Assembly (NCBI GenBank): GCA_001789645.1
Contig: MGAG01000010.1
Span: forward strand, 1-64,000
Direction of reading: 5' to 3'
Source of the DNA: Candidatus Roizmanbacteria bacterium RIFCSPLOWO2_01_FULL_37_12
Lineage (GTDB): Bacteria; Patescibacteriota; Microgenomatia; UBA1406; GWC2-37-13
DNA length: 64,000 nt
Shown here: piece by piece, positions 1 through 64,000 of the stretch
Layout: every line of letters begins with the position of its first letter
Numbering within the stretch: position 1 is the first letter of the stretch
Made by a program: the position numbers and the translations under genes
Notes under the pieces: generated by a model
The model's database searches: none
Seen by the model: the letters and a program-made list of their open reading frames with translations, nothing else
Told to the model about the DNA's origin: nothing

Positions 1-239
1 TTAGTCGAACCGTTAAAAGATAGGGCGTTGCCGTATTTGCCGCTTGTAGTCCAGGCCGTTCCGTTTGTTGATCCGTTATTGTTATTACCGGATGAATCCT
101 GGGCTGTCACACCGCTATTTTCATCAAAACTATAGGAAGCCACCAATCCGTCTACTGCCGAGACTTTGGAATAGGTTGTCAGCACAAAAAGAAAGATAAA
201 CGTAACAATAAAAATTAAATATAGGCTATATTTTTTCAT
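1..239 (-). CDS. Secreted LamG/concanavalin-A-like domain protein (N-terminal part only)
   Basis: Reading the minus strand from the ATG at 239 gives an open frame to the window edge: a basic start (MKKYS), a hydrophobic signal segment, then the phrase LVASYSFDENSG followed by DSSGNNNNG and YGNALSFNGS. That run is the standard beginning of LamG/concanavalin A-like lectin domains, which bind carbohydrate in surface proteins. The 3' part lies outside the window, so length and anchoring are unknown. The gene is preceded by its own promoter and a palindrome at 241-256. It closes a minus-strand surface-polysaccharide gene set, so a role on the cell surface is likely; the ligand cannot be told. Confidence 0.75.
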   Translation of the reverse strand, partial: MKKYSLYLIFIVTFIFLFVLTTYSKVSAVDGLVASYSFDENSGVTAQDSSGNNNNGSTNGTAWTTSGKYGNALSFNGST

Positions 240-240
240 T

Positions 241-256
241 AGTGATCTAAATCACA
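241..256. promoter_or_regulatory. CRP/FNR-like palindromic operator candidate
   Basis: On the minus strand this reads TGTGATTTAGATCACT, matching the CRP-type consensus TGTGA-N6-TCACA with one mismatch. It lies immediately before the LamG start codon, downstream of the -10 box at 256-261, so it would cover the transcription start, a position typical of repression. No CRP-family gene is visible in the window. A second, perfect match occurs at 9932-9947. Confidence 0.4.
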
Positions 257-283
257 GTATAGCTTATAGCACGAAGATTTCAA
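256..283 (-). promoter_or_regulatory. Sigma-70-type promoter of the LamG gene
   Basis: Minus-strand hexamers TTGAAA (278-283) and TATACT (256-261) are separated by 16 bases. The -35 box overlaps the stop codon of the upstream aminotransferase gene, so the LamG gene can be expressed separately from the operon before it. Confidence 0.55.
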
Positions 284-1344
284 GCGGAAAATTGAGCGGT
301 ATCTTTTGTTTTTTGAATTACAAATTCGACTTCTTCTGAAGCCAATTCAGGGTGCAATGGTAGTGTAACGCAGCGCTTTCCAATATACTCCGTAACCGGC
401 AGCGAAGTTCTGTATTCTTTATAACCTTTCATTAAGTGAAGTGGCAGATAATGAATTCCGCACTGAATTCCGACCTCCTTCATACTGACCAAAAATTCAT
501 CCCTGTTCTCGACCAAAATCGGATAAAAATGATCACCTGTGTTTTTCAGGCCAAAAGCTTTATTATATTTTTCCACAACCTTCATTCTCTTTTTATTAAG
601 TACGTCAATTTTTTTCAGCTGTTCCCTGCCGATTGCCGCTTCAAGATCGGTCATATCAAAATTCCAGCCCGGCTCGACTATTTCATAGTAAAAACTAGAA
701 GCGTCATGCTGAGTCTTGCCCCCCAGATACCGGCTGAAAGTATCCTTGTCCAATCCTCCATGACACAACATGGCATAATACTTAGCCGCTTTTTCATCAT
801 TGGTTAAGATCATCCCACCTCTCACCGTCATCATGTTTTTTACGGCATAAAAAGAATAGCAGCTGGTGACTCCGGTAAAGTCCTTTTTTTCGATTCTGTG
901 GGCAGAATCATAAATAACCGGAATTGAGATATTTTCAAACCCTATGGCAAATTTACCGGAATAGTGAACAGGAATCACCAATTTGGTTTTTTTGGTTATT
1001 TTACTTTTAACATCCTTGGGATCAAGACACCAATCTGATTTTTTGACATCGGCAAATACGGGAGTCAGTCCCGCCTGAATTACAATACTCGCAGTTGCGC
1101 TCCAAGTCAAAGAAGGAACAATCACTTCATCCCCGGCTTTTAATTTAAGCTGTTTGACTGCCAGATAAAGAGCCATCGTACAGCCATTGGTAGCTACACC
1201 GTATTTGGCACCCGAATAAGCGGCAAACTCTTCTTCAAACGCTTTTGTCTCTTTACCTCTTATTAACCATCCGCTTTTTAACACTCTCTCAACCGCCTTA
1301 AGTTCTTTACTATCTATTGATGGCTTAGTTAAACTAACTTTCAT
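280..1344 (-). CDS. DegT/DnrJ/EryC1/StrS-type PLP-dependent sugar aminotransferase
   Basis: This enzyme family transfers an amino group to a keto-sugar nucleotide during synthesis of amino sugars for glycans. Visible landmarks are the substrate/PLP region ATNGCTMAL, the aspartate in YDSAH and the Schiff-base lysine in the block SFYAVKNMM followed by RGG. The ATG at 1344 is chosen because AGGA sits 7 bases upstream; an in-frame ATG at 1362 lies inside a dispersed repeat and is probably not used. About 354 residues, near the family norm. It follows the epimerase gene by about 80 bases occupied by the repeat, so the two probably make one modified sugar. The exact product is not predictable. Confidence 0.88.
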   Translation of the reverse strand: MKVSLTKPSIDSKELKAVERVLKSGWLIRGKETKAFEEEFAAYSGAKYGVATNGCTMALYLAVKQLKLKAGDEVIVPSLTWSATASIVIQAGLTPVFADVKKSDWCLDPKDVKSKITKKTKLVIPVHYSGKFAIGFENISIPVIYDSAHRIEKKDFTGVTSCYSFYAVKNMMTVRGGMILTNDEKAAKYYAMLCHGGLDKDTFSRYLGGKTQHDASSFYYEIVEPGWNFDMTDLEAAIGREQLKKIDVLNKKRMKVVEKYNKAFGLKNTGDHFYPILVENRDEFLVSMKEVGIQCGIHYLPLHLMKGYKEYRTSLPVTEYIGKRCVTLPLHPELASEEVEFVIQKTKDTAQFSA

Positions 1345-1357
1345 AATTTTTTCCTTT

Positions 1358-1413
1358 GTCATTCCCTCGAAAGAGGGAATCCAGACCGGATCCCCGCCTT
1401 CGCGGGGATGACA
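1358..1413. repeat. Dispersed palindromic repeat
   Basis: Two back-to-back inverted repeats (ATTCCCTCgaaaGAGGGAAT and ATCCCCGCcttcGCGGGGAT) bounded by GTCAT and ATGAC. Same family as the other GTCATTCC/GGAATGAC elements in this window. It fills the gap between the epimerase and aminotransferase genes. Confidence 0.8.
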
Positions 1414-1423
1414 GACGCGAAAA

Positions 1424-2434
1424 TTAAAATAACAATTTAAAAATTGTGTCGGTTATAAAATTTCTCTTTGCCTCTCCGTTATTCGTGTGTTTTTTTAGAT
1501 ACTTAACCCTGTAGTATACATCATTTTCCATATTTTTTATATTTCCCTGCTTAAATTCGTTATAAATTTCTACTACCGCATCACCGATTGAGTATTTTGC
1601 CTTGAATCCCAAATCTTTTACAATTCTGTCAAAGTTAACCTTGTAGCTTCGGTTATCTATGCTCGATTCGTTCAGAATCAACTTCACCTGAGGTACTTTA
1701 TTATGAATTATTTTTCCCAAATCAGAGATCCGGTAATTTTGCTCGTTGGAGCCAACATTATAGATTCTGTATTTATGATTTTTAGAAATTAATGCCAAGT
1801 AAATAGCCTGAGCAACATCTTTGACATGTACTACGGGTCTCCACTGGTTTCCTCCGTTAACCACAATTTTATTTTCGAAGTAACTGGTTCCGATCATTGT
1901 GTTTACTACAAGATCAAATCTGGGCCTCGGAGAATGGCCGTAAACCGTAGCAAAACGTAAAATTATCCCATCGACGTTTTTATCCAAATAACATTCTTCG
2001 GATAGCATTTTAGTCCTGGCATATAGTGTAACCGGGGCCATATTACTTTCCTCATTAAACTCCCCTTCACTGGAAAATCCATAGACAGAACATGAGGAAG
2101 CATAAACAACTCTCTTGTGGCTTCCCCGGCATAATTTGGCTATGGTTTCATTTACTTTAAAGTTAACTTGCCAGGTCAGTTTTGGCCGCAAGTCTGAGGC
2201 CGGATCATTGGAAATCGCAGCCAAGTTAACTACGGCATCTGCCGTATCAATAGCCGGTTGAAGTTTGTCGATATTTCTGACATCGGCTTTTATCGCATTT
2301 GGTCCGTATTTTTTCCAGATATTTTTTTCGTACAAGAAATTGTCAAAAACAACAACCTCCATACCTTTTTCTTTAAGATATGAAGTTAAAACTGCTCCTA
2401 TATATCCTGCTCCACCCAGTACTAAAACTTTCAT
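1424..2434 (-). CDS. NAD-dependent epimerase/dehydratase (extended SDR), NDP-sugar modifying
   Basis: An extended short-chain dehydrogenase of 336 residues. The N-terminus carries the Rossmann dinucleotide motif GGAGYIG (residues 7-13), the strand ending VVFDNF, the block NLAAISNDP, serines in YASSCSVYG near 111-119, and the catalytic YARTK (Tyr138, Lys142). The family epimerises, dehydrates or reduces nucleotide-bound sugars in the cytoplasm. It sits between two GT4 genes and an aminotransferase on the same strand, which supports a role in making an unusual sugar donor. UDP-glucose 4-epimerase is the nearest general description, but substrate cannot be read from sequence alone. Confidence 0.85.
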   Translation of the reverse strand: MKVLVLGGAGYIGAVLTSYLKEKGMEVVVFDNFLYEKNIWKKYGPNAIKADVRNIDKLQPAIDTADAVVNLAAISNDPASDLRPKLTWQVNFKVNETIAKLCRGSHKRVVYASSCSVYGFSSEGEFNEESNMAPVTLYARTKMLSEECYLDKNVDGIILRFATVYGHSPRPRFDLVVNTMIGTSYFENKIVVNGGNQWRPVVHVKDVAQAIYLALISKNHKYRIYNVGSNEQNYRISDLGKIIHNKVPQVKLILNESSIDNRSYKVNFDRIVKDLGFKAKYSIGDAVVEIYNEFKQGNIKNMENDVYYRVKYLKKHTNNGEAKRNFITDTIFKLLF

Positions 2435-2465
2435 TTATTAAGATTTATTAGCAGCGAAAATATTT

Positions 2466-2528
2466 TTTGCGAATGGCTTGGGGTCCCCTACGGGGTGAAG
2501 CCGAAGCAAAAAATCGTTTTCGCGATTT
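2466..2528. terminator. Two GC-rich hairpins, possible attenuator or terminator
   Basis: A hairpin with outer arms GGCTT/AAGCC and an inner GGGGT/ACCCC-like core (about 2477-2504) is followed by AAAATCG-TTTT-CGATTTT. They lie upstream of the epimerase gene on the minus strand, between it and structured element S1. They may also be part of a decayed dispersed repeat. Confidence 0.35.
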
Positions 2529-2546
2529 TAAATAACTTTTAATTTT

Positions 2547-2659
2547 ATTTAGATAGATTCTGTCATGATTTTTTTACCCATAAGTGCTCGAACCAGCGGC
2601 AGGCTGGAAAAATTCTGCGCGCTTATGGGGGCCCTTAAAATCATGCCACCTATCTAAAT
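2547..2659. other. Structured element S1 (multi-tier hairpin with conserved loops)
   Basis: Nested complementary arms: ATTTAGATAG (2547-2556) with CTATCTAAAT (2650-2659); CATGATTTT (2564-2572) with AAAATCATG (2637-2645); CCCATAAG (2577-2584) with CTTATGGG (2622-2629); apical CCAGC (2593-2597) with GCTGG (2603-2607). Loop sequences AGATTCTGTCA, GTGCTCGA and CTGCGCGC are identical in element S2 at 5013-5111 in the opposite orientation, whereas the stems differ but still pair. The pair brackets the two GT4 genes. It could be a structured RNA or a single-stranded DNA hairpin; no known family was recognised. Confidence 0.7.
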
Positions 2660-3787
2660 TTAATTTCTAGTTTTCTTTTTTTCTAACTCTATAACTTCAT
2701 AACAAAAATCCGCATACTGCTTGGCTATATTGTTCCAACCGTATTGCTTTGCAAACGACCTGCAATGCTTTTTCTTTTCCATTCTTAACTCTCTATCCGT
2801 TGCCATCTTTTCAATCGCCTCTGCCAGCTCTTTCGGATCTGCCGACTTTACCTTGATCGCAACCGTCTCAGGCACCCACGACATTCCCGGGACATCGGCA
2901 CAGATTACCGGTTTCTCAAGTACGGTAAACTCCAGGGGGACAAGCGGAAAATCCTCAAATCTGGAGGGATACATCCCAAACATACTATTGAGCATCAGGT
3001 CTTCCCTTTTTTTCCCGTCTACCCTGCCGACAAACTTAACAATATGTCCTATATTATAATTTTTTATCAAATTTATCAACTGCATTTCTTCAACTTTAGG
3101 GCCGTTACCGGCTATTATTATTTTAACCGATAATTTTTTAGCTGCCAATAACTTACAAGCCTCTAGTAATTTATCAAGTCCTTTTTGCACAATATCGATC
3201 CTACCGATAAAAAATCCGTAATTGCCCTCTTTTCCCTTTAAATTAAACCATTCCTCGGTAATTCCGTTGGGAATAATTCTGGCGTACACTTTGGGATTTA
3301 AGGACTGCATTTTTCTTTTTGTATTTTTGGAATAAGCCAGGAAGTATTTATAGAATTTTGCTCCCAACGCCTCAAACCAGTGAAAGGGTATTTTGTACTT
3401 TCTGGCAAACTCCTTAGCTTCAAACATCGTCGGCATTCCGATTACCGGAATTTTTGTAAATAACGGCGAAAAACAGGTTGAGATCGGAGCTGTAAAACAT
3501 TCAATAATTGCGTCTGCCTTTAATTTACGGACTGCAATCGGCAAAACAAAGAAAAATACCAGATTGTTTAACTTCATATTAGAAGATCCCAGTCCGATAT
3601 GTTGATAAAAAACTCCTTTATTAAAGCCGTCATTGGATCCGGGGAAGCGCGAACAAATGACTGTTACTTTATGCCCTAACCTAACCAAACGTGTGGCAAC
3701 CTCCTGTGTTGCACGGGCCTGGCCTCCCGCCAACAGGAAGTTATTCATGTCATCCAAATCCAGAAATACAATGTGTAATTTTTTCAT
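2660..3787 (-). CDS. GT4-family glycosyltransferase
   Basis: A 375-residue GT-B fold retaining glycosyltransferase. The N-terminal domain begins IVFLDLDDMN with the glycine-rich AGGQARATQE loop; the C-terminal donor domain begins GFFIGRIDIVQKGLD and contains IAGNGP and the region PSRFEDFPLVPLEF, where the family normally has EGFG...E. It transfers a sugar from a nucleotide donor, probably to a lipid-linked glycan at the inner membrane face. It overlaps the preceding gene by 4 bases, so the two are translationally coupled. Clear paralogue of that gene (shared IVFLD.DD start, ATPIST-like CFTAPIST block). Confidence 0.88.
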   Translation of the reverse strand: MKKLHIVFLDLDDMNNFLLAGGQARATQEVATRLVRLGHKVTVICSRFPGSNDGFNKGVFYQHIGLGSSNMKLNNLVFFFVLPIAVRKLKADAIIECFTAPISTCFSPLFTKIPVIGMPTMFEAKEFARKYKIPFHWFEALGAKFYKYFLAYSKNTKRKMQSLNPKVYARIIPNGITEEWFNLKGKEGNYGFFIGRIDIVQKGLDKLLEACKLLAAKKLSVKIIIAGNGPKVEEMQLINLIKNYNIGHIVKFVGRVDGKKREDLMLNSMFGMYPSRFEDFPLVPLEFTVLEKPVICADVPGMSWVPETVAIKVKSADPKELAEAIEKMATDRELRMEKKKHCRSFAKQYGWNNIAKQYADFCYEVIELEKKKTRN

Positions 3788-4974
3788 ATGTTGATCAAGC
3801 TTAAAAACAGCTTAAGGGCTTTTCTGCCGATAAAATTAAAATAATTATTATAGTTTTCAGCACGATTCATGTTGCTGTTATTGATGTAGTCGACATGATA
3901 AAAAAACTTTTCAAATTTTTCGGCCACATCATACCAACTGTAATTTTTGGCAAGATTCCTAGCCTCATGACTCATTTGCGAATTTAATTCCGCATTCGTT
4001 GCTTTAATCATCAGGTTTGCAAATTCATTAATATCAAATTTGCTTGCTCTCATTACCGCTTCATCGCTAATCCAGGCCAATCCGGGAATATCAAAGGCAA
4101 CCAAGGGGACTCCCGCGGCCAGAGCTTCCAAAGCAAAAATTGAAAATCCTTCGTGTCTCGACGGAATAACTGCAAATAAGGCTCGGCTAAGTAATTCTTC
4201 CTTTTGCTTCCCGAACTTTGGACCTGCGACTTTGACATACTTTTCCAGTTTCATTTTTATAACCGTTTGTTTTATTTTATTTTCATCTGGGCCGCGGCCG
4301 GCTATTACCAGCGGATAGCCGATCTTTTTTGCTACTTTTGCAAACGCTTCCAGAAGTAGATCCAAACCTTTTTGACCGATATCATATCTGCCGATGAAAA
4401 GTATATGCTTTGCCGTTTTTCTTTTTAATTGAAAATAGGCATCTTCGATTCCTTCGGGAACTATCGCGCAGGTTATATCGGGATTCAGCTTTCTCATTTT
4501 TTCTTCTAGAAAAAAGGAGAAAGGAAGGAAATATTTATACAGCCTGCAACCCAATTTTTCAATTATGGTGAACGGAAGATGATATAGCTTGCTGAACCGA
4601 TCGGCTTCAAAAGAAGTTGGCCTCGCCACAACGGGAATTTTAGTCCAAAGTGGTGAAAAAAGAGTGGAAATAGGAGCCGTAAAACATTCTAGAATTATAT
4701 CCGCTTTTAACTGACTTATATAAAATGGTACGGTTAAAATATACATCGCGTTATTGAATTTAATGTTATTGCTGCCGACTGAAATGTGTTTATATTCAAT
4801 TCCGGCCTCAATTCTATCTTTATATCCGGGATATTTTCCTGACAAGACGGTTACCGAATGACCCTTTTTAACCAATCGCTTCCCGACTTCATAGGTAGAC
4901 TTCGCCTGCCCTGCTCCCAAAAGCGGATTTCGTATATCGTCAAAATCTAGAAAAACAATCTGTAATTTTTTCAT
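3784..4974 (-). CDS. GT4-family glycosyltransferase (paralogue of its neighbour)
   Basis: A 396-residue GT-B glycosyltransferase. It has the AGQAKSTYEV loop, the shared block ECFTAPISTLFSPLWTK, the donor-domain start ILFIGRYDIGQKGLD, VIAGRGPDE and the catalytic region PSRHEGFSIFALEALA, where both glutamates of the EX7E motif are kept. That motif is intact here but altered in the neighbour, so the two may use different donors. The last four bases overlap the start of the next gene. The pair is bracketed by the inverted structured elements at 2547-2659 and 5013-5111. Confidence 0.9.
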   Translation of the reverse strand: MKKLQIVFLDFDDIRNPLLGAGQAKSTYEVGKRLVKKGHSVTVLSGKYPGYKDRIEAGIEYKHISVGSNNIKFNNAMYILTVPFYISQLKADIILECFTAPISTLFSPLWTKIPVVARPTSFEADRFSKLYHLPFTIIEKLGCRLYKYFLPFSFFLEEKMRKLNPDITCAIVPEGIEDAYFQLKRKTAKHILFIGRYDIGQKGLDLLLEAFAKVAKKIGYPLVIAGRGPDENKIKQTVIKMKLEKYVKVAGPKFGKQKEELLSRALFAVIPSRHEGFSIFALEALAAGVPLVAFDIPGLAWISDEAVMRASKFDINEFANLMIKATNAELNSQMSHEARNLAKNYSWYDVAEKFEKFFYHVDYINNSNMNRAENYNNYFNFIGRKALKLFLSLINI

Positions 4975-5012
4975 AGACTAAATAATTTCTTCTACAAATA
5001 AAATAAAAGGAA

Positions 5013-5111
5013 CAGATGGCAAAGCTGGAAGGGTCTCCCAACAGCGCGCAGATCTGGCGATATTCGCCGCCAGTCGAGCACTGGTGGGAGGGAAAGCTTT
5101 GACAGAATCTG
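5013..5111. other. Structured element S2 (inverted relative of S1)
   Basis: Arms CAGAT (5013-5017) with ATCTG (5107-5111); AAAGCT (5021-5026) with AGCTTT (5095-5100); CTCCCAACAG (5035-5044) with CTGGTGGGAG (5081-5090); apical CTGGC (5054-5058) with GCCAG (5069-5073). The internal-loop sequences GCGCGCAGA and TCGAGCA and the 3' run TGACAGAATCT equal those in S1 read on the other strand, while the stem bases differ and remain complementary. It lies between the stop of the giant glycosyltransferase gene and the start of the next GT4 gene. Confidence 0.7.
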
Positions 5112-5125
5112 GGGAAAAAAGCATA

Positions 5126-8100
5126 TTATTTAAACAACTCTAAACTTTTATCAGCACTCTTCTGCCAGTTAAATTGTTGCGCGAAGATATGTGCTCCGAT
5201 TGAAAATTTAGCTCTCAAGCTGTCATCCTTTATCAGTTTGATAATTCTTTGGCTAAAAATTTGTATATTGCCATAAGGCACTAAAAAACCGCTGTGTGGG
5301 TTGTTAACCGAATCTCGCAAACCCGGTACATTTGAAGCCACAACCGGTGTTCCGCAGGCATTGGCTTCAATTGAAGTAATTCCCCAACCCTCCATCATTG
5401 ATGGATTTACAAATACCCAGGCTTTCTGGTAAAGGCTGATTTTGTCCTCCTCGCTGACTCTGCCTAAAAAGCTGACTTTATCGAAAATGTTTAATTTATG
5501 AGCAAGTTTTATCAATCCCTCTTTTTCTTCTCCGTCGCCGGCTATTGCAAATCTCACCTCAGGAATTTTCTCCAGTACTCTTTTGGCCGAATGCAGAAAA
5601 ACATTCAGGCTTTTGTAATATTTTAGTCTGCCAACATAGAGTACCAAAGGAATCAGGCTTTTTTGCGCCGGTCTATATCTTTCCAGATCGACTCCGTTAT
5701 AAATTATAATTGGTTCAACGTCGGTTAACTGTTTTTCCATAATTTCCTTTTTTGAAGAAGGGGATACCGTAATAGTCTGGATATTTTTATAAACAAAAGG
5801 CATCAGCTTCAGCTCCAGCGCTTCAGCCAGCCAGGAAAGTGGCGGTCGCAAACTTTTTCTGAAGACTTCCTGATGAACATGGTGAATCAACAAAAATTTC
5901 TTTTCGCTAGCATAATAAGGAGTAAAAAAAGGAATCCCGTTCTCACTGTCTATAATCACATCGAATTGCCCTCTGAACCTTAAAACATAATAGAAAAAAG
6001 CCCAGATATAGACAAAATAAAATCCGCCTCTCCTGATGATCTGCACGCCATCGATTACCTCTTCTCTTTTGCAGTTTCCGTCGTTGCCGCAAAAAAGAGT
6101 AACGCTGTGTCCGGCCTTAACCCAGCGCTTTGCCAATTCCTGAATATAGACCTCAGCACCCCCGGCGAATTTATGTTTGGTATCTCTCCAGTTGAACAGT
6201 AAAATTCTTTTACCGGCGAGCTGGGTTTTGCCGGAATTCGGAAGTGGTAAAAAAAGACCCAGCAGATCGACCAAATTTCTGAAAAAAAATCTTCCGTTTC
6301 TCTGCAGAAGGTGAAGACTTATCATCACAAAAAAACTTATAATACTCGTTATTAGAATTACATTAGACACCTGTAATATATTTGCATGGAAAAATATAAT
6401 TCCCAAACACATTAATCCGGAAAACAATAAAGATGTGATCGGAAAACTATATTGGTATCTTGCCAGATGATATGAGACGATCGTATTTGTAATTACATAA
6501 AGAGCGATAGCCAAAGAATAGGATGGAATGTAAGATAGAATCGGAAAGGCTTTTGCACCGAAAATAAACGGTATAAAGTACCTGCCAAAAATACCGATCG
6601 CCAGATACATTCCCGCAGTTAAAACCGAAGCTGCAGTCAAAATTTTATAGAAGCTTTTGTTAGGATCGCGGTTTGCCCCCATATCTCGGCTGACAAATGG
6701 AATAATAAATGTGCTCAACATCGATCCGAAAAAGAAGATCATCTTCCCCACTAATGATAAAAAAGCATACTGTCCCGCCATATCAGGAGTAAAATAATGT
6801 TTGGTTAAAATAACATCAAATGTCAGGAAGGCGTTTGCCGAAAATCCGCTGACAATCGAACCGACATAGAATCTTTTGGGAAAAGTTAAATGCCTGCCAG
6901 ACCCCGCTTTAATATCCTTAACCTTTAAATAAAAAAATAATCCTGCCAGAATTGCCGATACGGATATGGAAAATGGTATAGCTATATAGGTGAGTGAAGA
7001 CAAATTAAAATTTACCAATAAAAACGCGGTGGAAAATTTAGTCAAAGCCGTAACTATGATAATTAATCCAATTAGAATAAAATAAAAACTACCGTTCAGA
7101 TACCCTTCGCTCATATTCCCCAGTGAAGCGAATATGATAGCCGGTGTAAATAATACAAGAGGCAGAATGTTGCTGATTTTAAAATAACTGGCCAAAAAAG
7201 GTGCCGAAATAAGCCATAGCAAAGAGACAAAAAAAGTTATCTTCGTAACCTTCTTAAAAGTATTATTAAAAAAATTAATTGCCGTTTCCGGTCCATATTT
7301 CGCCGAAATATAGGCCGTTCGGTGATTAATACTCGATCCTAACGGAGATGCAAATATGCCAAGCAAATACCAGAAAGTATTTATTAAAGTTATAAGTCCA
7401 AAGTCCTCAAATGAAATAGTTCTCCCTAGATAAACATTGAAAAGTAAATTCAATACGCTGCCGGTCATCATTGCCCCAACAAGAAATGTACCGGAAGAAA
7501 ACGTCTTATTGCTCCAAGACTTCAAAAAAGCAAATCTTTCAGACTTGACAAAAGTCGGAGCAAATCCCGATGGATAAGGGGCAAATCTGGTATCGACAAG
7601 TTTTGTTCCAATATTCGCGCTAGCCTGCTCGATGACTTTACTGCTCTCTAGATGAAATCCGTGAATTGTCTTTGGCCAAAAGTGAGGACGCCGAATAAGT
7701 TGAATAACAGCCTTCCAGGCAGATATACTCATCGCAACCCAGTACAAAGGAACCAAGTAGACATATTTCACCAAATCATAATGACCTCTCCTGACACAAG
7801 CAATCATGTAGTAATACATGTACAGGAAGTTTCCAAATACCAGCGAAAACGCCCCCAGGTAAAGAATCGGGCCGGGGAAGAATTGCTGGATAAACACGCC
7901 GAGTATCGGTCGGAAGGCAAAATATAAAAATGTAGTTACCCATAACAGCGGATTGACAAACATAAAAAGCACTTTTCCTCCGACTAAAAGATGGAAAATA
8001 AAAAAATGCAGTTTTGAATTATTTTTGCTGAATTCCTCGGGACTGCGCATGTGAACCAGATAGGTCTGGATATATCCCTTGATCCAGCGGGTTCTTTGTT

Positions 8101-9820
8101 GAAACCAGTTCTTCAAATCACTATTTGCTTCCTCAAGAGTCACGGAGTTTATCAATGCTGTCTGATAGCCCTTTTTGGCCAATCGCATCCCGAGGTCGCA
8201 GTCCTCTGTGACATTAAACGAATCCCAACCCTTAAGATCTTTTAAATCTTTTAATCTAAAATGATTGGAGGTTCCCCCGAGCGGAATCGGAGCAAAAAGC
8301 GACTGTAATCCGGTCAGCACCAAATCAAACCAAAGTGAATACTCGGCAGTAAAAATCCGTGTAAGAATGTTTTGATGTGGGTTGTAAAAATTTAACTTTG
8401 CCTGGATACAGACGGTTTTTTTCTCGGACTTTTCAAAAGCCAAAACAACTTTTTTCAACTGTTCGGTATCCGGGACGTCTTCGGCGTCATAGATAACCAC
8501 GTACTCTCCGGTTGCCTTTTTTAACCCATAATTCAAAGCCTTGGGTTTTGTCTTTGGCAAAGAATCCGGTACCACCACAATCTCAAAGTAATCAGGTAGA
8601 TTATAACTCTTGGCATGCTTTATCGTTTCTTTATCGTCTTCCTCAAGCAGAAGTAAAACCTGCAATTTTTCCTTGGGGTAATCCAATCTCGACATCGCCG
8701 TTACGAACTGGGGCAGTACTTCCCACTCATGGTAAAGCGGGCAAAGAACTGTATATTTTGGCAGCTGATCAATTGTCAACCTGTTTGTCTCTGATTTAAG
8801 AATATGGATCTCCGGTCTTTTGCTAAAACCCCTGAAAATCAGATAAAGATTAAAAAAAAGATCGATAAAATATATGCAGGTAATAAACGCAATTAAAATT
8901 ACCAAAGTCGTAATCCAATCAAAAAACAACCCTGCTGTAAAAATCGAAAGCAAAAATAAAATAATTATTTTTTGTTTTCTAAACAGGGTAGTGAAGGCGC
9001 TCTCCGGATAAGGCAATTCGCTGTGGTGAACAAACTCCAAACCTTTGGAGTGGAATCCTTTTCCTTTTACTTTTTCAATAAACTGAGGAAAATTAACCGG
9101 TTTAAGATCGGCAAATTTTAGCTTCAGCGCAGAAATGCCTATCTCATAAATCGCAGGTAATAGGGAAATTTTTGCACTGCCGGTCTGTCTCTTTGCAAAA
9201 ATTATTTCATGATCGGCAATTTTGTACCCCGCATGTCTGGCTTTTACTAAAAACTCCAGATCAAATGACCACGGCCCCGGGTTCAAAGAAATTCTCTCAA
9301 TTATTTCTTTTTTGAATACCTTCAGACCTGACTGGACATCATAAGTCAGTCCATGCAAAATTCCGGCAAAAAAATGGAAAAATCCCAGACTCAAAATCTT
9401 CCGTATCTTTTTTATATTTGTGAATTTTCTCTTGGCAACGACTACGCCCACTGAATCGCTTATTTTTTCTACCATCTCCGGTATAGCATCGGGTGGATAT
9501 TGAAGATCGGCATCAATCATCGCCAGCATGTTATATCTTGCATAAGAAAACCCCTCAAGCAGCGAAAAAGCCTTACCTTTTCTCCCTTTTTTAAGAAAGT
9601 ATCTGATCTGGTATTTTTTCTTAAGTTCGGCGACTATTTTGGGAGTTAAATCCGTCGAATGATCATCAATTACTATGACCTCAAAGATTAGATTTTTGTT
9701 AAAGAAAGCGTTAAAAATGCCTTGGATGAGCGGTTTTATATTATTTTGTTCGTTTATTACAGGAATAATTATAGATACAGCTTTTTTTATATCCTCTGAT
9801 CTATTTACGTCATATTTCAT
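5126..9820 (-). CDS. Giant four-part fusion: GT2, cellulose-synthase-like GT2, polysaccharide flippase, GT4
   Basis: A 1564-residue protein with no internal stop. Residues about 15-245 form a DPM1-like GT2 domain (SIIIPVINEQNN, VIDDHSTD, IDADLQ). Two or more membrane helices (about 283-330) lead to a processive BcsA-like GT2 domain (about 355-720) with DAED (445-448), TED (538-540) and QQRTRW (574-579), plus its membrane helices. Residues about 770-1205 are a many-helix Wzx/MOP-type flippase. Residues about 1215-1564 are a GT4 enzyme (AGGAEV loop, YVGRLKYYKSL, IAGDGEE, EGWGITSIEA). Each part is normally a separate protein, so one polypeptide could prime, polymerise, export and modify a polysaccharide. 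It heads a minus-strand operon with a promoter at 9862-9890. Confidence 0.9.
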   Translation of the reverse strand: MKYDVNRSEDIKKAVSIIIPVINEQNNIKPLIQGIFNAFFNKNLIFEVIVIDDHSTDLTPKIVAELKKKYQIRYFLKKGRKGKAFSLLEGFSYARYNMLAMIDADLQYPPDAIPEMVEKISDSVGVVVAKRKFTNIKKIRKILSLGFFHFFAGILHGLTYDVQSGLKVFKKEIIERISLNPGPWSFDLEFLVKARHAGYKIADHEIIFAKRQTGSAKISLLPAIYEIGISALKLKFADLKPVNFPQFIEKVKGKGFHSKGLEFVHHSELPYPESAFTTLFRKQKIIILFLLSIFTAGLFFDWITTLVILIAFITCIYFIDLFFNLYLIFRGFSKRPEIHILKSETNRLTIDQLPKYTVLCPLYHEWEVLPQFVTAMSRLDYPKEKLQVLLLLEEDDKETIKHAKSYNLPDYFEIVVVPDSLPKTKPKALNYGLKKATGEYVVIYDAEDVPDTEQLKKVVLAFEKSEKKTVCIQAKLNFYNPHQNILTRIFTAEYSLWFDLVLTGLQSLFAPIPLGGTSNHFRLKDLKDLKGWDSFNVTEDCDLGMRLAKKGYQTALINSVTLEEANSDLKNWFQQRTRWIKGYIQTYLVHMRSPEEFSKNNSKLHFFIFHLLVGGKVLFMFVNPLLWVTTFLYFAFRPILGVFIQQFFPGPILYLGAFSLVFGNFLYMYYYMIACVRRGHYDLVKYVYLVPLYWVAMSISAWKAVIQLIRRPHFWPKTIHGFHLESSKVIEQASANIGTKLVDTRFAPYPSGFAPTFVKSERFAFLKSWSNKTFSSGTFLVGAMMTGSVLNLLFNVYLGRTISFEDFGLITLINTFWYLLGIFASPLGSSINHRTAYISAKYGPETAINFFNNTFKKVTKITFFVSLLWLISAPFLASYFKISNILPLVLFTPAIIFASLGNMSEGYLNGSFYFILIGLIIIVTALTKFSTAFLLVNFNLSSLTYIAIPFSISVSAILAGLFFYLKVKDIKAGSGRHLTFPKRFYVGSIVSGFSANAFLTFDVILTKHYFTPDMAGQYAFLSLVGKMIFFFGSMLSTFIIPFVSRDMGANRDPNKSFYKILTAASVLTAGMYLAIGIFGRYFIPFIFGAKAFPILSYIPSYSLAIALYVITNTIVSYHLARYQYSFPITSLLFSGLMCLGIIFFHANILQVSNVILITSIISFFVMISLHLLQRNGRFFFRNLVDLLGLFLPLPNSGKTQLAGKRILLFNWRDTKHKFAGGAEVYIQELAKRWVKAGHSVTLFCGNDGNCKREEVIDGVQIIRRGGFYFVYIWAFFYYVLRFRGQFDVIIDSENGIPFFTPYYASEKKFLLIHHVHQEVFRKSLRPPLSWLAEALELKLMPFVYKNIQTITVSPSSKKEIMEKQLTDVEPIIIYNGVDLERYRPAQKSLIPLVLYVGRLKYYKSLNVFLHSAKRVLEKIPEVRFAIAGDGEEKEGLIKLAHKLNIFDKVSFLGRVSEEDKISLYQKAWVFVNPSMMEGWGITSIEANACGTPVVASNVPGLRDSVNNPHSGFLVPYGNIQIFSQRIIKLIKDDSLRAKFSIGAHIFAQQFNWQKSADKSLELFK

Positions 9821-9861
9821 AATACTATAAGAATATAATTTTGAACTTCTTTAAGCCTGTT

Positions 9862-9890
9862 ATTATACTATATCCAAATAATTAAATCAA
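9862..9890 (-). promoter_or_regulatory. Sigma-70-type promoter of the polysaccharide operon
   Basis: Minus-strand TTGATT (9885-9890) and TATAAT (9862-9867) with a 17-base spacer, the optimal spacing. The start codon of the giant glycosyltransferase lies about 41 bases further on, so this transcript has a short 5' leader. Confidence 0.7.
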
Positions 9891-9931
9891 ACACCTGTAC
9901 TATTTTTATGTAGTTTGTTAGATTTTGAGTA

Positions 9932-9947
9932 TGTGACGTACATCACA
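9932..9947. promoter_or_regulatory. Perfect CRP/FNR-type palindrome TGTGA-N6-TCACA
   Basis: TGTGACGTACATCACA matches the CRP consensus at all ten fixed positions. Its centre is about 84 bases upstream of the expected start of the polysaccharide operon, a distance and helical phase compatible with class I activation. It also overlaps the sortase stop codon and could act as a small hairpin, but no T-run follows. See the related site at 241-256 at the far end of the operon. Confidence 0.4.
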
Positions 9948-10488
9948 TTTGAGCAGATTTTTTGATCAACGATCCTACGACCACCAAACGTTTTTCATCA
10001 AACAGGCCAACACAGGTATAAATAGTTATCTTCTGGTCTTTAGATTGATGAAGAATCGACACGTTTTTGGGTGAAACCTTAGCCGTAGCGTCAACTGTAA
10101 AATATTTTCTTGAACCGTCCTTATAAACTATCACTATATCATCTCCCGGCCTAACCTTATTTAAATTACCAAGAAGATTAGTCCAGTTATGTCCGTAGAT
10201 AATACTGTTACCAATATCACCGGGAACTGCTGACATCTCAAGCCAAGATACGCCTAAACTTGTCGTCTCCCATCTTTGTCCGTATATTCTGGCAGAAACA
10301 ACCTCCAAGTCAATATTTGCTTTTTTGATTATCAGTCTTGCAGGAATATTTTTTTTAACTTTTGAGTTGGTCTCTCTCTGAATCGGAGCAGACAAAAACG
10401 CTAATCTTTTAGGATTATTTCTCTGCCAATAAAGTACTCCGGCTAAGATAATACAAATCATTCCAAATGCCTTTAATAATTTAGACAT
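9943..10488 (-). CDS. Sortase (class E/F-like transpeptidase)
   Basis: A 181-residue membrane-anchored protein: an N-terminal helix (about 5-21), then the sortase beta-barrel with the catalytic triad His100 (in IYGHNW), Cys159 (in IYTC) and Arg167 (in EKRLVV). Sortases cut a C-terminal sorting signal of a secreted protein and join it to an envelope acceptor. The preceding gene on the same strand encodes a secreted protein with LAATG near its C-terminus, which fits the LAxTG preference known for class E sortases, so the two form an enzyme-substrate pair. Confidence 0.9.
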   Translation of the reverse strand: MSKLLKAFGMICIILAGVLYWQRNNPKRLAFLSAPIQRETNSKVKKNIPARLIIKKANIDLEVVSARIYGQRWETTSLGVSWLEMSAVPGDIGNSIIYGHNWTNLLGNLNKVRPGDDIVIVYKDGSRKYFTVDATAKVSPKNVSILHQSKDQKITIYTCVGLFDEKRLVVVGSLIKKSAQM

Positions 10489-10535
10489 TGGTAAATTTGA
10501 AGTTGATTAGAAATTGGTAATTAGAAATTAGAAAT
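10489..10535. repeat. Short tandem TTAGAAATT-like repeats
   Basis: The gap between the sortase and its substrate gene holds three near-copies of ttagaaatt. No promoter or terminator is apparent. Confidence 0.4.
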
Positions 10536-11123
10536 TTACACACGTTTTTCTTTAAGAAGGTACCCAAATACCAATGACAGGAAGCCTGCAAAAATTAATC
10601 CATAAATTATCTTTATATTTCCCGTCGCTGCCAATCCCAACACGTCTCCGATTGAAGTAGTTGTCACACCTGAAGAAGAACTGCTGCTTGAACTTTCCCC
10701 TCCTCCGGTTGATCTACAAGTGTAATTAACATTTTTAGCCAGGTAGTAAGCAGGGTCAAGTCCCCAAGCTGACCCGTCCGGTATAAAATTCCAACCCTGG
10801 GATTTGAATGATTCTATTTCCTCCTCGGTCAAAGAAGATGCTTTCCACCAATTTGTCTGAATTCCTTCTCCGTCAACCGTACAAAGACATTGAAGAACTA
10901 TATTCTCTGAAACAGAGTATACCGTGTCAACTCCCTGATAAGTTGTCACGACTCCGGGTACTCCGTGCGTTCCTGAACTATAATTGGCTATGATTGACCC
11001 CTGCGGATTTGCACAGGACGGAAATTCGGGTGGGGTAGTAGTTGCAAAAGACAATGGGACGGATAAATTTAAAAATATAAAAAGGGAAAAAATTGTCGAA
11101 AAAAAGATTGATTTATTTCTCAT
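10536..11123 (-). CDS. Secreted sortase substrate with LAATG sorting signal
   Basis: 195 residues: an N-terminal signal peptide ending near SFATTT, a small cysteine-containing ectodomain (paired cysteines at CLC about 79-81 and two others), a serine-rich linker (SSSSSSSS, about 145-152), then VLGLAATG (161-168), one hydrophobic helix and the basic tail KEKRV. That layout is the standard cell-wall sorting signal with LAATG in place of LPxTG. The ectodomain is not recognised. A TATAAG box with TG one base before it lies 7 bases before the ATG, so the mRNA is probably leaderless. Transcribed with the sortase that follows. Confidence 0.82.
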   Translation of the reverse strand: MRNKSIFFSTIFSLFIFLNLSVPLSFATTTPPEFPSCANPQGSIIANYSSGTHGVPGVVTTYQGVDTVYSVSENIVLQCLCTVDGEGIQTNWWKASSLTEEEIESFKSQGWNFIPDGSAWGLDPAYYLAKNVNYTCRSTGGGESSSSSSSSGVTTTSIGDVLGLAATGNIKIIYGLIFAGFLSLVFGYLLKEKRV

Positions 11124-11285
11124 AATATTACTTATAACAATTTACTAGCGGATTATACTTTAAAATTAGTTAAATGTCAATACTGCATTGTAACATGATT
11201 ATTTAATAAATAATATTATTAAATATAATTATATAGGTTATTATATTTCCCATTAATTTAGCGTTAACTTCGGGGATTAAATTTC
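11124..11285. other. AT-rich intergenic region
   Basis: About 160 bases of very AT-rich sequence between the divergently read sortase-substrate and tRNA-Phe genes, with many TAATATTA-like runs. Apart from the -10 box at 11131-11136 for the sortase substrate, no gene or conserved site was seen. Confidence 0.4.
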
Positions 11286-11314
11286 TTGAGTTCGGTTATT
11301 CACTTTGTTATACT
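11286..11314 (+). promoter_or_regulatory. Promoter of tRNA-Phe
   Basis: TTGAGT (11286-11291), a 17-base spacer and TATACT (11309-11314), with the tRNA starting 12 bases later. Confidence 0.7.
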
Positions 11315-11325
11315 AGGAAATTATT

Positions 11326-11398
11326 GCCAGGGTAGCCAAGGTGGTCAAGGCGCGTGTCTGAAAAACATGAGATTTCAGTTCGACTCTGAACCCTGGCA
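11326..11398 (+). tRNA. tRNA-Phe (GAA)
   Basis: Complete cloverleaf: acceptor GCCAGGG/CCCTGGC, D stem GCC/GGC, anticodon stem CGTGT/ACATG with loop CTGAAAA (anticodon GAA), T arm TTCAG-TTCGACT-CTGAA, discriminator A. The 3' CCA is not encoded. A T7 run follows directly and may end the transcript. Confidence 0.95.
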
Positions 11399-11450
11399 CA
11401 TTTTTTTCGTTTGATTTTGAACAATCTACTTAGTATTTTTTAAAATATAT

Positions 11451-12122
11451 ATGATAGTTCATAAAAAAGAAAAAGCGATTACACTTCGTAAGAAAGGTTA
11501 CACCTATCAAGAAATTATAAAAGAAGTTCACGTGGCTAAAAGTACTTTAAGCGGTTGGGTTAAAAATGAAATGAATAGAAATGAGGAAACAGAAATTAAA
11601 AAATTAACAGCAAAAAAGGGTTTGCACAAAATAATTATTTTCAACAAATTGCGTTCAAAAAAAATTATTGAAAAGGAACTCGCTAGTCAACTTCAATACT
11701 CAAAAAAAATTAACAAGATTACTAAAAAAGAATTATTTTGGTTGGGATTAGGTTTATATATGGCTGAAGGCGCTAAGACTGGCAGATGGAAATCTATTTT
11801 TTATAATTCAGACCCGATTTTAAACAAAATAATGATGAAATTTTATAGGGAAATCTGCCATGTGAGCAACAAAAAAATTCATGTTCAGATGCTGCTGCAC
11901 AAAAATATTTCCGAAAATGAAACAAAAAATTATTGGAGTAATATTTTAAACTTACCGGCAAAAAACTTTAATAGAGCTTCATTTGTATTGAGTAAAACAA
12001 GCAAAGGTAAACGTCCAAAGTTAAGTCTTCCATATGGAACAATTCAGATTGCAGTAGGTGATAAAAGAGTCGTAAATAAAATTAAAGGTTGGTCAATAGG
12101 TCTTAGTAAACTTTTTTCTTAA
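11451..12122 (+). CDS. Helix-turn-helix protein with a LAGLIDADG-like motif
   Basis: 223 lysine-rich residues. Residues about 8-38 form a resolvase-like helix-turn-helix (ALTLRKKGYTYQEI-type, then KSTLSGWV). After a basic linker comes FWLGLGLYMAEGAK (about 96-109), which resembles a degenerate LAGLIDADG motif. Such proteins recur in CPR genomes and are often labelled HTH domain proteins; whether they cut DNA is not known. It sits between two tRNA genes, a common landing place for mobile DNA. I do not assign a function beyond DNA binding. Confidence 0.55.
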   Translation: MIVHKKEKAITLRKKGYTYQEIIKEVHVAKSTLSGWVKNEMNRNEETEIKKLTAKKGLHKIIIFNKLRSKKIIEKELASQLQYSKKINKITKKELFWLGLGLYMAEGAKTGRWKSIFYNSDPILNKIMMKFYREICHVSNKKIHVQMLLHKNISENETKNYWSNILNLPAKNFNRASFVLSKTSKGKRPKLSLPYGTIQIAVGDKRVVNKIKGWSIGLSKLFS

Positions 12123-12124
12123 AG

Positions 12125-12196
12125 TGCGCTCGCTTGGGTTCGGACCAAGGACTTCCATCTTATAAGGATGGCACTCTACCGCTGAGTTACGAGCGC
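12125..12196 (-). tRNA. tRNA-Ile (UAU)
   Basis: Minus-strand cloverleaf: acceptor GCGCTCG/CGAGCGC, D stem ACTC/GAGT, anticodon stem CCATC/GATGG with loop CTTATAA (anticodon TAT), T arm CTTGG-TCCGAAC-CCAAG, discriminator A. It would read AUA directly. A TATAAT box at 12209-12214 lies just upstream. Confidence 0.88.
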
Positions 12197-12311
12197 AGGA
12201 CAGCTAATATTATACTATTTTTTTTTCATCAATTTCTGATACTCTTTTTCACTATTTAAAAATGAAATGTTGCCAAAACTATATGACGACCGCATACAAT
12301 TAAATCAACAT

Positions 12312-12827
12312 TTATAAATCCTCAAACTCCTTATAAATATTTTTATATACAAAGTGAAAGGCGCCGCCGAACATATGCGGATTTTTTTTCATATTCTCAA
12401 TAATTTCATTTTTTGTAAAGTATTTAAAATTTTTAGTCTCATGACTTAAAATTGCAGTCTTATCAGTATAAATTTCATAAACATTAAAAAAATGATTTTC
12501 CTGTCTTCCGATTACAAATCGATTGTAAATTCCTTTTCCGATAAACTTAAATTTGAAATTTTTGAGACCTGCTTCCTCAAAAGCTTCCCGTTTTAATCCG
12601 TCTTCAAGTGATTCACCTGATCTTACATGACCTCCAATCGGAGAGACGTATTGATCCTTATCCTGTTTATAGTCCGAAGGCAGAAATAACAACCATTCTC
12701 CTTTAGAATTAATTATTTCCGAAATTACACAACTGTGGAGAAGTCCTTTTTCATGCGCTTCTTGTTTGGAAGTCTTATAAAATACCTTATTATTTTCATC
12801 AATAATATCTACTATTTCATATTTCAT
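12312..12827 (-). CDS. Nudix hydrolase
   Basis: About 171 residues with a complete Nudix box: GGHVRSGESLEDG followed by REAFEEAGL, giving the Gx5Ex7REUxEExGU pattern whose glutamates hold the catalytic metal. The family splits nucleoside diphosphates linked to another group, including damaged dNTPs, NAD or isopentenyl diphosphate. The N-terminus (YEIVDIIDENNKVFYKTSKQEA) and general form resemble IPP-isomerase-like Nudix proteins. An ATG at 12827 is preferred to the GTG at 12845, which lies only 35 bases after the tRNA-Ala gene. Substrate unknown. Confidence 0.82.
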   Translation of the reverse strand: MKYEIVDIIDENNKVFYKTSKQEAHEKGLLHSCVISEIINSKGEWLLFLPSDYKQDKDQYVSPIGGHVRSGESLEDGLKREAFEEAGLKNFKFKFIGKGIYNRFVIGRQENHFFNVYEIYTDKTAILSHETKNFKYFTKNEIIENMKKNPHMFGGAFHFVYKNIYKEFEDL

Positions 12828-12880
12828 ATTTTTATGGCCTGCCACTCGAAGCCAGATTCCGTCTGGTACCTGGCGAAGTG

Positions 12881-12951
12881 TGGACCTACCGAGAATTGAA
12901 CTCGGATCACCGCAATGCGAATGCGGTATTCTGCCGTTGAACTACAGGCCC
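12881..12951 (-). tRNA. tRNA-Ala (CGC)
   Basis: Minus-strand cloverleaf: acceptor GGGCCTG/TAGGTCC with the G3:U70 wobble that defines alanine tRNAs, D stem GTTC/GAAT, anticodon stem CCGCA/TGCGG with loop TTCGCAT (anticodon CGC), T arm CCGAG-TTCAATT-CTCGG, discriminator A. CCA is not encoded. Confidence 0.92.
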
Positions 12952-12954
12952 ATT

Positions 12955-13075
12955 AGAAATTGTTTCCGAGGTACGAGGATTACAATTTCTTATGTCCTCC
13001 ATAAATCGCTCCTCAAGACGTCGAGCGGATAGCGAAGAGTTTAGTCTTGAGGTAAGATTAGGAGGACCTAATGTT
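12955..13075. other. Two hairpins in the tRNA-Arg/tRNA-Ala spacer
   Basis: GAAATTGT pairs with ACAATTTC (about 12956-12991), and TCCTCC pairs with GGAGGA around an inner CCTCAAGAC/GTCTTGAGG stem (about 12995-13069). The spacer would be transcribed as part of the tRNA precursor and could guide processing. No gene seen. Confidence 0.45.
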
Positions 13076-13079
13076 CTTG

Positions 13080-13151
13080 TGTCCCCGGGCAGAATCGAAC
13101 TGCCATCAAAGGCTTCGGAAGCCCTCATTCTATCCGTTGAACTACGGAGAC
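13080..13151 (-). tRNA. tRNA-Arg (CCG)
   Basis: Minus-strand cloverleaf: acceptor GTCTCCG/CGGGGAC, anticodon stem AGGGC/GCCTT with loop TTCCGAA (anticodon CCG), T arm GGCAG-TTCGATT-CTGCC, discriminator A. Its first ten bases are also the last codons and stop of uppP. Confidence 0.93.
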
Positions 13152-13930
13152 CGAAATAAAATCAGTCCCAATATTATAGCAACTGCGAGGCGGTAATATC
13201 CGAAAAAAACCAAAGAGTTTTTCTTTAAATAATCTATCAACCATTTGACTACAATGTAAGAAGATATAAACGCCGTGATAAATCCGGCCGCAAGTAAAAT
13301 CCAATTATTCGAATAATTGGCAACTATATGTCTCATTTTATATAAGTCATAAAAAGACGCGGCAAAAATGGTCGGAATTGAAAGAATAAATGAATAATAA
13401 GCCGCCTGATCCCGTTTGTATTTTAAAATTATCATTGCAACTATTACGGCTCCGGCTCTGGAAACTCCAGGAATAATAGCTATAGATTGAATTATACCGA
13501 TAATTAAGGCTTCTTTATAACTTAAACCTTTGATTTCGCGTCTCAGATCAATCTTATTTTTATTGATATAATGCTCTAATATTATGAAAATAAACCCTAC
13601 CGTTAAAAAAATAATAACCATAAAAGTTTGATTTTCAAAGAGTACGTTTTTTATGAATTTATAGAGAATTAACCCTGCCAAAGCTGTAGGAATAAATGAG
13701 ATTAAGACCTTTCTAATCAATTCTTTAGATTTAACGACGTCAATGAGGTAGAGTAGAGCAACCGATAAAATAGCACCCGATTGGATGAAAACTTCAAAAA
13801 GTTTTATGAAGTCATTTTGCATAATGCCTAGTATTTTTACGCTAAAAATCAGATGAAAAGTTGAAGAAATCGGTAAAAATTCCGTTACTCCCTCCACTAC
13901 TCCCAAAACAATCGCCTGAATAATATTCAT
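13142..13930 (-). CDS. uppP: Undecaprenyl-diphosphatase UppP (BacA family)
   Basis: 262 residues, about eight membrane helices. The two signature regions are present: GVVEGVTEFLPISSTFH (about 10-26) and PGVSRAG (154-160), holding the catalytic glutamates, serines and arginine. It removes a phosphate from undecaprenyl diphosphate, recycling the lipid carrier used for peptidoglycan and other glycans, which fits the many glycosyltransferases here. TATAAT (13937-13942) stands 6 bases before the ATG, suggesting a leaderless mRNA. The stop codon lies inside tRNA-Arg, so the two transcripts are probably joined and cut apart. Confidence 0.95.
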   Translation of the reverse strand: MNIIQAIVLGVVEGVTEFLPISSTFHLIFSVKILGIMQNDFIKLFEVFIQSGAILSVALLYLIDVVKSKELIRKVLISFIPTALAGLILYKFIKNVLFENQTFMVIIFLTVGFIFIILEHYINKNKIDLRREIKGLSYKEALIIGIIQSIAIIPGVSRAGAVIVAMIILKYKRDQAAYYSFILSIPTIFAASFYDLYKMRHIVANYSNNWILLAAGFITAFISSYIVVKWLIDYLKKNSLVFFGYYRLAVAIILGLILFRSP

Positions 13931-14058
13931 TGGTAAATTATAATACTGTAATATGAATGATGCGAATCCTTATACGAATACCGCAAATATACGAATAAAA
14001 CATGGATTAGCATATTCGTATCATTCGATTATTTATTAGTAGCATTCGTATTATATTT
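13931..14058. promoter_or_regulatory. Divergent control region with repeated ATTCG motifs
   Basis: The 128 bases between uppP and the next GT4 gene hold about six copies of (T)ACGAAT or its complement ATTCGTA in both orientations, including the larger inverted pair AATGATGCGAAT/ATTCGTATCATT. The uppP -10 box is at 13937-13942. The clustering suggests operators, but may be a decayed repeat. Confidence 0.4.
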
Positions 14059-15201
14059 ATGAAGATCGCCTTAGTTCATGATCAACTCCAGGAGTTTGGC
14101 GGAGCCGAAAGAGTATTGGTAGCATTTAAAAAGATTTTTCCCCAAGCAGATGTTTACACCTCTTTTTATAATCCGGAAAAACTAGGAATTCACAGTAAAT
14201 ATTTTAAAAACTGGAGAATAATTACCTCTTGGACTGATAAAATTCCCTTTTTAAAAAATATTTATTCTCCCCTGCGTTTTATTACGCCTTGGATCTGGGA
14301 AAGTTTTGATTTTTCAAAATATGATCTGGTCATTTCATCTTCAGGTTCTTACATGTCTAAAGGAATAATTACCAGACCTGAAACAGTACATATTTCCTAT
14401 CTTCATCACCAACCTCGCTATCTTTATAGTTATGAAACCGGAAGTCTTCACGAACTGCAAAAATATTTACTCTTTCGCATTTATGCAAATCTGGTTAATC
14501 ATCCGCTTCGCCTTTGGGATTATATATCATCGCAACGACCGGATTATTTAATCGCTAATTCTGAGGAAACAAAAAAGCGCATCCAAAAATTCTACCGTCG
14601 CGACTCATATGTAATTTATCCACCAGTAAATATTCCTGCTAAAGATACCATCTTGGCTCGATCGGACCAAGATGGTACAAATAATTTTGCTTATTTTATT
14701 ACAACTTCTCGACTGGCAAAAGCTAAACACATTAACATTTTAATAAAGGCTGCAAATAATTTGAAATTTAACCTTAAAATAGTTGGAACCGGCCGGGACG
14801 AAAATTACTTAAAAAGTATTGCAGGAAATACCGTTGAATTCTTGGGAAATATATCTGACGATAAACAGCCCATACTTTATTTAAACGCCAAGGCCTTTTT
14901 ATTTTCCGCAGTTGACGAGGAATTCGGAATAGCTCCCGTTGAAGCAATGGGTTATGGTTTACCGGTAATTGCCTATGCGTCGGGTGGAATTAAAGAAACA
15001 ATTAGGGATGAATTCAATGGTTATTTATTCAACGAATTGGTCCCATCATCTCTCATAAGTCAAATTAAAAAAATTGAATCTATGTCAAAAGAAAAATATC
15101 TTGAGATGAGAAAAAATACCAGAAAAGAGTCCGAAAAATATTCCTTTGCTAATTTTAAAAAACAAGTATTAGATTTTATAAATTCAAAAATGTCATCCTG
15201 A
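14059..15201 (+). CDS. GT4-family glycosyltransferase (mannosyltransferase-like)
   Basis: 380 residues, GT-B fold. The acceptor domain opens KIALVHDQLQEFGGAERV, a form typical of GT4 mannosyltransferases; the donor domain shows ITTSRLAKAKHINIL, KIVGTGRDE and the EX7E region EEFGIAPVEAMGYGLP. It probably adds a sugar to a lipid-linked or surface glycan at the cytoplasmic face. A perfect 10-base palindrome (14647-14676) lies within the frame and encodes the hydrophilic stretch TILARSDQDG at the domain junction, looking like a read-through insertion. The stop codon sits in the dispersed repeat that follows. Confidence 0.9.
   Translation: MKIALVHDQLQEFGGAERVLVAFKKIFPQADVYTSFYNPEKLGIHSKYFKNWRIITSWTDKIPFLKNIYSPLRFITPWIWESFDFSKYDLVISSSGSYMSKGIITRPETVHISYLHHQPRYLYSYETGSLHELQKYLLFRIYANLVNHPLRLWDYISSQRPDYLIANSEETKKRIQKFYRRDSYVIYPPVNIPAKDTILARSDQDGTNNFAYFITTSRLAKAKHINILIKAANNLKFNLKIVGTGRDENYLKSIAGNTVEFLGNISDDKQPILYLNAKAFLFSAVDEEFGIAPVEAMGYGLPVIAYASGGIKETIRDEFNGYLFNELVPSSLISQIKKIESMSKEKYLEMRKNTRKESEKYSFANFKKQVLDFINSKMSS
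14647..14676. repeat. Perfect palindrome inside a coding frame
   Basis: ACCATCTTGG (14647-14656) and CCAAGATGGT (14667-14676) form a 10-base-pair stem with a 10-base loop, translated as part of the GT4 linker. Confidence 0.8.
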
Positions 15202-15259
15202 ATTTATTTCAGGATCTGGTTTTAGCAAAAAATAGATTCCGAAACAAGTTCGGAATGAC
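15192..15259. repeat. Dispersed palindromic repeat
   Basis: GTCATCCTGAATTTATTTCA...: arms ATCCTGAA/TTCAGGAT, a spacer, then ATTCCGAA/TTCGGAAT, ending ATGAC. It lies between the GT4 gene and mutM and contains the GT4 stop codon. Confidence 0.85.
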
Positions 15260-15271
15260 AAATGTTCCATT

Positions 15272-16093
15272 ATGCCGGAATTACCTGAAGTAGAGACAAT
15301 AAGACGTGGACTTGAAAAGTATATCGTTGGTAAAAAAATTGGTGATTTTGAAATAAAAGATTCTAAGCTATTACAAAGCCAACAAATACACCTCGCAGGT
15401 GAAAAAGTGATTGCCGTGAGGCGCTTTGGTAAAGGCTTGGTAATTGATCTGAGTAGTAATTTTTCTATTGCTATTCATATTAAAATGACAGGTCAATTAG
15501 TTTACCGGGATAAAAATACTAATAACAAATTGGGCTTACCCACAAAACATACTCGGGCAATTTTTATTTTTACAGATGCCTCTCGACTTTTTTTTAATGA
15601 TATCCGCAGATTCGGTTGGATAAAAATATTGAAAACTACGGAAGTTCCCCATCTATCTTTTTTCAAAAATTTAGGACCGGAACCGTTTAAAGATTTAACT
15701 CCAAATTATTTACAAAAAATTTGCGAAAAATATAATCTTCCGATAAAAGCTTTGATTATGAACCAAAATAAAATATCTGGAGTCGGTAATATTTATGCTA
15801 ATGATGCTTTAAACCTAGCTAGATTAAGTCCATTAAGAAAAGCAAAAACTTTATCCAAAAAAGAAACTAACAAACTATACCTTTCCATACTAGAAGTTCT
15901 AAACCGTGGATTAAAATTCGGAGGGTCTTCCGAAGTTAATTATGTTAACGCGGATGGAAAACAGGGCAAATACCAGGAACATTCATTAGTTTATAATCGT
16001 GAAGGAAAAAAATGCTACAACTGCGGTAGAATTATCAAAAAAGTCCGCATCGCCGGTCGAGGCACATATTTTTGTACAAATTGCCAAGTGTGA
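15272..16093 (+). CDS. mutM: Formamidopyrimidine-DNA glycosylase (Fpg/MutM)
   Basis: 273 residues. The mature N-terminus PELPEVETIRRGL supplies the catalytic Pro2 and Glu3; the middle has the H2TH region (ISGVGNIYANDAL) and the C-terminus a four-cysteine zinc finger (CYNCG ... CTNC). It removes oxidised purines such as 8-oxoguanine and cuts the DNA strand by beta/delta elimination. Length and all landmarks are standard. The final bases run close to the next gene. Confidence 0.97.
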   Translation: MPELPEVETIRRGLEKYIVGKKIGDFEIKDSKLLQSQQIHLAGEKVIAVRRFGKGLVIDLSSNFSIAIHIKMTGQLVYRDKNTNNKLGLPTKHTRAIFIFTDASRLFFNDIRRFGWIKILKTTEVPHLSFFKNLGPEPFKDLTPNYLQKICEKYNLPIKALIMNQNKISGVGNIYANDALNLARLSPLRKAKTLSKKETNKLYLSILEVLNRGLKFGGSSEVNYVNADGKQGKYQEHSLVYNREGKKCYNCGRIIKKVRIAGRGTYFCTNCQV

Positions 16094-16110
16094 TTTACTA
16101 TCATATCAAC

Positions 16111-16518
16111 ATGTCAGAACCTTTTAATAGTCCCCGTCATACTTTACCTGAAAAATATAAGTCATTGGGTCAAGATGCAAAAGATTTATCTATTGGTTGG
16201 GCACAAGATTTTATACAAGCCCCATCAATCCATGTATTATTTAAAGGTTATGATGGAACAAAAAACCAATTACAAAAATTATTGGACGAACTTAGTGACT
16301 ACGGTTTAGTACAAAAAGGTAGATTAATAAAAGGTGATCCAAAAATAGATTATACATCACTACCAGTTTTTATACCAGACTCTTCAGGAGTTCGATACCG
16401 TCTTGAACCTAGGTATCTCCATTTCCTTTATAAAAATGAATTAAAATTATCCGAAAGTAAAATTGCTGAAGAAATGCAATTAAGATTTGGTGCTAAATGG
16501 GAAGAATTAATTAAGTAA
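16111..16518 (+). CDS. Unrecognised small protein
   Basis: About 135 residues from an ATG at 16111; a longer frame starting inside mutM is less likely. Highly charged and soluble, no signal peptide or membrane segment. It has a segment QKLLDELSDYGLVQKGRLIKGDP and a tail ESKIAEEMQLRFGAKWEEL that could fold as helices, somewhat like a winged-helix arrangement, but no family was recognised. It ends one base before the convergent ABC permease gene. Confidence 0.55.
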   Translation: MSEPFNSPRHTLPEKYKSLGQDAKDLSIGWAQDFIQAPSIHVLFKGYDGTKNQLQKLLDELSDYGLVQKGRLIKGDPKIDYTSLPVFIPDSSGVRYRLEPRYLHFLYKNELKLSESKIAEEMQLRFGAKWEELIK

Positions 16519-17721
16519 TTATTCATATCTTATCGCCTCAACCGGCTCTAAGTTAGCAGCTTTTCTGGCCGGAAGAACTCCAAAAATAATTCCTATTGCG
16601 CTTGACACTCCAAGCGCCAACAGTACTGAAGGCAAATCAATATAAGCGGGAAAGAAATTTTGGACGATTAACACTCCGATAAATGCTAATATCAAACCAA
16701 ATGTTCCTCCTATTATCGACAAGGCAATTCCTTCGATCAAAAATTGAAAAAGTATATCTTTTCTTCTTGCCCCTATTGCCCGCCTGATTCCAATTTCTCT
16801 GGTTTTATCCGAGACCGTAACATACATAATATTCATAATCCCGATTCCTCCAACCAATAGCGATATGCTGGCGATCGCGACCAACACAATATTCATAATT
16901 CCAAATATAGAATTAACTACCGATAAAATTTCGGTCGGCTCGACAATACTAAAGTCATCCTCCTCGTATCTCCTAAGCATCTCTTTATTTATTTGATCTT
17001 TGACAGTGGCAAGGGGAATTTTTTCTTCAGCTTTTATGGCAAAACGGATAAATTGTTTGTCAGGATTATATATATATCCGGTCGTGTAGGGTCCAAAAAA
17101 ATATGAATCATAGTCCGGCCCGCCGAATCCTCCCCCACCTTTACTTTTTATAACTCCGATAATCAAGAAGTTGACATTATCAATAGCTACTTTCTTACCA
17201 ATCGCCTCAATTTCGCTTCCAAAAAGTTTTTCGGCGATTTTCGGACCGGCGACCAGTACTTTTGATCTCTTCTCAACATCGGTATTGTCAAAAAATCTTC
17301 CGTTTTCTATACTGAATCCCGTAATATCAAAAAAATCTTCCGAGGTAAAAAAAATGCTGACAAATTCGGATTTTTCAGTCCCTTTTGCCTCACCTGATTT
17401 TGATGATAAAGGAGCAATTCCTGTAATATTTTTAACTCTTTTCAATCGGTTAAGATCCTTGACATCGAATCGATTCCCAAGGAGCGATGAAGCGCCAAAA
17501 CTACCTCCCTCCAGAATTTTGCCCGGTGCAATAAATAAAGTATTGGTCCCTAAAGAATCGAATTGGTCGGAGATATATTTTTTCAGCCCCAATCCAAGCG
17601 CAGTCAGCATAATTACAGCAAATACCCCGATCATTATTCCCAGTGAAGTCAAAAAAGTCTGCAGCTTGCTTCTTTTAAAGTCTTCAAAGGCAGTTCTGAT
17701 GATAAAAATAAAATAATACAT
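16519..17721 (-). CDS. MacB/FtsX-family ABC transporter permease
   Basis: 400 residues: first helix after TFLTSLGIMIGVFAVIML, a large extracytoplasmic MacB_PCD domain (about 50-260), then three helices including GGIGIMNIMYVTVSDKTREIGIRRAIGAR (split by family convention) and a C-terminal helix, ending NLEPVEAIRYE. This is the four-helix MacB layout. With the ATPase and adaptor genes directly upstream it forms a MacAB-like complex that moves peptides, lipoproteins or small toxic molecules across the envelope. Three bases separate it from the ATPase gene. Confidence 0.92.
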   Translation of the reverse strand: MYYFIFIIRTAFEDFKRSKLQTFLTSLGIMIGVFAVIMLTALGLGLKKYISDQFDSLGTNTLFIAPGKILEGGSFGASSLLGNRFDVKDLNRLKRVKNITGIAPLSSKSGEAKGTEKSEFVSIFFTSEDFFDITGFSIENGRFFDNTDVEKRSKVLVAGPKIAEKLFGSEIEAIGKKVAIDNVNFLIIGVIKSKGGGGFGGPDYDSYFFGPYTTGYIYNPDKQFIRFAIKAEEKIPLATVKDQINKEMLRRYEEDDFSIVEPTEILSVVNSIFGIMNIVLVAIASISLLVGGIGIMNIMYVTVSDKTREIGIRRAIGARRKDILFQFLIEGIALSIIGGTFGLILAFIGVLIVQNFFPAYIDLPSVLLALGVSSAIGIIFGVLPARKAANLEPVEAIRYE

Positions 17722-17724
17722 AGT

Positions 17725-18396
17725 TTATTTGACTATTTTTCCGTCTCTCACATTAACTATTCTTTTTCCGTACTTGGCAATATCCGCTTCATGGGTTACA
17801 ACTGCAATGGTCATTCCCTCTTTTTCATTTAATTCTTTCAATAATTCCATAATTTCGCGACCTGTTTTTGTATCCAAATTACCTGTCGGCTCATCGGCTA
17901 ATATTAATTTAGGTTCCATTATAAGTGCCCTTAGAATTGCGACTCTTTGCTGTTGTCCGCCGGATATTTTATTGGGATATGTATTTCTTTTTTCAAATAA
18001 ACCGAATTTTTTTAATAATTCAGTTGCTTTTTCAGTTGGATTGTAGTCAAGTTTTTTACGCGCATAGATTGTAGGCAAGAGAATATTTTCCAAAACAGTC
18101 AGCTTTGGAATGAGATTAAACTGCTGGAAAACAAACCCGACAAATTCATTGCGAAGCGATGAAATCTGATCATCATCCAGTTTCGATATTTTTTTATTTT
18201 GAATAATTAACTCGCCTTGGCTTGGTTTATCTAGTAATCCAATCAGGTGCATCAATGTTGATTTGCCGCTACCCGATGGTCCTATTATCGAAATAAACTC
18301 TTTTTCTTTTATCTCCAAAGTTGCGTCTTTTAATGCATAAAATGTAGTTTCCTCGTCAATTTTATAGCTTTTGCTCACTATGTCGAGTCTAATCAT
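17725..18396 (-). CDS. ABC transporter ATP-binding protein (LolD/MacB type)
   Basis: 223 residues with Walker A GPSGSGKST (about 39-47), Q-loop FQQFNLIPKLTV, signature SGGQQQRVAILRAL, Walker B LILADEPTGNLD and the switch histidine in VVTHEAD. The GNLD form and size match the LolD/MacB/FtsE subgroup that drives mechanotransmission rather than ordinary transport. It overlaps the adaptor gene by 8 bases and serves the permease that follows. Confidence 0.95.
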   Translation of the reverse strand: MIRLDIVSKSYKIDEETTFYALKDATLEIKEKEFISIIGPSGSGKSTLMHLIGLLDKPSQGELIIQNKKISKLDDDQISSLRNEFVGFVFQQFNLIPKLTVLENILLPTIYARKKLDYNPTEKATELLKKFGLFEKRNTYPNKISGGQQQRVAILRALIMEPKLILADEPTGNLDTKTGREIMELLKELNEKEGMTIAVVTHEADIAKYGKRIVNVRDGKIVK

Positions 18397-19423
18397 AGAC
18401 TACTTCCCCCTCGGACAGTCCACTTCTAATTACTACATTTCCCTCTATTACTTCGCCTATTTTTATATATCTTTTTTCTTCTTTACCTTTGTTGTCGACC
18501 TTCACATAACTTCCTTTTTTATCTTTATTAATAAATCCCGATGGAATTGCTATGACATTTTTCATCTCGGATAAATTGAGATCGATGTCTCCGGTCATCA
18601 TCATTTTCAAAGGTAAAGATCGAGCCCGATCGTCAAGCTGAAATTTCAGATTATATACAGTTCCTGTTTCGTCTTCTTTTGGAGTAAAAGATACATAATA
18701 AAGGGTTCCGCCATAGTTATCGTCCGGATATGAGTCAAAAGTAATTTTACCCACCATACCTTCCTGGAGTCTCACGACATCCGTCTGATCCGCAGTTGCG
18801 GAAAAATAAATCGTATTTGGGTTAATTATCTCAATCTCTGCCTGGGACGGTGTTATATTTACTCCTGCGTAGGGTGAACCGATACTAACGACTAATCCTT
18901 CAATCGGAGAATAAAGTGTTGCATACTCAATTGCTAGATTTTTAAGCTCAACGTCGATTACCGCATTATTCAAATCATTTTGCGCTTTATCAAGAACTCG
19001 TATCGCTTCCCGCCTCGCATCTTCACTCAAACTTCCTGTATATTTTATCTGCGTATCCTGCTTTTCCTGATCCAAATCCAATCTCTCATTGACATAAGTG
19101 TTCAGATATTTTTTTAAGTTTTGCTGCACTTCTCTCTGATCCAAAGCCGCAATCGCTTGAAATTTTTGTACATAATCCCCTTCCCTGACTCCTATCCAGG
19201 TAAGTTTGCCGGAGGATTGAAATCTGAGAGTTGTCTTTTCCGAAGCGTCGATTTCACCGGATAAGGAAAGATCATCCCTCAGTGTTTGTCTCTTGACCGT
19301 ATAAGTTGACTTTTCCTTTTCTGATTTGATTTTTGCCGTCTGTTTTTGATAAACAATTGACCCTAAAATAATTAAAACCAATACAAAAAAATACCAGCGT
19401 TTTTTTAATAAATTAGCCATCAT
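18389..19423 (-). CDS. HlyD/MacA-type periplasmic adaptor protein
   Basis: 344 residues: one N-terminal helix, then barrel-sandwich halves (SGEIDASEKTTLRFQ ... TLYSPIEGLVVSI) on either side of a coiled-coil hairpin (about 105-165), followed by beta-barrel and membrane-proximal domains (GSYVKVDNKGKEEKRYIKIG). First gene of the MacAB-like operon. TATAAT (19427-19432) lies 3 and 6 bases before two adjacent ATG codons; the second (19420) fits a leaderless start better. In Gram-positive-type envelopes such adaptors work without an outer-membrane channel. Confidence 0.9.
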   Translation of the reverse strand: MMANLLKKRWYFFVLVLIILGSIVYQKQTAKIKSEKEKSTYTVKRQTLRDDLSLSGEIDASEKTTLRFQSSGKLTWIGVREGDYVQKFQAIAALDQREVQQNLKKYLNTYVNERLDLDQEKQDTQIKYTGSLSEDARREAIRVLDKAQNDLNNAVIDVELKNLAIEYATLYSPIEGLVVSIGSPYAGVNITPSQAEIEIINPNTIYFSATADQTDVVRLQEGMVGKITFDSYPDDNYGGTLYYVSFTPKEDETGTVYNLKFQLDDRARSLPLKMMMTGDIDLNLSEMKNVIAIPSGFINKDKKGSYVKVDNKGKEEKRYIKIGEVIEGNVVIRSGLSEGEVVYD

Positions 19424-19465
19424 ATGATTATAAAATAAAATTGTGATTAAAATCTATGCCCAAAA

Positions 19466-20677
19466 TCACTTTGTAAAGAAAGAGGTCCAGTCGGAGACGG
19501 GAAGCATGTTTGTCAAACTAAAGTTCCAGGAGTAAAGATAAATTGCCGGTAAAAGTAAAATTAAACCAATCAGAAATTTTTTGGATGTGAAAAATCTTTC
19601 AAATGCAATTACCGCCATCGGCCATAAAGGAAGACTGTAACGGCTGATATCCCTGTGCTGAATAAAGATAGTCGCGGTAAAAAATACTAAACTGAAATAA
19701 AAGAAACTTCTGTACTTAAAATCCTTTAAGGTGATAACCGCCATCAGGTATAGAAAAAAATAAAATAAAATATCCTCGAGCCAGGCTGTGCCCACCCATC
19801 TGGCACTTGAATTAAAAGCGGCAAAAGGAGACACTAGATGAATATTATCACCCGACTTAAAATAAGCAAAAAAATCATTATATTGTATTTGATAAAAGTA
19901 AAAAACGGATATTAAACCAAGTGGAATTAATAATATAAACAATTTGTTCCAGTTTATAGTTCGAGCTTGTCGAGAACTGATTAAATTATTGCTTCTCGAC
20001 TCTGCTTCGCGACGCTCGAAGAATAATTTATCTGCGAAAACTAAAAGATAAGCTGGGAACAGCAATACTCCCGGAGTCTTTGTCATGGCGGATAAACCTC
20101 CAAATAAGCCGGCCAGCAAATAATGCTTCTTTTCGAAGAAAAAGAGCGATAAAAGCACCAGCATTATAAATAAGCTTTCAGGAGCTCCGACCGACCTTAC
20201 TATCAGGAATCTCGGCAGCATTAAGAATACAAAGGTAAGGGCTAAGGGTGACTTGGTTAATTTAAACTGTCTGACTAAATTGTAAAAAAATACAGCAAGA
20301 GCCAGCGTTACCGTAATATTTACGAATATTGTCGACTTGGAATAATTAAAAATTGGGGCAAACAGACGAATCAATAATGGATATAAAGGTAGATGGGCTG
20401 CAAAATATTCATTGGCAAACTTAATATCTAAAATAAATCTTTCTATCAATTCGGGTTTATATAAGGTCTTGGCAACCACAGCGTACAGCGGGCCGTCATA
20501 ATGACGGTAGATATAGAGAAAATTCGAACTAGGAATTGTTAATCCAAACCAGGAAGTAGCCCTCAATAGAAAGGGAGACCAAAAGACAAAAGTACTTATC
20601 AAAACAATTCCGATTACGGCGATTTCGCCAGGAATAGTCTTGTTCCTGGTAAAATAGGAAAATATGTCCTTTCGCAT
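19466..20677 (-). CDS. GT-C type membrane glycosyltransferase (PIG-V/GT39-like)
   Basis: About 403 residues with some ten membrane helices. The first loop has YRHYDGPLYAVVAK, similar to the acidic first-loop motif of PIG-V and PMT/ArnT-type enzymes that take sugars from polyprenyl-phosphate carriers on the outer face. A hydrophilic stretch near the middle (SRSNNLISSRQARTI) is translated from a dispersed repeat at 19959-20020. Start at 20677: TAAAAT with an extended TG lies 7 bases upstream. The gene overlaps the 5' end of the divergent gene at 20664 by 14 bases. Confidence 0.8.
   Translation of the reverse strand: MRKDIFSYFTRNKTIPGEIAVIGIVLISTFVFWSPFLLRATSWFGLTIPSSNFLYIYRHYDGPLYAVVAKTLYKPELIERFILDIKFANEYFAAHLPLYPLLIRLFAPIFNYSKSTIFVNITVTLALAVFFYNLVRQFKLTKSPLALTFVFLMLPRFLIVRSVGAPESLFIMLVLLSLFFFEKKHYLLAGLFGGLSAMTKTPGVLLFPAYLLVFADKLFFERREAESRSNNLISSRQARTINWNKLFILLIPLGLISVFYFYQIQYNDFFAYFKSGDNIHLVSPFAAFNSSARWVGTAWLEDILFYFFLYLMAVITLKDFKYRSFFYFSLVFFTATIFIQHRDISRYSLPLWPMAVIAFERFFTSKKFLIGLILLLPAIYLYSWNFSLTNMLPVSDWTSFFTK
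19959..20020. repeat. Repeat unit translated inside a glycosyltransferase gene
   Basis: GTTCGAGCTTGTCGAGAAC and GCTTCTCGAC...GACGCTCGAAG form inverted arms. It is read in frame within the minus-strand gene and encodes a charged loop. Confidence 0.7.
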
Positions 20678-20690
20678 TAGGCTTATTTTA
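20650..20690. promoter_or_regulatory. Back-to-back promoters inside overlapping gene starts
   Basis: Plus-strand extended -10 TGGTAAAAT (TAAAAT 20650-20655) is 8 bases before the ATG at 20664; minus-strand TGGTAAAAT (TAAAAT at 20685-20690) is 7 bases before the ATG at 20677. Each -10 box lies in the other gene's coding sequence. Confidence 0.5.
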
Positions 20691-22139
20691 CCAATTATCA
20701 TAATTTTATTTGCTGCATATCTTCGCTTTTACAGATTTAGTGAGTTTGTTACTTTTCTAGGAGATCAAGGAAGAGATGCCATTATCATTAAAAGAATCAT
20801 CACCTTGGAGCATTTTCCGGCAATCGGCGCACCCAGTTCATTGGGACAAATATTTCTCGGTCCGTTTTACTATTATTTAATTGCTCCGTTTTTACTTTTT
20901 TTCAATTTCAATCCGGTCGGCCCGGCTTTCGGAGTCGGATTTCTTTCAATTGTGGGTGCGATATTTGCTTTTAAAATTGTCAAAAAGGAATTTGATTTTA
21001 TAACAGCCTTGATCTTTCTCATATTTATTTCTTTCTCAGCTGTGAACGTCCAACTAGCCAGATTCTCCTGGAACCCCAATCTGCTACCTGTTTTTTCTTT
21101 TCTAGCTCTTTATTTTTTTGATAAAACACTGACTCAAAAAAATAAACGGTATGCGGCTCTATTCGGATCATTTCTTTCATTTTCAATTCAACTGCATCAC
21201 CTTGCCTTTGTTCTTATAATTCCAACAATCTTGAGTTACTTGTCATCCCGAATTTATTTCGGGATCTCTCTCAATAAGATTCTGAAACAAGTTCAGAATG
21301 ACTTGAAGATAATTTTAATTGCTTTTATTTCTTTCGTCTTCTTCTCTCTTCCTCTTCTAATCTTCGATCTTCGCCATAACTTTTTAAATACAAAAAATCT
21401 TTTGAAATTTTTTAGCGAAGGGAATCCGACCGATCAGGAACAGTTTATTTCCAGATTTTTGGAAACTAATAATTTTTTTTATACACATATCTTTCAGACG
21501 GATTTTAATCAATACTTTGCCTTTATATTAACCGTCGTATTAATTTATATCACTGTTAAAAAATTCAAACTAAAAAATTATTTTTTTATATATATTAATC
21601 TCGTAACTTTTATATCCTATCTCCTTATTTTTAGCGTTTTTAATACGGCACGCAATTTTCATTATTACAATCCGGTATATTTTAGTTTTTATCTTATTCT
21701 ATCCTTGTTAATAACAAGTATTTCAAAAAATAAAGTATTTAAATATTTCATAATCATCTTTGTTTTAGCGCTTTATATCTTTTTTAATTTAAAAAGCCTA
21801 TCGTATCTCTTCTCAACCCGCGGGAATAATCAGATTAAAAAAGCTGAAATTATTGCTGACAGTATTTTGAGAGATAATCCTCAAATCCGCTTCCAAACTA
21901 TAGCCCTTCCTTATCTTGAGACCGACGGACACATTAGATACTACCTGGAAATAAAAGGAAAAAGGCCCCTGCCTGCGGACACTCTTCAAGAACCTTTGGA
22001 GTTGTTTGTTCTTTGTTTTGAAAAAGACTGCCAGGTCTTGGGCAGTCCCCAATGGCAAATTGCCGCCTTTAAAAGGGCTAAAGTTGATAAAATATGGAAA
22101 GTTGAAGGAGTTAAGATTTACAAATTAATTCATAAATGA
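20664..22139 (+). CDS. GT-C/GT39-like membrane glycosyltransferase
   Basis: 491 residues, about ten membrane helices. The first outer loop has FLGDQGRDAIIIKRII followed by the phrase GQIFLGPFYYYL, a form of the DxD-type loop seen in many GT39-like proteins of CPR. The C-terminal part is a soluble extracytoplasmic domain. At 21242-21302 a complete dispersed repeat is read in frame as SSRIYFGISLNKILKQVQND, placed in a loop between helices. First gene of a plus-strand run; its stop overlaps the next start by 4 bases. Confidence 0.8.
   Translation: MSFRIRLILPIIIILFAAYLRFYRFSEFVTFLGDQGRDAIIIKRIITLEHFPAIGAPSSLGQIFLGPFYYYLIAPFLLFFNFNPVGPAFGVGFLSIVGAIFAFKIVKKEFDFITALIFLIFISFSAVNVQLARFSWNPNLLPVFSFLALYFFDKTLTQKNKRYAALFGSFLSFSIQLHHLAFVLIIPTILSYLSSRIYFGISLNKILKQVQNDLKIILIAFISFVFFSLPLLIFDLRHNFLNTKNLLKFFSEGNPTDQEQFISRFLETNNFFYTHIFQTDFNQYFAFILTVVLIYITVKKFKLKNYFFIYINLVTFISYLLIFSVFNTARNFHYYNPVYFSFYLILSLLITSISKNKVFKYFIIIFVLALYIFFNLKSLSYLFSTRGNNQIKKAEIIADSILRDNPQIRFQTIALPYLETDGHIRYYLEIKGKRPLPADTLQEPLELFVLCFEKDCQVLGSPQWQIAAFKRAKVDKIWKVEGVKIYKLIHK
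21242..21302. repeat. Dispersed palindromic repeat inside a coding frame
   Basis: GTCATCCCGAATTTATTTCGGGAT, spacer, then TTCTGAA...TTCAGAATGAC. Its length keeps the reading frame open. Confidence 0.9.
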
Positions 22140-22879
22140 GCATTTCTTTAATCATTCCTTGTTACAACGAAGAAGCAAATATCCAAAAAGGAGTCTTAGA
22201 TAAAATCGGCAACTATACTAAAAACGACTCCAGATTTTTAGAGGTGATCATTGTCGACGATGGATCAAACGACGCAACCAAAAAAATAGTCAGACAGGAA
22301 TATCTGTATCAGTTTTCTAACTTTAGGTTAATTGAAAATAAACACCAAGGTAAGGCTTTTGCAATTATTACCGGAATAAAAGCCGCCAAAGGCAATCTGG
22401 TAATGTTTTCGGATATCGATCTGGCAACTCCCATCGAGGAATCGGAGAAACTTATAACAGGCTATAGTAAAGAATATCCTATCGTTATCGGATCTCGCGA
22501 CTCAAAAAGACAGGGGGCACCCATATTAAGAAAAATCATGTCTGTTGGCTTTATTATAATCAGGGATTTATTCATCGGACTTAATGGTTTAAAAGATACT
22601 CAAAACGGATTTAAGCTGTTTGACAAAAAAAAGGCTTTAATAATTATTGACAAATTAAAAGTTTTTCACTACAAAAGAATTGCCGAAGGTTCCTCGGTTA
22701 CTGCGGGATTTGATCTGGAATTTCTTTTTTTGGCTTTAAAATTGGGTTATAAAATTAAGGAAGTTCCCGTAAGCTGGCTTCATGTTGAAACAAAAAATGT
22801 CAATTTTATTACTGATTCTATTGAGACTTTGAAGGATATTATAAAAATTAAATATTATGACCTACTCCGCAAGTATTAA
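22136..22879 (+). CDS. GT2 polyprenyl-phosphate glycosyltransferase (Alg5/DPM1-like)
   Basis: 247 residues, soluble GT-A fold: SLIIPCYNEEANI, EVIIVDDGSNDAT, the metal site FSDIDLATP, the stretch VIGSRDSKRQGAP and LKDTQNGFKLF. These match dolichyl-phosphate beta-glucosyltransferase and similar enzymes that load a sugar from a nucleotide onto a lipid phosphate. The product would be the donor for the GT-C enzymes encoded on both sides. It overlaps the preceding gene by 4 bases and the next by one. Confidence 0.9.
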   Translation: MSISLIIPCYNEEANIQKGVLDKIGNYTKNDSRFLEVIIVDDGSNDATKKIVRQEYLYQFSNFRLIENKHQGKAFAIITGIKAAKGNLVMFSDIDLATPIEESEKLITGYSKEYPIVIGSRDSKRQGAPILRKIMSVGFIIIRDLFIGLNGLKDTQNGFKLFDKKKALIIIDKLKVFHYKRIAEGSSVTAGFDLEFLFLALKLGYKIKEVPVSWLHVETKNVNFITDSIETLKDIIKIKYYDLLRKY

Positions 22880-24177
22880 TGAAAAAAATTGTAATTGAGA
22901 TTCTTATCCTTCTTTTAGTTTCGTCCTTTATAATTTTTTTTCAGTTTAACCGAGTCCCAAAGAAGCTTTCGTGGGATGAAGTAGAATTTGCCAGATTAGC
23001 ACTTAATCTTGAAAACAAGCCCTATACTCCCTACAGTCAATTAGCTACCGGTCACTCGACCCTTTATTTTTATATTATTCTTGGCTCAATCAAACTTTTC
23101 GGGTTGAATAATTTTGCTTTAAGGTTTCCCTCAGCTTTATTTGGCGTATTAAATATCAGTCTGTTTTATTTAATTGCTCGCTTAGTTTTTGCAAAAATAA
23201 AATATTCCCCAAGGCAACTGGTCCATTTTGCTTTTTTTCCGTTACTACTGTCTTTTATTTTGATATCCTCGCGCTGGTATTTTAATTTTGCCAGATTTTC
23301 TTTTGAAGCCACGTTTCTAGTATTTCTCGAGCTTAGTTCTATTTATTTTTTTTTGAAATTTATCTTATTATCATTTTGGAAAGTCAAGCGGGTCCAGAAT
23401 CGTAGTTCAATTTTATTAGTTTTTTCAGCTTTATTTTCAGGATTGGCTTTTCTCTCCTATTATCCCGGAAGAATCTTTTTCCTGCTTCCCTTTGTTTTTT
23501 TGATTTTTTATTCACAAAAACATTTATTAAAGCGAAATCTTGTTTTGTTTTTTGTAACCTTTTTATTGATTGTCCTCCCCCTAATTTTGTATCTTTCCTC
23601 ACATAAAGATTTGAGAATACAAGAACAACTTTTTCTAACCGATAAAAAATTAACTCTTGCGGATAAAGCTACATATATCGGATTAAATTCAATTAAACTG
23701 GGTTATATGTTCACACACCTTGGAGATCTAAACGGTAGACATAACTATCCCGGAAAGGCGCTATTTAATCCTGTTTTGGGAGCTTTTTTTCTTTTCGGCT
23801 TACTTGTAACAATTCTCAATCTTAAAAATTTCTATAATCAATTCTTCTTTGCTTTTTTTATTTTGAGCCTAATTCCTGCAATCTTTACCTATCCGGTAGA
23901 AAATCCAAATAGTTTAAGAACCTTCACTTCGGTTGTTTCTTCTGTTTTTTTTGTCGGCAACGGCTTAACCTATCTTCTGCAATCCGAACAAAAATCAAAA
24001 AACTTAATTTTAGGCGTATTCATTTTTTTACTGGGTTTATTTTTTTTGTCATCTCTATATGATCTTCGAACCTATTTTCTATACCAGAAGGCGGTTTTTA
24101 GCAAAGCGTTTGAACTTAACGGGTCTATTCAAAGAATTTTAAATCTCAAACTATGGGAAAAAACTGGGGAATTATAA
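22879..24177 (+). CDS. GT-C/GT39-like membrane glycosyltransferase
   Basis: 432 residues, about eleven helices. N-terminal helix followed by the first-loop acidic motif KLSWDEVEFARLALNL and GHSTLYFYIILGSIKLFGLNNFALR-type second region, as in ArnT/PMT enzymes. Uses a polyprenyl-phosphate sugar as donor in known relatives. The start codon shares a base with the end of the GT2 gene, so the two are coupled. Substrate unknown. Confidence 0.82.
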   Translation: MKKIVIEILILLLVSSFIIFFQFNRVPKKLSWDEVEFARLALNLENKPYTPYSQLATGHSTLYFYIILGSIKLFGLNNFALRFPSALFGVLNISLFYLIARLVFAKIKYSPRQLVHFAFFPLLLSFILISSRWYFNFARFSFEATFLVFLELSSIYFFLKFILLSFWKVKRVQNRSSILLVFSALFSGLAFLSYYPGRIFFLLPFVFLIFYSQKHLLKRNLVLFFVTFLLIVLPLILYLSSHKDLRIQEQLFLTDKKLTLADKATYIGLNSIKLGYMFTHLGDLNGRHNYPGKALFNPVLGAFFLFGLLVTILNLKNFYNQFFFAFFILSLIPAIFTYPVENPNSLRTFTSVVSSVFFVGNGLTYLLQSEQKSKNLILGVFIFLLGLFFLSSLYDLRTYFLYQKAVFSKAFELNGSIQRILNLKLWEKTGEL

Positions 24178-25295
24178 TAATTTTTATTTCAATAACCTTT
24201 GTAACGGTTGTTGTATTTCAAAATAGAAAACTATATACGGAAAAGTTTGATCCTGTCAGTTTTCAAAATAAATATAATCAATCGCAATGGGTAATTCCAA
24301 ATTCTAAGCATATTATCTCTGATGAAGATCTTTACACCTATGCCGGTTACAAATATATCAACGGACTTAACCCAATTCTTATTAATCCCGAAACTCCACC
24401 GTTAGGTAAATATTTAATTGGCTTATCGATTGTCTTATTTAAGAATCACAGGATTATTTCTTTGATTTCTGCGCTTTTGTCGCTTGCGATAATCAACCAT
24501 ATAGTTTTCTTATCGACGAATTCTTTTTTAACTTCATCAATCGCAGTCTTTCTGACTTCAATAAATACTTTATTTATCGACCAGATTATCCATACTCCTC
24601 AACTTGATATATTTCAATTATTGTTTTTTTTGCTTTTTATAATTTTTTTTCTTATTTTTAAAATGAAAAATAATATATTTTTTTTACTTTTTGCCGGTTT
24701 TGCAATGGGATTTTTTATCTCAACTAAATTTTTTCTTGCCAGCTTTTTTATTTTTAATGCCTGGCTTTTACTGAATTATTTAATAGGTAAAACGCATTTG
24801 AAAAAAATTATTTTCGAATCAGCACTGTTGAATTTAATTGCCTTGTTTACTTACTCATACACTTATATCGGCTATTTTATACTCGGCGGAAATTTAAGAA
24901 GTTTTTTGGGAGTGCAAAAATGGATCTATCTTTTTTACTCAAATACAAGTATAGAAATTTCTAAATTGCTGGGAAATTACCTGAGTCTAATTTTTTTTAA
25001 CCAATGGAAATTTTGGTCTGAAGGATATCCCTTTATTCACTATAAATATTGGACGATATTTTGGCCGGTTGTATTTATTGTTGGATCATTTTCTATTTAT
25101 AAATTATTTACTGAGAAAAAAGCAAAAGAAAAAAAATTATTAATTTTGCTCGCGGCTTTTTTAATTATTTATAATCTCTTTCTTTTTGTAACGCCTGTAT
25201 ATCCGCGTTATTTACTGCTTTTATTTGTGCCGCTAAATATACTAATAGCTATATACATCGGTAAAATAATCCAAACTAAACTTATTCATGATTAA
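24153..25295 (+). CDS. GT-C type membrane glycosyltransferase
   Basis: 380 residues, about nine helices, very rich in Phe, Leu and Ile. The first loop has SDEDLYTYAGYKYINGLNP and ETPPLGKYLIGL; the DE-then-PPLGKY order is characteristic of PMT/GT39-like enzymes. The start overlaps the previous gene by 25 bases, and the end overlaps the next by 8, so this is a tightly coupled series. The final residues KLIHD are in the overlap. Confidence 0.8.
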   Translation: MGKNWGIIIIFISITFVTVVVFQNRKLYTEKFDPVSFQNKYNQSQWVIPNSKHIISDEDLYTYAGYKYINGLNPILINPETPPLGKYLIGLSIVLFKNHRIISLISALLSLAIINHIVFLSTNSFLTSSIAVFLTSINTLFIDQIIHTPQLDIFQLLFFLLFIIFFLIFKMKNNIFFLLFAGFAMGFFISTKFFLASFFIFNAWLLLNYLIGKTHLKKIIFESALLNLIALFTYSYTYIGYFILGGNLRSFLGVQKWIYLFYSNTSIEISKLLGNYLSLIFFNQWKFWSEGYPFIHYKYWTIFWPVVFIVGSFSIYKLFTEKKAKEKKLLILLAAFLIIYNLFLFVTPVYPRYLLLLFVPLNILIAIYIGKIIQTKLIHD

Positions 25296-26793
25296 AAAAC
25301 ACTTTAGGTTGGTAATTTATTTATCGCTTTACTTTCTGATCATTGCTTTCAAACTTATTATAAATCCCACTCCCTTTTTTGATTGGGATGAATCAATCAA
25401 TGCGCAAGTATCCCGGGAGATGATTGAAAATAAATCATTAGTGCCTCTTTGGCAAGGCAGTGTCTGGCTTGACAAACCTCCATTACCATTTCTTTTTTTT
25501 GGAGTAATTATGAAACTTACTCCATTTATATCACCTGAAATTTCGCTTCGTATCACCTCCTTACTTTTATCTATAATCTCTTTGCTGTTTGTTTATTCAA
25601 TATTTTATAAAGCTACAAAGGACAAACTCATCTCATTATTAACAGTCATAATTACTTCTTTTATTCCTATCTTTCTTCAACGATCACAAATCTTGAACCT
25701 TGATGTTTTTCTTCTTATTGGATGGCTTGGATATCTATTATTCGTTCAAAATTTTTGGTTGGGTCTATTATTTTTAGCAGTGTCAGTTTTAACTAAATCT
25801 CTTATAGGTTTTTATCCTGTAATTATTTTGATCATTTATCATGTCGTATTATTATGGAAAAATAAAATGTCTCAAGGCTCCAATATAAGTAAATTATCGC
25901 GAAAATATATACGGACGGCTGCAATCCAGATAATAATATTATTGGTTTGGTATATAATCATGTTGCTGTCTTTTAAAACACAATTTTGGCAACAACATAT
26001 AATTGAAACTCATTTTCGAAGGGTAACCGCCTCAATCGAATCTCACTTCGGCCAAAGAACTTACTACATTGATTTAATGAAAGAGCAATTGGGATTATTC
26101 TTCTGGCCTTCTGCAGTTGGTTTATTATTAGCGGTAGTAAACCTTTCCAAGAGTTTAACTAAATATAGCGATCGCAATAAATGGTTAAACACTTTTTTTC
26201 TTCTGCCGTGGTTTATGTTCTTAAATATAACCAAAACCAAGATTTTTTGGTACCTCTACCCAGCTATCCCCCAATTTGCCTTTCTCGCCGTTTATCCACT
26301 AACCCTATTTTTGAGTCATTCTGGTAAGTCTCGAGCGGAGTCGAGAGACGCAACCAGAATCGTTGTTAATAAAATATTTTTGTATCTTATTTCTTGTATC
26401 ATGTTAATTTATATCTTTCATAGAAATTTCATCAAAACCAACTTCTTCACCACTTTTTATTCCAAACCGGAAGACTATTATCATTTAGCTTTGTATGCCA
26501 AAGACAAATGTGATTCACTTCATGTTTTAGTAGGCAAAGAAACCCGAGAAGCGAACAAAACCTTAGAAGATTTAGGTTTAACGATAACCTCAACCACCCA
26601 ATGGGGCGACCACCCTTCAATAGTTTATTACTTTGGAAAAAAAGTAAATTTTATCTATGACGATAAATTTAAATTAAAGTATTCTGATGACTGCCTTGTT
26701 CTTCGTAGGGACGACTTAAACACAAGCCATAAAAATAAGAATTTAAGATTAATCAAAAGCTTAAATTCATATCATCTTTTTAAGAAGAATTAA
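25288..26793 (+). CDS. ArnT-like GT-C glycosyltransferase
   Basis: 501 residues. First loop FFDWDESINAQVSREMIE followed by LDKPPLPFLFFGV, the pattern of ArnT (lipid A aminoarabinose transferase) and related proteins; about eleven helices and a C-terminal extracytoplasmic domain (KCDSLHVLVGKETREANK). A charged loop (SGKSRAESRDATRI) near the last helices is encoded by a repeat unit at 26314-26365. Last gene of the first GT run. Confidence 0.85.
   Translation: MIKKHFRLVIYLSLYFLIIAFKLIINPTPFFDWDESINAQVSREMIENKSLVPLWQGSVWLDKPPLPFLFFGVIMKLTPFISPEISLRITSLLLSIISLLFVYSIFYKATKDKLISLLTVIITSFIPIFLQRSQILNLDVFLLIGWLGYLLFVQNFWLGLLFLAVSVLTKSLIGFYPVIILIIYHVVLLWKNKMSQGSNISKLSRKYIRTAAIQIIILLVWYIIMLLSFKTQFWQQHIIETHFRRVTASIESHFGQRTYYIDLMKEQLGLFFWPSAVGLLLAVVNLSKSLTKYSDRNKWLNTFFLLPWFMFLNITKTKIFWYLYPAIPQFAFLAVYPLTLFLSHSGKSRAESRDATRIVVNKIFLYLISCIMLIYIFHRNFIKTNFFTTFYSKPEDYYHLALYAKDKCDSLHVLVGKETREANKTLEDLGLTITSTTQWGDHPSIVYYFGKKVNFIYDDKFKLKYSDDCLVLRRDDLNTSHKNKNLRLIKSLNSYHLFKKN
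26314..26365. repeat. Repeat unit inside a coding frame
   Basis: GTCATTCTGG...CCAGAAT outer arms with an inner TCTCGAGCGGAGTCGAGA palindrome, translated in frame in the ArnT-like gene. Confidence 0.8.
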
Positions 26794-26805
26794 GAATGAG
26801 GAAAT

Positions 26806-26834
26806 TTGTTATTGATTATTCTACTTGCTATAAT
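26806..26834 (+). promoter_or_regulatory. Strong promoter of the 26844 gene
   Basis: TTGTTA (26806-26811), 17-base spacer, TGC-TATAAT (26829-26834, extended -10). The ATG is 9 bases after the -10 box, so the mRNA has almost no leader. Confidence 0.7.
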
Positions 26835-26843
26835 TGAGGTCAT

Positions 26844-27056
26844 ATGATCGATAAAGGAGCTCAAGAACAAGCTGAACAAGTAGTTGAAAACTACACAGAT
26901 AAAATGATTAAACTGGGGGGGGAAAATATAAAAGAATGGTATAAATTGTGGATAATTACGGGTAAGCATCCAAAAGCTGAAGAAAATTTGAATGCAGCAA
27001 AAGCAGAGTTAGAATCGTATGTAGCATTTAAAAATCAACAGACGCCTGATTTTTGA
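26844..27056 (+). CDS. Small unrecognised soluble protein
   Basis: 70 residues, charged and mostly helical by composition (IDKGAQEQAEQVVENYTDKM; then KEWYKLWIITGKHPKAEENL and AKAELESYVAFKNQQ). No signal or membrane segment. It is the first gene after a good promoter and precedes the HicBA pair by 12 bases. Family not recognised; it may be an accessory member of the toxin-antitoxin locus or unrelated. Confidence 0.6.
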   Translation: MIDKGAQEQAEQVVENYTDKMIKLGGENIKEWYKLWIITGKHPKAEENLNAAKAELESYVAFKNQQTPDF

Positions 27057-27068
27057 TATATTTAAACT

Positions 27069-27314
27069 ATGAAAACTAAAAAACAAAAAATAATGGAATA
27101 TATAACTGTTTTTCAGGAAGAAAAAGAGGGAGGATACTCAGTTTGGGTACCTGAACTTCCAGGATGCGCATCACAAGGAGAAACTTTCGAAGAGGCATTA
27201 AGCAATATTAAAGAAGCAATCGAACTGTATTTAGAAGGTGCAGATAAAATAGGAAAAGAAGAAACAGATTACAAAAAACAATTTGTTGTACCTGTAAAAG
27301 TATCATATGCCTAA
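27069..27314 (+). CDS. hicB: HicB-family antitoxin
   Basis: 81 residues with the HicB partial RNase-H-like fold: YITVFQEEKEGGYSVWVPELPGC, then SQGETFEEALSNIKEAIELYL. This is the short form without a clear C-terminal DNA-binding domain. It neutralises HicA, encoded immediately downstream with an 8-base overlap. A second in-frame ATG at 27093 would give the more usual N-terminus MEYITVF. Confidence 0.9.
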   Translation: MKTKKQKIMEYITVFQEEKEGGYSVWVPELPGCASQGETFEEALSNIKEAIELYLEGADKIGKEETDYKKQFVVPVKVSYA

Positions 27315-27534
27315 ACTCCCGCAGGTTTCAGCTTCAGATTTAATCAAAATTTTTAAAAAACTTAACTTTGAAATAGTCTCGCAAAAAGGAAGCCATATTA
27401 AAATGAGAGATTCTTCTGGAAAAACTGTAATTATTCCAAATCATAAACTAATAAAAAAAGGTACCCTCAAAAAAGGAATTTTAAATCCTCTTAGTATTAC
27501 TGTAGAAGAATTAATAAAATTACTTAGGAAATAA
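27307..27534 (+). CDS. hicA: HicA-family mRNA interferase toxin
   Basis: 75 residues, dsRBD-like fold: VSASDLIKIFKKLNFEIVSQKGSHIKM with the catalytic histidine in GSHIKM, then VIIPNHKLIKKGTL. HicA cleaves mRNA when not bound by HicB. The order antitoxin-then-toxin is the less common one. It is followed after one base by a GT-C gene, so the pair is inserted in a glycosyltransferase series. Confidence 0.92.
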   Translation: MPKLPQVSASDLIKIFKKLNFEIVSQKGSHIKMRDSSGKTVIIPNHKLIKKGTLKKGILNPLSITVEELIKLLRK

Positions 27535-27535
27535 T

Positions 27536-29047
27536 ATGTTTGATATTTTTGCAGTTGTAACTTGGCTTAAAAAGAATATTAACTGGAAGGATTGGCTAAT
27601 TATTTTTTTGTTAATTTTTATCTACTTTTTAACCCGACTCAATAATCTGGATAGATTTCCGATTTTCTCGGATGAAGGAATTTATATCCACTGGGCAAAG
27701 GTGGCTTGGCATGACGCTACTTGGAGATTTATTTCGCTTACTGATGGAAAACAACCGCTACAAACCTGGGGAACTATCCCCTTTTTGAAACTTTTCCCAA
27801 ATAACGCCCTTCTTGCAGGCAGACTTTTTTCCGTAGCAACCGGATTTGCAGGCTTGGGCGGAATGTTTTCTCTGCTTTATTATCTGTTTAATAAGCGAAC
27901 CGCTTTGATTGGAAGTTTTATCTATGTTTTTACTCCCTACTTCCTATTTTATGATCGATTAGCATTAGTAGACTCAGGTGTAAATGCGGGTTTTATTTGG
28001 ATTCTTTTTTTCTCAATTCTTTTGGTAAAATCTCAAAGACTAGATGTTGCTTTAATGTTCGGATTAATAACGGGTTTTTCACTATTAGCCAAGTCATCGG
28101 TACGAATATTTTTAGCTCTATCTGCTTTATCGCCAATCCTTCTGCATGAAAAAAACATTAAGTTAGTTTTTTCTAAAATTATTAATTATTATTTCTTATT
28201 TATTATTTCTTCTGTACTCGCATTTATTATCTATAACGTACAACGTCTCTCCCCTTTCTTTCATTACGTTGCGCAAAAAAATATGACCTTCATTATGACC
28301 TTTGATGAATTTTTTAAGGATCCGTTTGCTAACTTTTTTCATAATATCCAAATTATTCCTGAATACGTAATCAACGAATCGGGATTTGTCCTTGTAATAT
28401 TTGCTATTCTAGGATTATGGAAGTTATTTAAAAAAGATTCTAAATTAAGTTTGTATCTTACATCTTGGATCTTGATTCCTTTTTTGGCTATTGCATTATT
28501 TTCCAAAGTAATCTTTCCACGTTACCTTATATTTTTTGGTTCTTTATTGGTTATTTTTGCAAGTTATTTCTTTTCTGATATAAATAAGCGATTCCTAACT
28601 ATCAGCTACTTACTTCTAACTACTTTTCTTATCTATTACAACTACACCATTCTCTTTAATTATTCCAAGATTCCCTTTCCGGAGATTGATCGTGGACAAT
28701 ATGTCGAGGGTGCCACGGTTGGAATAGGTGCTAGGGAAATCGTCGATTTTGCCCGAGAAAAATCAAAAATTAAAGAAGTCATTCTTCTTGCAGAAGGTAA
28801 TTTCGGGTTAATCGGCGACGTGTTGGATGTCTTCACAAAACCGGGTGACAAGATCTTTATCAAAGGTTATTGGCCATTGGATGAAAAAGGTTTATTGGAA
28901 AATCAAAAAGAACTGGGAAAAAAATATGTCTATGTGGTTTTTGCCCAAAAAAAGGATTTTCCTTCGGAGTGGCCTCTAAAATTTATCAGGAGATATGATA
29001 AACCTGGTAATAAATCATCTATTTTCCTTTTTGAACTGACGCACTAA
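27536..29047 (+). CDS. GT-C/GT39-like membrane glycosyltransferase
   Basis: 503 residues, about eleven helices. First loop FPIFSDEGIYIHWAKVAW followed by DGKQPLQTWGTIPFLKL matches the DE...QPPL pattern of PMT/ArnT-like enzymes. C-terminal soluble domain (AREIVDFAREKSKIKEVILL) on the outer face. No Shine-Dalgarno; it follows hicA by one base. Donor presumably a polyprenyl-phosphate sugar. Confidence 0.82.
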   Translation: MFDIFAVVTWLKKNINWKDWLIIFLLIFIYFLTRLNNLDRFPIFSDEGIYIHWAKVAWHDATWRFISLTDGKQPLQTWGTIPFLKLFPNNALLAGRLFSVATGFAGLGGMFSLLYYLFNKRTALIGSFIYVFTPYFLFYDRLALVDSGVNAGFIWILFFSILLVKSQRLDVALMFGLITGFSLLAKSSVRIFLALSALSPILLHEKNIKLVFSKIINYYFLFIISSVLAFIIYNVQRLSPFFHYVAQKNMTFIMTFDEFFKDPFANFFHNIQIIPEYVINESGFVLVIFAILGLWKLFKKDSKLSLYLTSWILIPFLAIALFSKVIFPRYLIFFGSLLVIFASYFFSDINKRFLTISYLLLTTFLIYYNYTILFNYSKIPFPEIDRGQYVEGATVGIGAREIVDFAREKSKIKEVILLAEGNFGLIGDVLDVFTKPGDKIFIKGYWPLDEKGLLENQKELGKKYVYVVFAQKKDFPSEWPLKFIRRYDKPGNKSSIFLFELTH

Positions 29048-29057
29048 TCCTTCAAGC

Positions 29058-29145
29058 GTCATCCTGAACTTGTTTCACCGCGTCTGACGCGGTTTCAGGA
29101 TCTGTTTTTTATTTAAATTCAGATGCTGAAATAAATTCAGCGTGA
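29058..29145. repeat. Dispersed repeat with nested hairpin
   Basis: Outer arms ATCCTGAA.../TTCAGGAT are interrupted by a smaller hairpin CCGCGTC-T-GACGCGG, followed by CAGATGCTGAAATAAATTCAGCGTGAC. It supplies the C-terminal residues of the minus-strand gene that ends at 29075. A sister copy at 39923 has the nested stem CCGAGTC-T-GACTCGG. Confidence 0.85.
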
Positions 29146-30871
29146 CTAAAAATCCAATAGTTACCAGTGAAATGAAATTAGCAATGTTTCGAACCGGAGT
29201 ATTTTCAAAAATAAACTTAATGGTCTGTTTTCCCGAAGGAATACTAATTGTAATTAGTTTAAAATCATTATTATCCTCCGATTTGACTTTTTGACCATTT
29301 AAATAGGCTTTCCACCCCGGAAAATTATAGGTATTTAATCTAAAGCTTAATGGGGTTTTTGCCTCAATAAAAAACTCTTTTTCTTTATATTTATTATTTA
29401 TTATAGAGACGACTCCATCGCCTGATATAATTTCATATGGCTTTTTAGGAAGATTCTCTTTTTTGATAGATAGAATTGTAGTGTTTAATTCAGATTTTGT
29501 GGTTTTAACGTCTTTTGGTACAAACTCATATGATGTTCTGCTTATCCTCCATGAAATCTCTTTAAAAGAAGTTCTTTCTCTATCGTTGGTTTGAAAATAT
29601 CTTTGAGGTTTGAAGTATTTTTGATAAGTAAAAATCGTTCCTATGACTAGAACAGCTACAAAAAAATGATAAATAGACCGCCTGGACAGTATTTCCAACC
29701 TCTGGGGTTGGAAATACTGTTCTATTAATCTAAACAGGAAAAAAACAGAATATCCTCCTGCAATTGAAATAAAAATCGCTGTAAATGTTAAAAACCTCCA
29801 AGGAAATTGTAGATACCAAAGATATTTAACCCTATCCCAGATAAATGAAGAATCCTCCGTGGTCATAAAAAGACTAAAAAACAATAAGATAATAGTTAAT
29901 TGATAAAAGTAAAATGAGGAATCGCTCCGTTTTTTTCTTAGGAAATATAAAATACCAAATATTAAAGACATAAGGGCTAAACCAATGTTAATTTTTCCGA
30001 GTTGAAAAGTTACCCCATCAGCTAATCCCGCTCCTGATCCACCATATCCCCAGGGAGAATAGATAAACTGTTGAGGATAAATATAATGTAATCTATAACT
30101 AGCCAGTTCTCCGGTTAAAATCTTTTCAGTTAACGTAAATTTTCTTTCAACCATTGAGGGTAGCCAAAAAAAAGCAGACAACGAAAAACCGAGAAGTACT
30201 GAAAAAATAAAAAAATAAATAAATCGTGAATTAAACCTAGATTTAACAAAATTATACAAAAAGAAAAGCCCTATAAATAACAAAGCTGGTAATGCAATTA
30301 AAGGATGACTTAGAATTAACAGAGCAATACTTATTCCAAAAAATATCCCATTTCTCAAATTCGTCTTATAAGTTAAATTCTCCAAGGCCAAAAAAACAAA
30401 AGGCAGGATAGCCAGACTGAAAAATTCCGCCAGTGCTCCTCTAACATAAATTAAAACCGCGTGATAGAAAAAATAAGTATAAAGAGTTGCACTCAACATG
30501 CCCGAGACACGATTAGTAAACTTTTTAACGAACAAATATATTCCTACTGCTCCAAGATAAAAACCCGTAACAATTATTAATTTAATCGACCAAATTAAGG
30601 AAAAACCAAGTATATGAAAAAACTCACCAACAAAATAGATTAGAGGTGGATAAAAATTATAGAGCGGATATCCAAAACCAAAACCGAGTCCGTCCACCCA
30701 TCTTGGATAAAGATACCCTTGTTTTAACCCCTGATCTAAGAGGAATAACCGAGCGATGTGCTGATCGTCATGCATCGAAAAATACTGATTGTTTAAAATT
30801 CTGATAAAGGCCGGAACTGTTATAATTAAAAGCAGCACCAGATCAATAATAATTGGTTTTAATTTATGCAT
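29075..30871 (-). CDS. Multi-pass membrane protein with PTPS-related domain (YfhO/GT-C-like)
   Basis: 598 residues, about thirteen helices. The first outer loop has QYFSMHDDQHIARLF then YPRWVDGLGFGFGYPLYNFYPPLIYF, the hallmark of the 6-pyruvoyl-tetrahydropterin-synthase-related membrane family, now regarded as GT-C-like. A long C-terminal extracytoplasmic beta domain follows (SFRLNTYNFPGWKAYLNGQK). The start is fixed by TGT-TATAAT 6 bases upstream. The last residues (LFQHLNLNKKQ) come from a repeat, and a perfect 15-base-pair palindrome is read in frame at 29686-29720. Confidence 0.8.
   Translation of the reverse strand: MHKLKPIIIDLVLLLIITVPAFIRILNNQYFSMHDDQHIARLFLLDQGLKQGYLYPRWVDGLGFGFGYPLYNFYPPLIYFVGEFFHILGFSLIWSIKLIIVTGFYLGAVGIYLFVKKFTNRVSGMLSATLYTYFFYHAVLIYVRGALAEFFSLAILPFVFLALENLTYKTNLRNGIFFGISIALLILSHPLIALPALLFIGLFFLYNFVKSRFNSRFIYFFIFSVLLGFSLSAFFWLPSMVERKFTLTEKILTGELASYRLHYIYPQQFIYSPWGYGGSGAGLADGVTFQLGKINIGLALMSLIFGILYFLRKKRSDSSFYFYQLTIILLFFSLFMTTEDSSFIWDRVKYLWYLQFPWRFLTFTAIFISIAGGYSVFFLFRLIEQYFQPQRLEILSRRSIYHFFVAVLVIGTIFTYQKYFKPQRYFQTNDRERTSFKEISWRISRTSYEFVPKDVKTTKSELNTTILSIKKENLPKKPYEIISGDGVVSIINNKYKEKEFFIEAKTPLSFRLNTYNFPGWKAYLNGQKVKSEDNNDFKLITISIPSGKQTIKFIFENTPVRNIANFISLVTIGFLVTLNLFQHLNLNKKQILKPRQTR
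29686..29720. repeat. Perfect 15-bp palindrome inside a coding frame
   Basis: ACAGTATTTCCAACC (29686-29700) and GGTTGGAAATACTGT (29706-29720) with a 5-base loop. It encodes part of a cytoplasmic or outer loop (EQYFQPQRLEIL). Confidence 0.85.
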
Positions 30872-30877
30872 AAGCAG

Positions 30878-30885
30878 ATTATAAC
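30878..30885. promoter_or_regulatory. Shared -10 region of a divergent promoter
   Basis: The bases ATTATAAC serve as TATAAT for the minus strand (30878-30883, preceded by TGT) and TATAAC for the plus strand (30880-30885). ATGs lie 6 bases (minus, 30871) and 7 bases (plus, 30893) away. Confidence 0.55.
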
Positions 30886-30892
30886 AAGTGTC

Positions 30893-32287
30893 ATGAGCCT
30901 ATTTTTTCAAAGCGGTTATTCTGCCTTCTTGGGATTAATAGCTAACTTAGTCCTCACCGTTCTCCTCTCTCCAACAATTTTTGGCATGTATATTACTGTT
31001 TTATCGATTATTTCTCTCCTGAATTATTTCTCAGATATCGGGCTTGCCGCATCCCTGATTCAGAAAAAAGCAATAACCGACGATGACATTAAAACCACCT
31101 TTACTGTACAGCAAATTCTGATTATGTCTCTTGTTATAATCGGTTTTCTTTCAACTTCTTTTATAAAAAAATTTTACAGTCTTCCGGTTGAAGGGACATA
31201 TCTTTATTGGGGTCTGTTGCTGGCATTTTTTATCTCTTCCCTGAAAACAATTCCCTCAATATTTCTTGAAAGAAAAATCCAATTCCAAAAAATTGTCCGG
31301 GTTCAGGTGATAGAAAATACGGTTTTTTATCTGCTTGCAACTATCTTAGCAGTATTTAATTTCGGTGTTATGAGTTTTACTTATGCCGTAATCGCCCGTG
31401 CCTTGATCGGATTAATCGCAATGTATTTGATTTCTAATTGGAAACCGACCCTGGGTATCTCGACTAAAAGTCTAAAACACCTTCTTTCTTTCGGACTTCC
31501 TTTTCAAGCCAGCTCTTTTTTAGCTTTATTCAAGGATGATCTTATTATCCTATTTTTAGGCAAAGTCCTTGGTTTTGAGGGATTGGGCTATATCGGTTGG
31601 GCAAAAAAGTGGGCGGAGTCCCCAATCAGAATAATAATGGATAATATCAGCCGGGTGCTATTCCCGGTTTTTTCCAGAATTCAGGGAGATAAACAAAAAA
31701 TTTCAAGATTACTCGAAAAACTATTGAATTACCAGACAACTCTCCTTGCTCCTGCTATGATTGGGTTAATACTTTTAATGGAACCGTTAGTCAACATTAT
31801 TCCCCGTTATAATAAATGGTTACCCGCGCTTCCTTTTTTCTATATTTTTTGTCTCTCGGCATTTTTTTCTACCTACTCTACTCCTTTCATGAATTTATTT
31901 AACGCCCTCGGTAAAGTCAAAATATCATTTTCTTTTATGCTCTTTTGGACAATCGCAACTTGGTTACTTACACCTGTCTTTACCCAAATGTTCGGGCTCT
32001 ACGGATTCCCTCTTAACCAACTTATTCTTTCCCTTACATTCGCAGTTGTAATATATATGGCCAAAAAAGAAGTTGACTTTAGATTTTTACATTCAGTTTA
32101 TAAACCGTTAATTGCAACGTCAGTCATGGGAGTAATAATATTACTTATAATTAATTCAGCAATTCCAACCACGCCTTTAATAATGCTGACCATAATCATT
32201 TCTGCTTTAATTTACTTTATAATACTGAAATTTATATTTAAAATTGATCTTATTGAGGAATTAAAATTTCTTTTTACTAAAAAATGA
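30893..32287 (+). CDS. MOP-family polysaccharide flippase (Wzx-like)
   Basis: About 464 residues, twelve to fourteen helices. The N-terminus SLFFQSGYSAFLGLIANLVLTVLLSP and the block FSDIGLAASLIQKKAITDDD are typical of polysaccharide_synt/Wzx proteins that flip lipid-linked glycans outward. The ATG at 30893 is chosen over 30866 because TATAAC lies 7 bases before it; the upstream ATG overlaps the start codon of the divergent gene. It precedes and overlaps a GT2 gene by 4 bases. Confidence 0.88.
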   Translation: MSLFFQSGYSAFLGLIANLVLTVLLSPTIFGMYITVLSIISLLNYFSDIGLAASLIQKKAITDDDIKTTFTVQQILIMSLVIIGFLSTSFIKKFYSLPVEGTYLYWGLLLAFFISSLKTIPSIFLERKIQFQKIVRVQVIENTVFYLLATILAVFNFGVMSFTYAVIARALIGLIAMYLISNWKPTLGISTKSLKHLLSFGLPFQASSFLALFKDDLIILFLGKVLGFEGLGYIGWAKKWAESPIRIIMDNISRVLFPVFSRIQGDKQKISRLLEKLLNYQTTLLAPAMIGLILLMEPLVNIIPRYNKWLPALPFFYIFCLSAFFSTYSTPFMNLFNALGKVKISFSFMLFWTIATWLLTPVFTQMFGLYGFPLNQLILSLTFAVVIYMAKKEVDFRFLHSVYKPLIATSVMGVIILLIINSAIPTTPLIMLTIIISALIYFIILKFIFKIDLIEELKFLFTKK

Positions 32288-33198
32288 AATCGGTCAGTGC
32301 AATAATTGTTGTTAAAAATAATCCTAGACACCTTTTTGAATCGTTGGATTCGATTAAAAATATTGTTTCGGAAATAATTATCGGTGATATTGATATTGGG
32401 AATGATTATAGAAAAAAACTTCTTGAAAATAAAAAAATAAGAATTGTTAAGCTACACTCAATCACTCCTTTTGCCGATCTGGTAAAAGAAGACTTAAAAG
32501 AACAGGCTAAAGGTGAATATATTCTTTATCTCGATCCCGACGAAATCTTTCCGACTGCTCTTATCTCTTATCTATTATCTATTATCAATAAATATGATTA
32601 TTTTCTTTTTCCCAGAAAAAATATTATCTTCGGAAAATGGATCGAACACTCCCGTTGGTGGCCTGATTACCAATTTAGGCTTTTTAAGAAAAATTCCGTA
32701 ATCTGGCCTAAAGTACTCCATCCTATTCCTAAAGGCAAAGGTAAAGAATTTAGATTTGAAGCCAGCGAAGAAAACTCAATACTCCATTACAACTATGATA
32801 ATTTGGATCAATTTATTGAAAAAGCGACCAGATACGCAAAATCAGAAGCCGAATCATTTGTTCAAAAAAAAGAAAACTATACCTTAAGACAATCATTGCA
32901 AAAATCATTATCTGAGTTTATTGGTAGGTTTTTTTCTTCTGAAGGCTATAAGGACGGAATACATGGATTTGTCTTATCCGTCCTACAAATGTTCTATTAT
33001 TTTCTGGTTTATTTTTATTATTGGGAAAAGAAAAAATATTTAAATATAGAAAAAGATATTCCTCAGACTTATCAGACGTTTGCAAACAATCTGCACCTTG
33101 AAACTAATTTTTGGCTTATAAAGAAAAATCTCGTCTCAGCATCAGGAAAAATAAAACTTAAAATCCAAAACAAAATTCTGAAATTATTTGGGTCTTAG
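32284..33198 (+). CDS. GT2 glycosyltransferase, WaaE/KdtX-like
   Basis: 304 residues: SAIIVVKNNPRHLFESLDSI, EIIIGDIDIGND, LYLDPDEIFP as metal site, then EHSRWWPDYQFRLFKKNSVIWP, a block typical of WaaE-like beta-glucosyltransferases acting on surface glycans. An amphipathic C-terminal helix may attach it to the membrane. Paralogue of the gene at 42894. The DxD-like first motif is altered (GDID instead of VDDxS). Confidence 0.85.
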   Translation: MKSVSAIIVVKNNPRHLFESLDSIKNIVSEIIIGDIDIGNDYRKKLLENKKIRIVKLHSITPFADLVKEDLKEQAKGEYILYLDPDEIFPTALISYLLSIINKYDYFLFPRKNIIFGKWIEHSRWWPDYQFRLFKKNSVIWPKVLHPIPKGKGKEFRFEASEENSILHYNYDNLDQFIEKATRYAKSEAESFVQKKENYTLRQSLQKSLSEFIGRFFSSEGYKDGIHGFVLSVLQMFYYFLVYFYYWEKKKYLNIEKDIPQTYQTFANNLHLETNFWLIKKNLVSASGKIKLKIQNKILKLFGS

Positions 33199-33199
33199 T

Positions 33200-33263
33200 G
33201 TCATTCCGAACTTGTTTCGGAATCTGGTTCTAAAATCAGATGCTGAAACGAGTTCAGCATGAC
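33200..33263. repeat. Dispersed palindromic repeat (near twin of 36580-36644)
   Basis: GTCATTCCGAACTTGTTTCGGAAT, spacer with AAATCAGATGCTGAAACGAGTTCAGCATGAC. Differs from the copy at 36580 by about one or two bases. Its last bases provide the ATG of the next gene. Confidence 0.9.
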
Positions 33264-34875
33264 AAAGGCATTAAATACTAAAAAAATTCTTTTCGTTCTT
33301 TTCTTTTTATTTATTTCTATAAGACTGCCTTTTCTTGACCAAATCAATCTTCTTCCTGACGAACGCGACATTGCGTTATCCGGTTGGTCGATCGCACAAA
33401 CAGGCAAAGATCTTTTTGGCAAACCGTTTCCGCTGGTTTTTGAAAACATCAGCCCGAATAATCCGCTTTTTGCAATCTATTTTGCTGCCTTCTGGTTTCT
33501 ATTGATCCCTATTAAATCGGTGTTTTTAGCCAGACTCCCTTTTGTTTTAGTTTCATCTTTATTAGTATTTGTGTCTTTTCAAATAGTTAAAATCCTCACA
33601 AATAACGATAAAAAAGCCCTACTAACAACTATTGTCTTATGCTTTAGTCCGTGGATTTTTCATATAACTAGGTTAGCTCTCGATATTCCACTCGCCATGG
33701 TCTTTCTATTTACTGGAATTCTTTATTACCTTGAAAAAAGGAAGTTTTCAGCGCTCATGTTATTATTTCTTGCTTCTTTTACATACCAGGGATTTCGTCT
33801 ACTTATTCCCTTCCTTTTAATTTATCTTGAATTATTTTTCCTGATCAAACAAAAATCTTGGAGATATTTTGTATTTAATTCCCTGAAAAATCTTTTGTTC
33901 GTTATATTACTTGTGTTAATAGCGTCATATTTAGAACCTAATATAAGTAAGAATAGACTTTCCGAAATAATTTTTTTTAATAATGAGAAAAATGCCCAAG
34001 CTGTATATTTTAAAAGGATCACAAGTATTGCTTCGCCCGAAATTGCACGCATATTCGATAATAAATTAACTGTTTCCTTAGAAGAAATTTTTCTGAATTT
34101 TACAAAAGGTCTTGATCTAAGCTATCTCTTTAAAAATGGAGATTATAGTCCCATAAACGGAAACGCGTCTACGGGACAATATTTATTTGTTTTTATCATA
34201 TTCTATTTCTTAGGAATTGTTTATTTAGGGAAAAAGGGTGCTAGTTTTGACACATATCTTTTAGGATTTATTCCCCTTGGGATGGTTCCTGCTTTATTAA
34301 GTTCTCATGGAATTTCATTTTCCATTCGGGGTGTTCTTTCTTCGTTCGGTTTCAGTTATCTTTTGTCTCTTGGGATAATTTATTTTTTTCAATTAGTAAA
34401 AGATTATAAATTTAAAAAGTTTTATTTTCTAGTCATTGGAACTGTCTTTTTAATTAATCTTAGTTATTTTATATATGGTTACTACCAACGCAGGCCTAAA
34501 ACAGTAGGAGAATTGTTTTATGAAAATGAACGTCGATTATCTTTATTTTTATTAAAAAAAAATAAACCTTATGAAATATATCACCAGTTACCGCAAAACG
34601 CCTTTTTAAGTTATATTTTTTTTAGAAATGATGGTTTTGATCTGAGTCGGGTACAAAACAATATGTTTAAAAAAAATTATTCCTATGACGGATTAAAATT
34701 CAAAAAATGCAATCATAAAGTAAACTATCTTCAAACTGCAAATACTATTATTCACGAACCTTGCGTGGAAAAAATTAATTATGATCTGTTAAACGATATC
34801 AATAATATTAAAGTTAAAAATAGAATTCTTTACAAGGATTTTTCGGGAAAGACCGCTTACTTTGTAATTGAATAA
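33259..34875 (+). CDS. GT-C/GT39-like membrane glycosyltransferase
   Basis: 538 residues, about ten helices. First outer loop LLPDERDIALSGWSIAQTGKDLFGKPFPLVF, followed by NNPLFAIYFAAFW; this DER...GKD form recurs in GT39-like proteins of CPR (compare the gene at 45757). C-terminal extracytoplasmic domain. The start codon lies in the end of a dispersed repeat (CAGC-ATG-ACA), giving N-terminus MTKALN. The last 19 bases overlap the convergent gene. Confidence 0.82.
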   Translation: MTKALNTKKILFVLFFLFISIRLPFLDQINLLPDERDIALSGWSIAQTGKDLFGKPFPLVFENISPNNPLFAIYFAAFWFLLIPIKSVFLARLPFVLVSSLLVFVSFQIVKILTNNDKKALLTTIVLCFSPWIFHITRLALDIPLAMVFLFTGILYYLEKRKFSALMLLFLASFTYQGFRLLIPFLLIYLELFFLIKQKSWRYFVFNSLKNLLFVILLVLIASYLEPNISKNRLSEIIFFNNEKNAQAVYFKRITSIASPEIARIFDNKLTVSLEEIFLNFTKGLDLSYLFKNGDYSPINGNASTGQYLFVFIIFYFLGIVYLGKKGASFDTYLLGFIPLGMVPALLSSHGISFSIRGVLSSFGFSYLLSLGIIYFFQLVKDYKFKKFYFLVIGTVFLINLSYFIYGYYQRRPKTVGELFYENERRLSLFLLKKNKPYEIYHQLPQNAFLSYIFFRNDGFDLSRVQNNMFKKNYSYDGLKFKKCNHKVNYLQTANTIIHEPCVEKINYDLLNDINNIKVKNRILYKDFSGKTAYFVIE

Positions 34876-36566
34876 ATATTCACTGATTTATTTTCGAAGA
34901 TTTTCTTACTGTTTTTCGGTCTGCATTTGACCATAATTTTTTCCTCGTCTAAAAGCTTTCTTATTTCATAAACATAATCTATTTCATCTAAAATAGAGCA
35001 ATCCTTTTTTTCTAATCGCGCCAGCCTTTTTTGGTAAAGAACTCCTGTCAGTCTTAATTGAAGGATATTGACCAAATATGATTGCTTACCGGAAAATGCC
35101 GTCACATAAGCCGTATCTTCATAGGCGAATAATAAATTTGGCTTATTGTAATTTTTCCACTTTTTATCATAAAGAGGACTTAATACAATGCCTCCGGGTT
35201 GTTGTTTTAAAAAATTCAAAGCTTTTATTTCATCGACCGGCAAATAAGTTGCTCCCGGTGTAACGGCAAAAAGTCGAATCAGATCCAAAGAAGTCGGGAC
35301 TGAAAGCAATAACAAAAGTGCGGTTAATCCGATCAGCACTGGTTTATTTGATTTAATTAAATCATGTACTAATCGAGCAAGATGAATAGTTAAGAGAAAA
35401 ATAGCGTAAAAAAAGAATTGGATTGTGTTCCACCACTCTGCTTTCTGCACCAAAGTAACGGTTAAAAAGATTGAAAATAATATCGTCAGAATAATCGTCA
35501 AATCAAACTTCTCCATTTTTCTTTGTAAGAACAAAAACCCTAAATAAAAAAAGGCTAATATTCTTGTTCCTAAATAAAAGATTAAAAATAAAGTAAGATT
35601 TATAAATTCTATCCAGATGAATCTCGGGCCGATTCTTCCTTGGGCTAAAATATAGTATCTGGCATCAGTCAAATCACGCAGATAAAATTGATTTGGCTCT
35701 TCCGTAATTGTATGAACCAAAGCAAAAGGCGCCCAACCAAAAACAGCTCCACTTTTAAATGATCTCATAGGATCATAAAACAATAAAATACTACTAAAGA
35801 TAAATAAACAAATAATGACTGAGTATTTAATTAATTTTTTTATATTTTTGAAAGGTATTGTTAAAAATAAATAAGTAAAAATTAAAAAGATGCTTATTAC
35901 CCCTCCGTAGAATTTCAATCCCATTATTAAAAAAATACATAAACCCATTATTAGCACGTTTTTTAGTCTAAGATTTTTCTCCTTCATTAATATCAATATA
36001 GTGAGAAAAGGAAGCAGGGAAAAAGCATAGGGGAGATTGGACATCATATGCATAATTGGCTGAGGAAGAAGAGTCGATGATCCGTTTATCGTCTTATCAT
36101 GAATCCAAGTCAAAATGAATGAAAACGATCCGGCAAAGTAACTCAGCAATAGAAATAAAAAAATAAAAAGTTTAGAATCTTTTATTTTTCTTGCGAAAAT
36201 TATAAGTAGTCCCGTAAAGAGTATAAACCAAACAACAGGAAATAATTTAAAGTAGGAAAAAATTGCGGGAATTCCGATCTTGGATAAAAGAAAAATAAAA
36301 AAATCCAGAAGATAGTTATATCCGTATAAATTTTCACCTGCAAAGGTGGGGGCAATAAAGGGAAACTTTTGAAAAGATACATTCGCTATAGCCAGATGCC
36401 AAATAGCATCATGCCCTTGTACTCCCCAGAAATTAATTCCGCAGGCATCTTTAAAACAAAAAAATGTGCCGCTGGGAAAAATAACTAACATGTAGAGAAA
36501 AAAAGCTGGCAGAACGATAAAAAGTAAGAGCTTATTCTTTTTGATATAATCAATTACAAACTTCAT
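34857..36566 (-). CDS. Large multi-pass membrane protein, GT-C-like
   Basis: About 569 residues, about thirteen helices. After the first helix comes CGINFWGVQGHDAIWHLAIANVSFQKFP, then GENLYGYNYLLDFFIFLLSK, which resembles the acidic first loop of GT-C proteins. The ATG at 36566 is preferred: the longer frame to 36653 begins inside a repeat and adds LNSFQHLIFKTRFRNKFGM, the usual translation of this repeat family. Convergent with the preceding GT39-like gene. Donor and acceptor unknown. Confidence 0.72.
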   Translation of the reverse strand: MKFVIDYIKKNKLLLFIVLPAFFLYMLVIFPSGTFFCFKDACGINFWGVQGHDAIWHLAIANVSFQKFPFIAPTFAGENLYGYNYLLDFFIFLLSKIGIPAIFSYFKLFPVVWFILFTGLLIIFARKIKDSKLFIFLFLLLSYFAGSFSFILTWIHDKTINGSSTLLPQPIMHMMSNLPYAFSLLPFLTILILMKEKNLRLKNVLIMGLCIFLIMGLKFYGGVISIFLIFTYLFLTIPFKNIKKLIKYSVIICLFIFSSILLFYDPMRSFKSGAVFGWAPFALVHTITEEPNQFYLRDLTDARYYILAQGRIGPRFIWIEFINLTLFLIFYLGTRILAFFYLGFLFLQRKMEKFDLTIILTILFSIFLTVTLVQKAEWWNTIQFFFYAIFLLTIHLARLVHDLIKSNKPVLIGLTALLLLLSVPTSLDLIRLFAVTPGATYLPVDEIKALNFLKQQPGGIVLSPLYDKKWKNYNKPNLLFAYEDTAYVTAFSGKQSYLVNILQLRLTGVLYQKRLARLEKKDCSILDEIDYVYEIRKLLDEEKIMVKCRPKNSKKIFENKSVNIYSITK

Positions 36567-36579
36567 AATAACTATTTGT

Positions 36580-36644
36580 GTCATTCCGAACTTGTTTCGG
36601 AATCTGGTTTTAAAAATCAGATGCTGAAACGAGTTCAGCATGAC
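36580..36644. repeat. Dispersed palindromic repeat (near twin of 33200-33263)
   Basis: Almost identical to the copy 3.4 kb upstream, in the same orientation. Lies between two divergent genes; its terminal ATGACA is the start of the next gene. Confidence 0.9.
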
Positions 36645-37476
36645 AAATAACACACTGGTATTAATAAATGTTGTCTACGAGAATTATACTGTACTTCCGG
36701 ACTTCTTAGAAAGTCTTCGTAATCAATCAAACAAAAATTTTTATCTGATCAATATTGATCTATCAGTTCACCGGTCAATCATTGACCTCAAAAAAATTCC
36801 GGGTGAAACTATTTATTCTATGAATAAAGGTTATGCTCATGGAGTAAACGTCGGCTTAAAAAAAGCGATTGACGAGGGATTTCACTTTTTTTGCATTATT
36901 AATAATGATACTTATTTCAAACAGGATTTTATAAAAAACTCTCTTATTTCTCTCATCAATCATCCATTATCTATCATCGGGGGGAAAATATACTATGCCC
37001 CCGGATACGAATACCATAAAGGTCGCTATAAAAAATCAAATTTAGGTAAAGTCATTTGGTATGCGGGCGGTTTTGTAGATTGGAAGCACGCTTTTACCCC
37101 CCACATCGGAGTCGATAAAGTTGATAACGGACAATTTAACATTTTTAAAGAAGTCAACTTTATTAATGGGGCTCTAATGTTATTTAATAAATCCGTAATT
37201 GATAAAGTCGGCTTTTGGGATGAGGGATACTTTCTCTACTTCGAGGATGCTGATTTTTGCATCAGAGCCAAAAAAGTCGGAATAAAGCTATTTTATGATC
37301 CTTCCATAGTTATCTGGCATAAAATATCTCAATCAACTGGCGGATCCGGATCATCACTCCATCAAAAATATCAAAATAAAAATCGACTGAAATTTGGTTT
37401 AAAATACGCTCCCTTAAGGACTAAATTACATTTAATAAAAAATTATATATTTGACCTTTTGTCATTCCGCACTTGA
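36640..37476 (+). CDS. GT2 glycosyltransferase (rhamnosyltransferase-like)
   Basis: 278 residues: VLINVVYENYTVLPDFLESL, NKGYAHGVNVGLKKAID, INNDTYFKQDF (metal site NND), FINGALMLFNKSVIDKVGFWDEGYFLYFEDADFCIRAK. These are typical of GT2 enzymes that extend surface polysaccharides, often rhamnosyltransferases. Both ends lie in dispersed repeats: the start ATG and the last codons SFRT-stop. Soluble, probably at the inner membrane face. Confidence 0.87.
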   Translation: MTNNTLVLINVVYENYTVLPDFLESLRNQSNKNFYLINIDLSVHRSIIDLKKIPGETIYSMNKGYAHGVNVGLKKAIDEGFHFFCIINNDTYFKQDFIKNSLISLINHPLSIIGGKIYYAPGYEYHKGRYKKSNLGKVIWYAGGFVDWKHAFTPHIGVDKVDNGQFNIFKEVNFINGALMLFNKSVIDKVGFWDEGYFLYFEDADFCIRAKKVGIKLFYDPSIVIWHKISQSTGGSGSSLHQKYQNKNRLKFGLKYAPLRTKLHLIKNYIFDLLSFRT

Positions 37477-37547
37477 TGCGGAATCTATATAATAGTGTCA
37501 TCCTGAACTCGTTTCAGGATCTGGATTCCCGCTTTCGCGGGAATGAC
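37461..37547. repeat. Double dispersed repeat
   Basis: Two units: GTCATTCCGCACTTGATGCGGAAT, then GTCATCCTGAACTCGTTTCAGGAT with ATTCCCGCtttcGCGGGAATGAC. Holds the stop codon of one gene and the start codon of the next. Confidence 0.9.
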
Positions 37548-38862
37548 AAAAATGTTTAAAAAACACTCACTTCTAATTTTATTAATAATTGGTTCTATTT
37601 TTAGAGTATTTATTAGCTTCAATACCTACAGTGGCGATCTTACTAATCACATGATTTGGGGTGAAGATGCAGTAAAACATGGTTTACAGGGACTTTATGA
37701 GCGAAATTTTGAAAAAATATATGGTCATACTTCACCCAACTATCCACCACTGATAATTCTTATTTTTGCCATTCTCTATTTGCTTAAAAATTTGGTCTAT
37801 CAGATTGCGTGGTTATTAAATCTTCATGTTTCGTTTTTCCCATCAAATTTAATTTTTTTCCTAAGAGACTTTGATTATTTTCCTTATCTTCTCAAACTCC
37901 CTGCCATTTTTGCCGATATCGGAATTGCATATATCACTTATCTATTTTTTAAAAAAAATAAACCAGGTAACGAGGCAACAAGTCAACTAGCAACGGTTTT
38001 TGTATTATTCAATCCGGCCTATTTTTACAACAGCGCTTATTGGGGCCAAACTGATTCTTTACCTCTTTTTTTTCTTCTAGTTTCATTTTATGCTCTAATC
38101 TATCAGAAAAAAATCTTTTTCTCAGCAATTCTTTTTATCCTGGGTCTTCTCTCTAAACAAACAGTGGTAATATTTATACCTCTTTATTTGATGCTACTTT
38201 ACCAATCATCCAGCCTGAAGATATTAGTTAAAACTTTTTTAGTTTCGTTAATATTTTTTTGCTCTTTTTTTCTTCCTTTTTACCAAAAAGGTAATTTATT
38301 AACATTCCCATTCTCAACATACTTGAATAAAATACTTTTATCTCCCGGAATTCCTTATACATCTAACCACGCATTTAACATCTGGTATTTATTAACTGGT
38401 TCGCGAAAAACTCTGGCTTCGTCTAATTTCAATTTGAATGTTTCCTATGAAATATGGGGATTTTTTGCAGCAAGTTTACTTATAATTTTAGTTTTACTGA
38501 AATTAATAAAAAGCCGCTTTCAGCCAAAAAATATTTTTTATGCAGGATTTCTTATTCCTCTGACTTCATTTTTGTTTCTGACCAAAATGCACGAAAGACA
38601 TTTAATCCTCACATTACCATTTCTACTCCTCATCTCATACGACAACAAACTTCTATTAATTTCTTATATCTTTATATCCTTGTTTAATTTTTTCAATATG
38701 TACCACAACTGGTGGTCTCCTGAAATCTCAATATTGAAGAATTCGTTGTCAAACAATCAAATAATTAACTTTCTAACAATATTCCTAATCATTTTTTATT
38801 TTTTTTCTCTTTTGAATTATTCCGGTTTAAGTAGTAAAAATAAAAAAAATATAATAGATTAA
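37543..38862 (+). CDS. GT-C type membrane glycosyltransferase (DUF2029/Alg-like)
   Basis: 439 residues, about eleven helices. First loop SGDLTNHMIWGEDAVKHGLQGLY then SPNYPPLIILIFAILY; later NPAYFYNSAYWGQTDSLP and LLSKQTVVIF. This order (GD...W; YPPL; WGQxD) is that of GT87/Alg6-8-like mannosyl- or glucosyltransferases using lipid-phosphate donors. An alternative ATG at 37552 is only three codons later. Its 3' end overlaps the convergent gene by 74 bases. Confidence 0.82.
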   Translation: MTKMFKKHSLLILLIIGSIFRVFISFNTYSGDLTNHMIWGEDAVKHGLQGLYERNFEKIYGHTSPNYPPLIILIFAILYLLKNLVYQIAWLLNLHVSFFPSNLIFFLRDFDYFPYLLKLPAIFADIGIAYITYLFFKKNKPGNEATSQLATVFVLFNPAYFYNSAYWGQTDSLPLFFLLVSFYALIYQKKIFFSAILFILGLLSKQTVVIFIPLYLMLLYQSSSLKILVKTFLVSLIFFCSFFLPFYQKGNLLTFPFSTYLNKILLSPGIPYTSNHAFNIWYLLTGSRKTLASSNFNLNVSYEIWGFFAASLLIILVLLKLIKSRFQPKNIFYAGFLIPLTSFLFLTKMHERHLILTLPFLLLISYDNKLLLISYIFISLFNFFNMYHNWWSPEISILKNSLSNNQIINFLTIFLIIFYFFSLLNYSGLSSKNKKNIID

Positions 38863-39910
38863 AAATTGCTGCAGCTCCGATTATTCCGTGCTTGAGTTCA
38901 ACTTTTTCTATCGTATCCCACCCTCCCAATCTTATATATGGATAATAGGAAATTAGAAGTCCGAAGAAAAAAATGTTCAATCGACTTGCACCGAGTAAAA
39001 TCGAGGTGTTAATCGATTCTTTTAATAACGGTAAAAATATAAATAAATTGAGAAAATACCATGGTTGGATTTCTGATTTTATAGATAGATAAACAATTAC
39101 CCCAATCAAAAAAGTAAAAATAAATTTATTCCTTCTTTTATTCGATTTTGTCAATAATAATATGGGGAAGGTAATGAATTTTATTCCGATTGAAAGCAAA
39201 AAAAACAATCTGGATATTAATGCCTTACTTATTAGAAGGTAATAAATTCCAATTATTCCTAAAGATACTGCAATTAAGTCATTGTGAGAGTTAACTAAAC
39301 CTTCAATAATTATCAAAGGATGGGTGGCAAAGACGACCGCAAACTTTTTATTTAATTTATTTAAATAAAACACCGCCAGAAAATAAAAAATAACAAAAGT
39401 TGACTTGAAAAATAAAAAACTTAGGACAAATTTGCCAAGACTAAAAAAAGAAGGTATTAAAGTGATTAAAAGGAATACGGGACCATAGGGATAAGTTCTG
39501 TGTGTCCACTGTAAAAAACGAAGCCAGTAGTCATCAGGAAAATCAAGCGCTTTATAAAAGTAAGGATTTTGCCGATAAAAAGTAATAATTCTGGCATCAA
39601 ACATATAGTTCAAAAAGTCATGAGATAAAAAAGGATATGATATTAACAATATCACTCCGATTATTATGGCTAATCTAATCGGATTAAACTGTTTATATTT
39701 TTTGACAAAAAAATAATGAAATGCAAAAAGAACGATTACTAAAGAAAAATACGCCACCCAGGAATTTTGTCTTTCATAATAACCAAAATAAACTAATTTC
39801 TCCCTGAATATCTCCCACCCCCTAGTCTGAAAAAAAGTAATATTCGGATCAATTAAGGCGAAAGAATAAATTGAAAGAGAAAGTAAAACTCCAGCATAAA
39901 TTATTATCAT
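38789..39910 (-). CDS. GT-C type membrane glycosyltransferase (MptA/GT87-like)
   Basis: 373 residues, about ten helices: SYPFLSHDFLNYMFDARIITFYRQNPYF in the first loop, then RTYPYGPVFLLITL, NPLIIIE-like HPLIIIEGLVNSHNDL. These match the polyprenol-phosphate-mannose-dependent alpha-mannosyltransferases of the GT87 and MptA type. A Shine-Dalgarno-like AAAGG lies 6 bases before the ATG. The final 25 codons are antisense to the end of the previous gene. Confidence 0.8.
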   Translation of the reverse strand: MIIIYAGVLLSLSIYSFALIDPNITFFQTRGWEIFREKLVYFGYYERQNSWVAYFSLVIVLFAFHYFFVKKYKQFNPIRLAIIIGVILLISYPFLSHDFLNYMFDARIITFYRQNPYFYKALDFPDDYWLRFLQWTHRTYPYGPVFLLITLIPSFFSLGKFVLSFLFFKSTFVIFYFLAVFYLNKLNKKFAVVFATHPLIIIEGLVNSHNDLIAVSLGIIGIYYLLISKALISRLFFLLSIGIKFITFPILLLTKSNKRRNKFIFTFLIGVIVYLSIKSEIQPWYFLNLFIFLPLLKESINTSILLGASRLNIFFFGLLISYYPYIRLGGWDTIEKVELKHGIIGAAAIFNLLYFFYFYYLNRNNSKEKKNKK

Positions 39911-39922
39911 ATTGGCCTTTCG

Positions 39923-40007
39923 TCATGCTGAATTTATTTCACCGAGTCTGACTCGGTTTCAGCATCTGATTTTTAGATAGCAGATCCTGAAACTAGTTCA
40001 GGATGAC
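39923..40007. repeat. Dispersed repeat with nested hairpin
   Basis: GTCATGCTGAATTTATTTCA + CCGAGTC-T-GACTCGG + TTTCAGCATC, then CAGATCCTGAAACTAGTTCAGGATGAC. Sister of 29058-29145 with compensating changes in the nested stem. Confidence 0.85.
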
Positions 40008-40011
40008 ATGA

Positions 40012-41457
40012 TTATGGTTTGGTTAAAATGGAAAAGGAATTATTTTTTTCAAGTAGTTTATATTTTATTTCTTTTTTCTTTAAATCATCTACCACCCAAT
40101 TTCTGGTTATAACAATATAATTTTTTTCATTCGACTGAATAAATTTTTCTAGAGTTTTTTTATCATCCGCTAGATAAGCCAGGGGTTGCACGTTTTTACC
40201 CGAATAAAATACAGCTATCGGTAAATAGTCATCGTCTAGATAAATCGGTTTATTATATTTTCCGGCCACTTTAGAAATAGCTACATCATCAGGTATCCAC
40301 TTATTAGCCGGGATTACTTCTTTATAAAAAATTCTAATTTGAACAAATGCGAAATATAAAAATAAAGTTAGAAATAGCGAAGCAGGAATTATGTTAGGTA
40401 TCTTAATATTTTTACTGTGACGAATTAGTATTTGATTGAAGGTGAGATAAGCCAAAAATATTCCTTCGCTGACTCCTAAGGCAATTAGGAAACTTAAAGG
40501 CAAATAAACCGGGATAAGATGCCAGAGTTCGGTTTCTTTTGAGGTTAAAAAGGGATAAAAAACTATAAAGTTCCAGAGAAATAGAAAAAAAATAAACTTT
40601 TTTAGAAATTTAAGAGAGACAAGCAAAAATCCCAAAGTCGCTAACCAAATGTAATACCACTTTCTCACACCCATATGAAGATAAAATAACGGCTGTTCAA
40701 TCATCGGTTTAAAATAGGAGGCAAATGTTTTATTCCTTGTGCCTTTATGAATAAAGTGGTATTCATAAAAATCCGGAAAGGTTTTTAAGTGATAGTAGTA
40801 CCAAGGAAACACAGTAAGACCAAAAAACAATATACCGATTAAAACTAAAACCAAATTTTTTTTGACATTGATCAATTGACTGAAATTAAGATAGATTATT
40901 AGAATAATGGCAGATACCCCTACTAGAGTTTTAGATAAAATTAGTCCTCCAAAGCTTAACATCACCAATGGAAACCAATTAAAATTTTTGGCAGATTTTA
41001 CTGACAGATAAACAGTCAAAATGTAAAAAAATACGAAAACAGATTCCAGGTTGCCGGAGCGAACCCTGATAACATACCAGACAGACGTACCTAAAATTAT
41101 AGCCGCTACAAAGCCTATAATTTTTTTTCCAAACAGTTCAATCCCGACTTTATTCATCAGTAAAATAGAAAAAAGACCTAATAAAGCTGAAGGAAGCCTG
41201 GTAGAAAATTCGTTTACTCCAAAAAATTTATAAGCAATCGCTATTAACCAAAATCCCATAGGAGGATGGTCGTAGTAAGGTTTTCCATTCCAAACCATAT
41301 TCATAAAATCTCCGGTTCTTGACATATCCCTTGCAATAGACCCATACCATGCCTCGTCCCAACTTGCAAGTGTGCTATAATCTAATCGGTAAAAGAAGAA
41401 AAAACTGAATAATATGGCCAAAAAAATTATTGGGGCTGCGCTTTTTATTTTTGTCAT
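40012..41457 (-). CDS. ArnT/PMT-like GT-C glycosyltransferase (GT39/GT83)
   Basis: 481 residues, about twelve helices. The signature LASWDEAWYGSIARDM followed by YYDHPPMGFWLIA is the most canonical ArnT/PMT first loop in the window; FSTRLPSALLGL follows. C-terminal extracytoplasmic domain about 80 residues. AAGGA lies a few bases before the ATG. Its first 44 bases overlap the divergent gene starting at 41414, so the N-terminal helices of both proteins are encoded on opposite strands of the same DNA. Confidence 0.88.
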   Translation of the reverse strand: MTKIKSAAPIIFLAILFSFFFFYRLDYSTLASWDEAWYGSIARDMSRTGDFMNMVWNGKPYYDHPPMGFWLIAIAYKFFGVNEFSTRLPSALLGLFSILLMNKVGIELFGKKIIGFVAAIILGTSVWYVIRVRSGNLESVFVFFYILTVYLSVKSAKNFNWFPLVMLSFGGLILSKTLVGVSAIILIIYLNFSQLINVKKNLVLVLIGILFFGLTVFPWYYYHLKTFPDFYEYHFIHKGTRNKTFASYFKPMIEQPLFYLHMGVRKWYYIWLATLGFLLVSLKFLKKFIFFLFLWNFIVFYPFLTSKETELWHLIPVYLPLSFLIALGVSEGIFLAYLTFNQILIRHSKNIKIPNIIPASLFLTLFLYFAFVQIRIFYKEVIPANKWIPDDVAISKVAGKYNKPIYLDDDYLPIAVFYSGKNVQPLAYLADDKKTLEKFIQSNEKNYIVITRNWVVDDLKKKEIKYKLLEKNNSFSILTKP

Positions 41458-42907
41458 TTTCCTTTTCTGCTATTTTAGATTAAAACCCATTTATTTTCAA
41501 ACTGTTGGCTACACCTATGATCAGGGAAGGGACTTTCTTAAGGCTGCTGAGATAATCCGGGACAGAAATATTACTTTTATCGGACCAACAACCGGTATTC
41601 AAGGCCTTTTCCACGGAGCTTGGTATTACTATTTATTGGTAATCCCGTTTCTGTTATTTGGAGGTGCTCCAATCGGTTATTACTACTTTAACTTTATTGT
41701 TCATTTAACATCTCTTCTTGTATTTATGTTTTTTTTAAAAAAATGGTTCGGATCTGCGATTTCTTTATTGATCGGATCAATTATAGCCGCTTCTCCTTAT
41801 TTTATTTTCACGTCAATATTTGTAGGAAACAATATCTTTGTTCTTCCACTTCTGGTTTTCTTTATCATCTGCAATTATTATATTTTTATTGCTAATCGAG
41901 ACCTAAAAAAATTCATCTGGTTTTTAGCCGGTCTTAGCGTAAGTTTTATCTTCGAATTTGAGGTTGCATTTGGCCTTTTCTTAATTCCCAGCTACTTTCT
42001 AATTCTTTTACTTAAAAAACAAACCAGAAGAATTCTTTTCCGCAGAAAAAGGTTCGTATTTTTTTTATCTGGATTTATAATTCCATTTATTCCACGATTA
42101 CTTTTTGAAATTAAGAACGGGTTTTTTCAAATAAAAACAATCTTTTCTTATTTTTTACAACCCAAAATATCCAGTCCTAAATCTCTAATTGACGTACTTG
42201 TGAGCAGATCTAATTTATTTTGGCGTTATTTTAAGGGATTATTTGCCAACGATCTAACTTTTTATTCTTTTTTATTGGGGTTAATAATAAGTGGACTTGT
42301 TGTTTTATATAAACGGAAAAAAAATAACTATAAATCAATTAATTTTTTTTCTTCACTTATCTTATTGCTATTCATTTTTTCTTTATTTTATAAAGATAAC
42401 TTTTGGGCTAACTACTACGAAGGTATCCAATATTTATTTTTAGTTTTGGCTGCCAATATCTTTTTTTTAGCTTTAAATAAAAAAAGGGGTCTATTGGTTC
42501 TCCTTATTATGGTTTTATTCATTAATCTAGCTACTTCTATGAATTCCGTTATTAAAGACTTTAATAAAAAACCTGAACAAAAACTGCTCAACAACCAAAT
42601 CGCGATCGTAACCTATATCTCAAATAAAGTCCAATTACCAAAAGAATCTGAATACTGTGTTAAGGTCTATACGCCTCCGGTTATTCCATTCACTTACAGA
42701 TATCTATTTCTTTACAAGAATATCTCAAAAAAAATTTCCTATCCAAAAGAAGAATGGGTAAATCGAAAATGCTGGTATATTATAGAAACAGACGATAATA
42801 AAGAAAGACGGGCCGAATGGATAGATAAAAATATTCCTCGTGTAGCTGATATGGTTGAAAAAAAATTATTTAATGACGTTGAGATTTTACTCTATGAACT
42901 TAACTAA
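41414..42907 (+). CDS. GT-C/GT39-like membrane glycosyltransferase
   Basis: 497 residues, about ten helices, with first loop YTYDQGRDFLKAAEIIRD then GIQGLFHGAWYYYLLVIPFLLFG; this DQGRD...FHG form equals that of the gene at 20664. Extended -10 TGC-TATAAT at 41376-41381 places the transcript start about 26 bases before the ATG, without a clear Shine-Dalgarno. Head-to-head overlap of 44 bases with the ArnT-like gene. Overlaps the next gene's start. Confidence 0.82.
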   Translation: MAKKIIGAALFIFVIFLFCYFRLKPIYFQTVGYTYDQGRDFLKAAEIIRDRNITFIGPTTGIQGLFHGAWYYYLLVIPFLLFGGAPIGYYYFNFIVHLTSLLVFMFFLKKWFGSAISLLIGSIIAASPYFIFTSIFVGNNIFVLPLLVFFIICNYYIFIANRDLKKFIWFLAGLSVSFIFEFEVAFGLFLIPSYFLILLLKKQTRRILFRRKRFVFFLSGFIIPFIPRLLFEIKNGFFQIKTIFSYFLQPKISSPKSLIDVLVSRSNLFWRYFKGLFANDLTFYSFLLGLIISGLVVLYKRKKNNYKSINFFSSLILLLFIFSLFYKDNFWANYYEGIQYLFLVLAANIFFLALNKKRGLLVLLIMVLFINLATSMNSVIKDFNKKPEQKLLNNQIAIVTYISNKVQLPKESEYCVKVYTPPVIPFTYRYLFLYKNISKKISYPKEEWVNRKCWYIIETDDNKERRAEWIDKNIPRVADMVEKKLFNDVEILLYELN

Positions 42908-43703
42908 TATTTCTATTATTATTCATACCTTTAACGATGAAAAAAAAATTCTTGATTGTATTAACTCTGCCAAACTGCTTTCTAAGCAAATAATCGTAAT
43001 TGATATGCATAGTCAGGATAATACCGTAGAGCTTGCCAAAAATACGGGCGCAGAAGTCTATTTTTTCTCCAAATCTAACTACGTGGAACCTGCAAGAGAG
43101 TTTGGCATTGAAAAAGCAAAAACCGAATGGGTCTTGATTTTGGACACTGATGAAAGAATAACACATAAATTAAGTCAAGAAATTAGATATTCGATATTAG
43201 TTAATCGTCAAAAAAAATCCAATTTCATATATCCAATAACCAATATCGCTGCTTATAGAATTCCTCGTAAAAATATCTTTGGCAAAAATAAATGGTTAAA
43301 ATATGGAGGCTGGTGGCCGGATTATCAAACCAGACTTATTAGTAAAAAATTTTTTAAATCTTGGCCTAAGGAGATACATTCAACACCTATTGTAAGTGGT
43401 GAATTGGCATATATGCATAATCCAATAATTCACTACTTCCATGGTAATCTTGAATCCATGGTTGAAAAAACAATAATATTTGAAGATATTGAATCTGATC
43501 TACTTTTTAATGCCAAAAAAGAAGTTAATATATCTGTATTTTTTAGAAAATTTCTTGGAGAATTATATCGTAGACTGTTTAGAAATTTGGGCTTTTTGGA
43601 CGGCGAAATTGGTATAATTGAATCAATATATCAAGCATTTTCCAAAACAATAACTTATATTTATTTATATGAAAAAAGCCGCGCTGTACGATCCTTACCT
43701 TGA
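42894..43703 (+). CDS. GT2 glycosyltransferase, WaaE/KdtX-like
   Basis: About 269 residues: ISIIIHTFNDEKKILDCI, IVIDMHSQDNT, WVLILDTDERI, then KYGGWWPDYQTRLISKKF. Same architecture and WWPDYQ block as the gene at 32284. The ATG at 42894 is favoured over 42855 because the GT2 fold begins at once (NLTNISIII); the extra upstream codons overlap the preceding gene. C-terminal helix may bind the membrane. Overlaps the following GT4 gene by 35 bases. Confidence 0.86.
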   Translation: MNLTNISIIIHTFNDEKKILDCINSAKLLSKQIIVIDMHSQDNTVELAKNTGAEVYFFSKSNYVEPAREFGIEKAKTEWVLILDTDERITHKLSQEIRYSILVNRQKKSNFIYPITNIAAYRIPRKNIFGKNKWLKYGGWWPDYQTRLISKKFFKSWPKEIHSTPIVSGELAYMHNPIIHYFHGNLESMVEKTIIFEDIESDLLFNAKKEVNISVFFRKFLGELYRRLFRNLGFLDGEIGIIESIYQAFSKTITYIYLYEKSRAVRSLP

Positions 43704-44748
43704 CACGCTTGGCGGTGGCGAAAAACATATACTTTCAATTGTTAAAGTCCTGGAAGACGAAGGTTACGAAATCAATATTTTTTGGGACAAAAATCTTCAG
43801 AACCAAATAGAAAACCGCTTTCGAATTCAATTTGTAAATAAATTTAAATTTTTACCTAATATATTCAACAAAAAAAACACTTTAAAGACTTTAAGGGTTT
43901 TAAGGACTTTTGACTTATTTTTCTACGTCACCGACGGAAGTTACTTTTTCTCCTCAGCTAAGAAAAATTTTATCTTTTGCATGGTTCCGGATAAAAAACT
44001 CTATAATCCTTCGTTAGTTAATAAACTTAAAACTTCTAATTATCACTTTATTACGAACTCTTTATTCACTAAAAGCTGGCTAGTAAAGTGGGGAATAAAT
44101 TCAGAAGTTATTTATCCTTATTTAAGTCAGGATTTTATTGATTTGGACATAGATAAATTGAAGAAAGAAAATATTATTCTGTCTGTCGGAAGAATTTATA
44201 GTCATCTTCACTCTAAAAAACAATCCATACTTATAGATCTGTTCAATAAATTAAAGCAACAAAATATAATGTTCAAGAATTTTAAACTGATATTAGCCGG
44301 CGGACTTAAACAAGAGGATAAACAATATTTTAATGAATTGGAAACATTAATTGGTAAAAATCCGGATATTTTATTAAAACCTAACCTCAGCTACTCAGAA
44401 CTATTAGAGTTATACAAAAAATCCAAATTCTATATTCAGATGACCGGATACGGTATTGATGAAAATAAAAATCCAGAACTTGTCGAGCATCTAGGAATCA
44501 CTCCCCTTGAAGCCATGGCAAGCGGTTGTATTACCTTTTGTTACCACTCAGGAGGTCCCAAAGAAATTATTAAAGAAGGTCGGACGGGATTTCTTTTTAA
44601 ATCAAAAGAAGAGTTAATAAAAAAGCTAGTTTATAACATATCTGATCCTGGACGACAAATTCGAATAAAAAAGCTTGCAAAAAATTACATCCGAACTAAC
44701 TTTAGCTATGAATTATTTAAAAAAAGAGTTAAGGAGGTAATACTATGA
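43669..44748 (+). CDS. GT4-family glycosyltransferase
   Basis: 359 residues, GT-B fold: AALYDPYLDTLGGGEKHIL, donor domain starting IILSVGRIYSHLHSKKQ, LILAGGLKQEDK and the EX7E region NPELVEHLGITPLEAMASG. The GGGEKH loop and LGITPLEAMA block resemble ALG11/mannosyltransferase-type GT4 proteins. It probably elongates a lipid-linked glycan. Shares 4 bases with the following GT2 gene. Confidence 0.88.
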   Translation: MKKAALYDPYLDTLGGGEKHILSIVKVLEDEGYEINIFWDKNLQNQIENRFRIQFVNKFKFLPNIFNKKNTLKTLRVLRTFDLFFYVTDGSYFFSSAKKNFIFCMVPDKKLYNPSLVNKLKTSNYHFITNSLFTKSWLVKWGINSEVIYPYLSQDFIDLDIDKLKKENIILSVGRIYSHLHSKKQSILIDLFNKLKQQNIMFKNFKLILAGGLKQEDKQYFNELETLIGKNPDILLKPNLSYSELLELYKKSKFYIQMTGYGIDENKNPELVEHLGITPLEAMASGCITFCYHSGGPKEIIKEGRTGFLFKSKEELIKKLVYNISDPGRQIRIKKLAKNYIRTNFSYELFKKRVKEVIL

Positions 44749-45677
44749 TTTCTATAATCATCCCTGTATATAAAAACAATCAGATGTTTCTCAAAAATCT
44801 TCAAATTAATAAAAAATATTTTTTCGGCTGCGAAGTAATTGTTATGAACGATTACACTCAGGAAAAAATTACCAAAAGAGTTAAAGAAATTTTTCCGGAA
44901 GCAATAACCGTAGACAATAAAGAAAATCTTGGTTTTGGAAGTAACGTCAACACCGGAGTAAAAAAATCTTCCGGTGATTTTGTCTTACTTTTAAATTCCG
45001 ATGTGATCTTGAATGATGATTCTTTCAAAAAAAGCGTAGAAGTTTTTAAAAAAAATGAAAATATTTTTGCCTTGTCTTTTGCTCAATATGAATCTGACGG
45101 TAAATTAATCGGTGCAAACCGCGGATTTTTTAAAGATGGATTGATCAATCATGACCGACAACTGATTACCGACAACCGAAGACTGACTACTAACTTCTGG
45201 GCCGAAGGCGGTTCTTCAATTTTTAGAAGAAATCTTTTCATTGAACTAGGATCTTTTGATCAATTATATAACCCATTTTATTGGGAAGATATTGACTTAT
45301 CATACCGCGCCTGGAAATCAGGTTACAAAATCTACTATTATCCTGTTGTCAAAGTTCAACACCATCATGAATCAACAATCGGTAAATTCTTCCAAAAGTC
45401 TTCAATCTTGAAAACAGCCTACAGAAATCAGTTTATATTTAACTGGAAAAATATCACGGATACCGATTTGTTAGCAAAACATTTATTTACATTACCCATC
45501 ATATTGTTAAAATCATTAATTAACGGAAACTGGTTGTTACTGAAGGGATTTTTTTTAGCATTGATACGCTTACCTAAAATATTTGAATCCCGGCAAAAAA
45601 CAATAAAATTGTTTAAAAAAACAGACAGAGAAATTTTAGATTTATTTGAGTTGCATCGTCATTCTGGGGAGGAGTGA
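44745..45677 (+). CDS. GT2 glycosyltransferase (rhamnosyltransferase-like)
   Basis: 310 residues: ISIIIPVYKNNQMF, NDYTQEK, ENLGFGSNVNTGVKKS, LLNSDVILND as metal site, FWAEGGSSIFRRNLF and YWEDIDLSYRAWKSGYK. Family members extend surface polysaccharides. A textbook AAGGAGG seven bases before the ATG is the strongest ribosome-binding site seen in this window. An odd insert (DRQLITDNRRLTT) near residue 145 looks like translated low-complexity DNA. The C-terminal residues HRHSGEE are encoded by a repeat. Confidence 0.86.
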   Translation: MISIIIPVYKNNQMFLKNLQINKKYFFGCEVIVMNDYTQEKITKRVKEIFPEAITVDNKENLGFGSNVNTGVKKSSGDFVLLLNSDVILNDDSFKKSVEVFKKNENIFALSFAQYESDGKLIGANRGFFKDGLINHDRQLITDNRRLTTNFWAEGGSSIFRRNLFIELGSFDQLYNPFYWEDIDLSYRAWKSGYKIYYYPVVKVQHHHESTIGKFFQKSSILKTAYRNQFIFNWKNITDTDLLAKHLFTLPIILLKSLINGNWLLLKGFFLALIRLPKIFESRQKTIKLFKKTDREILDLFELHRHSGEE

Positions 45678-45745
45678 AGCGACGACTCCAGAATCGTTGT
45701 TAGATTCTGGACGCGTCCCGCCACGGCGGGACTTGCCAGAATGAC
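45658..45745. repeat. Dispersed palindromic repeat (CCAGAAT type)
   Basis: GTCATTCTGGGG...CCAGAAT arms, then a second hairpin TCCCGCCACGGCGGGA and TTGCCAGAATGAC. It encodes the last residues of the GT2 gene. Confidence 0.85.
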
Positions 45746-45756
45746 AAATCAAATTT

Positions 45757-47373
45757 ATGAAAAATAAAATTACTCTTCTAACCTTAACCGGATGTATTTT
45801 GATTTCTGTTTTTTTACATTTCTACAAAATCAACGAAATTCCACCATGTATCAATGCCGACGAAGCGGCTTTTGGCTACAATGCTTATTCTATTCTAAAA
45901 ACCGGCCGGGACGAATACGGCGCTTTTATGCCGCTTCGCTTTAAATCTTTTGAAGACTATAAGCTTCCAATCTATACGTATTTATCTGTTCCCTTTATGG
46001 CAATTTTTGGACTAAATGATTTCTCAACCAGAGCTTTAAATATCTTAATCGGAATATTATTTGTGCCCTTGATGTATGTTTTAGCCAAAGAATTATTTAA
46101 TAAAACTAAAATCTCTTTGCTTACGGCTTTTTTAACCTCACTAAGTCCGGGAATATATATTCTTTCCAGACACGCTCATGAAGGAGTGATTGGAACCTTT
46201 TTTATCTTATTAAGCCTTTTGTATTTAGTTAAATATTTAAAATCCAAAACAATTCAATATTTTACTTTGACTAATTTGTTTTTACTATTAAATGCTTTTT
46301 CTTACCAGACCGGCAGAATCTATCTTTTTTTCTTCTTTATTCTTCAGTTATTTATTCTGCTTTATGAAAAAAAATCAAAGGAAAACAAATTAGGAGTTAA
46401 ATTGTTACTGTTAGTGTTTACTGTCACTTTTTCCTTGTTTTTTGACTTCAAATATGGACTCAATCGGGTTAATAACTTGTTCTTTTTTAAGAATACCGGT
46501 TTTAATTTGAGAATAATAGAATATCTTGGAGAACACCCCAGTCGGTTGATACATAATAAATTAACAGAAGCGATCCGCGATGTTTCCAATCGTTATCTAA
46601 GCCAATTTTCCCCCGAATATTTGGTTATTAATGGAGACACAAATTTGCGATTTGGTTTCCCTAATTTAGGACTTTTTACTTTTATCGAATATTTATTTAT
46701 TTTTATCGGATTTTATTTTCTTTTCAGGAATAAGGAAAGATTTAGATATCTTCTGGTTTTTTTGATCTTTATCACACCTATCAGCAACGCTTTAACCTGG
46801 CAAGGTCAATCACTGATCCGAACCTATACGTTATTATTTCCTCTTTTAATCATTATTAGCTACGGAATTTATCATGGATATCACTCCTTTCAAAATAAAA
46901 AATTGAAATTTTTTATCTTTATTTGTTTATTTGTCGGATTTGCTTATTTCAAATTTTTCTCCTGGGACACATACTTCAATCACTACCCAAAAAGAGCTAC
47001 AACCATTAGAGCTTGGCAGTGCGGGTATAAAGAGCTAGTTGATTATGTGAAACAAAATTATAAAAAATATGACCGGTTCTATATCACAGACAGACACGGC
47101 CAACCTTACATTTATTTCTTATATTATTGGCCGTTTGACCCGGCAATCTACCAAAAACAGGCAAAAATATCTGCGCCTGATCAATATGGATTTGGACAGG
47201 TCGGAAAATTCGATAAGTTTGACTTTAATTTTCAGTTCAATCCAAGTCTAAAAAAATCTGTTTTCATCGGCTATCCTGAACACTTTAATAACTCAGACCA
47301 ATCAGTTAAAGATAAACTAAAAAAAATCAAATCCGGCCCCGAAGAAATATTCTGGATATATGAGGTAAATTAA
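45757..47373 (+). CDS. GT-C/GT39-like membrane glycosyltransferase
   Basis: 538 residues, about ten helices. First outer loop PPCINADEAAFGYNAYSILKTGRDEYGAFMPL, very common in CPR GT39-like proteins, then FGLNDFSTRALN. C-terminal soluble domain with RFYITDRHGQPYIYF. Related to the gene at 33259. It ends the glycosyltransferase island. Confidence 0.84.
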   Translation: MKNKITLLTLTGCILISVFLHFYKINEIPPCINADEAAFGYNAYSILKTGRDEYGAFMPLRFKSFEDYKLPIYTYLSVPFMAIFGLNDFSTRALNILIGILFVPLMYVLAKELFNKTKISLLTAFLTSLSPGIYILSRHAHEGVIGTFFILLSLLYLVKYLKSKTIQYFTLTNLFLLLNAFSYQTGRIYLFFFFILQLFILLYEKKSKENKLGVKLLLLVFTVTFSLFFDFKYGLNRVNNLFFFKNTGFNLRIIEYLGEHPSRLIHNKLTEAIRDVSNRYLSQFSPEYLVINGDTNLRFGFPNLGLFTFIEYLFIFIGFYFLFRNKERFRYLLVFLIFITPISNALTWQGQSLIRTYTLLFPLLIIISYGIYHGYHSFQNKKLKFFIFICLFVGFAYFKFFSWDTYFNHYPKRATTIRAWQCGYKELVDYVKQNYKKYDRFYITDRHGQPYIYFLYYWPFDPAIYQKQAKISAPDQYGFGQVGKFDKFDFNFQFNPSLKKSVFIGYPEHFNNSDQSVKDKLKKIKSGPEEIFWIYEVN

Positions 47374-47380
47374 TTTTGGG

Positions 47381-47409
47381 TTGATTTTTATACCTAAATA
47401 TAGTAATAT
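47381..47409 (+). promoter_or_regulatory. Promoter of the 47416 gene
   Basis: TTGATT (47381-47386), 17-base spacer, TAATAT (47404-47409); the ATG follows 6 bases later, implying a leaderless mRNA. Confidence 0.45.
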
Positions 47410-47415
47410 TTAGCT

Positions 47416-47799
47416 ATGGAAAAGCCTATTATTGGCAGATTAGATCTCAGCACCAAAGATTTGCAAATGATTAAGTGGGGGACAATCCAAATTACCTTCG
47501 GTGGTAATAAGGGAGATATACTAGCTAAATTATTTGAACTTCAATTTAATGGGCATTTACTTGGATTAATAGGTGAAGCAGAAAGTGCAATTGTTTTAAA
47601 TTGGATAGGTAGTAAAATTCCTCGTGGTGTAGTTATAAATAATAAAGAAATCGCCGGGGCTCAGAATAAAGTAGTAACATCTAAAAAAGGTGAAATAATA
47701 GGAATATATGATAGATTAATCGAGTCCGGCGGTGAAAATAATGATGAACACTGTATGGTAGTATTTCTTTTTGGAAATCAATCTTCTTCAAAAGAATAA
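47416..47799 (+). CDS. Unrecognised soluble protein
   Basis: 127 residues, no signal or membrane helix. Mixed composition with glycine-rich turns (FGGNKGDILAKLF, NGHLLGLIGEAES, VVTSKKGEIIGIYD, SGGENNDEH). It may be a small beta-rich domain. It is a single-gene transcript between the glycan island and a noncoding region. No family recognised. Confidence 0.6.
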   Translation: MEKPIIGRLDLSTKDLQMIKWGTIQITFGGNKGDILAKLFELQFNGHLLGLIGEAESAIVLNWIGSKIPRGVVINNKEIAGAQNKVVTSKKGEIIGIYDRLIESGGENNDEHCMVVFLFGNQSSSKE

Positions 47800-47918
47800 T
47801 CCCGCAAAAACTCTGTAAAACCAAGTATTTAATTAAATATGGCGATCGCTATAAATAGTTAATCGTTTTTGAAACTCTTTTTACACTCTCTCAGTTCGTT
47901 AGACTTCTCGCTAATCGC

Positions 47919-48133
47919 GGCTAAATAGACATAATGTGTTGGTAAAGTTAATGCTTTAGATTGATAACATAGGTTAAACGATGGCACAACCTTTTAAGCT
48001 TTTAGATGTTCGTTAAAATTAATTAAAAATTAAGACCTAATAGTTCCACGAGCCAATTTCTAATTGTAAAAACAGTAGTCTTAGAGAAATATTAAAGCGG
48101 GTATAAAAACCAACACGAAATGTCTATTAAGCC
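47919..48133. ncRNA. Candidate structured RNA, strand uncertain
   Basis: A 25-base arm (47919-47943) pairs with 48109-48133 at 22 positions and encloses further helices: GCTTTA/TAAAGC, hairpin AGGTT/AACCT, TAAGAC/GTCTTA and hairpin CAATT-TCT-AATTG. The surrounding gap (47800-48211) between convergent genes has no open frame. The usual marks of tmRNA, RNase P RNA and SRP RNA were not found. Confidence 0.45.
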
Positions 48134-48147
48134 CTAATCGCTTGAAA

Positions 48148-48202
48148 TGACAAGCATCGATTCTGGATGCGCCCAGACTCTGCCGGGACTTACCAGAATG
48201 AC
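48148..48202. repeat. Dispersed repeat (CCAGAAT type), partly degraded
   Basis: ATTCTGGATGCGCCCAGACTCTGCCGGGACTTACCAGAATGAC; the end matches 45658-45745. It separates the candidate RNA from the CPBP gene. Confidence 0.75.
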
Positions 48203-48211
48203 AATTAATTT

Positions 48212-48868
48212 TTAAACGAATAAAATAACTGAGAGATTGTAAAAGGCGTGGATGAGTATTGGAATGAGGAGGTTTTTTCTTTCCAAAAAAACAAAAGAAT
48301 TAACTAAACTCAGCATCAAATCAGTTCCCATAAATAATAGCAATTGATCACCTGTCAGTTTGTAGTTTGTAAAAAGAATTGGAACATGGAGAAAGAAAAA
48401 CAGAATGCTGGCAAAAAAAGACGACGTGTAAATATTTTTTGACTCCTGATAAAGTCTTTTTAAGACAAAACCTCTTGATAATATCTCCTCCGAGATTCCT
48501 GTTGCCAAAGCAGTTAACACCAGAAAAAGTATTGTTTCCGTGCTTATAGCATGTTGGAATAAAACAAGTTTTTTAAACTTTATGACGTTAGCTAAAACTG
48601 CGCTAAAAGAAAAAATTCCTCCGATGGCAAAACTTATTAGAAAATCGGATAATGTAATCTTAAATTTCAGATCGATGGATGCATAAAAAGATTTTTTTTC
48701 AACTCTTCTGATGTAGTAATAAACCGGAACTACAAATACCAAAGGTTTTGCAACAAATTCATCAAACCACTCCGGCAGTTGCAATTTTGCCCGATATACA
48801 GCCCAGATGATTAAAACAACAGCCCACAGGTTAAGCGCCCGTTGAGTAGGAGTGACCTTGGTCTTCAT
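48212..48868 (-). CDS. CPBP-family intramembrane metalloprotease (Abi/CAAX protease)
   Basis: 218 residues, about six or seven helices. Catalytic motifs: SEEILSRG (Glu127-Glu128, Arg132), FLHVP (His161) and HAFYNL (about His207). Relatives process prenylated or bacteriocin-related peptides, or give immunity. It follows a XRE regulator gene on the same strand with a 44-base gap, a pairing often seen for regulated CPBP genes. Substrate unknown. Confidence 0.85.
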   Translation of the reverse strand: MKTKVTPTQRALNLWAVVLIIWAVYRAKLQLPEWFDEFVAKPLVFVVPVYYYIRRVEKKSFYASIDLKFKITLSDFLISFAIGGIFSFSAVLANVIKFKKLVLFQHAISTETILFLVLTALATGISEEILSRGFVLKRLYQESKNIYTSSFFASILFFFLHVPILFTNYKLTGDQLLLFMGTDLMLSLVNSFVFLERKNLLIPILIHAFYNLSVILFV

Positions 48869-48912
48869 ATTTGAAAAATGTACTCTTTTTCTTAATATTT
48901 TTCAATCACAGA

Positions 48913-49134
48913 TCATACTCCTTTGAGTAAGGATGAAATCCTTGTTTTTAAAACACGGGCAAGTTTGTTCAATACTTTAATCGAGGGATTGGCTTTCCCT
49001 TCTTCGATTCTGGCAATATAGGTTCTGTCCAGATCAGATAAAAGCGCCAGCTGTTCCTGGGAAAGCTTTCTTTTCTGTCTGAGACTAATTATTTTCTCAG
49101 CTAATCTCTGGTAAAAGAAGTTGCCACGCACCAT
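48913..49134 (-). CDS. XRE-family helix-turn-helix regulator
   Basis: 73 residues, essentially one HTH_3 domain: LAEKIISLRQKRKLSQEQLALLSDLDRTYIARIEEGKANPS, then KVLNKLARVLKT. Binds DNA as a dimer. It precedes the CPBP protease gene. Two identical copies of GGACTATAATC (49174-49184 and 49240-49250) upstream may be its binding sites. Confidence 0.9.
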   Translation of the reverse strand: MVRGNFFYQRLAEKIISLRQKRKLSQEQLALLSDLDRTYIARIEEGKANPSIKVLNKLARVLKTRISSLLKGV

Positions 49135-49173
49135 ATTGTGGTTAAGATATTAAATGAAGTGAGAAATGTCGAT

Positions 49174-49250
49174 GGACTATAATCTACAAATTATATAAAA
49201 TAGAGCCAACTGAAGGGATTATTTCTGTGAATGATATGTGGACTATAATC
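49174..49250. promoter_or_regulatory. Direct repeats upstream of the XRE gene
   Basis: GGACTATAATC occurs at 49174-49184 and 49240-49250, 66 bases apart, both between rpoD and the XRE gene. They read GATTATAGTCC on the gene's strand and may be operators or overlap a -10 box. Confidence 0.4.
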
Positions 49251-49255
49251 CCCAT

Positions 49256-50347
49256 TTACTCAAGGAAATCTTTTAGTTTGCGGGCGCGGGTGGGATGTTT
49301 TAATTTACGGATTGCCTTTGCCTCAATCTGACGAATTCTTTCACGAGTAACCTTAAACTCTCTCCCAACCTCTTCCAGAGTTTTTGGTTTGCTATCTTCT
49401 AGTCCAAATCGCATCATTAATACTTTTCTTTCGCGGGGCGACAGAGTTTCCAATACTTTACCCAAAGCGTCTTTTAAAAGTTCGCGCGAAACTTTATCGT
49501 ACAGTGTTGGTTGATTTTGATCTGCAACAAATTGTTCCAGTGTGGCTTCCCGATCGTCCCCAACCGGTGTAGATAATGATTTTGGCTGCTGGGAAATCTT
49601 GGTCAGATTCTCAACCTCCTCAACAGACATCATCATTTCTTTTGCCACTTCTTTGATTGTTGGCTCACGACCCAATTGTTGCGTTAGTCTTCTTTGCGCT
49701 TTATAGTAACGATTGATATGGTCAACCATATGTACAGGAATTCTAATTGTCCGAGATTGGTCGGCTATAGCTCTTGTTATCGCCTGCCTTATCCACCAAG
49801 TTGCGTAAGTTGAAAATTTAAATCCCCTCCGCCAGTCATACTTTTCGACTCCCCTAATTAAACCCCGGTTCCCTTCCTGTATTAGGTCCAAAAAGGAAAG
49901 TCGTCTGCCTAAGTATTTCTTGGCTATTGAAACAACTAGTCTTAGATTTGCCTTGATTAATTTTTCTTTGGCTTTAAGGTCATTTTTTTCATATCTTTTC
50001 GCTAAGGCTATTTCTTCATCAAATGTTAAAAGTGGGGTTTTGCCTATTTCCTTTAAATACATTTTAATGGGATCTAAGGATTCACCATGTTTTAATACCA
50101 CCAATTGTTCTAACTCTCTCTCCATTTCCTCTGCCGTTTTTTTAATGTCAGACTCTTCCCTGGTGGAAATGGTTTCAAAAATATCTATGCCGCTTTTTAA
50201 GGCTTTATCAAAAAACATATCGATCTCCTTGATATGCTTCTCTGCGGCAGGATAAACAATTAGGATATCGTCTTGAACCAAGAAGCCGTCTTCCTCACCC
50301 TGCCTTAGTAGCTCATTTAAAGTTTTTGGTAGTCTATGTTTTGTCAT
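49256..50347 (-). CDS. rpoD: Primary RNA polymerase sigma factor (sigma-70/RpoD)
   Basis: 363 residues: region 1.2 ([21 protein letters not shown]), region 2 ([43 protein letters not shown]), region 3 ([12 protein letters not shown]) and region 4 with [23 protein letters not shown]. It directs RNA polymerase to TTGACA/TATAAT promoters. Shorter than in model bacteria because region 1.1 is reduced. It follows dnaG by 8 bases, the classic dnaG-rpoD arrangement. TATAAT at 50355-50360 is 7 bases before the ATG, so it may also be transcribed alone without a leader. Confidence 0.97.
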
Positions 50348-50354
50348 GAATAAT

Positions 50355-50360
50355 ATTATA
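50355..50360 (-). promoter_or_regulatory. Internal -10 box before rpoD
   Basis: TATAAT on the minus strand, overlapping the dnaG stop and 7 bases from the rpoD ATG. Confidence 0.45.
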
Positions 50361-52125
50361 ACGTAATAATCTTCTTTTCCACACGGGTTAATTCTTGATT
50401 TATTAGTCTTAAATTTTCTTTTATTTCATTTTCATCCGATGAATCAAATGCCGATAGTTCCGTTATCTTACGTTTAAGACTGTAACGCTTAGCTTCGTAC
50501 ACTAATTTTTCTATCTTTTCATTTTTTACTTCGATCTCCGTAGAGGCAAAAAGAAACACCTCGTCAAATGTCGATCTCAACTCCGGTGCAAGAGTCTCAA
50601 TAAAATTATTTAAATCAAACTGTTTATGTTTTTCTTTATATTTAAAAAAAAGCTGGCAAATTTTTTGAAAAGCGGGAACCGAAAAGTCCTCAATTGTAAA
50701 AGTCTTAAAAATCTCTTCTGCCCGGTTGTACGGATTTTCACTCTGAAAAATAATACTTAACAGATATTTCTGTATAACAACTTCTCTCATTATTTCTATA
50801 GCGGTCTTTTTTTGAGTCGGTAGGGCAAATTTTTGTTGTTTTTTTCTTTTTAAATTTCTAATTAAAACCTCCACGCTTCCCTCCGATACTTTTAGAATTG
50901 AAGCGATTTTTTTGATGTAATGAGATAGCACTATCGGGTTTTTTATTTTCTCAATAAAAACACCTACTTCTTCAGCTATCTTTTTTTTGCCGTATGGATC
51001 GTCTGCGGAATTTTTCTTCTGGGATATATTAATAATAAAATCATAATAAGGAAGCGAATTTTTTAATGCCTTTTTGAATTTGACCGGATCTTTACGAACA
51101 GCTTCATCCGGATCTTTGGCAAAATCGAAACTAGCTATACTGACATTAAATTCCAGAATTTCCGCCTCCTCTATTCCTTTTTTCATCGCTTCTTCACCAG
51201 CCAAATCACTATCAAGCGCTAGCGTAATTTTATCTGTGAATCTTTTTAAAAACATCAGTTGTTCCCTTGTCAAAGCAGAGCCTTTTATGGCAGCGATATT
51301 TTGAATCCCGTGCTGATAGGGCGAAATTACGTCAAATTCTCCCTCTACTAAAATAATATTGTTTTCTTTTTTTGCCGCCTCCTTGGCCAGATTGATTCCG
51401 AATAAAGTTTCTCTTTTATGGTACAAAAACGTTTCCGGGGTATTAATATATTTTGCCTCTTTGGCGTCCTCATCCAGTACTCTTCCTGAAAAACCGATAA
51501 CATTGCCCCTCGCGTCTTTTAATGGAAAAATCAATCGTCCTCTGAAGCGATCATAAAGTCCGCCCCTTTCGCTTCGCACCATTAATCCGCTGTCTAATAT
51601 TTCAGACTCTCCGTATTTTTTCTTTTTCAAAAACTTTAAAAGAGAATCCCAGGAATGAGGGGCGTAACCAAGTTGGAATTTCTTAATTATTCTCTCATCT
51701 AAATCTCTGGATCTCAGATATTCATTAGCTTTTTTGCCGAACTGCGTTTTATGAAGAATATACTCAAAAAACTCGGCAGCAAGAGTATTGATTCCCACAA
51801 TCCTTTCTTTTTTTTTCCAAACGTGATCGTCAAAACTGACTTTGGTTAATTTTATGCCAGCTTTTTCCGCCAATTCTCTTAAAGCTTCAATAAAAGTTAT
51901 GTTTTCCCACTTCATTAAAAACTTGATCAGGTCGCCCCCCTCTTGACAAGCCCCGAAACAATGCCAAATCTGACGGTCTTGAGAGACTACAAATGAAGGA
52001 GTGCGTTCTTGGTGAAAAGGGCAGACGCTTTTATAATTTCTTCCGGTTTTTTTTAGAGGAATAAAAGAGCTGATAAAGACCACTATGTCTAATTTCTTTT
52101 TAATTTCTTCAACTACGCTCTCCAT
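50356..52125 (-). CDS. dnaG: DNA primase DnaG
   Basis: 589 residues. N-terminal zinc-binding domain with [11 protein letters not shown] and [12 protein letters not shown] (CFGAC spacing, one residue longer than the usual CFGC); TOPRIM core with VEGEFDV and [10 protein letters not shown]-terminal helicase-interaction region after about residue 430. It makes RNA primers at the replication fork. TAGAAT preceded by TGG lies 7 bases before the ATG. Forms an operon with rpoD. Confidence 0.97.
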
Positions 52126-52151
52126 CGACTATATTCTACCACGGCGACCCC

Positions 52152-52181
52152 TTGTTTTTTAACAAAAATATATTCTATAAT
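52152..52181 (+). promoter_or_regulatory. Promoter giving a leaderless transcript
   Basis: TTGTTT (52152-52157), 18-base spacer, TATAAT (52176-52181), ATG at 52188 six bases later. The TTG of the -35 box is also an in-frame possible start, but that reading is less likely. Confidence 0.65.
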
Positions 52182-52187
52182 GATTTA

Positions 52188-53642
52188 ATGCTTTATCTTT
52201 TTATTGATTCAAACCGAGTTAAAGTCCTGCAACTTAAAAAATCAATTCTCGGTCAATATGAGACACGTGTTTTTTCAAAAACATACCAGTCGTCCAATTT
52301 TCTGGAGCAAGGGAAAATAAGCAGTGTTGACTTCATCGCTTCAGCAGTAAAAGAAGCTCTGCAGTCTCTTTCAAGCGGTGGTGTAAAAAATAAAGACACT
52401 CTCTTAATTTTACCTCAAGAAAGCTATGTCTTTTTACGGATTGCTATTCCGTCGGACATCGCCTCATCGGCAATTTCAACTTTCATCGTCGACAAAGCCC
52501 GATCGAATATACAACTAAATTTAGACGACTGTTCTTATGATTATTTTCTTGAACAAGGTACGGTTGAGAAATATATTCATTTTTATGCTATAGAAAATGA
52601 GGTTTTAGCAAAATATAGAGAAGCACTTCATCTAATTGATCTAAAATTAAATATTGTTCTGCCGGAGGCTGTAACCTACTTTAAATTATTCCAAAAAACC
52701 TTAAGAAAAGATAAGAAAGAAAATATTTTTTATGTAACTTATGACGATAATAAATTGACAGGCCTACTTTATGATTCATTTGGCCAGGTATCGTCTGAAA
52801 AATGGATTGTGCCGTTAGACAAGACGAATAAAGTTGAAGAAGAATTAAAACGGAAAGCTGCAGAATTTGAGCAAAAAGGAACAAAGTTAAATCGTCTGAT
52901 CTTAGCCGGTGAACAGTCTGAAAAGGTCAGGCAAGATACCTTTACCAAAGAAATCGGAGTCTGGACTAATCCGCTGAAAAGAATCATTCCGGAATTTTAT
53001 CAAGACTATTTAAAACTCCTATTAAGTTCATCTGATAAACCATTTTCTGTATTATCATATGAAGCCTGTGTCGGCGCCTTTATCTTCAACGAACAAAACA
53101 AAGATTTTTCTTTTCTAAACAATAACCATGGAAAAACAAAAAAATCATTTACAATGCCCAAAGTTGGGCTGGTTAAAAAAGAGGTTATAATATTTTTGAG
53201 CTCTTTTATCCTCTCATTCCTATTTTTTGTAATCTTATCCAATATGAATTTAAATTTTCATTTCAATTTGAGTCAGATCAAACCGAAGGTTACCCCCACA
53301 TTAACACCCACAAAAATACCTGATAAACCGACCGTCACCCCAACTCCAGCTATAAAAAGGGATGAAATAAATATTAAGGTTTTAAACGGTTCAGGAACGG
53401 TCGGAAAAGCCAGCGAAGTAAAAGATCTGCTTAAAGAAAATGGGTACCAGGAAATATTGACCGGTAATGCCGACAACTTTGAATATGAACAGACTGAACT
53501 GCAGGTTAAAAAATCCAAATCTTCAGTTGCTGAAGTGATTAAAAACGACCTGAAAGAAAATGTCGCTTCATTTAAGGAAACCGTGCTTGATGAAGACGAA
53601 GCCGCCGATGTAGTAATTATTATTGGCTCGGATTTTAAATAA
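52188..53642 (+). CDS. Membrane protein with PilM/actin-like N-terminus and LytR_C domain
   Basis: About 484 residues. Residues 1-300 (LYLFIDSNRVKVLQL ... LLILPQESYVFLRIAIPSDI ... NRLILAGEQSEK) resemble the ASKHA fold of PilM-type pilus proteins, though ATP motifs are weak. One helix follows (about 330-352), a Thr/Pro linker (TPTLTPTKIPDKPTVTPTP) and a LytR_C domain (INIKVLNGSGTVGKASEVKDLL). The last type often occurs in wall-polymer attachment proteins. A cytoplasmic actin-like part linked to an outer LytR_C part is unusual. Divergent from dnaG. Confidence 0.7.
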   Translation: MLYLFIDSNRVKVLQLKKSILGQYETRVFSKTYQSSNFLEQGKISSVDFIASAVKEALQSLSSGGVKNKDTLLILPQESYVFLRIAIPSDIASSAISTFIVDKARSNIQLNLDDCSYDYFLEQGTVEKYIHFYAIENEVLAKYREALHLIDLKLNIVLPEAVTYFKLFQKTLRKDKKENIFYVTYDDNKLTGLLYDSFGQVSSEKWIVPLDKTNKVEEELKRKAAEFEQKGTKLNRLILAGEQSEKVRQDTFTKEIGVWTNPLKRIIPEFYQDYLKLLLSSSDKPFSVLSYEACVGAFIFNEQNKDFSFLNNNHGKTKKSFTMPKVGLVKKEVIIFLSSFILSFLFFVILSNMNLNFHFNLSQIKPKVTPTLTPTKIPDKPTVTPTPAIKRDEINIKVLNGSGTVGKASEVKDLLKENGYQEILTGNADNFEYEQTELQVKKSKSSVAEVIKNDLKENVASFKETVLDEDEAADVVIIIGSDFK

Positions 53643-53649
53643 TCTCAAC

Positions 53650-54654
53650 TTAAATTCTAAGGATTATTTTACCGAAATGTGTGCTTTCTTCTAATCTTTT
53701 TAATGCTTTTTTCACATCTTTTAATGGAAAAACTTTATCAATTATAGGTTTTAGTTTTCCGGCTTCAACTAGTTTCAGAACTTGTTCAAATTCTTCTTTT
53801 GTACCCATCCTTGAACCAAAAATTGTATATTGAAAATAATACACATCGCTTAAATCTTGAGAAGCTACTGCTCCACTAGTTGTCCCAGCAATCACTACTC
53901 TACCGTGAGGTCTCAAGATAGCTAGACTTATATTCCAAGTTTTAACCCCAATACTCTCAAAAACAACGTCAACTTTTTTTCCTTTTGTAAATTTATTAAC
54001 TAATTTTTCAACATTTACTTTTTTGTAATTAACAATTTGTTCTACTCCCGTTTTATTAATTCTTTTTGCATCATCATCGTTACTTACTGCCGCAATAATT
54101 CTTGCACCTAAGTATTTTGCTATTTGAATTGCCGCAGAACCTAGCCCACCTGACGCCCCCCAGATAAAAATAGTTTCACCTCTTTGGAGTTTTACTCTTC
54201 CGACTAACATATGATAAGCAGTAAGAAAAGTGAGAGGAAAAGCAGCGGCTTCTTCAAACGAAAGATTCTGAGGTTTTGGGTAAAGTTGTTTTATGGGTGC
54301 TACAACATACTCTGCGTAACCACCTTGAGTTTTGTAACCGAATATTATTACTATTTCACATGATAATCCTTTTCTACATCTTGAACATTGACCACAAGGT
54401 ATTGCCGGATTAACTACAACATCTTGTCCTACTTTTAATTTACCCATACTATTTACTTCTATAATAACACCAGCCACATCAGAACCTGGAATATGAGGAA
54501 AAGGAATATCTAACCTACCTTTTAATAAATGAAGATCCAAATGGTTAAGTGCACATGCTTTAATTTTTATTAGTGCTTCTCCTTCTTTTGGTATTGGCCG
54601 TGGAACATCACCATAATTTAAATTTAATGATTTATCAATGTAAACTGCTTTCAT
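53650..54654 (-). CDS. Zinc-type alcohol dehydrogenase/quinone oxidoreductase (MDR family)
   Basis: 334 residues: GroES-like domain with CALNHLDLHLLKG, HIPGSDVAGVI, the structural zinc cysteines in CGQCSRCRKGLSC, and the Rossmann motif WGASGGLGSAAIQIAK. It reduces or oxidises aldehydes, alcohols or enones with NAD(P)H. The catalytic-zinc ligand set is incomplete (Asn-His in place of Cys-His?), so a quinone-oxidoreductase-like or different metal use is possible. TGT-TAAAAT lies 9 bases before the ATG. Confidence 0.88.
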   Translation of the reverse strand: MKAVYIDKSLNLNYGDVPRPIPKEGEALIKIKACALNHLDLHLLKGRLDIPFPHIPGSDVAGVIIEVNSMGKLKVGQDVVVNPAIPCGQCSRCRKGLSCEIVIIFGYKTQGGYAEYVVAPIKQLYPKPQNLSFEEAAAFPLTFLTAYHMLVGRVKLQRGETIFIWGASGGLGSAAIQIAKYLGARIIAAVSNDDDAKRINKTGVEQIVNYKKVNVEKLVNKFTKGKKVDVVFESIGVKTWNISLAILRPHGRVVIAGTTSGAVASQDLSDVYYFQYTIFGSRMGTKEEFEQVLKLVEAGKLKPIIDKVFPLKDVKKALKRLEESTHFGKIILRI

Positions 54655-54686
54655 AGTTTTCTGATTTTAACAAATTTTATGTATGT

Positions 54687-54692
54687 TATAAT
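54687..54692 (+). promoter_or_regulatory. Extended -10 box of the DUF5678 gene
   Basis: TGT-TATAAT; ATG 7 bases later. Confidence 0.5.
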
Positions 54693-54699
54693 TCAAAGT

Positions 54700-54885
54700 A
54701 TGACTGACTTAAGCAAAATATTAAAAAAATACAAAATCGGTTGGCTTGCACTTTCTCCCGATAATGAAAAATTTGTGGCACAAGGAAAAACCTTAAAAGA
54801 AGTCCTTGTAAAAGCTCGAAAAAAAGGTGTTGATCAACCCAGCGTCCTTAAAGCTTCTCCAATTGATAATTACTTTATTGGCTAA
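54700..54885 (+). CDS. DUF5678-family small protein
   Basis: 61 residues: TDLSKILKKYKIGWLALSPDNEKFVAQGKTLKEVLVKARKKGVDQPSVLKASP. The order of a short basic helix, GWLALS, EKFVAQGKTLKEVLVKARKKG matches DUF5678, small proteins common in Archaea and Patescibacteria, of unknown role. Start at 54700 fixed by the extended -10 box; an earlier ATG at 54679 lies upstream of that box. Confidence 0.75.
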   Translation: MTDLSKILKKYKIGWLALSPDNEKFVAQGKTLKEVLVKARKKGVDQPSVLKASPIDNYFIG

Positions 54886-54937
54886 TAAAATCTACAAATT
54901 GTTGACTTTTTTGCTTATAGATTTAAATAATATTTAA

Positions 54938-55028
54938 GTCATTCTGGGGGGAGCGATGAGTTTTGAACCGACTCCAGAATCGTTGTTTAGATACTGGTCG
55001 CGCTCCTTCGTCGCTTGCCAGAATGTCA
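54938..55028. repeat. Dispersed repeat (CCAGAAT type)
   Basis: GTCATTCTGGGGGG...CCAGAAT, spacer, then CTTGCCAGAATGTCAT. Lies in the 190-base gap before the prfB fragment; nothing else was seen there. Confidence 0.8.
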
Positions 55029-55077
55029 TTAACACTCAGTACTGCAACAAATCTAATTTAATAGAGAATTATTAACT

Positions 55078-55164
55078 ATGGAGAAAGAGGAATTAAAAAA
55101 TAAATTGGATAGTATTGTTTCAAAAGCCGACATACCTGCAAAAAAAGAATTTCTGCTAAAATAA
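55078..55164 (+). pseudogene. Duplicated 5' fragment of prfB
   Basis: An ATG followed by 28 codons and TAA, nearly the same as the first 25 codons of prfB at 56450 (both begin EKEELKNKLDSIV). Identity stops after about 75 bases and the frame ends in LLK-stop. It marks one edge of a 1.37-kb insertion between an old prfB start and the present gene. Not expected to be functional. Confidence 0.85.
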
Positions 55165-55168
55165 TTTT

Positions 55169-55501
55169 GTGAAACTCCATTTTAAAGAGATACCCATAAT
55201 TTCAAGAAAGAAGCTAACTGACTACATACTTTCCGAAACCCATGCTACAGGAAAATTTAAGGCAAAGTTTTTCCGCAGTCTTGGTTTTAACGAAACTAAT
55301 ATTGTTATTTTCGAAAAAGAACTCCGTAAATTATTCAAATATCAAGAAATAAAAGACGCAGAAATTTCACCATATGGTACAAAATATATTATTGACGGAG
55401 AGATTAAAACACCAATTAAAAAAGCCGTTAAGATTCGAACAATCTGGATTATTGAAAAAGGTCAAAAAAGACCACGTTTTATCACAATTTATCCAGTATA
55501 A
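55169..55501 (+). CDS. DUF6883-like small protein
   Basis: 110 residues from a GTG start: KLTDYILSETHATGKFKAKFFRSLGFNETNIVIFEKELRKLF, then a beta-rich half (YGTKYIIDGEIKTP ... IRTIWIIEKGQKRPRFITIYPV). The GKFKAKFFRSLGF block and the pairing with a DUF4926 gene fit DUF6883, found in putative toxin-antitoxin or toxin-immunity loci. TAAAAT lies 6 bases before the GTG. Function not established. Confidence 0.7.
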   Translation: MKLHFKEIPIISRKKLTDYILSETHATGKFKAKFFRSLGFNETNIVIFEKELRKLFKYQEIKDAEISPYGTKYIIDGEIKTPIKKAVKIRTIWIIEKGQKRPRFITIYPV

Positions 55502-55524
55502 TATTGTCATTTAGGGAGATTTAT

Positions 55525-55755
55525 ATGTTTGATGAACTAGATACTATCGTACTAACTCACTCAATTGAAAAATATGACCTTAAAAAAGGTGATATAGGAA
55601 CTGTGGTACACATATATGCCGATGGAAAAACAATTGAGGTTGAATTTTCTACAGCCGAAGGTAAAACCGTAGCAGTTTTGACTCTTACTCCTGCTGATAT
55701 ACGTTTAATGGCCAGAAACGAAATACTACATGTTCGAGGATATGCAACGATTTAA
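55525..55755 (+). CDS. DUF4926-family small protein
   Basis: 76 residues: FDELDTIVLTHSIEKYDLKKGDIGTVVHIYADGKTIEVEFSTAEGKTVAVLTLTPADI, a small SH3-like beta-barrel typical of DUF4926. The ATG at 55525 has GGGAG at the right distance; an ATG at 55504 does not. It follows the DUF6883 gene by 23 bases; the two families are usually neighbours and are thought to form a module. Confidence 0.8.
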   Translation: MFDELDTIVLTHSIEKYDLKKGDIGTVVHIYADGKTIEVEFSTAEGKTVAVLTLTPADIRLMARNEILHVRGYATI

Positions 55756-55791
55756 AATCGGGTCACAAATCACCTACTACCTGCTTGTTGA

Positions 55792-55797
55792 TATAAT
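55792..55797 (+). promoter_or_regulatory. Extended -10 box of the C39-like peptidase
   Basis: TGA-TATAAT, 6 bases before the ATG at 55804. It supports that codon as the true start, upstream of the frameshift. Confidence 0.5.
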
Positions 55798-55803
55798 TAC
55801 TTC

Positions 55804-56444
55804 ATGATAATTAAAGACGTTCCTTTTTTTCTAATACACCTGACGATACTCACTGTGAACAAGCTGCTATACAAATGGTTTTAAAATATTTTATGCCTAA
55901 AAAAACTTTTACCTGGAAACAATTAGAGAAATTAACGGGTAAAAAGAAGGATTTGTGGACTTGGCCAATGCAAAGTTTGATGAATATGAAAAAAAAGGGT
56001 TTTGATGTTTTACATTTAACTCTATTTGATTATAAAAAATTCGCTGAATTCGGAGTAATATACTTGAAAAAATGGGTTAAAGACGAAGACGTAGTAAAAG
56101 TTCAAGTAAAAAACAGTGATATAGGTTATGAAAGAAAAAATGCTTTGCTTTATTCTAAATCAAAAATTCAGAAGAAAGTTTTGCCCACTTTAGACGACAT
56201 CAAAAAATTACTCAATAAAGGGTGTCTTATAATCTGTAACGTTAATTCGTTTATCTTAAATCAAAAAAATGGCTTTGCAGGACATTTTGTTGTTGTTTTT
56301 GGATATGATGATAAAAACCTCTTCTTACATGATCCTGGACTTCCTCCTTTAAAAAATAGAAAAGTTTCTTATGATTTATTTACAAAGGCTTGGGAATATC
56401 CTTCAAGTAAACAAAAGAATATTAGAGCGTTTAAATTAAAATAA
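55804..56444 (+). pseudogene. C39-like papain-fold peptidase with a one-base frameshift
   Basis: From ATG 55804 the frame reads IIKDVPFF, then breaks at a T7 run (55824-55830). One more T would restore SNTPDDTHCEQAAIQMVLKYF, the standard N-terminal region of peptidase C39-like proteins with the catalytic cysteine. The rest is intact: histidine in GHFVVVFGYDD and LHDPG. So the gene is either newly broken, a sequencing error in a homopolymer, or rescued by slippage on the T-run. Soluble, no leader peptide. Located in the insert before prfB. Confidence 0.8.
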
Positions 56445-56449
56445 ATTCT

Positions 56450-57457
56450 ATGGAAAAAGAGGAATTAAAAAATAAATTGGATAGTATTGTTGCAAAAGCC
56501 AACCTGTCTGTAAAAAAACAGGAAGTGTCTCTTTTGGAAAAAAATACTTATGATTCGGCATTTTGGCAGAACAGCAAAAATGCCGGTGAAGTAATGAAAA
56601 AAATCAACGACCTGAAAAAGGAAATCGAAGATATTGAGATGATGCAGTTATTATTTCAGGAAGGCGAACTGAAAGAAGCGGAAAAACTGATAAAAAAATA
56701 TGAAATTCTCCTGTTCCTTTCCGGTCCACACGATAAAGGCGATGCTATCTTTGCCATCCACTCCGGCCAGGGAGGAACAGAAGCAATGGACTGGTCCGAG
56801 ATGCTTTTTCGTATGTACACCCGTTATTTTGAAAAAAAAGGTTGGAAGTTTGAAGAAATTGATCGGGTTCAGGGAGAAGAGGCAGGTATAAAAACCAGCA
56901 CTTTAAAAGTCTACGGTGCTTTTGCCTATGGTCACTTAAAATCTGAGGCAGGCGTGCACAGACTTGTTCGTCAATCACCTTTTAATGCCGATAAATTAAG
57001 ACAAACTTCATTTGCATTGGTGGAGGTTTTGCCGATTGTTGAAGATAAAGAAGTTCAATTAAAAGAAGACGAACTAGTTTGGCAGTTTTATCGAAGCGGC
57101 GGCAAAGGCGGGCAAAACGTAAATAAAGTCTCAACCGCAGTCCGCCTAACCCATAAACCAACAGGAATCACAGTCTCCTGTCAGGAGGAAAGATACCAGG
57201 GAGCTAACCGTGAAAATGCCTTAAATATTCTTCGCGCCAAACTTTGGCAAATCGAACAGGAAAAAAAACTTGATGAAATTGAGTCTTTTAAAAAAGTCAA
57301 AGTTGCTTCCTGGGGAAAACAGATTAGATCTTACGTGCTTCACCCTTATAAAATGATTAAAGATCTTAGAACCGACTATGAGGAATCAAATGTCGAAGCC
57401 GTATTGGCCGGAGATCTTGACGGATTTATTGAGGCTTACTTGAAGAAACTTGAATAA
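56450..57457 (+). CDS. prfB: Peptide chain release factor 2
   Basis: 335 residues. Has the SPF stop-recognition motif (176-178) and GGQ (220-222) that triggers peptide release, in the context RSGGKGGQNVNKVSTAVR. RF2 reads UAA and UGA, so UGA is a stop in this organism. The N-terminal domain is short and there is no programmed frameshift. The first 75 bases also occur as a fragment at 55078. TAAAAT lies 7 bases before the ATG. Confidence 0.97.
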   Translation: MEKEELKNKLDSIVAKANLSVKKQEVSLLEKNTYDSAFWQNSKNAGEVMKKINDLKKEIEDIEMMQLLFQEGELKEAEKLIKKYEILLFLSGPHDKGDAIFAIHSGQGGTEAMDWSEMLFRMYTRYFEKKGWKFEEIDRVQGEEAGIKTSTLKVYGAFAYGHLKSEAGVHRLVRQSPFNADKLRQTSFALVEVLPIVEDKEVQLKEDELVWQFYRSGGKGGQNVNKVSTAVRLTHKPTGITVSCQEERYQGANRENALNILRAKLWQIEQEKKLDEIESFKKVKVASWGKQIRSYVLHPYKMIKDLRTDYEESNVEAVLAGDLDGFIEAYLKKLE

Positions 57458-57474
57458 CTTGTTATCCTTTTTAT

Positions 57475-57924
57475 ATGGAAAATATAAATTCTACTCAAAA
57501 ACTGATTCACAACCTTGATTCTTCCGGTCAAAATACATTGAGTTACCCCAAATTTTTTTCGATTTTATTAATCATCATCTTAGCGGGCGGAATAGTCGGA
57601 TTTATTCTTGGCAAAACAGCAAAAAGTAGCGTTGTGACGGGTCAAAAATCGGATAATAAAAAAGTTGAAAAAACAGCCGGCATAGCCGATAAGAAAACCT
57701 TTAAAGATAAGGCCGAGGGCAAGTTGAAAGAAGGAGGAGTTGACGGTGAAGGAAATTTTCATCTTGAGCGTCCTGGTGGTGAATCACAAAATGTCTATCT
57801 CACCTCGACAACCGTAGATCTATCCCAATACGTAGGTAAAAAAATACGTGTCTGGGGCGAGACTTTTCAAGCTGAAAAAGCCGGCTGGTTGATGGATGTT
57901 GGATTAGTTGAAGTTCTCCAATGA
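57475..57924 (+). CDS. Single-pass membrane protein, unrecognised
   Basis: 149 residues: soluble N-terminus of about 25 residues, one helix (FFSILLIIILAGGIVGFILG), then a charged linker (KKVEKTAGIADKKTFKDKAEGK) and an outer domain (NVYLTSTTVDLSQYVGKKIRVWGETFQ) that looks like a small OB-type beta domain. It overlaps ftsE by 4 bases, so it is coupled to the FtsEX operon and may be an accessory part of that complex. Common as an unnamed neighbour of ftsE in CPR genomes, to my recollection. Confidence 0.65.
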   Translation: MENINSTQKLIHNLDSSGQNTLSYPKFFSILLIIILAGGIVGFILGKTAKSSVVTGQKSDNKKVEKTAGIADKKTFKDKAEGKLKEGGVDGEGNFHLERPGGESQNVYLTSTTVDLSQYVGKKIRVWGETFQAEKAGWLMDVGLVEVLQ

Positions 57925-58598
57925 TCAAATTTGAAAATGTCACAAAAAAATTCCCACTAGGCAATCTTGCCCTCGCTGAGGTATCGTTTGATATCGAGGA
58001 TAAGGAATTTATTTTCCTGGTTGGTCCATCGGGAGCTGGAAAAACAACGATCCTCAAATTGATACTGCGTGAGTCACTACCGACTGATGGAACTATACTG
58101 GTTGACGATTTTGATATCACTTCAAATCAATTTACTCAAGTCGAGATATTAAGAAGAAAGATTGGTATGATCTTCCAGGACTTCAAAATACTTTTTGACA
58201 AAAGTGTATTCGAAAATATCGCTCTCAGTCTAAAAGTTATTGGTCTGCCAGAGGATCAGATCAAAAATCAAGTTGAGGAAGCTCTTGATCTTGTCAGTCT
58301 CTCAAAAAAAGCGTTGGCTTTTCCGGTACAACTCTCGGCGGGAGAAATCCAAAGGATTGCCATCGCAAGAGCCATAGTCGGTGATCGGGATATAATCCTC
58401 GCGGATGAACCCACCGGCAATCTGGATCCAAAAACTGCCTGGGAAATTATGAAAATATTTAAGAAATTAGAAAAAACAAAAACTATTTTATTTGCTACGC
58501 ACAACACCGATATAGTCAACAGTTTTCAAAAAAGAGTTTTAGTCCTAAATCAAGGAAAATTAACAAAAGATCATAGAAAAGGAGGATATGACATATGA
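57921..58598 (+). CDS. ftsE: Cell division ATP-binding protein FtsE
   Basis: 225 residues: Walker A GPSGAGKTT, Q-loop FQDFKIL, signature LSAGEIQRIAIARAIV, Walker B IILADEPTGNLD and histidine in FATHNTD. It pairs with FtsX, encoded next (4-base overlap), at the inner face of the division site and drives peptidoglycan hydrolase activation. An AAGGAGGATATGAC region at its end supplies a Shine-Dalgarno for ftsX. Confidence 0.96.
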   Translation: MIKFENVTKKFPLGNLALAEVSFDIEDKEFIFLVGPSGAGKTTILKLILRESLPTDGTILVDDFDITSNQFTQVEILRRKIGMIFQDFKILFDKSVFENIALSLKVIGLPEDQIKNQVEEALDLVSLSKKALAFPVQLSAGEIQRIAIARAIVGDRDIILADEPTGNLDPKTAWEIMKIFKKLEKTKTILFATHNTDIVNSFQKRVLVLNQGKLTKDHRKGGYDI

Positions 58599-59491
58599 AT
58601 GAAATACTAACTTCAATTCGCAGAACGCCCTACCAATCACTGGCTGCTTTTTTGATTTTATTTTTTACGCTCTTTTTATCCGCCGCTATGTTTATTTCAT
58701 TAAGTTTTCTCTATGGACTTTTGGGGTACGTTGAAACCAGACCCCAAGTGACTGTTTATTTTCAATCTAAGACTCCCCAAAATGAGATCTTTAAAATTCG
58801 AGATAAACTGACGAACTCTGATAAAGTCCAATCAATTAAATATATCTCTAAAGATGAAGCTTATAAAATTTATAAGGATTTGAATAAAGATAATCCGCTT
58901 CTTCTTGAGATGGTTACGTCGGACATCCTGCCTGCATCTTTGGAAATATTTGCTAAAAAACCGACCTATCTTCCCGAACTTGCCGAATTCCTAAAAAAAG
59001 AACCCGGTGTAGATGAGGTAAACTTCCAAAAAGATATTCTCGATCGCCTACTGACACTAACTGATATTCTGCGAAAAACTACAGTCGTCTTTTTTGGCTT
59101 TCTTATCTTGTTAGCTATCTTGGTTTTGACAACTACCACTTTGTTTAAAATTGCTCTGAAAAAAGAAGAAATAGAACTCTTAAAACTTCTGGGAGCAAGC
59201 GATTTTTACGTTAAAAAGCCTTTTCTGCTTGAGGCGTTTTTATTTGGCTCAACAGCCGCAGTTGGATCTTTTTTAATAATATTGGGGATATTACTCTCAT
59301 TGCAGCCTTTTTTTAATTCATATTTAAAAGATATTTCACAACTGTCTTTATCAATCTATGTCACAAAAATAACCGTCTGGCCTGTTAATATAACCTTTTT
59401 ATCTGCAGCTTTTCTGCTATCATTATTTTTTGGCGTCGGCATCGCCATCTTCGCCACCCTCCTCGCCACCCAGAAGTATTTAAAAATATGA
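58595..59491 (+). CDS. ftsX: Cell division protein FtsX
   Basis: 298 residues, four helices: first near residue 20-42 (LILFFTLFLSAAMFISLSF), then an extracytoplasmic domain (VTVYFQSKTPQNEIFKIRDK ... KEPGVDEVNFQKDILDRL) and three helices, with EIELLKLLGASDFYVKKPFLLEA in the FtsX consensus. It passes the FtsE signal to an outer hydrolase, probably the M23 protein encoded at 59748. Overlaps the next small gene by 4 bases. Confidence 0.95.
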   Translation: MNEILTSIRRTPYQSLAAFLILFFTLFLSAAMFISLSFLYGLLGYVETRPQVTVYFQSKTPQNEIFKIRDKLTNSDKVQSIKYISKDEAYKIYKDLNKDNPLLLEMVTSDILPASLEIFAKKPTYLPELAEFLKKEPGVDEVNFQKDILDRLLTLTDILRKTTVVFFGFLILLAILVLTTTTLFKIALKKEEIELLKLLGASDFYVKKPFLLEAFLFGSTAAVGSFLIILGILLSLQPFFNSYLKDISQLSLSIYVTKITVWPVNITFLSAAFLLSLFFGVGIAIFATLLATQKYLKI

Positions 59492-59598
59492 ATATTCAAA
59501 ATTTTGTTGCTAACACAGCTATCGCATATATACTTCTTTTAATTGCTATTTTACTTTTAGCAAGATTAGTGTTATTGACATCCAAAAAACATAGATAA
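59488..59598 (+). CDS. 36-residue single-helix membrane protein coupled to ftsX
   Basis: ATG overlaps the ftsX stop as ATGA. The product begins NIQNFVANTAIAYILLL and continues IAILLLARLVLLTSKKHR: one membrane helix and a short basic tail. The coupling and the good helix argue for a real gene. It could be a small partner of FtsEX. No family recognised. Confidence 0.55.
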   Translation: MNIQNFVANTAIAYILLLIAILLLARLVLLTSKKHR

Positions 59599-59735
59599 AA
59601 ATTTTACGACTTTTAATGCGACCGTCTTTAAAGTTGTAAATTCGATACTAGTCAATTTGTGTTTAGCCTTACCATAAAACAGATTATGGATTCTGCGCCG
59701 TCTGACTGATCCCCAGAATGACTATATCAGTTCTG
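59599..59735. repeat. Gap with degraded dispersed repeat
   Basis: The first 80 bases hold a weak hairpin (ACGACTTTTAA/TTTAAAGTTGT-like). From about 59681 to 59722 lies GATTCTGCGCCGTCTGACTGATCCCCAGAATGAC, a worn CCAGAAT-type repeat. Confidence 0.5.
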
Positions 59736-59741
59736 TATAAT
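59736..59741 (+). promoter_or_regulatory. -10 box of the M23 hydrolase gene
   Basis: TATAAT, 6 bases before the ATG at 59748; no clear -35. Confidence 0.45.
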
Positions 59742-59747
59742 TAATAC

Positions 59748-60917
59748 ATGCTTAAAAAAATTATTCTTTTAATAATTTTTGTACTACTCTTTTTTATTTC
59801 GCAAAATATTTCCGCGCAAAATGTCGGTGAGGTCGCCGAAAAGATTGAAGAGTATCAGAAAAAACTTACGGACCTGGGAAGGCAAAGGGATACGCTTTCG
59901 GCGGAAATCCAATATATGACTCTCCAGATTAATCTAACCGCCCTGAAAATTCAGGAAACCGAAGAAAAAATAATCTCAACCCAAAAAGAAGTGGAGATTC
60001 TTACTACCAGAATCAGAGGACTTGATACCGCACTTAGCCACCTTTCAAAGCTCCTGTTAAAAAAAATGGTTGAAAGCTACAAAAATAAACCTTTAACTTT
60101 TTTTGATATTCTTTTTAACAGTCAAAATGCCAATGATTTTATCGGTAAAGTCAAATACCTGAAAACTGCCCAGGAGAATAACCAAAAACTCCTGATCCAA
60201 GTCCAGGAAACCAAGATTAATTTTGAAGAGCAAAAAAATTTGCGGGAAGAAAAAACCATTGAACTGGCTAAACTAGAGACCCAGCTTAATAACCAAAAGG
60301 ACGATTTGGATAATCAGAAAGCTGCAAAGCAAAACCTTCTTAGCGTTACTCAAAATGATGAAAGAATCTATCAGCGGCTTCTTGAACAGGCAAGAGCAGA
60401 ATACGCAGCCATTCAAGGTATTATCGCAGGAGCTGGTACAGAGACTAAACTGAGAGACGTATCAAAAGGTCAATCCATCGCTTCAATAATATCCGGCGCA
60501 TCCTGCAATTCTTCCGGCGGCCATCTCCATTTCATCGTGCAGGAAAACGGAGCGGTATCCAATCCGTTTAATTATCTAAAATCGGTAGACTACACTAACT
60601 GTTCCGGTTCGGGTTGCGGTTCATCGGACGGTGACCCGTTCAATCCTTCGGGAAGCTGGGACTGGCCGATCAATCCCTCGATTGAACTCGAACAAGGATA
60701 TGGCAGTACCTGGGCCGCGAGAAATACTTGGGTGGGAAGAATATATAGTTTTCATAACGGTATTGATATTAACGGATCCTCAAATACAGTCTTATCCGTT
60801 GCCGATGGTGATTTATACCGCGGCAGTTATTCTATAGGTTGTGCCTTACCATATGTAAAACTTGTCCATAAAGACTCAAATATCGTTACTTTTTACCTGC
60901 ACGTATACTCCCTTTAA
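59748..60917 (+). CDS. EnvC/PcsB-like M23 peptidoglycan hydrolase with circularly permuted catalytic domain
   Basis: 389 residues: signal peptide (1-23), long coiled coil (about 26-225), then the M23 domain in unusual order. The block normally found at the end comes first (GQSIASIISG, GGHLHFIVQENGAVSNPFNYL, His259/His261), and the block normally found first comes last (FHNGIDING, His336/Asp340; VADGDL; FYLHVY, His385). All zinc and catalytic positions exist. Coiled coil plus M23 next to FtsEX is the EnvC/PcsB/CwlO plan, so this is likely the hydrolase FtsEX activates during cell separation. Confidence 0.85.
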   Translation: MLKKIILLIIFVLLFFISQNISAQNVGEVAEKIEEYQKKLTDLGRQRDTLSAEIQYMTLQINLTALKIQETEEKIISTQKEVEILTTRIRGLDTALSHLSKLLLKKMVESYKNKPLTFFDILFNSQNANDFIGKVKYLKTAQENNQKLLIQVQETKINFEEQKNLREEKTIELAKLETQLNNQKDDLDNQKAAKQNLLSVTQNDERIYQRLLEQARAEYAAIQGIIAGAGTETKLRDVSKGQSIASIISGASCNSSGGHLHFIVQENGAVSNPFNYLKSVDYTNCSGSGCGSSDGDPFNPSGSWDWPINPSIELEQGYGSTWAARNTWVGRIYSFHNGIDINGSSNTVLSVADGDLYRGSYSIGCALPYVKLVHKDSNIVTFYLHVYSL

Positions 60918-60979
60918 AATATTTTGTCGCTTATAGTCCATTGACATAAAATTTCATTAGGTTTAGTTTCAAGTTAATA

Positions 60980-62233
60980 GTGAAAAAAATATTTTTTTTA
61001 TTTATTTTATTTTTTGCTTATTTATTTTTTGGACACCGTTCTCTTGCAGTTAATACCGCAATCACTGCCGCTGACAAAAATAATGTTACACTGCAAGAAA
61101 GTTTTCAAGTTACAGCCAAGATAACTGAAGGATCTATAAATGCCAACTATTTTATAAAATGCAGAGTCGGGTCTGACAGTTCTCACTTAACTGAAGGTCA
61201 AACATTTAATCCATCAACTTCGGAATGGTTAAATGACAATGGAGCCTGGAGCAAGATGCCTCAAATAACCCTCAATAGTACAGGTTTTTGGGAAGGAACT
61301 ATTAACTGTAGAGTTAAAGACGGTTCTGCAGTTGGTGCTAAAGTTGCCTATATCCGCGCCTGTTTAAATATTTCTGGAGCCTGCGATGATTTTTTTCAAT
61401 CAACAGAATCTGTTTCAATTAATGTAACTTCTGCTTCCCCAACTGATACATCATCACCACCACAAGCTCCGTCTCCAGCACTCGCTGAAACCGCTTCCCC
61501 TCCGACCATAACACTAACACCTCAATCTTATAATAACGTATACCTTTCTGAATTTATGGTGGACCCGGAAACTGGAAATAATGAGTGGATTGAAATTTAT
61601 AATGAAAACGAATTTGATGTGAATCTAAATGATTGGTATATCGACGATCTTGAGAATTCCGGAAGTACAATTAAAAAATTCTCGCTGACGGTTCCTGCAA
61701 AATCTTATGCCTCGTATGAACTTTCAAGTTCTGTATTTAACAATTCCGGTGACAACGTAAGACTTTTGGATTACAATCAAAAAGAAATTGATAGTTATCA
61801 GTATGAGACTTCAGAGAAAGGAAAAACCTTAGCCCGCACTTCTTTTGACAATGATAAATTTTGTTTACAGATTGCTACAAAAAATAGTCCCAACGGTTCA
61901 TGTCTTAATCCGCCTTCGTCATCAATACCAAACTCAACAACTTCTTCAAGTCCGACAATCACACTAAGCAAAACTCCCTCTGTTACTTTATTTATTTCTA
62001 AAAGTCGTTCTACAATTACGTCAACAAAAATATCTTTTTTTACTCAAAGCCAACCTGTAGTTTCTGATCCGCCAGCTGTGAGAGACGAGGAGGTGTTGGG
62101 TCTGACTTCGGAAAATCAATCCGATAATAATAATCAAAACCGGGGATTACTTACTTCTCTAACATTTGCTTCTTTCTCCTATTCTCTACTCTCAATTATC
62201 TCTATCCTGATTAAGGTAAAAACGACTTCTTGA
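60980..62233 (+). CDS. Secreted lamin-tail-domain protein with C-terminal anchor
   Basis: 417 residues from a GTG start: signal peptide (KKIFFLFILFFAYLFFG), an Ig-like N-terminal part, a Pro/Ser/Thr linker, a lamin-tail domain (VYLSEFMVDPETGNNEWIEIYN ... NDWYIDDLENSG ... DNVRLLDYNQKEIDSYQY), another Ser/Thr linker, the sequence EEVLGLTSEN and one helix near the C-terminus. Bacterial lamin-tail domains occur in exported proteins, sometimes nucleases. No catalytic domain is visible, so it is probably a surface binding or structural protein. Confidence 0.82.
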   Translation: MKKIFFLFILFFAYLFFGHRSLAVNTAITAADKNNVTLQESFQVTAKITEGSINANYFIKCRVGSDSSHLTEGQTFNPSTSEWLNDNGAWSKMPQITLNSTGFWEGTINCRVKDGSAVGAKVAYIRACLNISGACDDFFQSTESVSINVTSASPTDTSSPPQAPSPALAETASPPTITLTPQSYNNVYLSEFMVDPETGNNEWIEIYNENEFDVNLNDWYIDDLENSGSTIKKFSLTVPAKSYASYELSSSVFNNSGDNVRLLDYNQKEIDSYQYETSEKGKTLARTSFDNDKFCLQIATKNSPNGSCLNPPSSSIPNSTTSSSPTITLSKTPSVTLFISKSRSTITSTKISFFTQSQPVVSDPPAVRDEEVLGLTSENQSDNNNQNRGLLTSLTFASFSYSLLSIISILIKVKTTS

Positions 62234-62252
62234 ATGTTGTATTATTTTAACT

Positions 62253-62654
62253 ATGCGCAAATTTTTACGATTAGTCTATTACTGGTTACCTCCGGTGATT
62301 TGGATGTCTATAATTTTTTATCTGTCATCACGACTTCATGCGCAAGTTACCGGAAAATTTCTTTTTGATTTTTTAATTTTTAAAAGCCTGCACATGATCG
62401 AATACGCAATTCTTTATTTTCTTTTATTAAGAGCTTTCTACTCAATTAGCAAATCATATTTGACCATAAATCATAAATTTTTATATCCTCTACTTATCTC
62501 AATACTTTATGCCGCTTCCGACGAAATTCACCAAACTTTTGTTCCAACCAGAGAAGGAAAAATTCGCGACGTATTTATTGACACCGCAGGTATTATTATG
62601 ATGTATATTTATATAAAACATAATATTAGCGCTGTTAAAAAATTTCTGAATTGA
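62253..62654 (+). CDS. VanZ-like membrane protein
   Basis: 133 residues, four helices. The family signature is complete: FKSLHMIEYAILYF, ASDEIHQTFVPTREGKIRDVFIDTAG. VanZ proteins affect teicoplanin sensitivity and probably act on envelope or lipid-linked substrates. TATTAT lies 7 bases before the ATG. It is followed after one base by the CAP-domain gene. Confidence 0.9.
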   Translation: MRKFLRLVYYWLPPVIWMSIIFYLSSRLHAQVTGKFLFDFLIFKSLHMIEYAILYFLLLRAFYSISKSYLTINHKFLYPLLISILYAASDEIHQTFVPTREGKIRDVFIDTAGIIMMYIYIKHNISAVKKFLN

Positions 62655-62655
62655 A

Positions 62656-63561
62656 ATGCATTTTTTAAAGTCTTTATTACATAACTTATTTATCCCGCAT
62701 GAAGGCAATAACTACCGGGCAAAAGCAATTCATATTGATTTTCTAACCTACTATCTTATTTTTGCTGTATTTTTAACATTTAGCTTCAAAATTCTACATG
62801 CAAAAACCGGAGACGTCTTAGGATTCGCAACAGATATCACTACAGATAAGCTTTATCAATTAACAAATAACATTAGACAACAAAATCAGCTTCCGACTCT
62901 TTCTTATAACGACCAACTAGCCGCCGCCGCTCAAAAAAAAGCTCAGGATATGATTGCAAAAAACTACTGGTCACATTACGGACCTGACGGCGCGACCCCA
63001 TGGGATTTTATTCTTTATTCTGGTTATCAATATGAATTCGCAGGCGAAAACCTGGCGAAAAATTTTTTATTCAGTCAAGGTGTTATTGACGCCTGGATGG
63101 CTTCACCGTCGCACAAAGAAAATATTTTAAGAAAGGAGTACTCAGAGGTTGGTCTGGCTATGACAAATGGAGTTTTAAACGGTGAAGAAACAACGATTGT
63201 AGTACAAATGTTTGGAAAACCACTCTCCGCTCCTCTTGCCAAACAAACAGAAAATACTCTTAATATGGTCGACGTCCAGGCTGAAGCGCCGGTTCCGGCC
63301 CCAGAGGAGGAAACTATTGTTGAAAATCAACCCGTTATCTTGTCCCAACAAACTCAGCAACAAAAAAAAGGTATAGGGAAAATTACGTTTAATTCAAGCC
63401 TTATTTTTCTTGCCTTTTTAGCTTTGGCTTTTATTATGGATCTGTATTTTGCCAATAAACTCCGTGTCATAAGAATAACAGGAAAAAATTTAGCACATTT
63501 GATTTTTATCGGTTTTATCTTTATCGGATTGTTACTGTTGACTAAAGGATCTGTATTATAA
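62656..63561 (+). CDS. CAP-domain (SCP/PR-1, YkwD-like) membrane-anchored protein
   Basis: 301 residues: N-terminal helix (about 30-50), the tag VLGFATDI, then a CAP domain (about 68-190) with LYQLTNNIRQQNQLPTLSYNDQL, KNYWSHYGPDGATPWDF, GENLAKNF and WMASPSHKENIL. It continues with a Pro/Glu/Gln linker and two C-terminal helices. CAP proteins are extracellular; bacterial roles are mostly unknown. Placed outside the membrane by the predicted topology. Family secure, function not. Confidence 0.88.
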   Translation: MHFLKSLLHNLFIPHEGNNYRAKAIHIDFLTYYLIFAVFLTFSFKILHAKTGDVLGFATDITTDKLYQLTNNIRQQNQLPTLSYNDQLAAAAQKKAQDMIAKNYWSHYGPDGATPWDFILYSGYQYEFAGENLAKNFLFSQGVIDAWMASPSHKENILRKEYSEVGLAMTNGVLNGEETTIVVQMFGKPLSAPLAKQTENTLNMVDVQAEAPVPAPEEETIVENQPVILSQQTQQQKKGIGKITFNSSLIFLAFLALAFIMDLYFANKLRVIRITGKNLAHLIFIGFIFIGLLLLTKGSVL

Positions 63562-63570
63562 GTAATTATT

Positions 63571-63855
63571 ATGAAGTACTTTATCACTCACATAAAAAAA
63601 GAGGTAAGTAAAAATTTATTTGATTACCTGTTTCTAATTACTGCTGGAGTTTTATTTTTAATCTCTCTTAATATTTTTAAGGGAGAACGGCTTTTGGAGT
63701 TTATCATCCTTTTTATATTTATAACCTTCTATGTTCTTTGGGGAATTTATCATCATATTATAGAAGATACACTCCATCTAAAAACTGTGGTAGAATATAT
63801 TCTTATTGCTTTTACCCTTATGTTTCTGCTAAAGATAATCATTTTGCCCAACTAA
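63571..63855 (+). CDS. Small three-helix membrane protein
   Basis: 94 residues: FDYLFLITAGVLFLISLNIF, FIILFIFITFYVLWGIYHHII and VEYILIAFTLMFLLKIIIL form three helices. A histidine pair (YHHIIEDTLHLK) lies between the second and third. Directly after the CAP gene. No family recognised. Confidence 0.65.
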   Translation: MKYFITHIKKEVSKNLFDYLFLITAGVLFLISLNIFKGERLLEFIILFIFITFYVLWGIYHHIIEDTLHLKTVVEYILIAFTLMFLLKIIILPN

Positions 63856-63856
63856 T

Positions 63857-64000
63857 ATGAAAGGAATGATTTTAGCCGGCGGTCTTGCCACACGTCTTCG
63901 GCCGTTGACTCTAGTTACAAATAAACATCTTTTACCCGTATATAATAAACCGATGATATTCTATGCAATTGAAGCAATGAAAATCACGGGTATTAAAGAA
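63857..64000 (+). CDS. rfbA: Glucose-1-phosphate thymidylyltransferase-like (RmlA/RfbA), N-terminal part
   Basis: 48 codons reach the window edge: MKGMILAGGLATRLRPLT, then NKHLLPVYNKPMIFYAIE. The GG-xATRLRPLT loop binds the nucleotide and the K-x-LLPVYNKPMI block is standard for sugar-1-phosphate nucleotidylyltransferases, closest to RmlA. It would make dTDP-glucose or a related donor, the entry to dTDP-rhamnose. The specific substrate needs the missing part. Confidence 0.85.
   Translation, partial: MKGMILAGGLATRLRPLTLVTNKHLLPVYNKPMIFYAIEAMKITGIKE

Follow-up and report, generated by a model that had tools for sequence, protein, structure and literature searches.

To our knowledge, palindromic elements that reside in frame within protein genes are documented mainly in Rickettsia. 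The Rickettsia palindromic elements (RPEs) are hairpin repeats of approximately 150 bp, often lying in frame within metabolic genes (PMC10969869), with CGTC at one end and no dedicated transposase (PMC3733652). REPs are 20–40 bp long, have a fixed GTAG end and are adjoined by RAYT genes (PMC3733652). Here, we analyzed a 64,000-nucleotide stretch of DNA (the window) containing two structured elements, E1 and E2, which are probably copies of a palindromic mobile element that is dispersed and non-autonomous and measures approximately 115 bp. By analogy with the RPEs, the element is best read as a putative new family of mobile palindromic repeats that form part of protein-coding sequence, in a lineage of CPR type.

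E1 (2547–2662, minus strand) and E2 (5003–5118, plus strand) are a single folded element in opposite orientations, as the original prediction proposed, and both outfold shuffled sequences (z = −3.3 to −6.0). E1 matches the covariance model described below with 122 bits (E = 6.6e-29; fold z = −5.2) and E2 with 80.8 bits (E = 3.1e-18), and the exact core pattern GCGCAGA..TCGAGC has 2 matches in the window versus 0 expected. Read from the outside in, the sense strand comprises the outer stem P1, the loop GG/ACAGA, P2, the loop AAGGG/GGGAATGAA, P3, the loop GCGCGCAGA/TCGAGCA and the apical stem P4, which occurs as several subtypes among the copies. In E1, P1 is a 10 bp stem that pairs 2547–2556 with 2650–2659 (3′ arm first; direct reading and fold, and covarying as helix 1), P2 pairs 2564–2572 with 2637–2645 and P3 pairs 2577–2584 with 2622–2629 (both from fold and covariation); the exact pattern match places the conserved inner loop GCGCAGA..TCGAGC and P4 at 2586–2620. 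In E2, P1 is formed by CAGAT/ATCTG alone (5013–5017 with 5107–5111), the short-P1 form GGAACAG..CTGG, and P2 pairs 5020–5026 with 5095–5101 (fold and covariation), with the inner loop and a second apical subtype of P4 at 5046–5079 (exact pattern match). The two are different subtypes, with long versus short P1 and unlike apical stems. P1 was missing from the earlier description of the pair; the compensated stem changes it reported between E1 and E2 are real. The sense strand matches that of the flanking genes in E1 (minus) and opposes it in E2, and the pair surrounds, as noted earlier, two paralogous GT4 genes (43% mutual identity). Elsewhere in the window, a palindromic stretch, GGCTTGGGGTCCCCTACGGGGTGAAGCCGAAGC, adjoins E1 at 2466–2530 and is possibly a further repeat, and a REP-like double hairpin (GTCATTCCCTCGAAAGAGGGAATCC..) lies at 1358–1412 between the DegT and epimerase genes, its first hairpin having 12 exact-pattern copies in the genome.

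Searching with the exact core pattern yielded 17 copies in the genome, from which a 115-position covariance model was built; the model then returned 22 strong copies in the same genome together with related variants. Further copies were indeed present in relatives, 37 of 96 of which (own genome counted) carry the element according to the model search, with up to 26 copies in 0.8 Mb in the richest carrier, G032. When the phylum was sampled evenly, the element was present in 6 of 192 genomes, 2 of them outside the class. The genomes measure 0.6–1.8 Mb, a range fitting CPR bacteria. The view that the element belongs to no described family held against Rfam 15, which gave no gathering-level match and no element-wide match at E ≤ 10, and no comparable palindromic family was found for CPR bacteria in the open-access papers searched. 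Pattern scans of wider genome contigs and viral sequences left, after filtering, only chance matches, mostly in GC-rich DNA (a stricter viral scan gave 23 raw matches), and phage records contained no match. The orientations of flanking genes show no bias (19 '--', 16 '++', 9 '-+' and 5 '+-'). An integron-like array on contig C8, suggested by seven same-strand matches, was set aside: several of these are weak variants, and L046, L051 and L053 are intragenic.

Copies are also found within protein genes. Among 99 distinct copies, 32 lie within open reading frames of at least 200 aa with no stop across the element, a count of frames open by length, with Pfam domains confirming the genes for those tested. 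The insert is hosted by asnB, tgt, acsA, tyrS, tsaD, DNA ligase, miaA and dus: asparagine synthetase carries it at the same loop in two genera and acetyl-CoA synthetase has two insert sites, the other hosts being Tgt, TyrS, TsaD, an ATP-dependent DNA ligase, MiaA and a dihydrouridine synthase. The copies lie on the same strand as the frame in 19 cases and on the opposite strand in 13. In relatives, the orthologues either lack the insert or carry another palindromic repeat in that loop; the L058 versus L052 methyltransferase and the second of the tgt sites are examples. An in-frame insert of fixed length was considered and discarded, as core length modulo 3 within the frames is mixed (15/9/8) and therefore uninformative. 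Judged from these reading frames, the element is inserted in frame in many housekeeping proteins of the lineage. The outer motif GTGTC..GACAGAATCT recurs in a second type of element, whose interior is different (CTCTCCGAG..CTCGCAGGAGAG); this type occurs at L048:1501-1613, L049:42-154, L051:1501-1612, L052:1501-1613 and L053:1501-1651, two of these copies lying inside acsA and tyrS.

Empty sites, for which the original prediction had suggested looking in relatives, were found. Three well-aligned orthologous sites (L045, L037 and L043) lack the element, with neither P1 arm present, and two further sites (L036 and L035) are unoccupied. At L045 the ancestral overlapping-gene junction is intact in a paralogue within the genome itself as well as in G003 and G004, whereas the occupied site has gained the core, both P1 arms and a short AT-rich sequence. 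As both arms are missing from the empty sites, the element inserts as a unit, P1 included. Overlaps of 0–12 nt were seen at these diverged sites, with no target duplication consistent among those examined. P1 as a pre-existing target hairpin (a terminator) is contradicted by the absence of both arms at the three well-aligned sites, and a long inverted flank duplication ending in P1 was rejected for want of excess similarity past 14 nt (p = 0.19; L038, L051 and L053 alone stand out).

Copies with near-identical interiors within one genome nevertheless have unrelated outer stems of 8–14 bp, always paired. Recent copies that share the interior but not P1 include two in tgt of G005 and about twenty in G032, and some P1 types, TTTAGTCAG and AAAGTAG among them, recur in different copies and species. 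Either the interiors of old copies may have been homogenized, leaving P1 behind, or P1 may have formed at insertion. One tentative and rather doubtful proposal is that P1 is made anew at each insertion by a folded single strand that transposes, one arm templating the other (snap-back synthesis); we know of no mobile element that moves in this way. These ever-changing paired stems provide a test of how inverted repeats arise and stay paired.

Other repeats were encountered during the same comparisons. The intergenic site of L025, followed across G001:C3 25518-25573, G002:C31, G003:C2 and G005:C20 (L116-L119), has no insert in one species, whereas two species have an AT-rich repeat there and the fourth has a GTCATCCTGAGC repeat; the site is an insertion hot spot common to unrelated repeats. 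A longer subtype with an AT-rich apical region (approximately 137–178 nt) is present in G001–G003 (L413:1341-1477, L415, L416, L420, L421, L423 and L425). A separate hairpin family, GAAGATACCAATTTTTTGCGACT..GGTATCGAG (L446, L447 and L449 near 1500; L400, L401, L403 and L406 in G032), stands alone or forms an outer shell with an E1/E2-type element concentric within it, and both families have the GCGCAG/GAGCA inner loop.

The stems covary strongly. Among the 17 own copies, pairing holds in 91% of cells and double changes affect 20 of the 31 pairs. The covariation score is 0.465, a value attained by none of 500 shuffles; shuffled alignments score 0.184 and slid ones at most 0.116. The score for 53 further copies (0.592 versus 0.193 shuffled) leans toward structure because their alignment was fitted to the model. 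Orthologous copies of two species, L030 and that in G001, differ by compensated changes. Such covariation and the constant loops are what a multi-copy structured RNA, whether a small RNA or a cis-regulator maintained through selection on its transcript, would display, and the conserved G.A and A.G mismatches, by which the sense strand is recognized as the folded strand, likewise mark one strand. Selection on RNA predicts an excess of G-T over A-C mismatches in all stems. Across the 99 copies, a clear excess is confined to P3 (22 G-T versus 6 A-C), whereas P1 (4 versus 10) and P2 (5 versus 2) pooled give 9 G-T versus 12 A-C. The absence of an outer-stem excess, together with the random orientation to genes and the copies inside reading frames on either strand, therefore favors a DNA-level palindrome as likelier than a functional RNA. 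With its patchy presence across genomes also at odds with an RNA, that alternative is improbable. The original claim of selection on a folded strand is only partly borne out: the stems covary, but the few G-T pairs and the replacement of whole stems between near-identical copies are also compatible with templated arm-to-arm copying of DNA. The stems warn that covariation by itself is no proof of functional RNA.

How the DNA might move leads to a REP-type alternative, in which a RAYT (a Y1 tyrosine transposase) cuts mismatched single-stranded hairpins. Recognition of the folded single strand would account for the conserved internal loops, and Y1_Tnp genes are available, with seven in the own genome and some in 71 of 96 relatives. 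Their association with the element is weak (31 of 37 carriers versus 40 of 59 non-carriers, p = 0.098). Against this, the model search of approximately 3 kb around each of the seven genes found no copy within about 1.5 kb, six carrier genomes have no detected Y1_Tnp and most copies lack a fixed GTAG end, so that RAYT mobilization appears unlikely, if slightly less so than a structured RNA. Least probable by far is the original suggestion that E1 and E2 delimit a mobile cassette. The inverted pair does enclose exactly two paralogous genes, but the remaining copies occur singly and dispersed, in any orientation, with unrelated neighbors or, in many cases, within genes; since E1 and E2 also differ in P1 length and apical stem, the cassette reading was dropped.

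We therefore return to the mobile palindromic DNA reading. The element has many copies, a patchy distribution and random orientation, inserts cleanly as a unit and resides in frame. Its sense strand forms a single long hairpin, made of P1 and three more stems with conserved purine-rich internal loops, and some host or mobile enzyme would recognize this folded single strand. It would spread as selfish DNA, with copies presumably tolerated in intergenic DNA or in surface loops of proteins, and its stems may stay paired through structure-based recognition or templated arm-to-arm copying rather than RNA function. Some evidence counts against this reading: no transposase is tied to the element, the sites examined show no consistent target duplication, and the P3 G-T excess is as under RNA selection. 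Mobile DNA that adds peptide segments to housekeeping proteins would be a recurring route, now met in a reduced-genome, probably CPR, lineage.

Compared with known systems, ERIC/MITE-type repeats share the short, non-autonomous, intergenic character and hairpin potential, but here there is no constant terminal inverted repeat (P1 is paired and differs in sequence in most copies, although some types recur), and the overlaps of 0–12 nt at the diverged empty sites give no consistent target duplication. The REP/RAYT system is similarly palindromic, multi-copy and sometimes intragenic, and these genomes encode Y1 proteins; it differs in repeat length (20–40 bp versus approximately 115 bp), in its GTAG tag (here the base before AG varies, with GTAG in some copies only) and in the flanking of RAYT genes, which the copies here do not share (seven Y1_Tnp genes, ~1.5 kb). 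The RPEs are the closest known kind, a likeness of features and description: hairpin repeats of 100–150 bp, both intergenic and in frame in unrelated reading frames, with no known dedicated transposase (PMC10969869, PMC3733652). The size and copy number correspond (a 115-position model and 22 strong own copies), as does the in-frame residence (32 of 99 copies, Pfam confirming conserved enzymes). The CGTC end is not shared, the ends here being mostly AG..CT with CCGTC in some G032 copies only, and the family described here belongs to another lineage, in which the stems vary freely with compensation and the internal loops are fixed.
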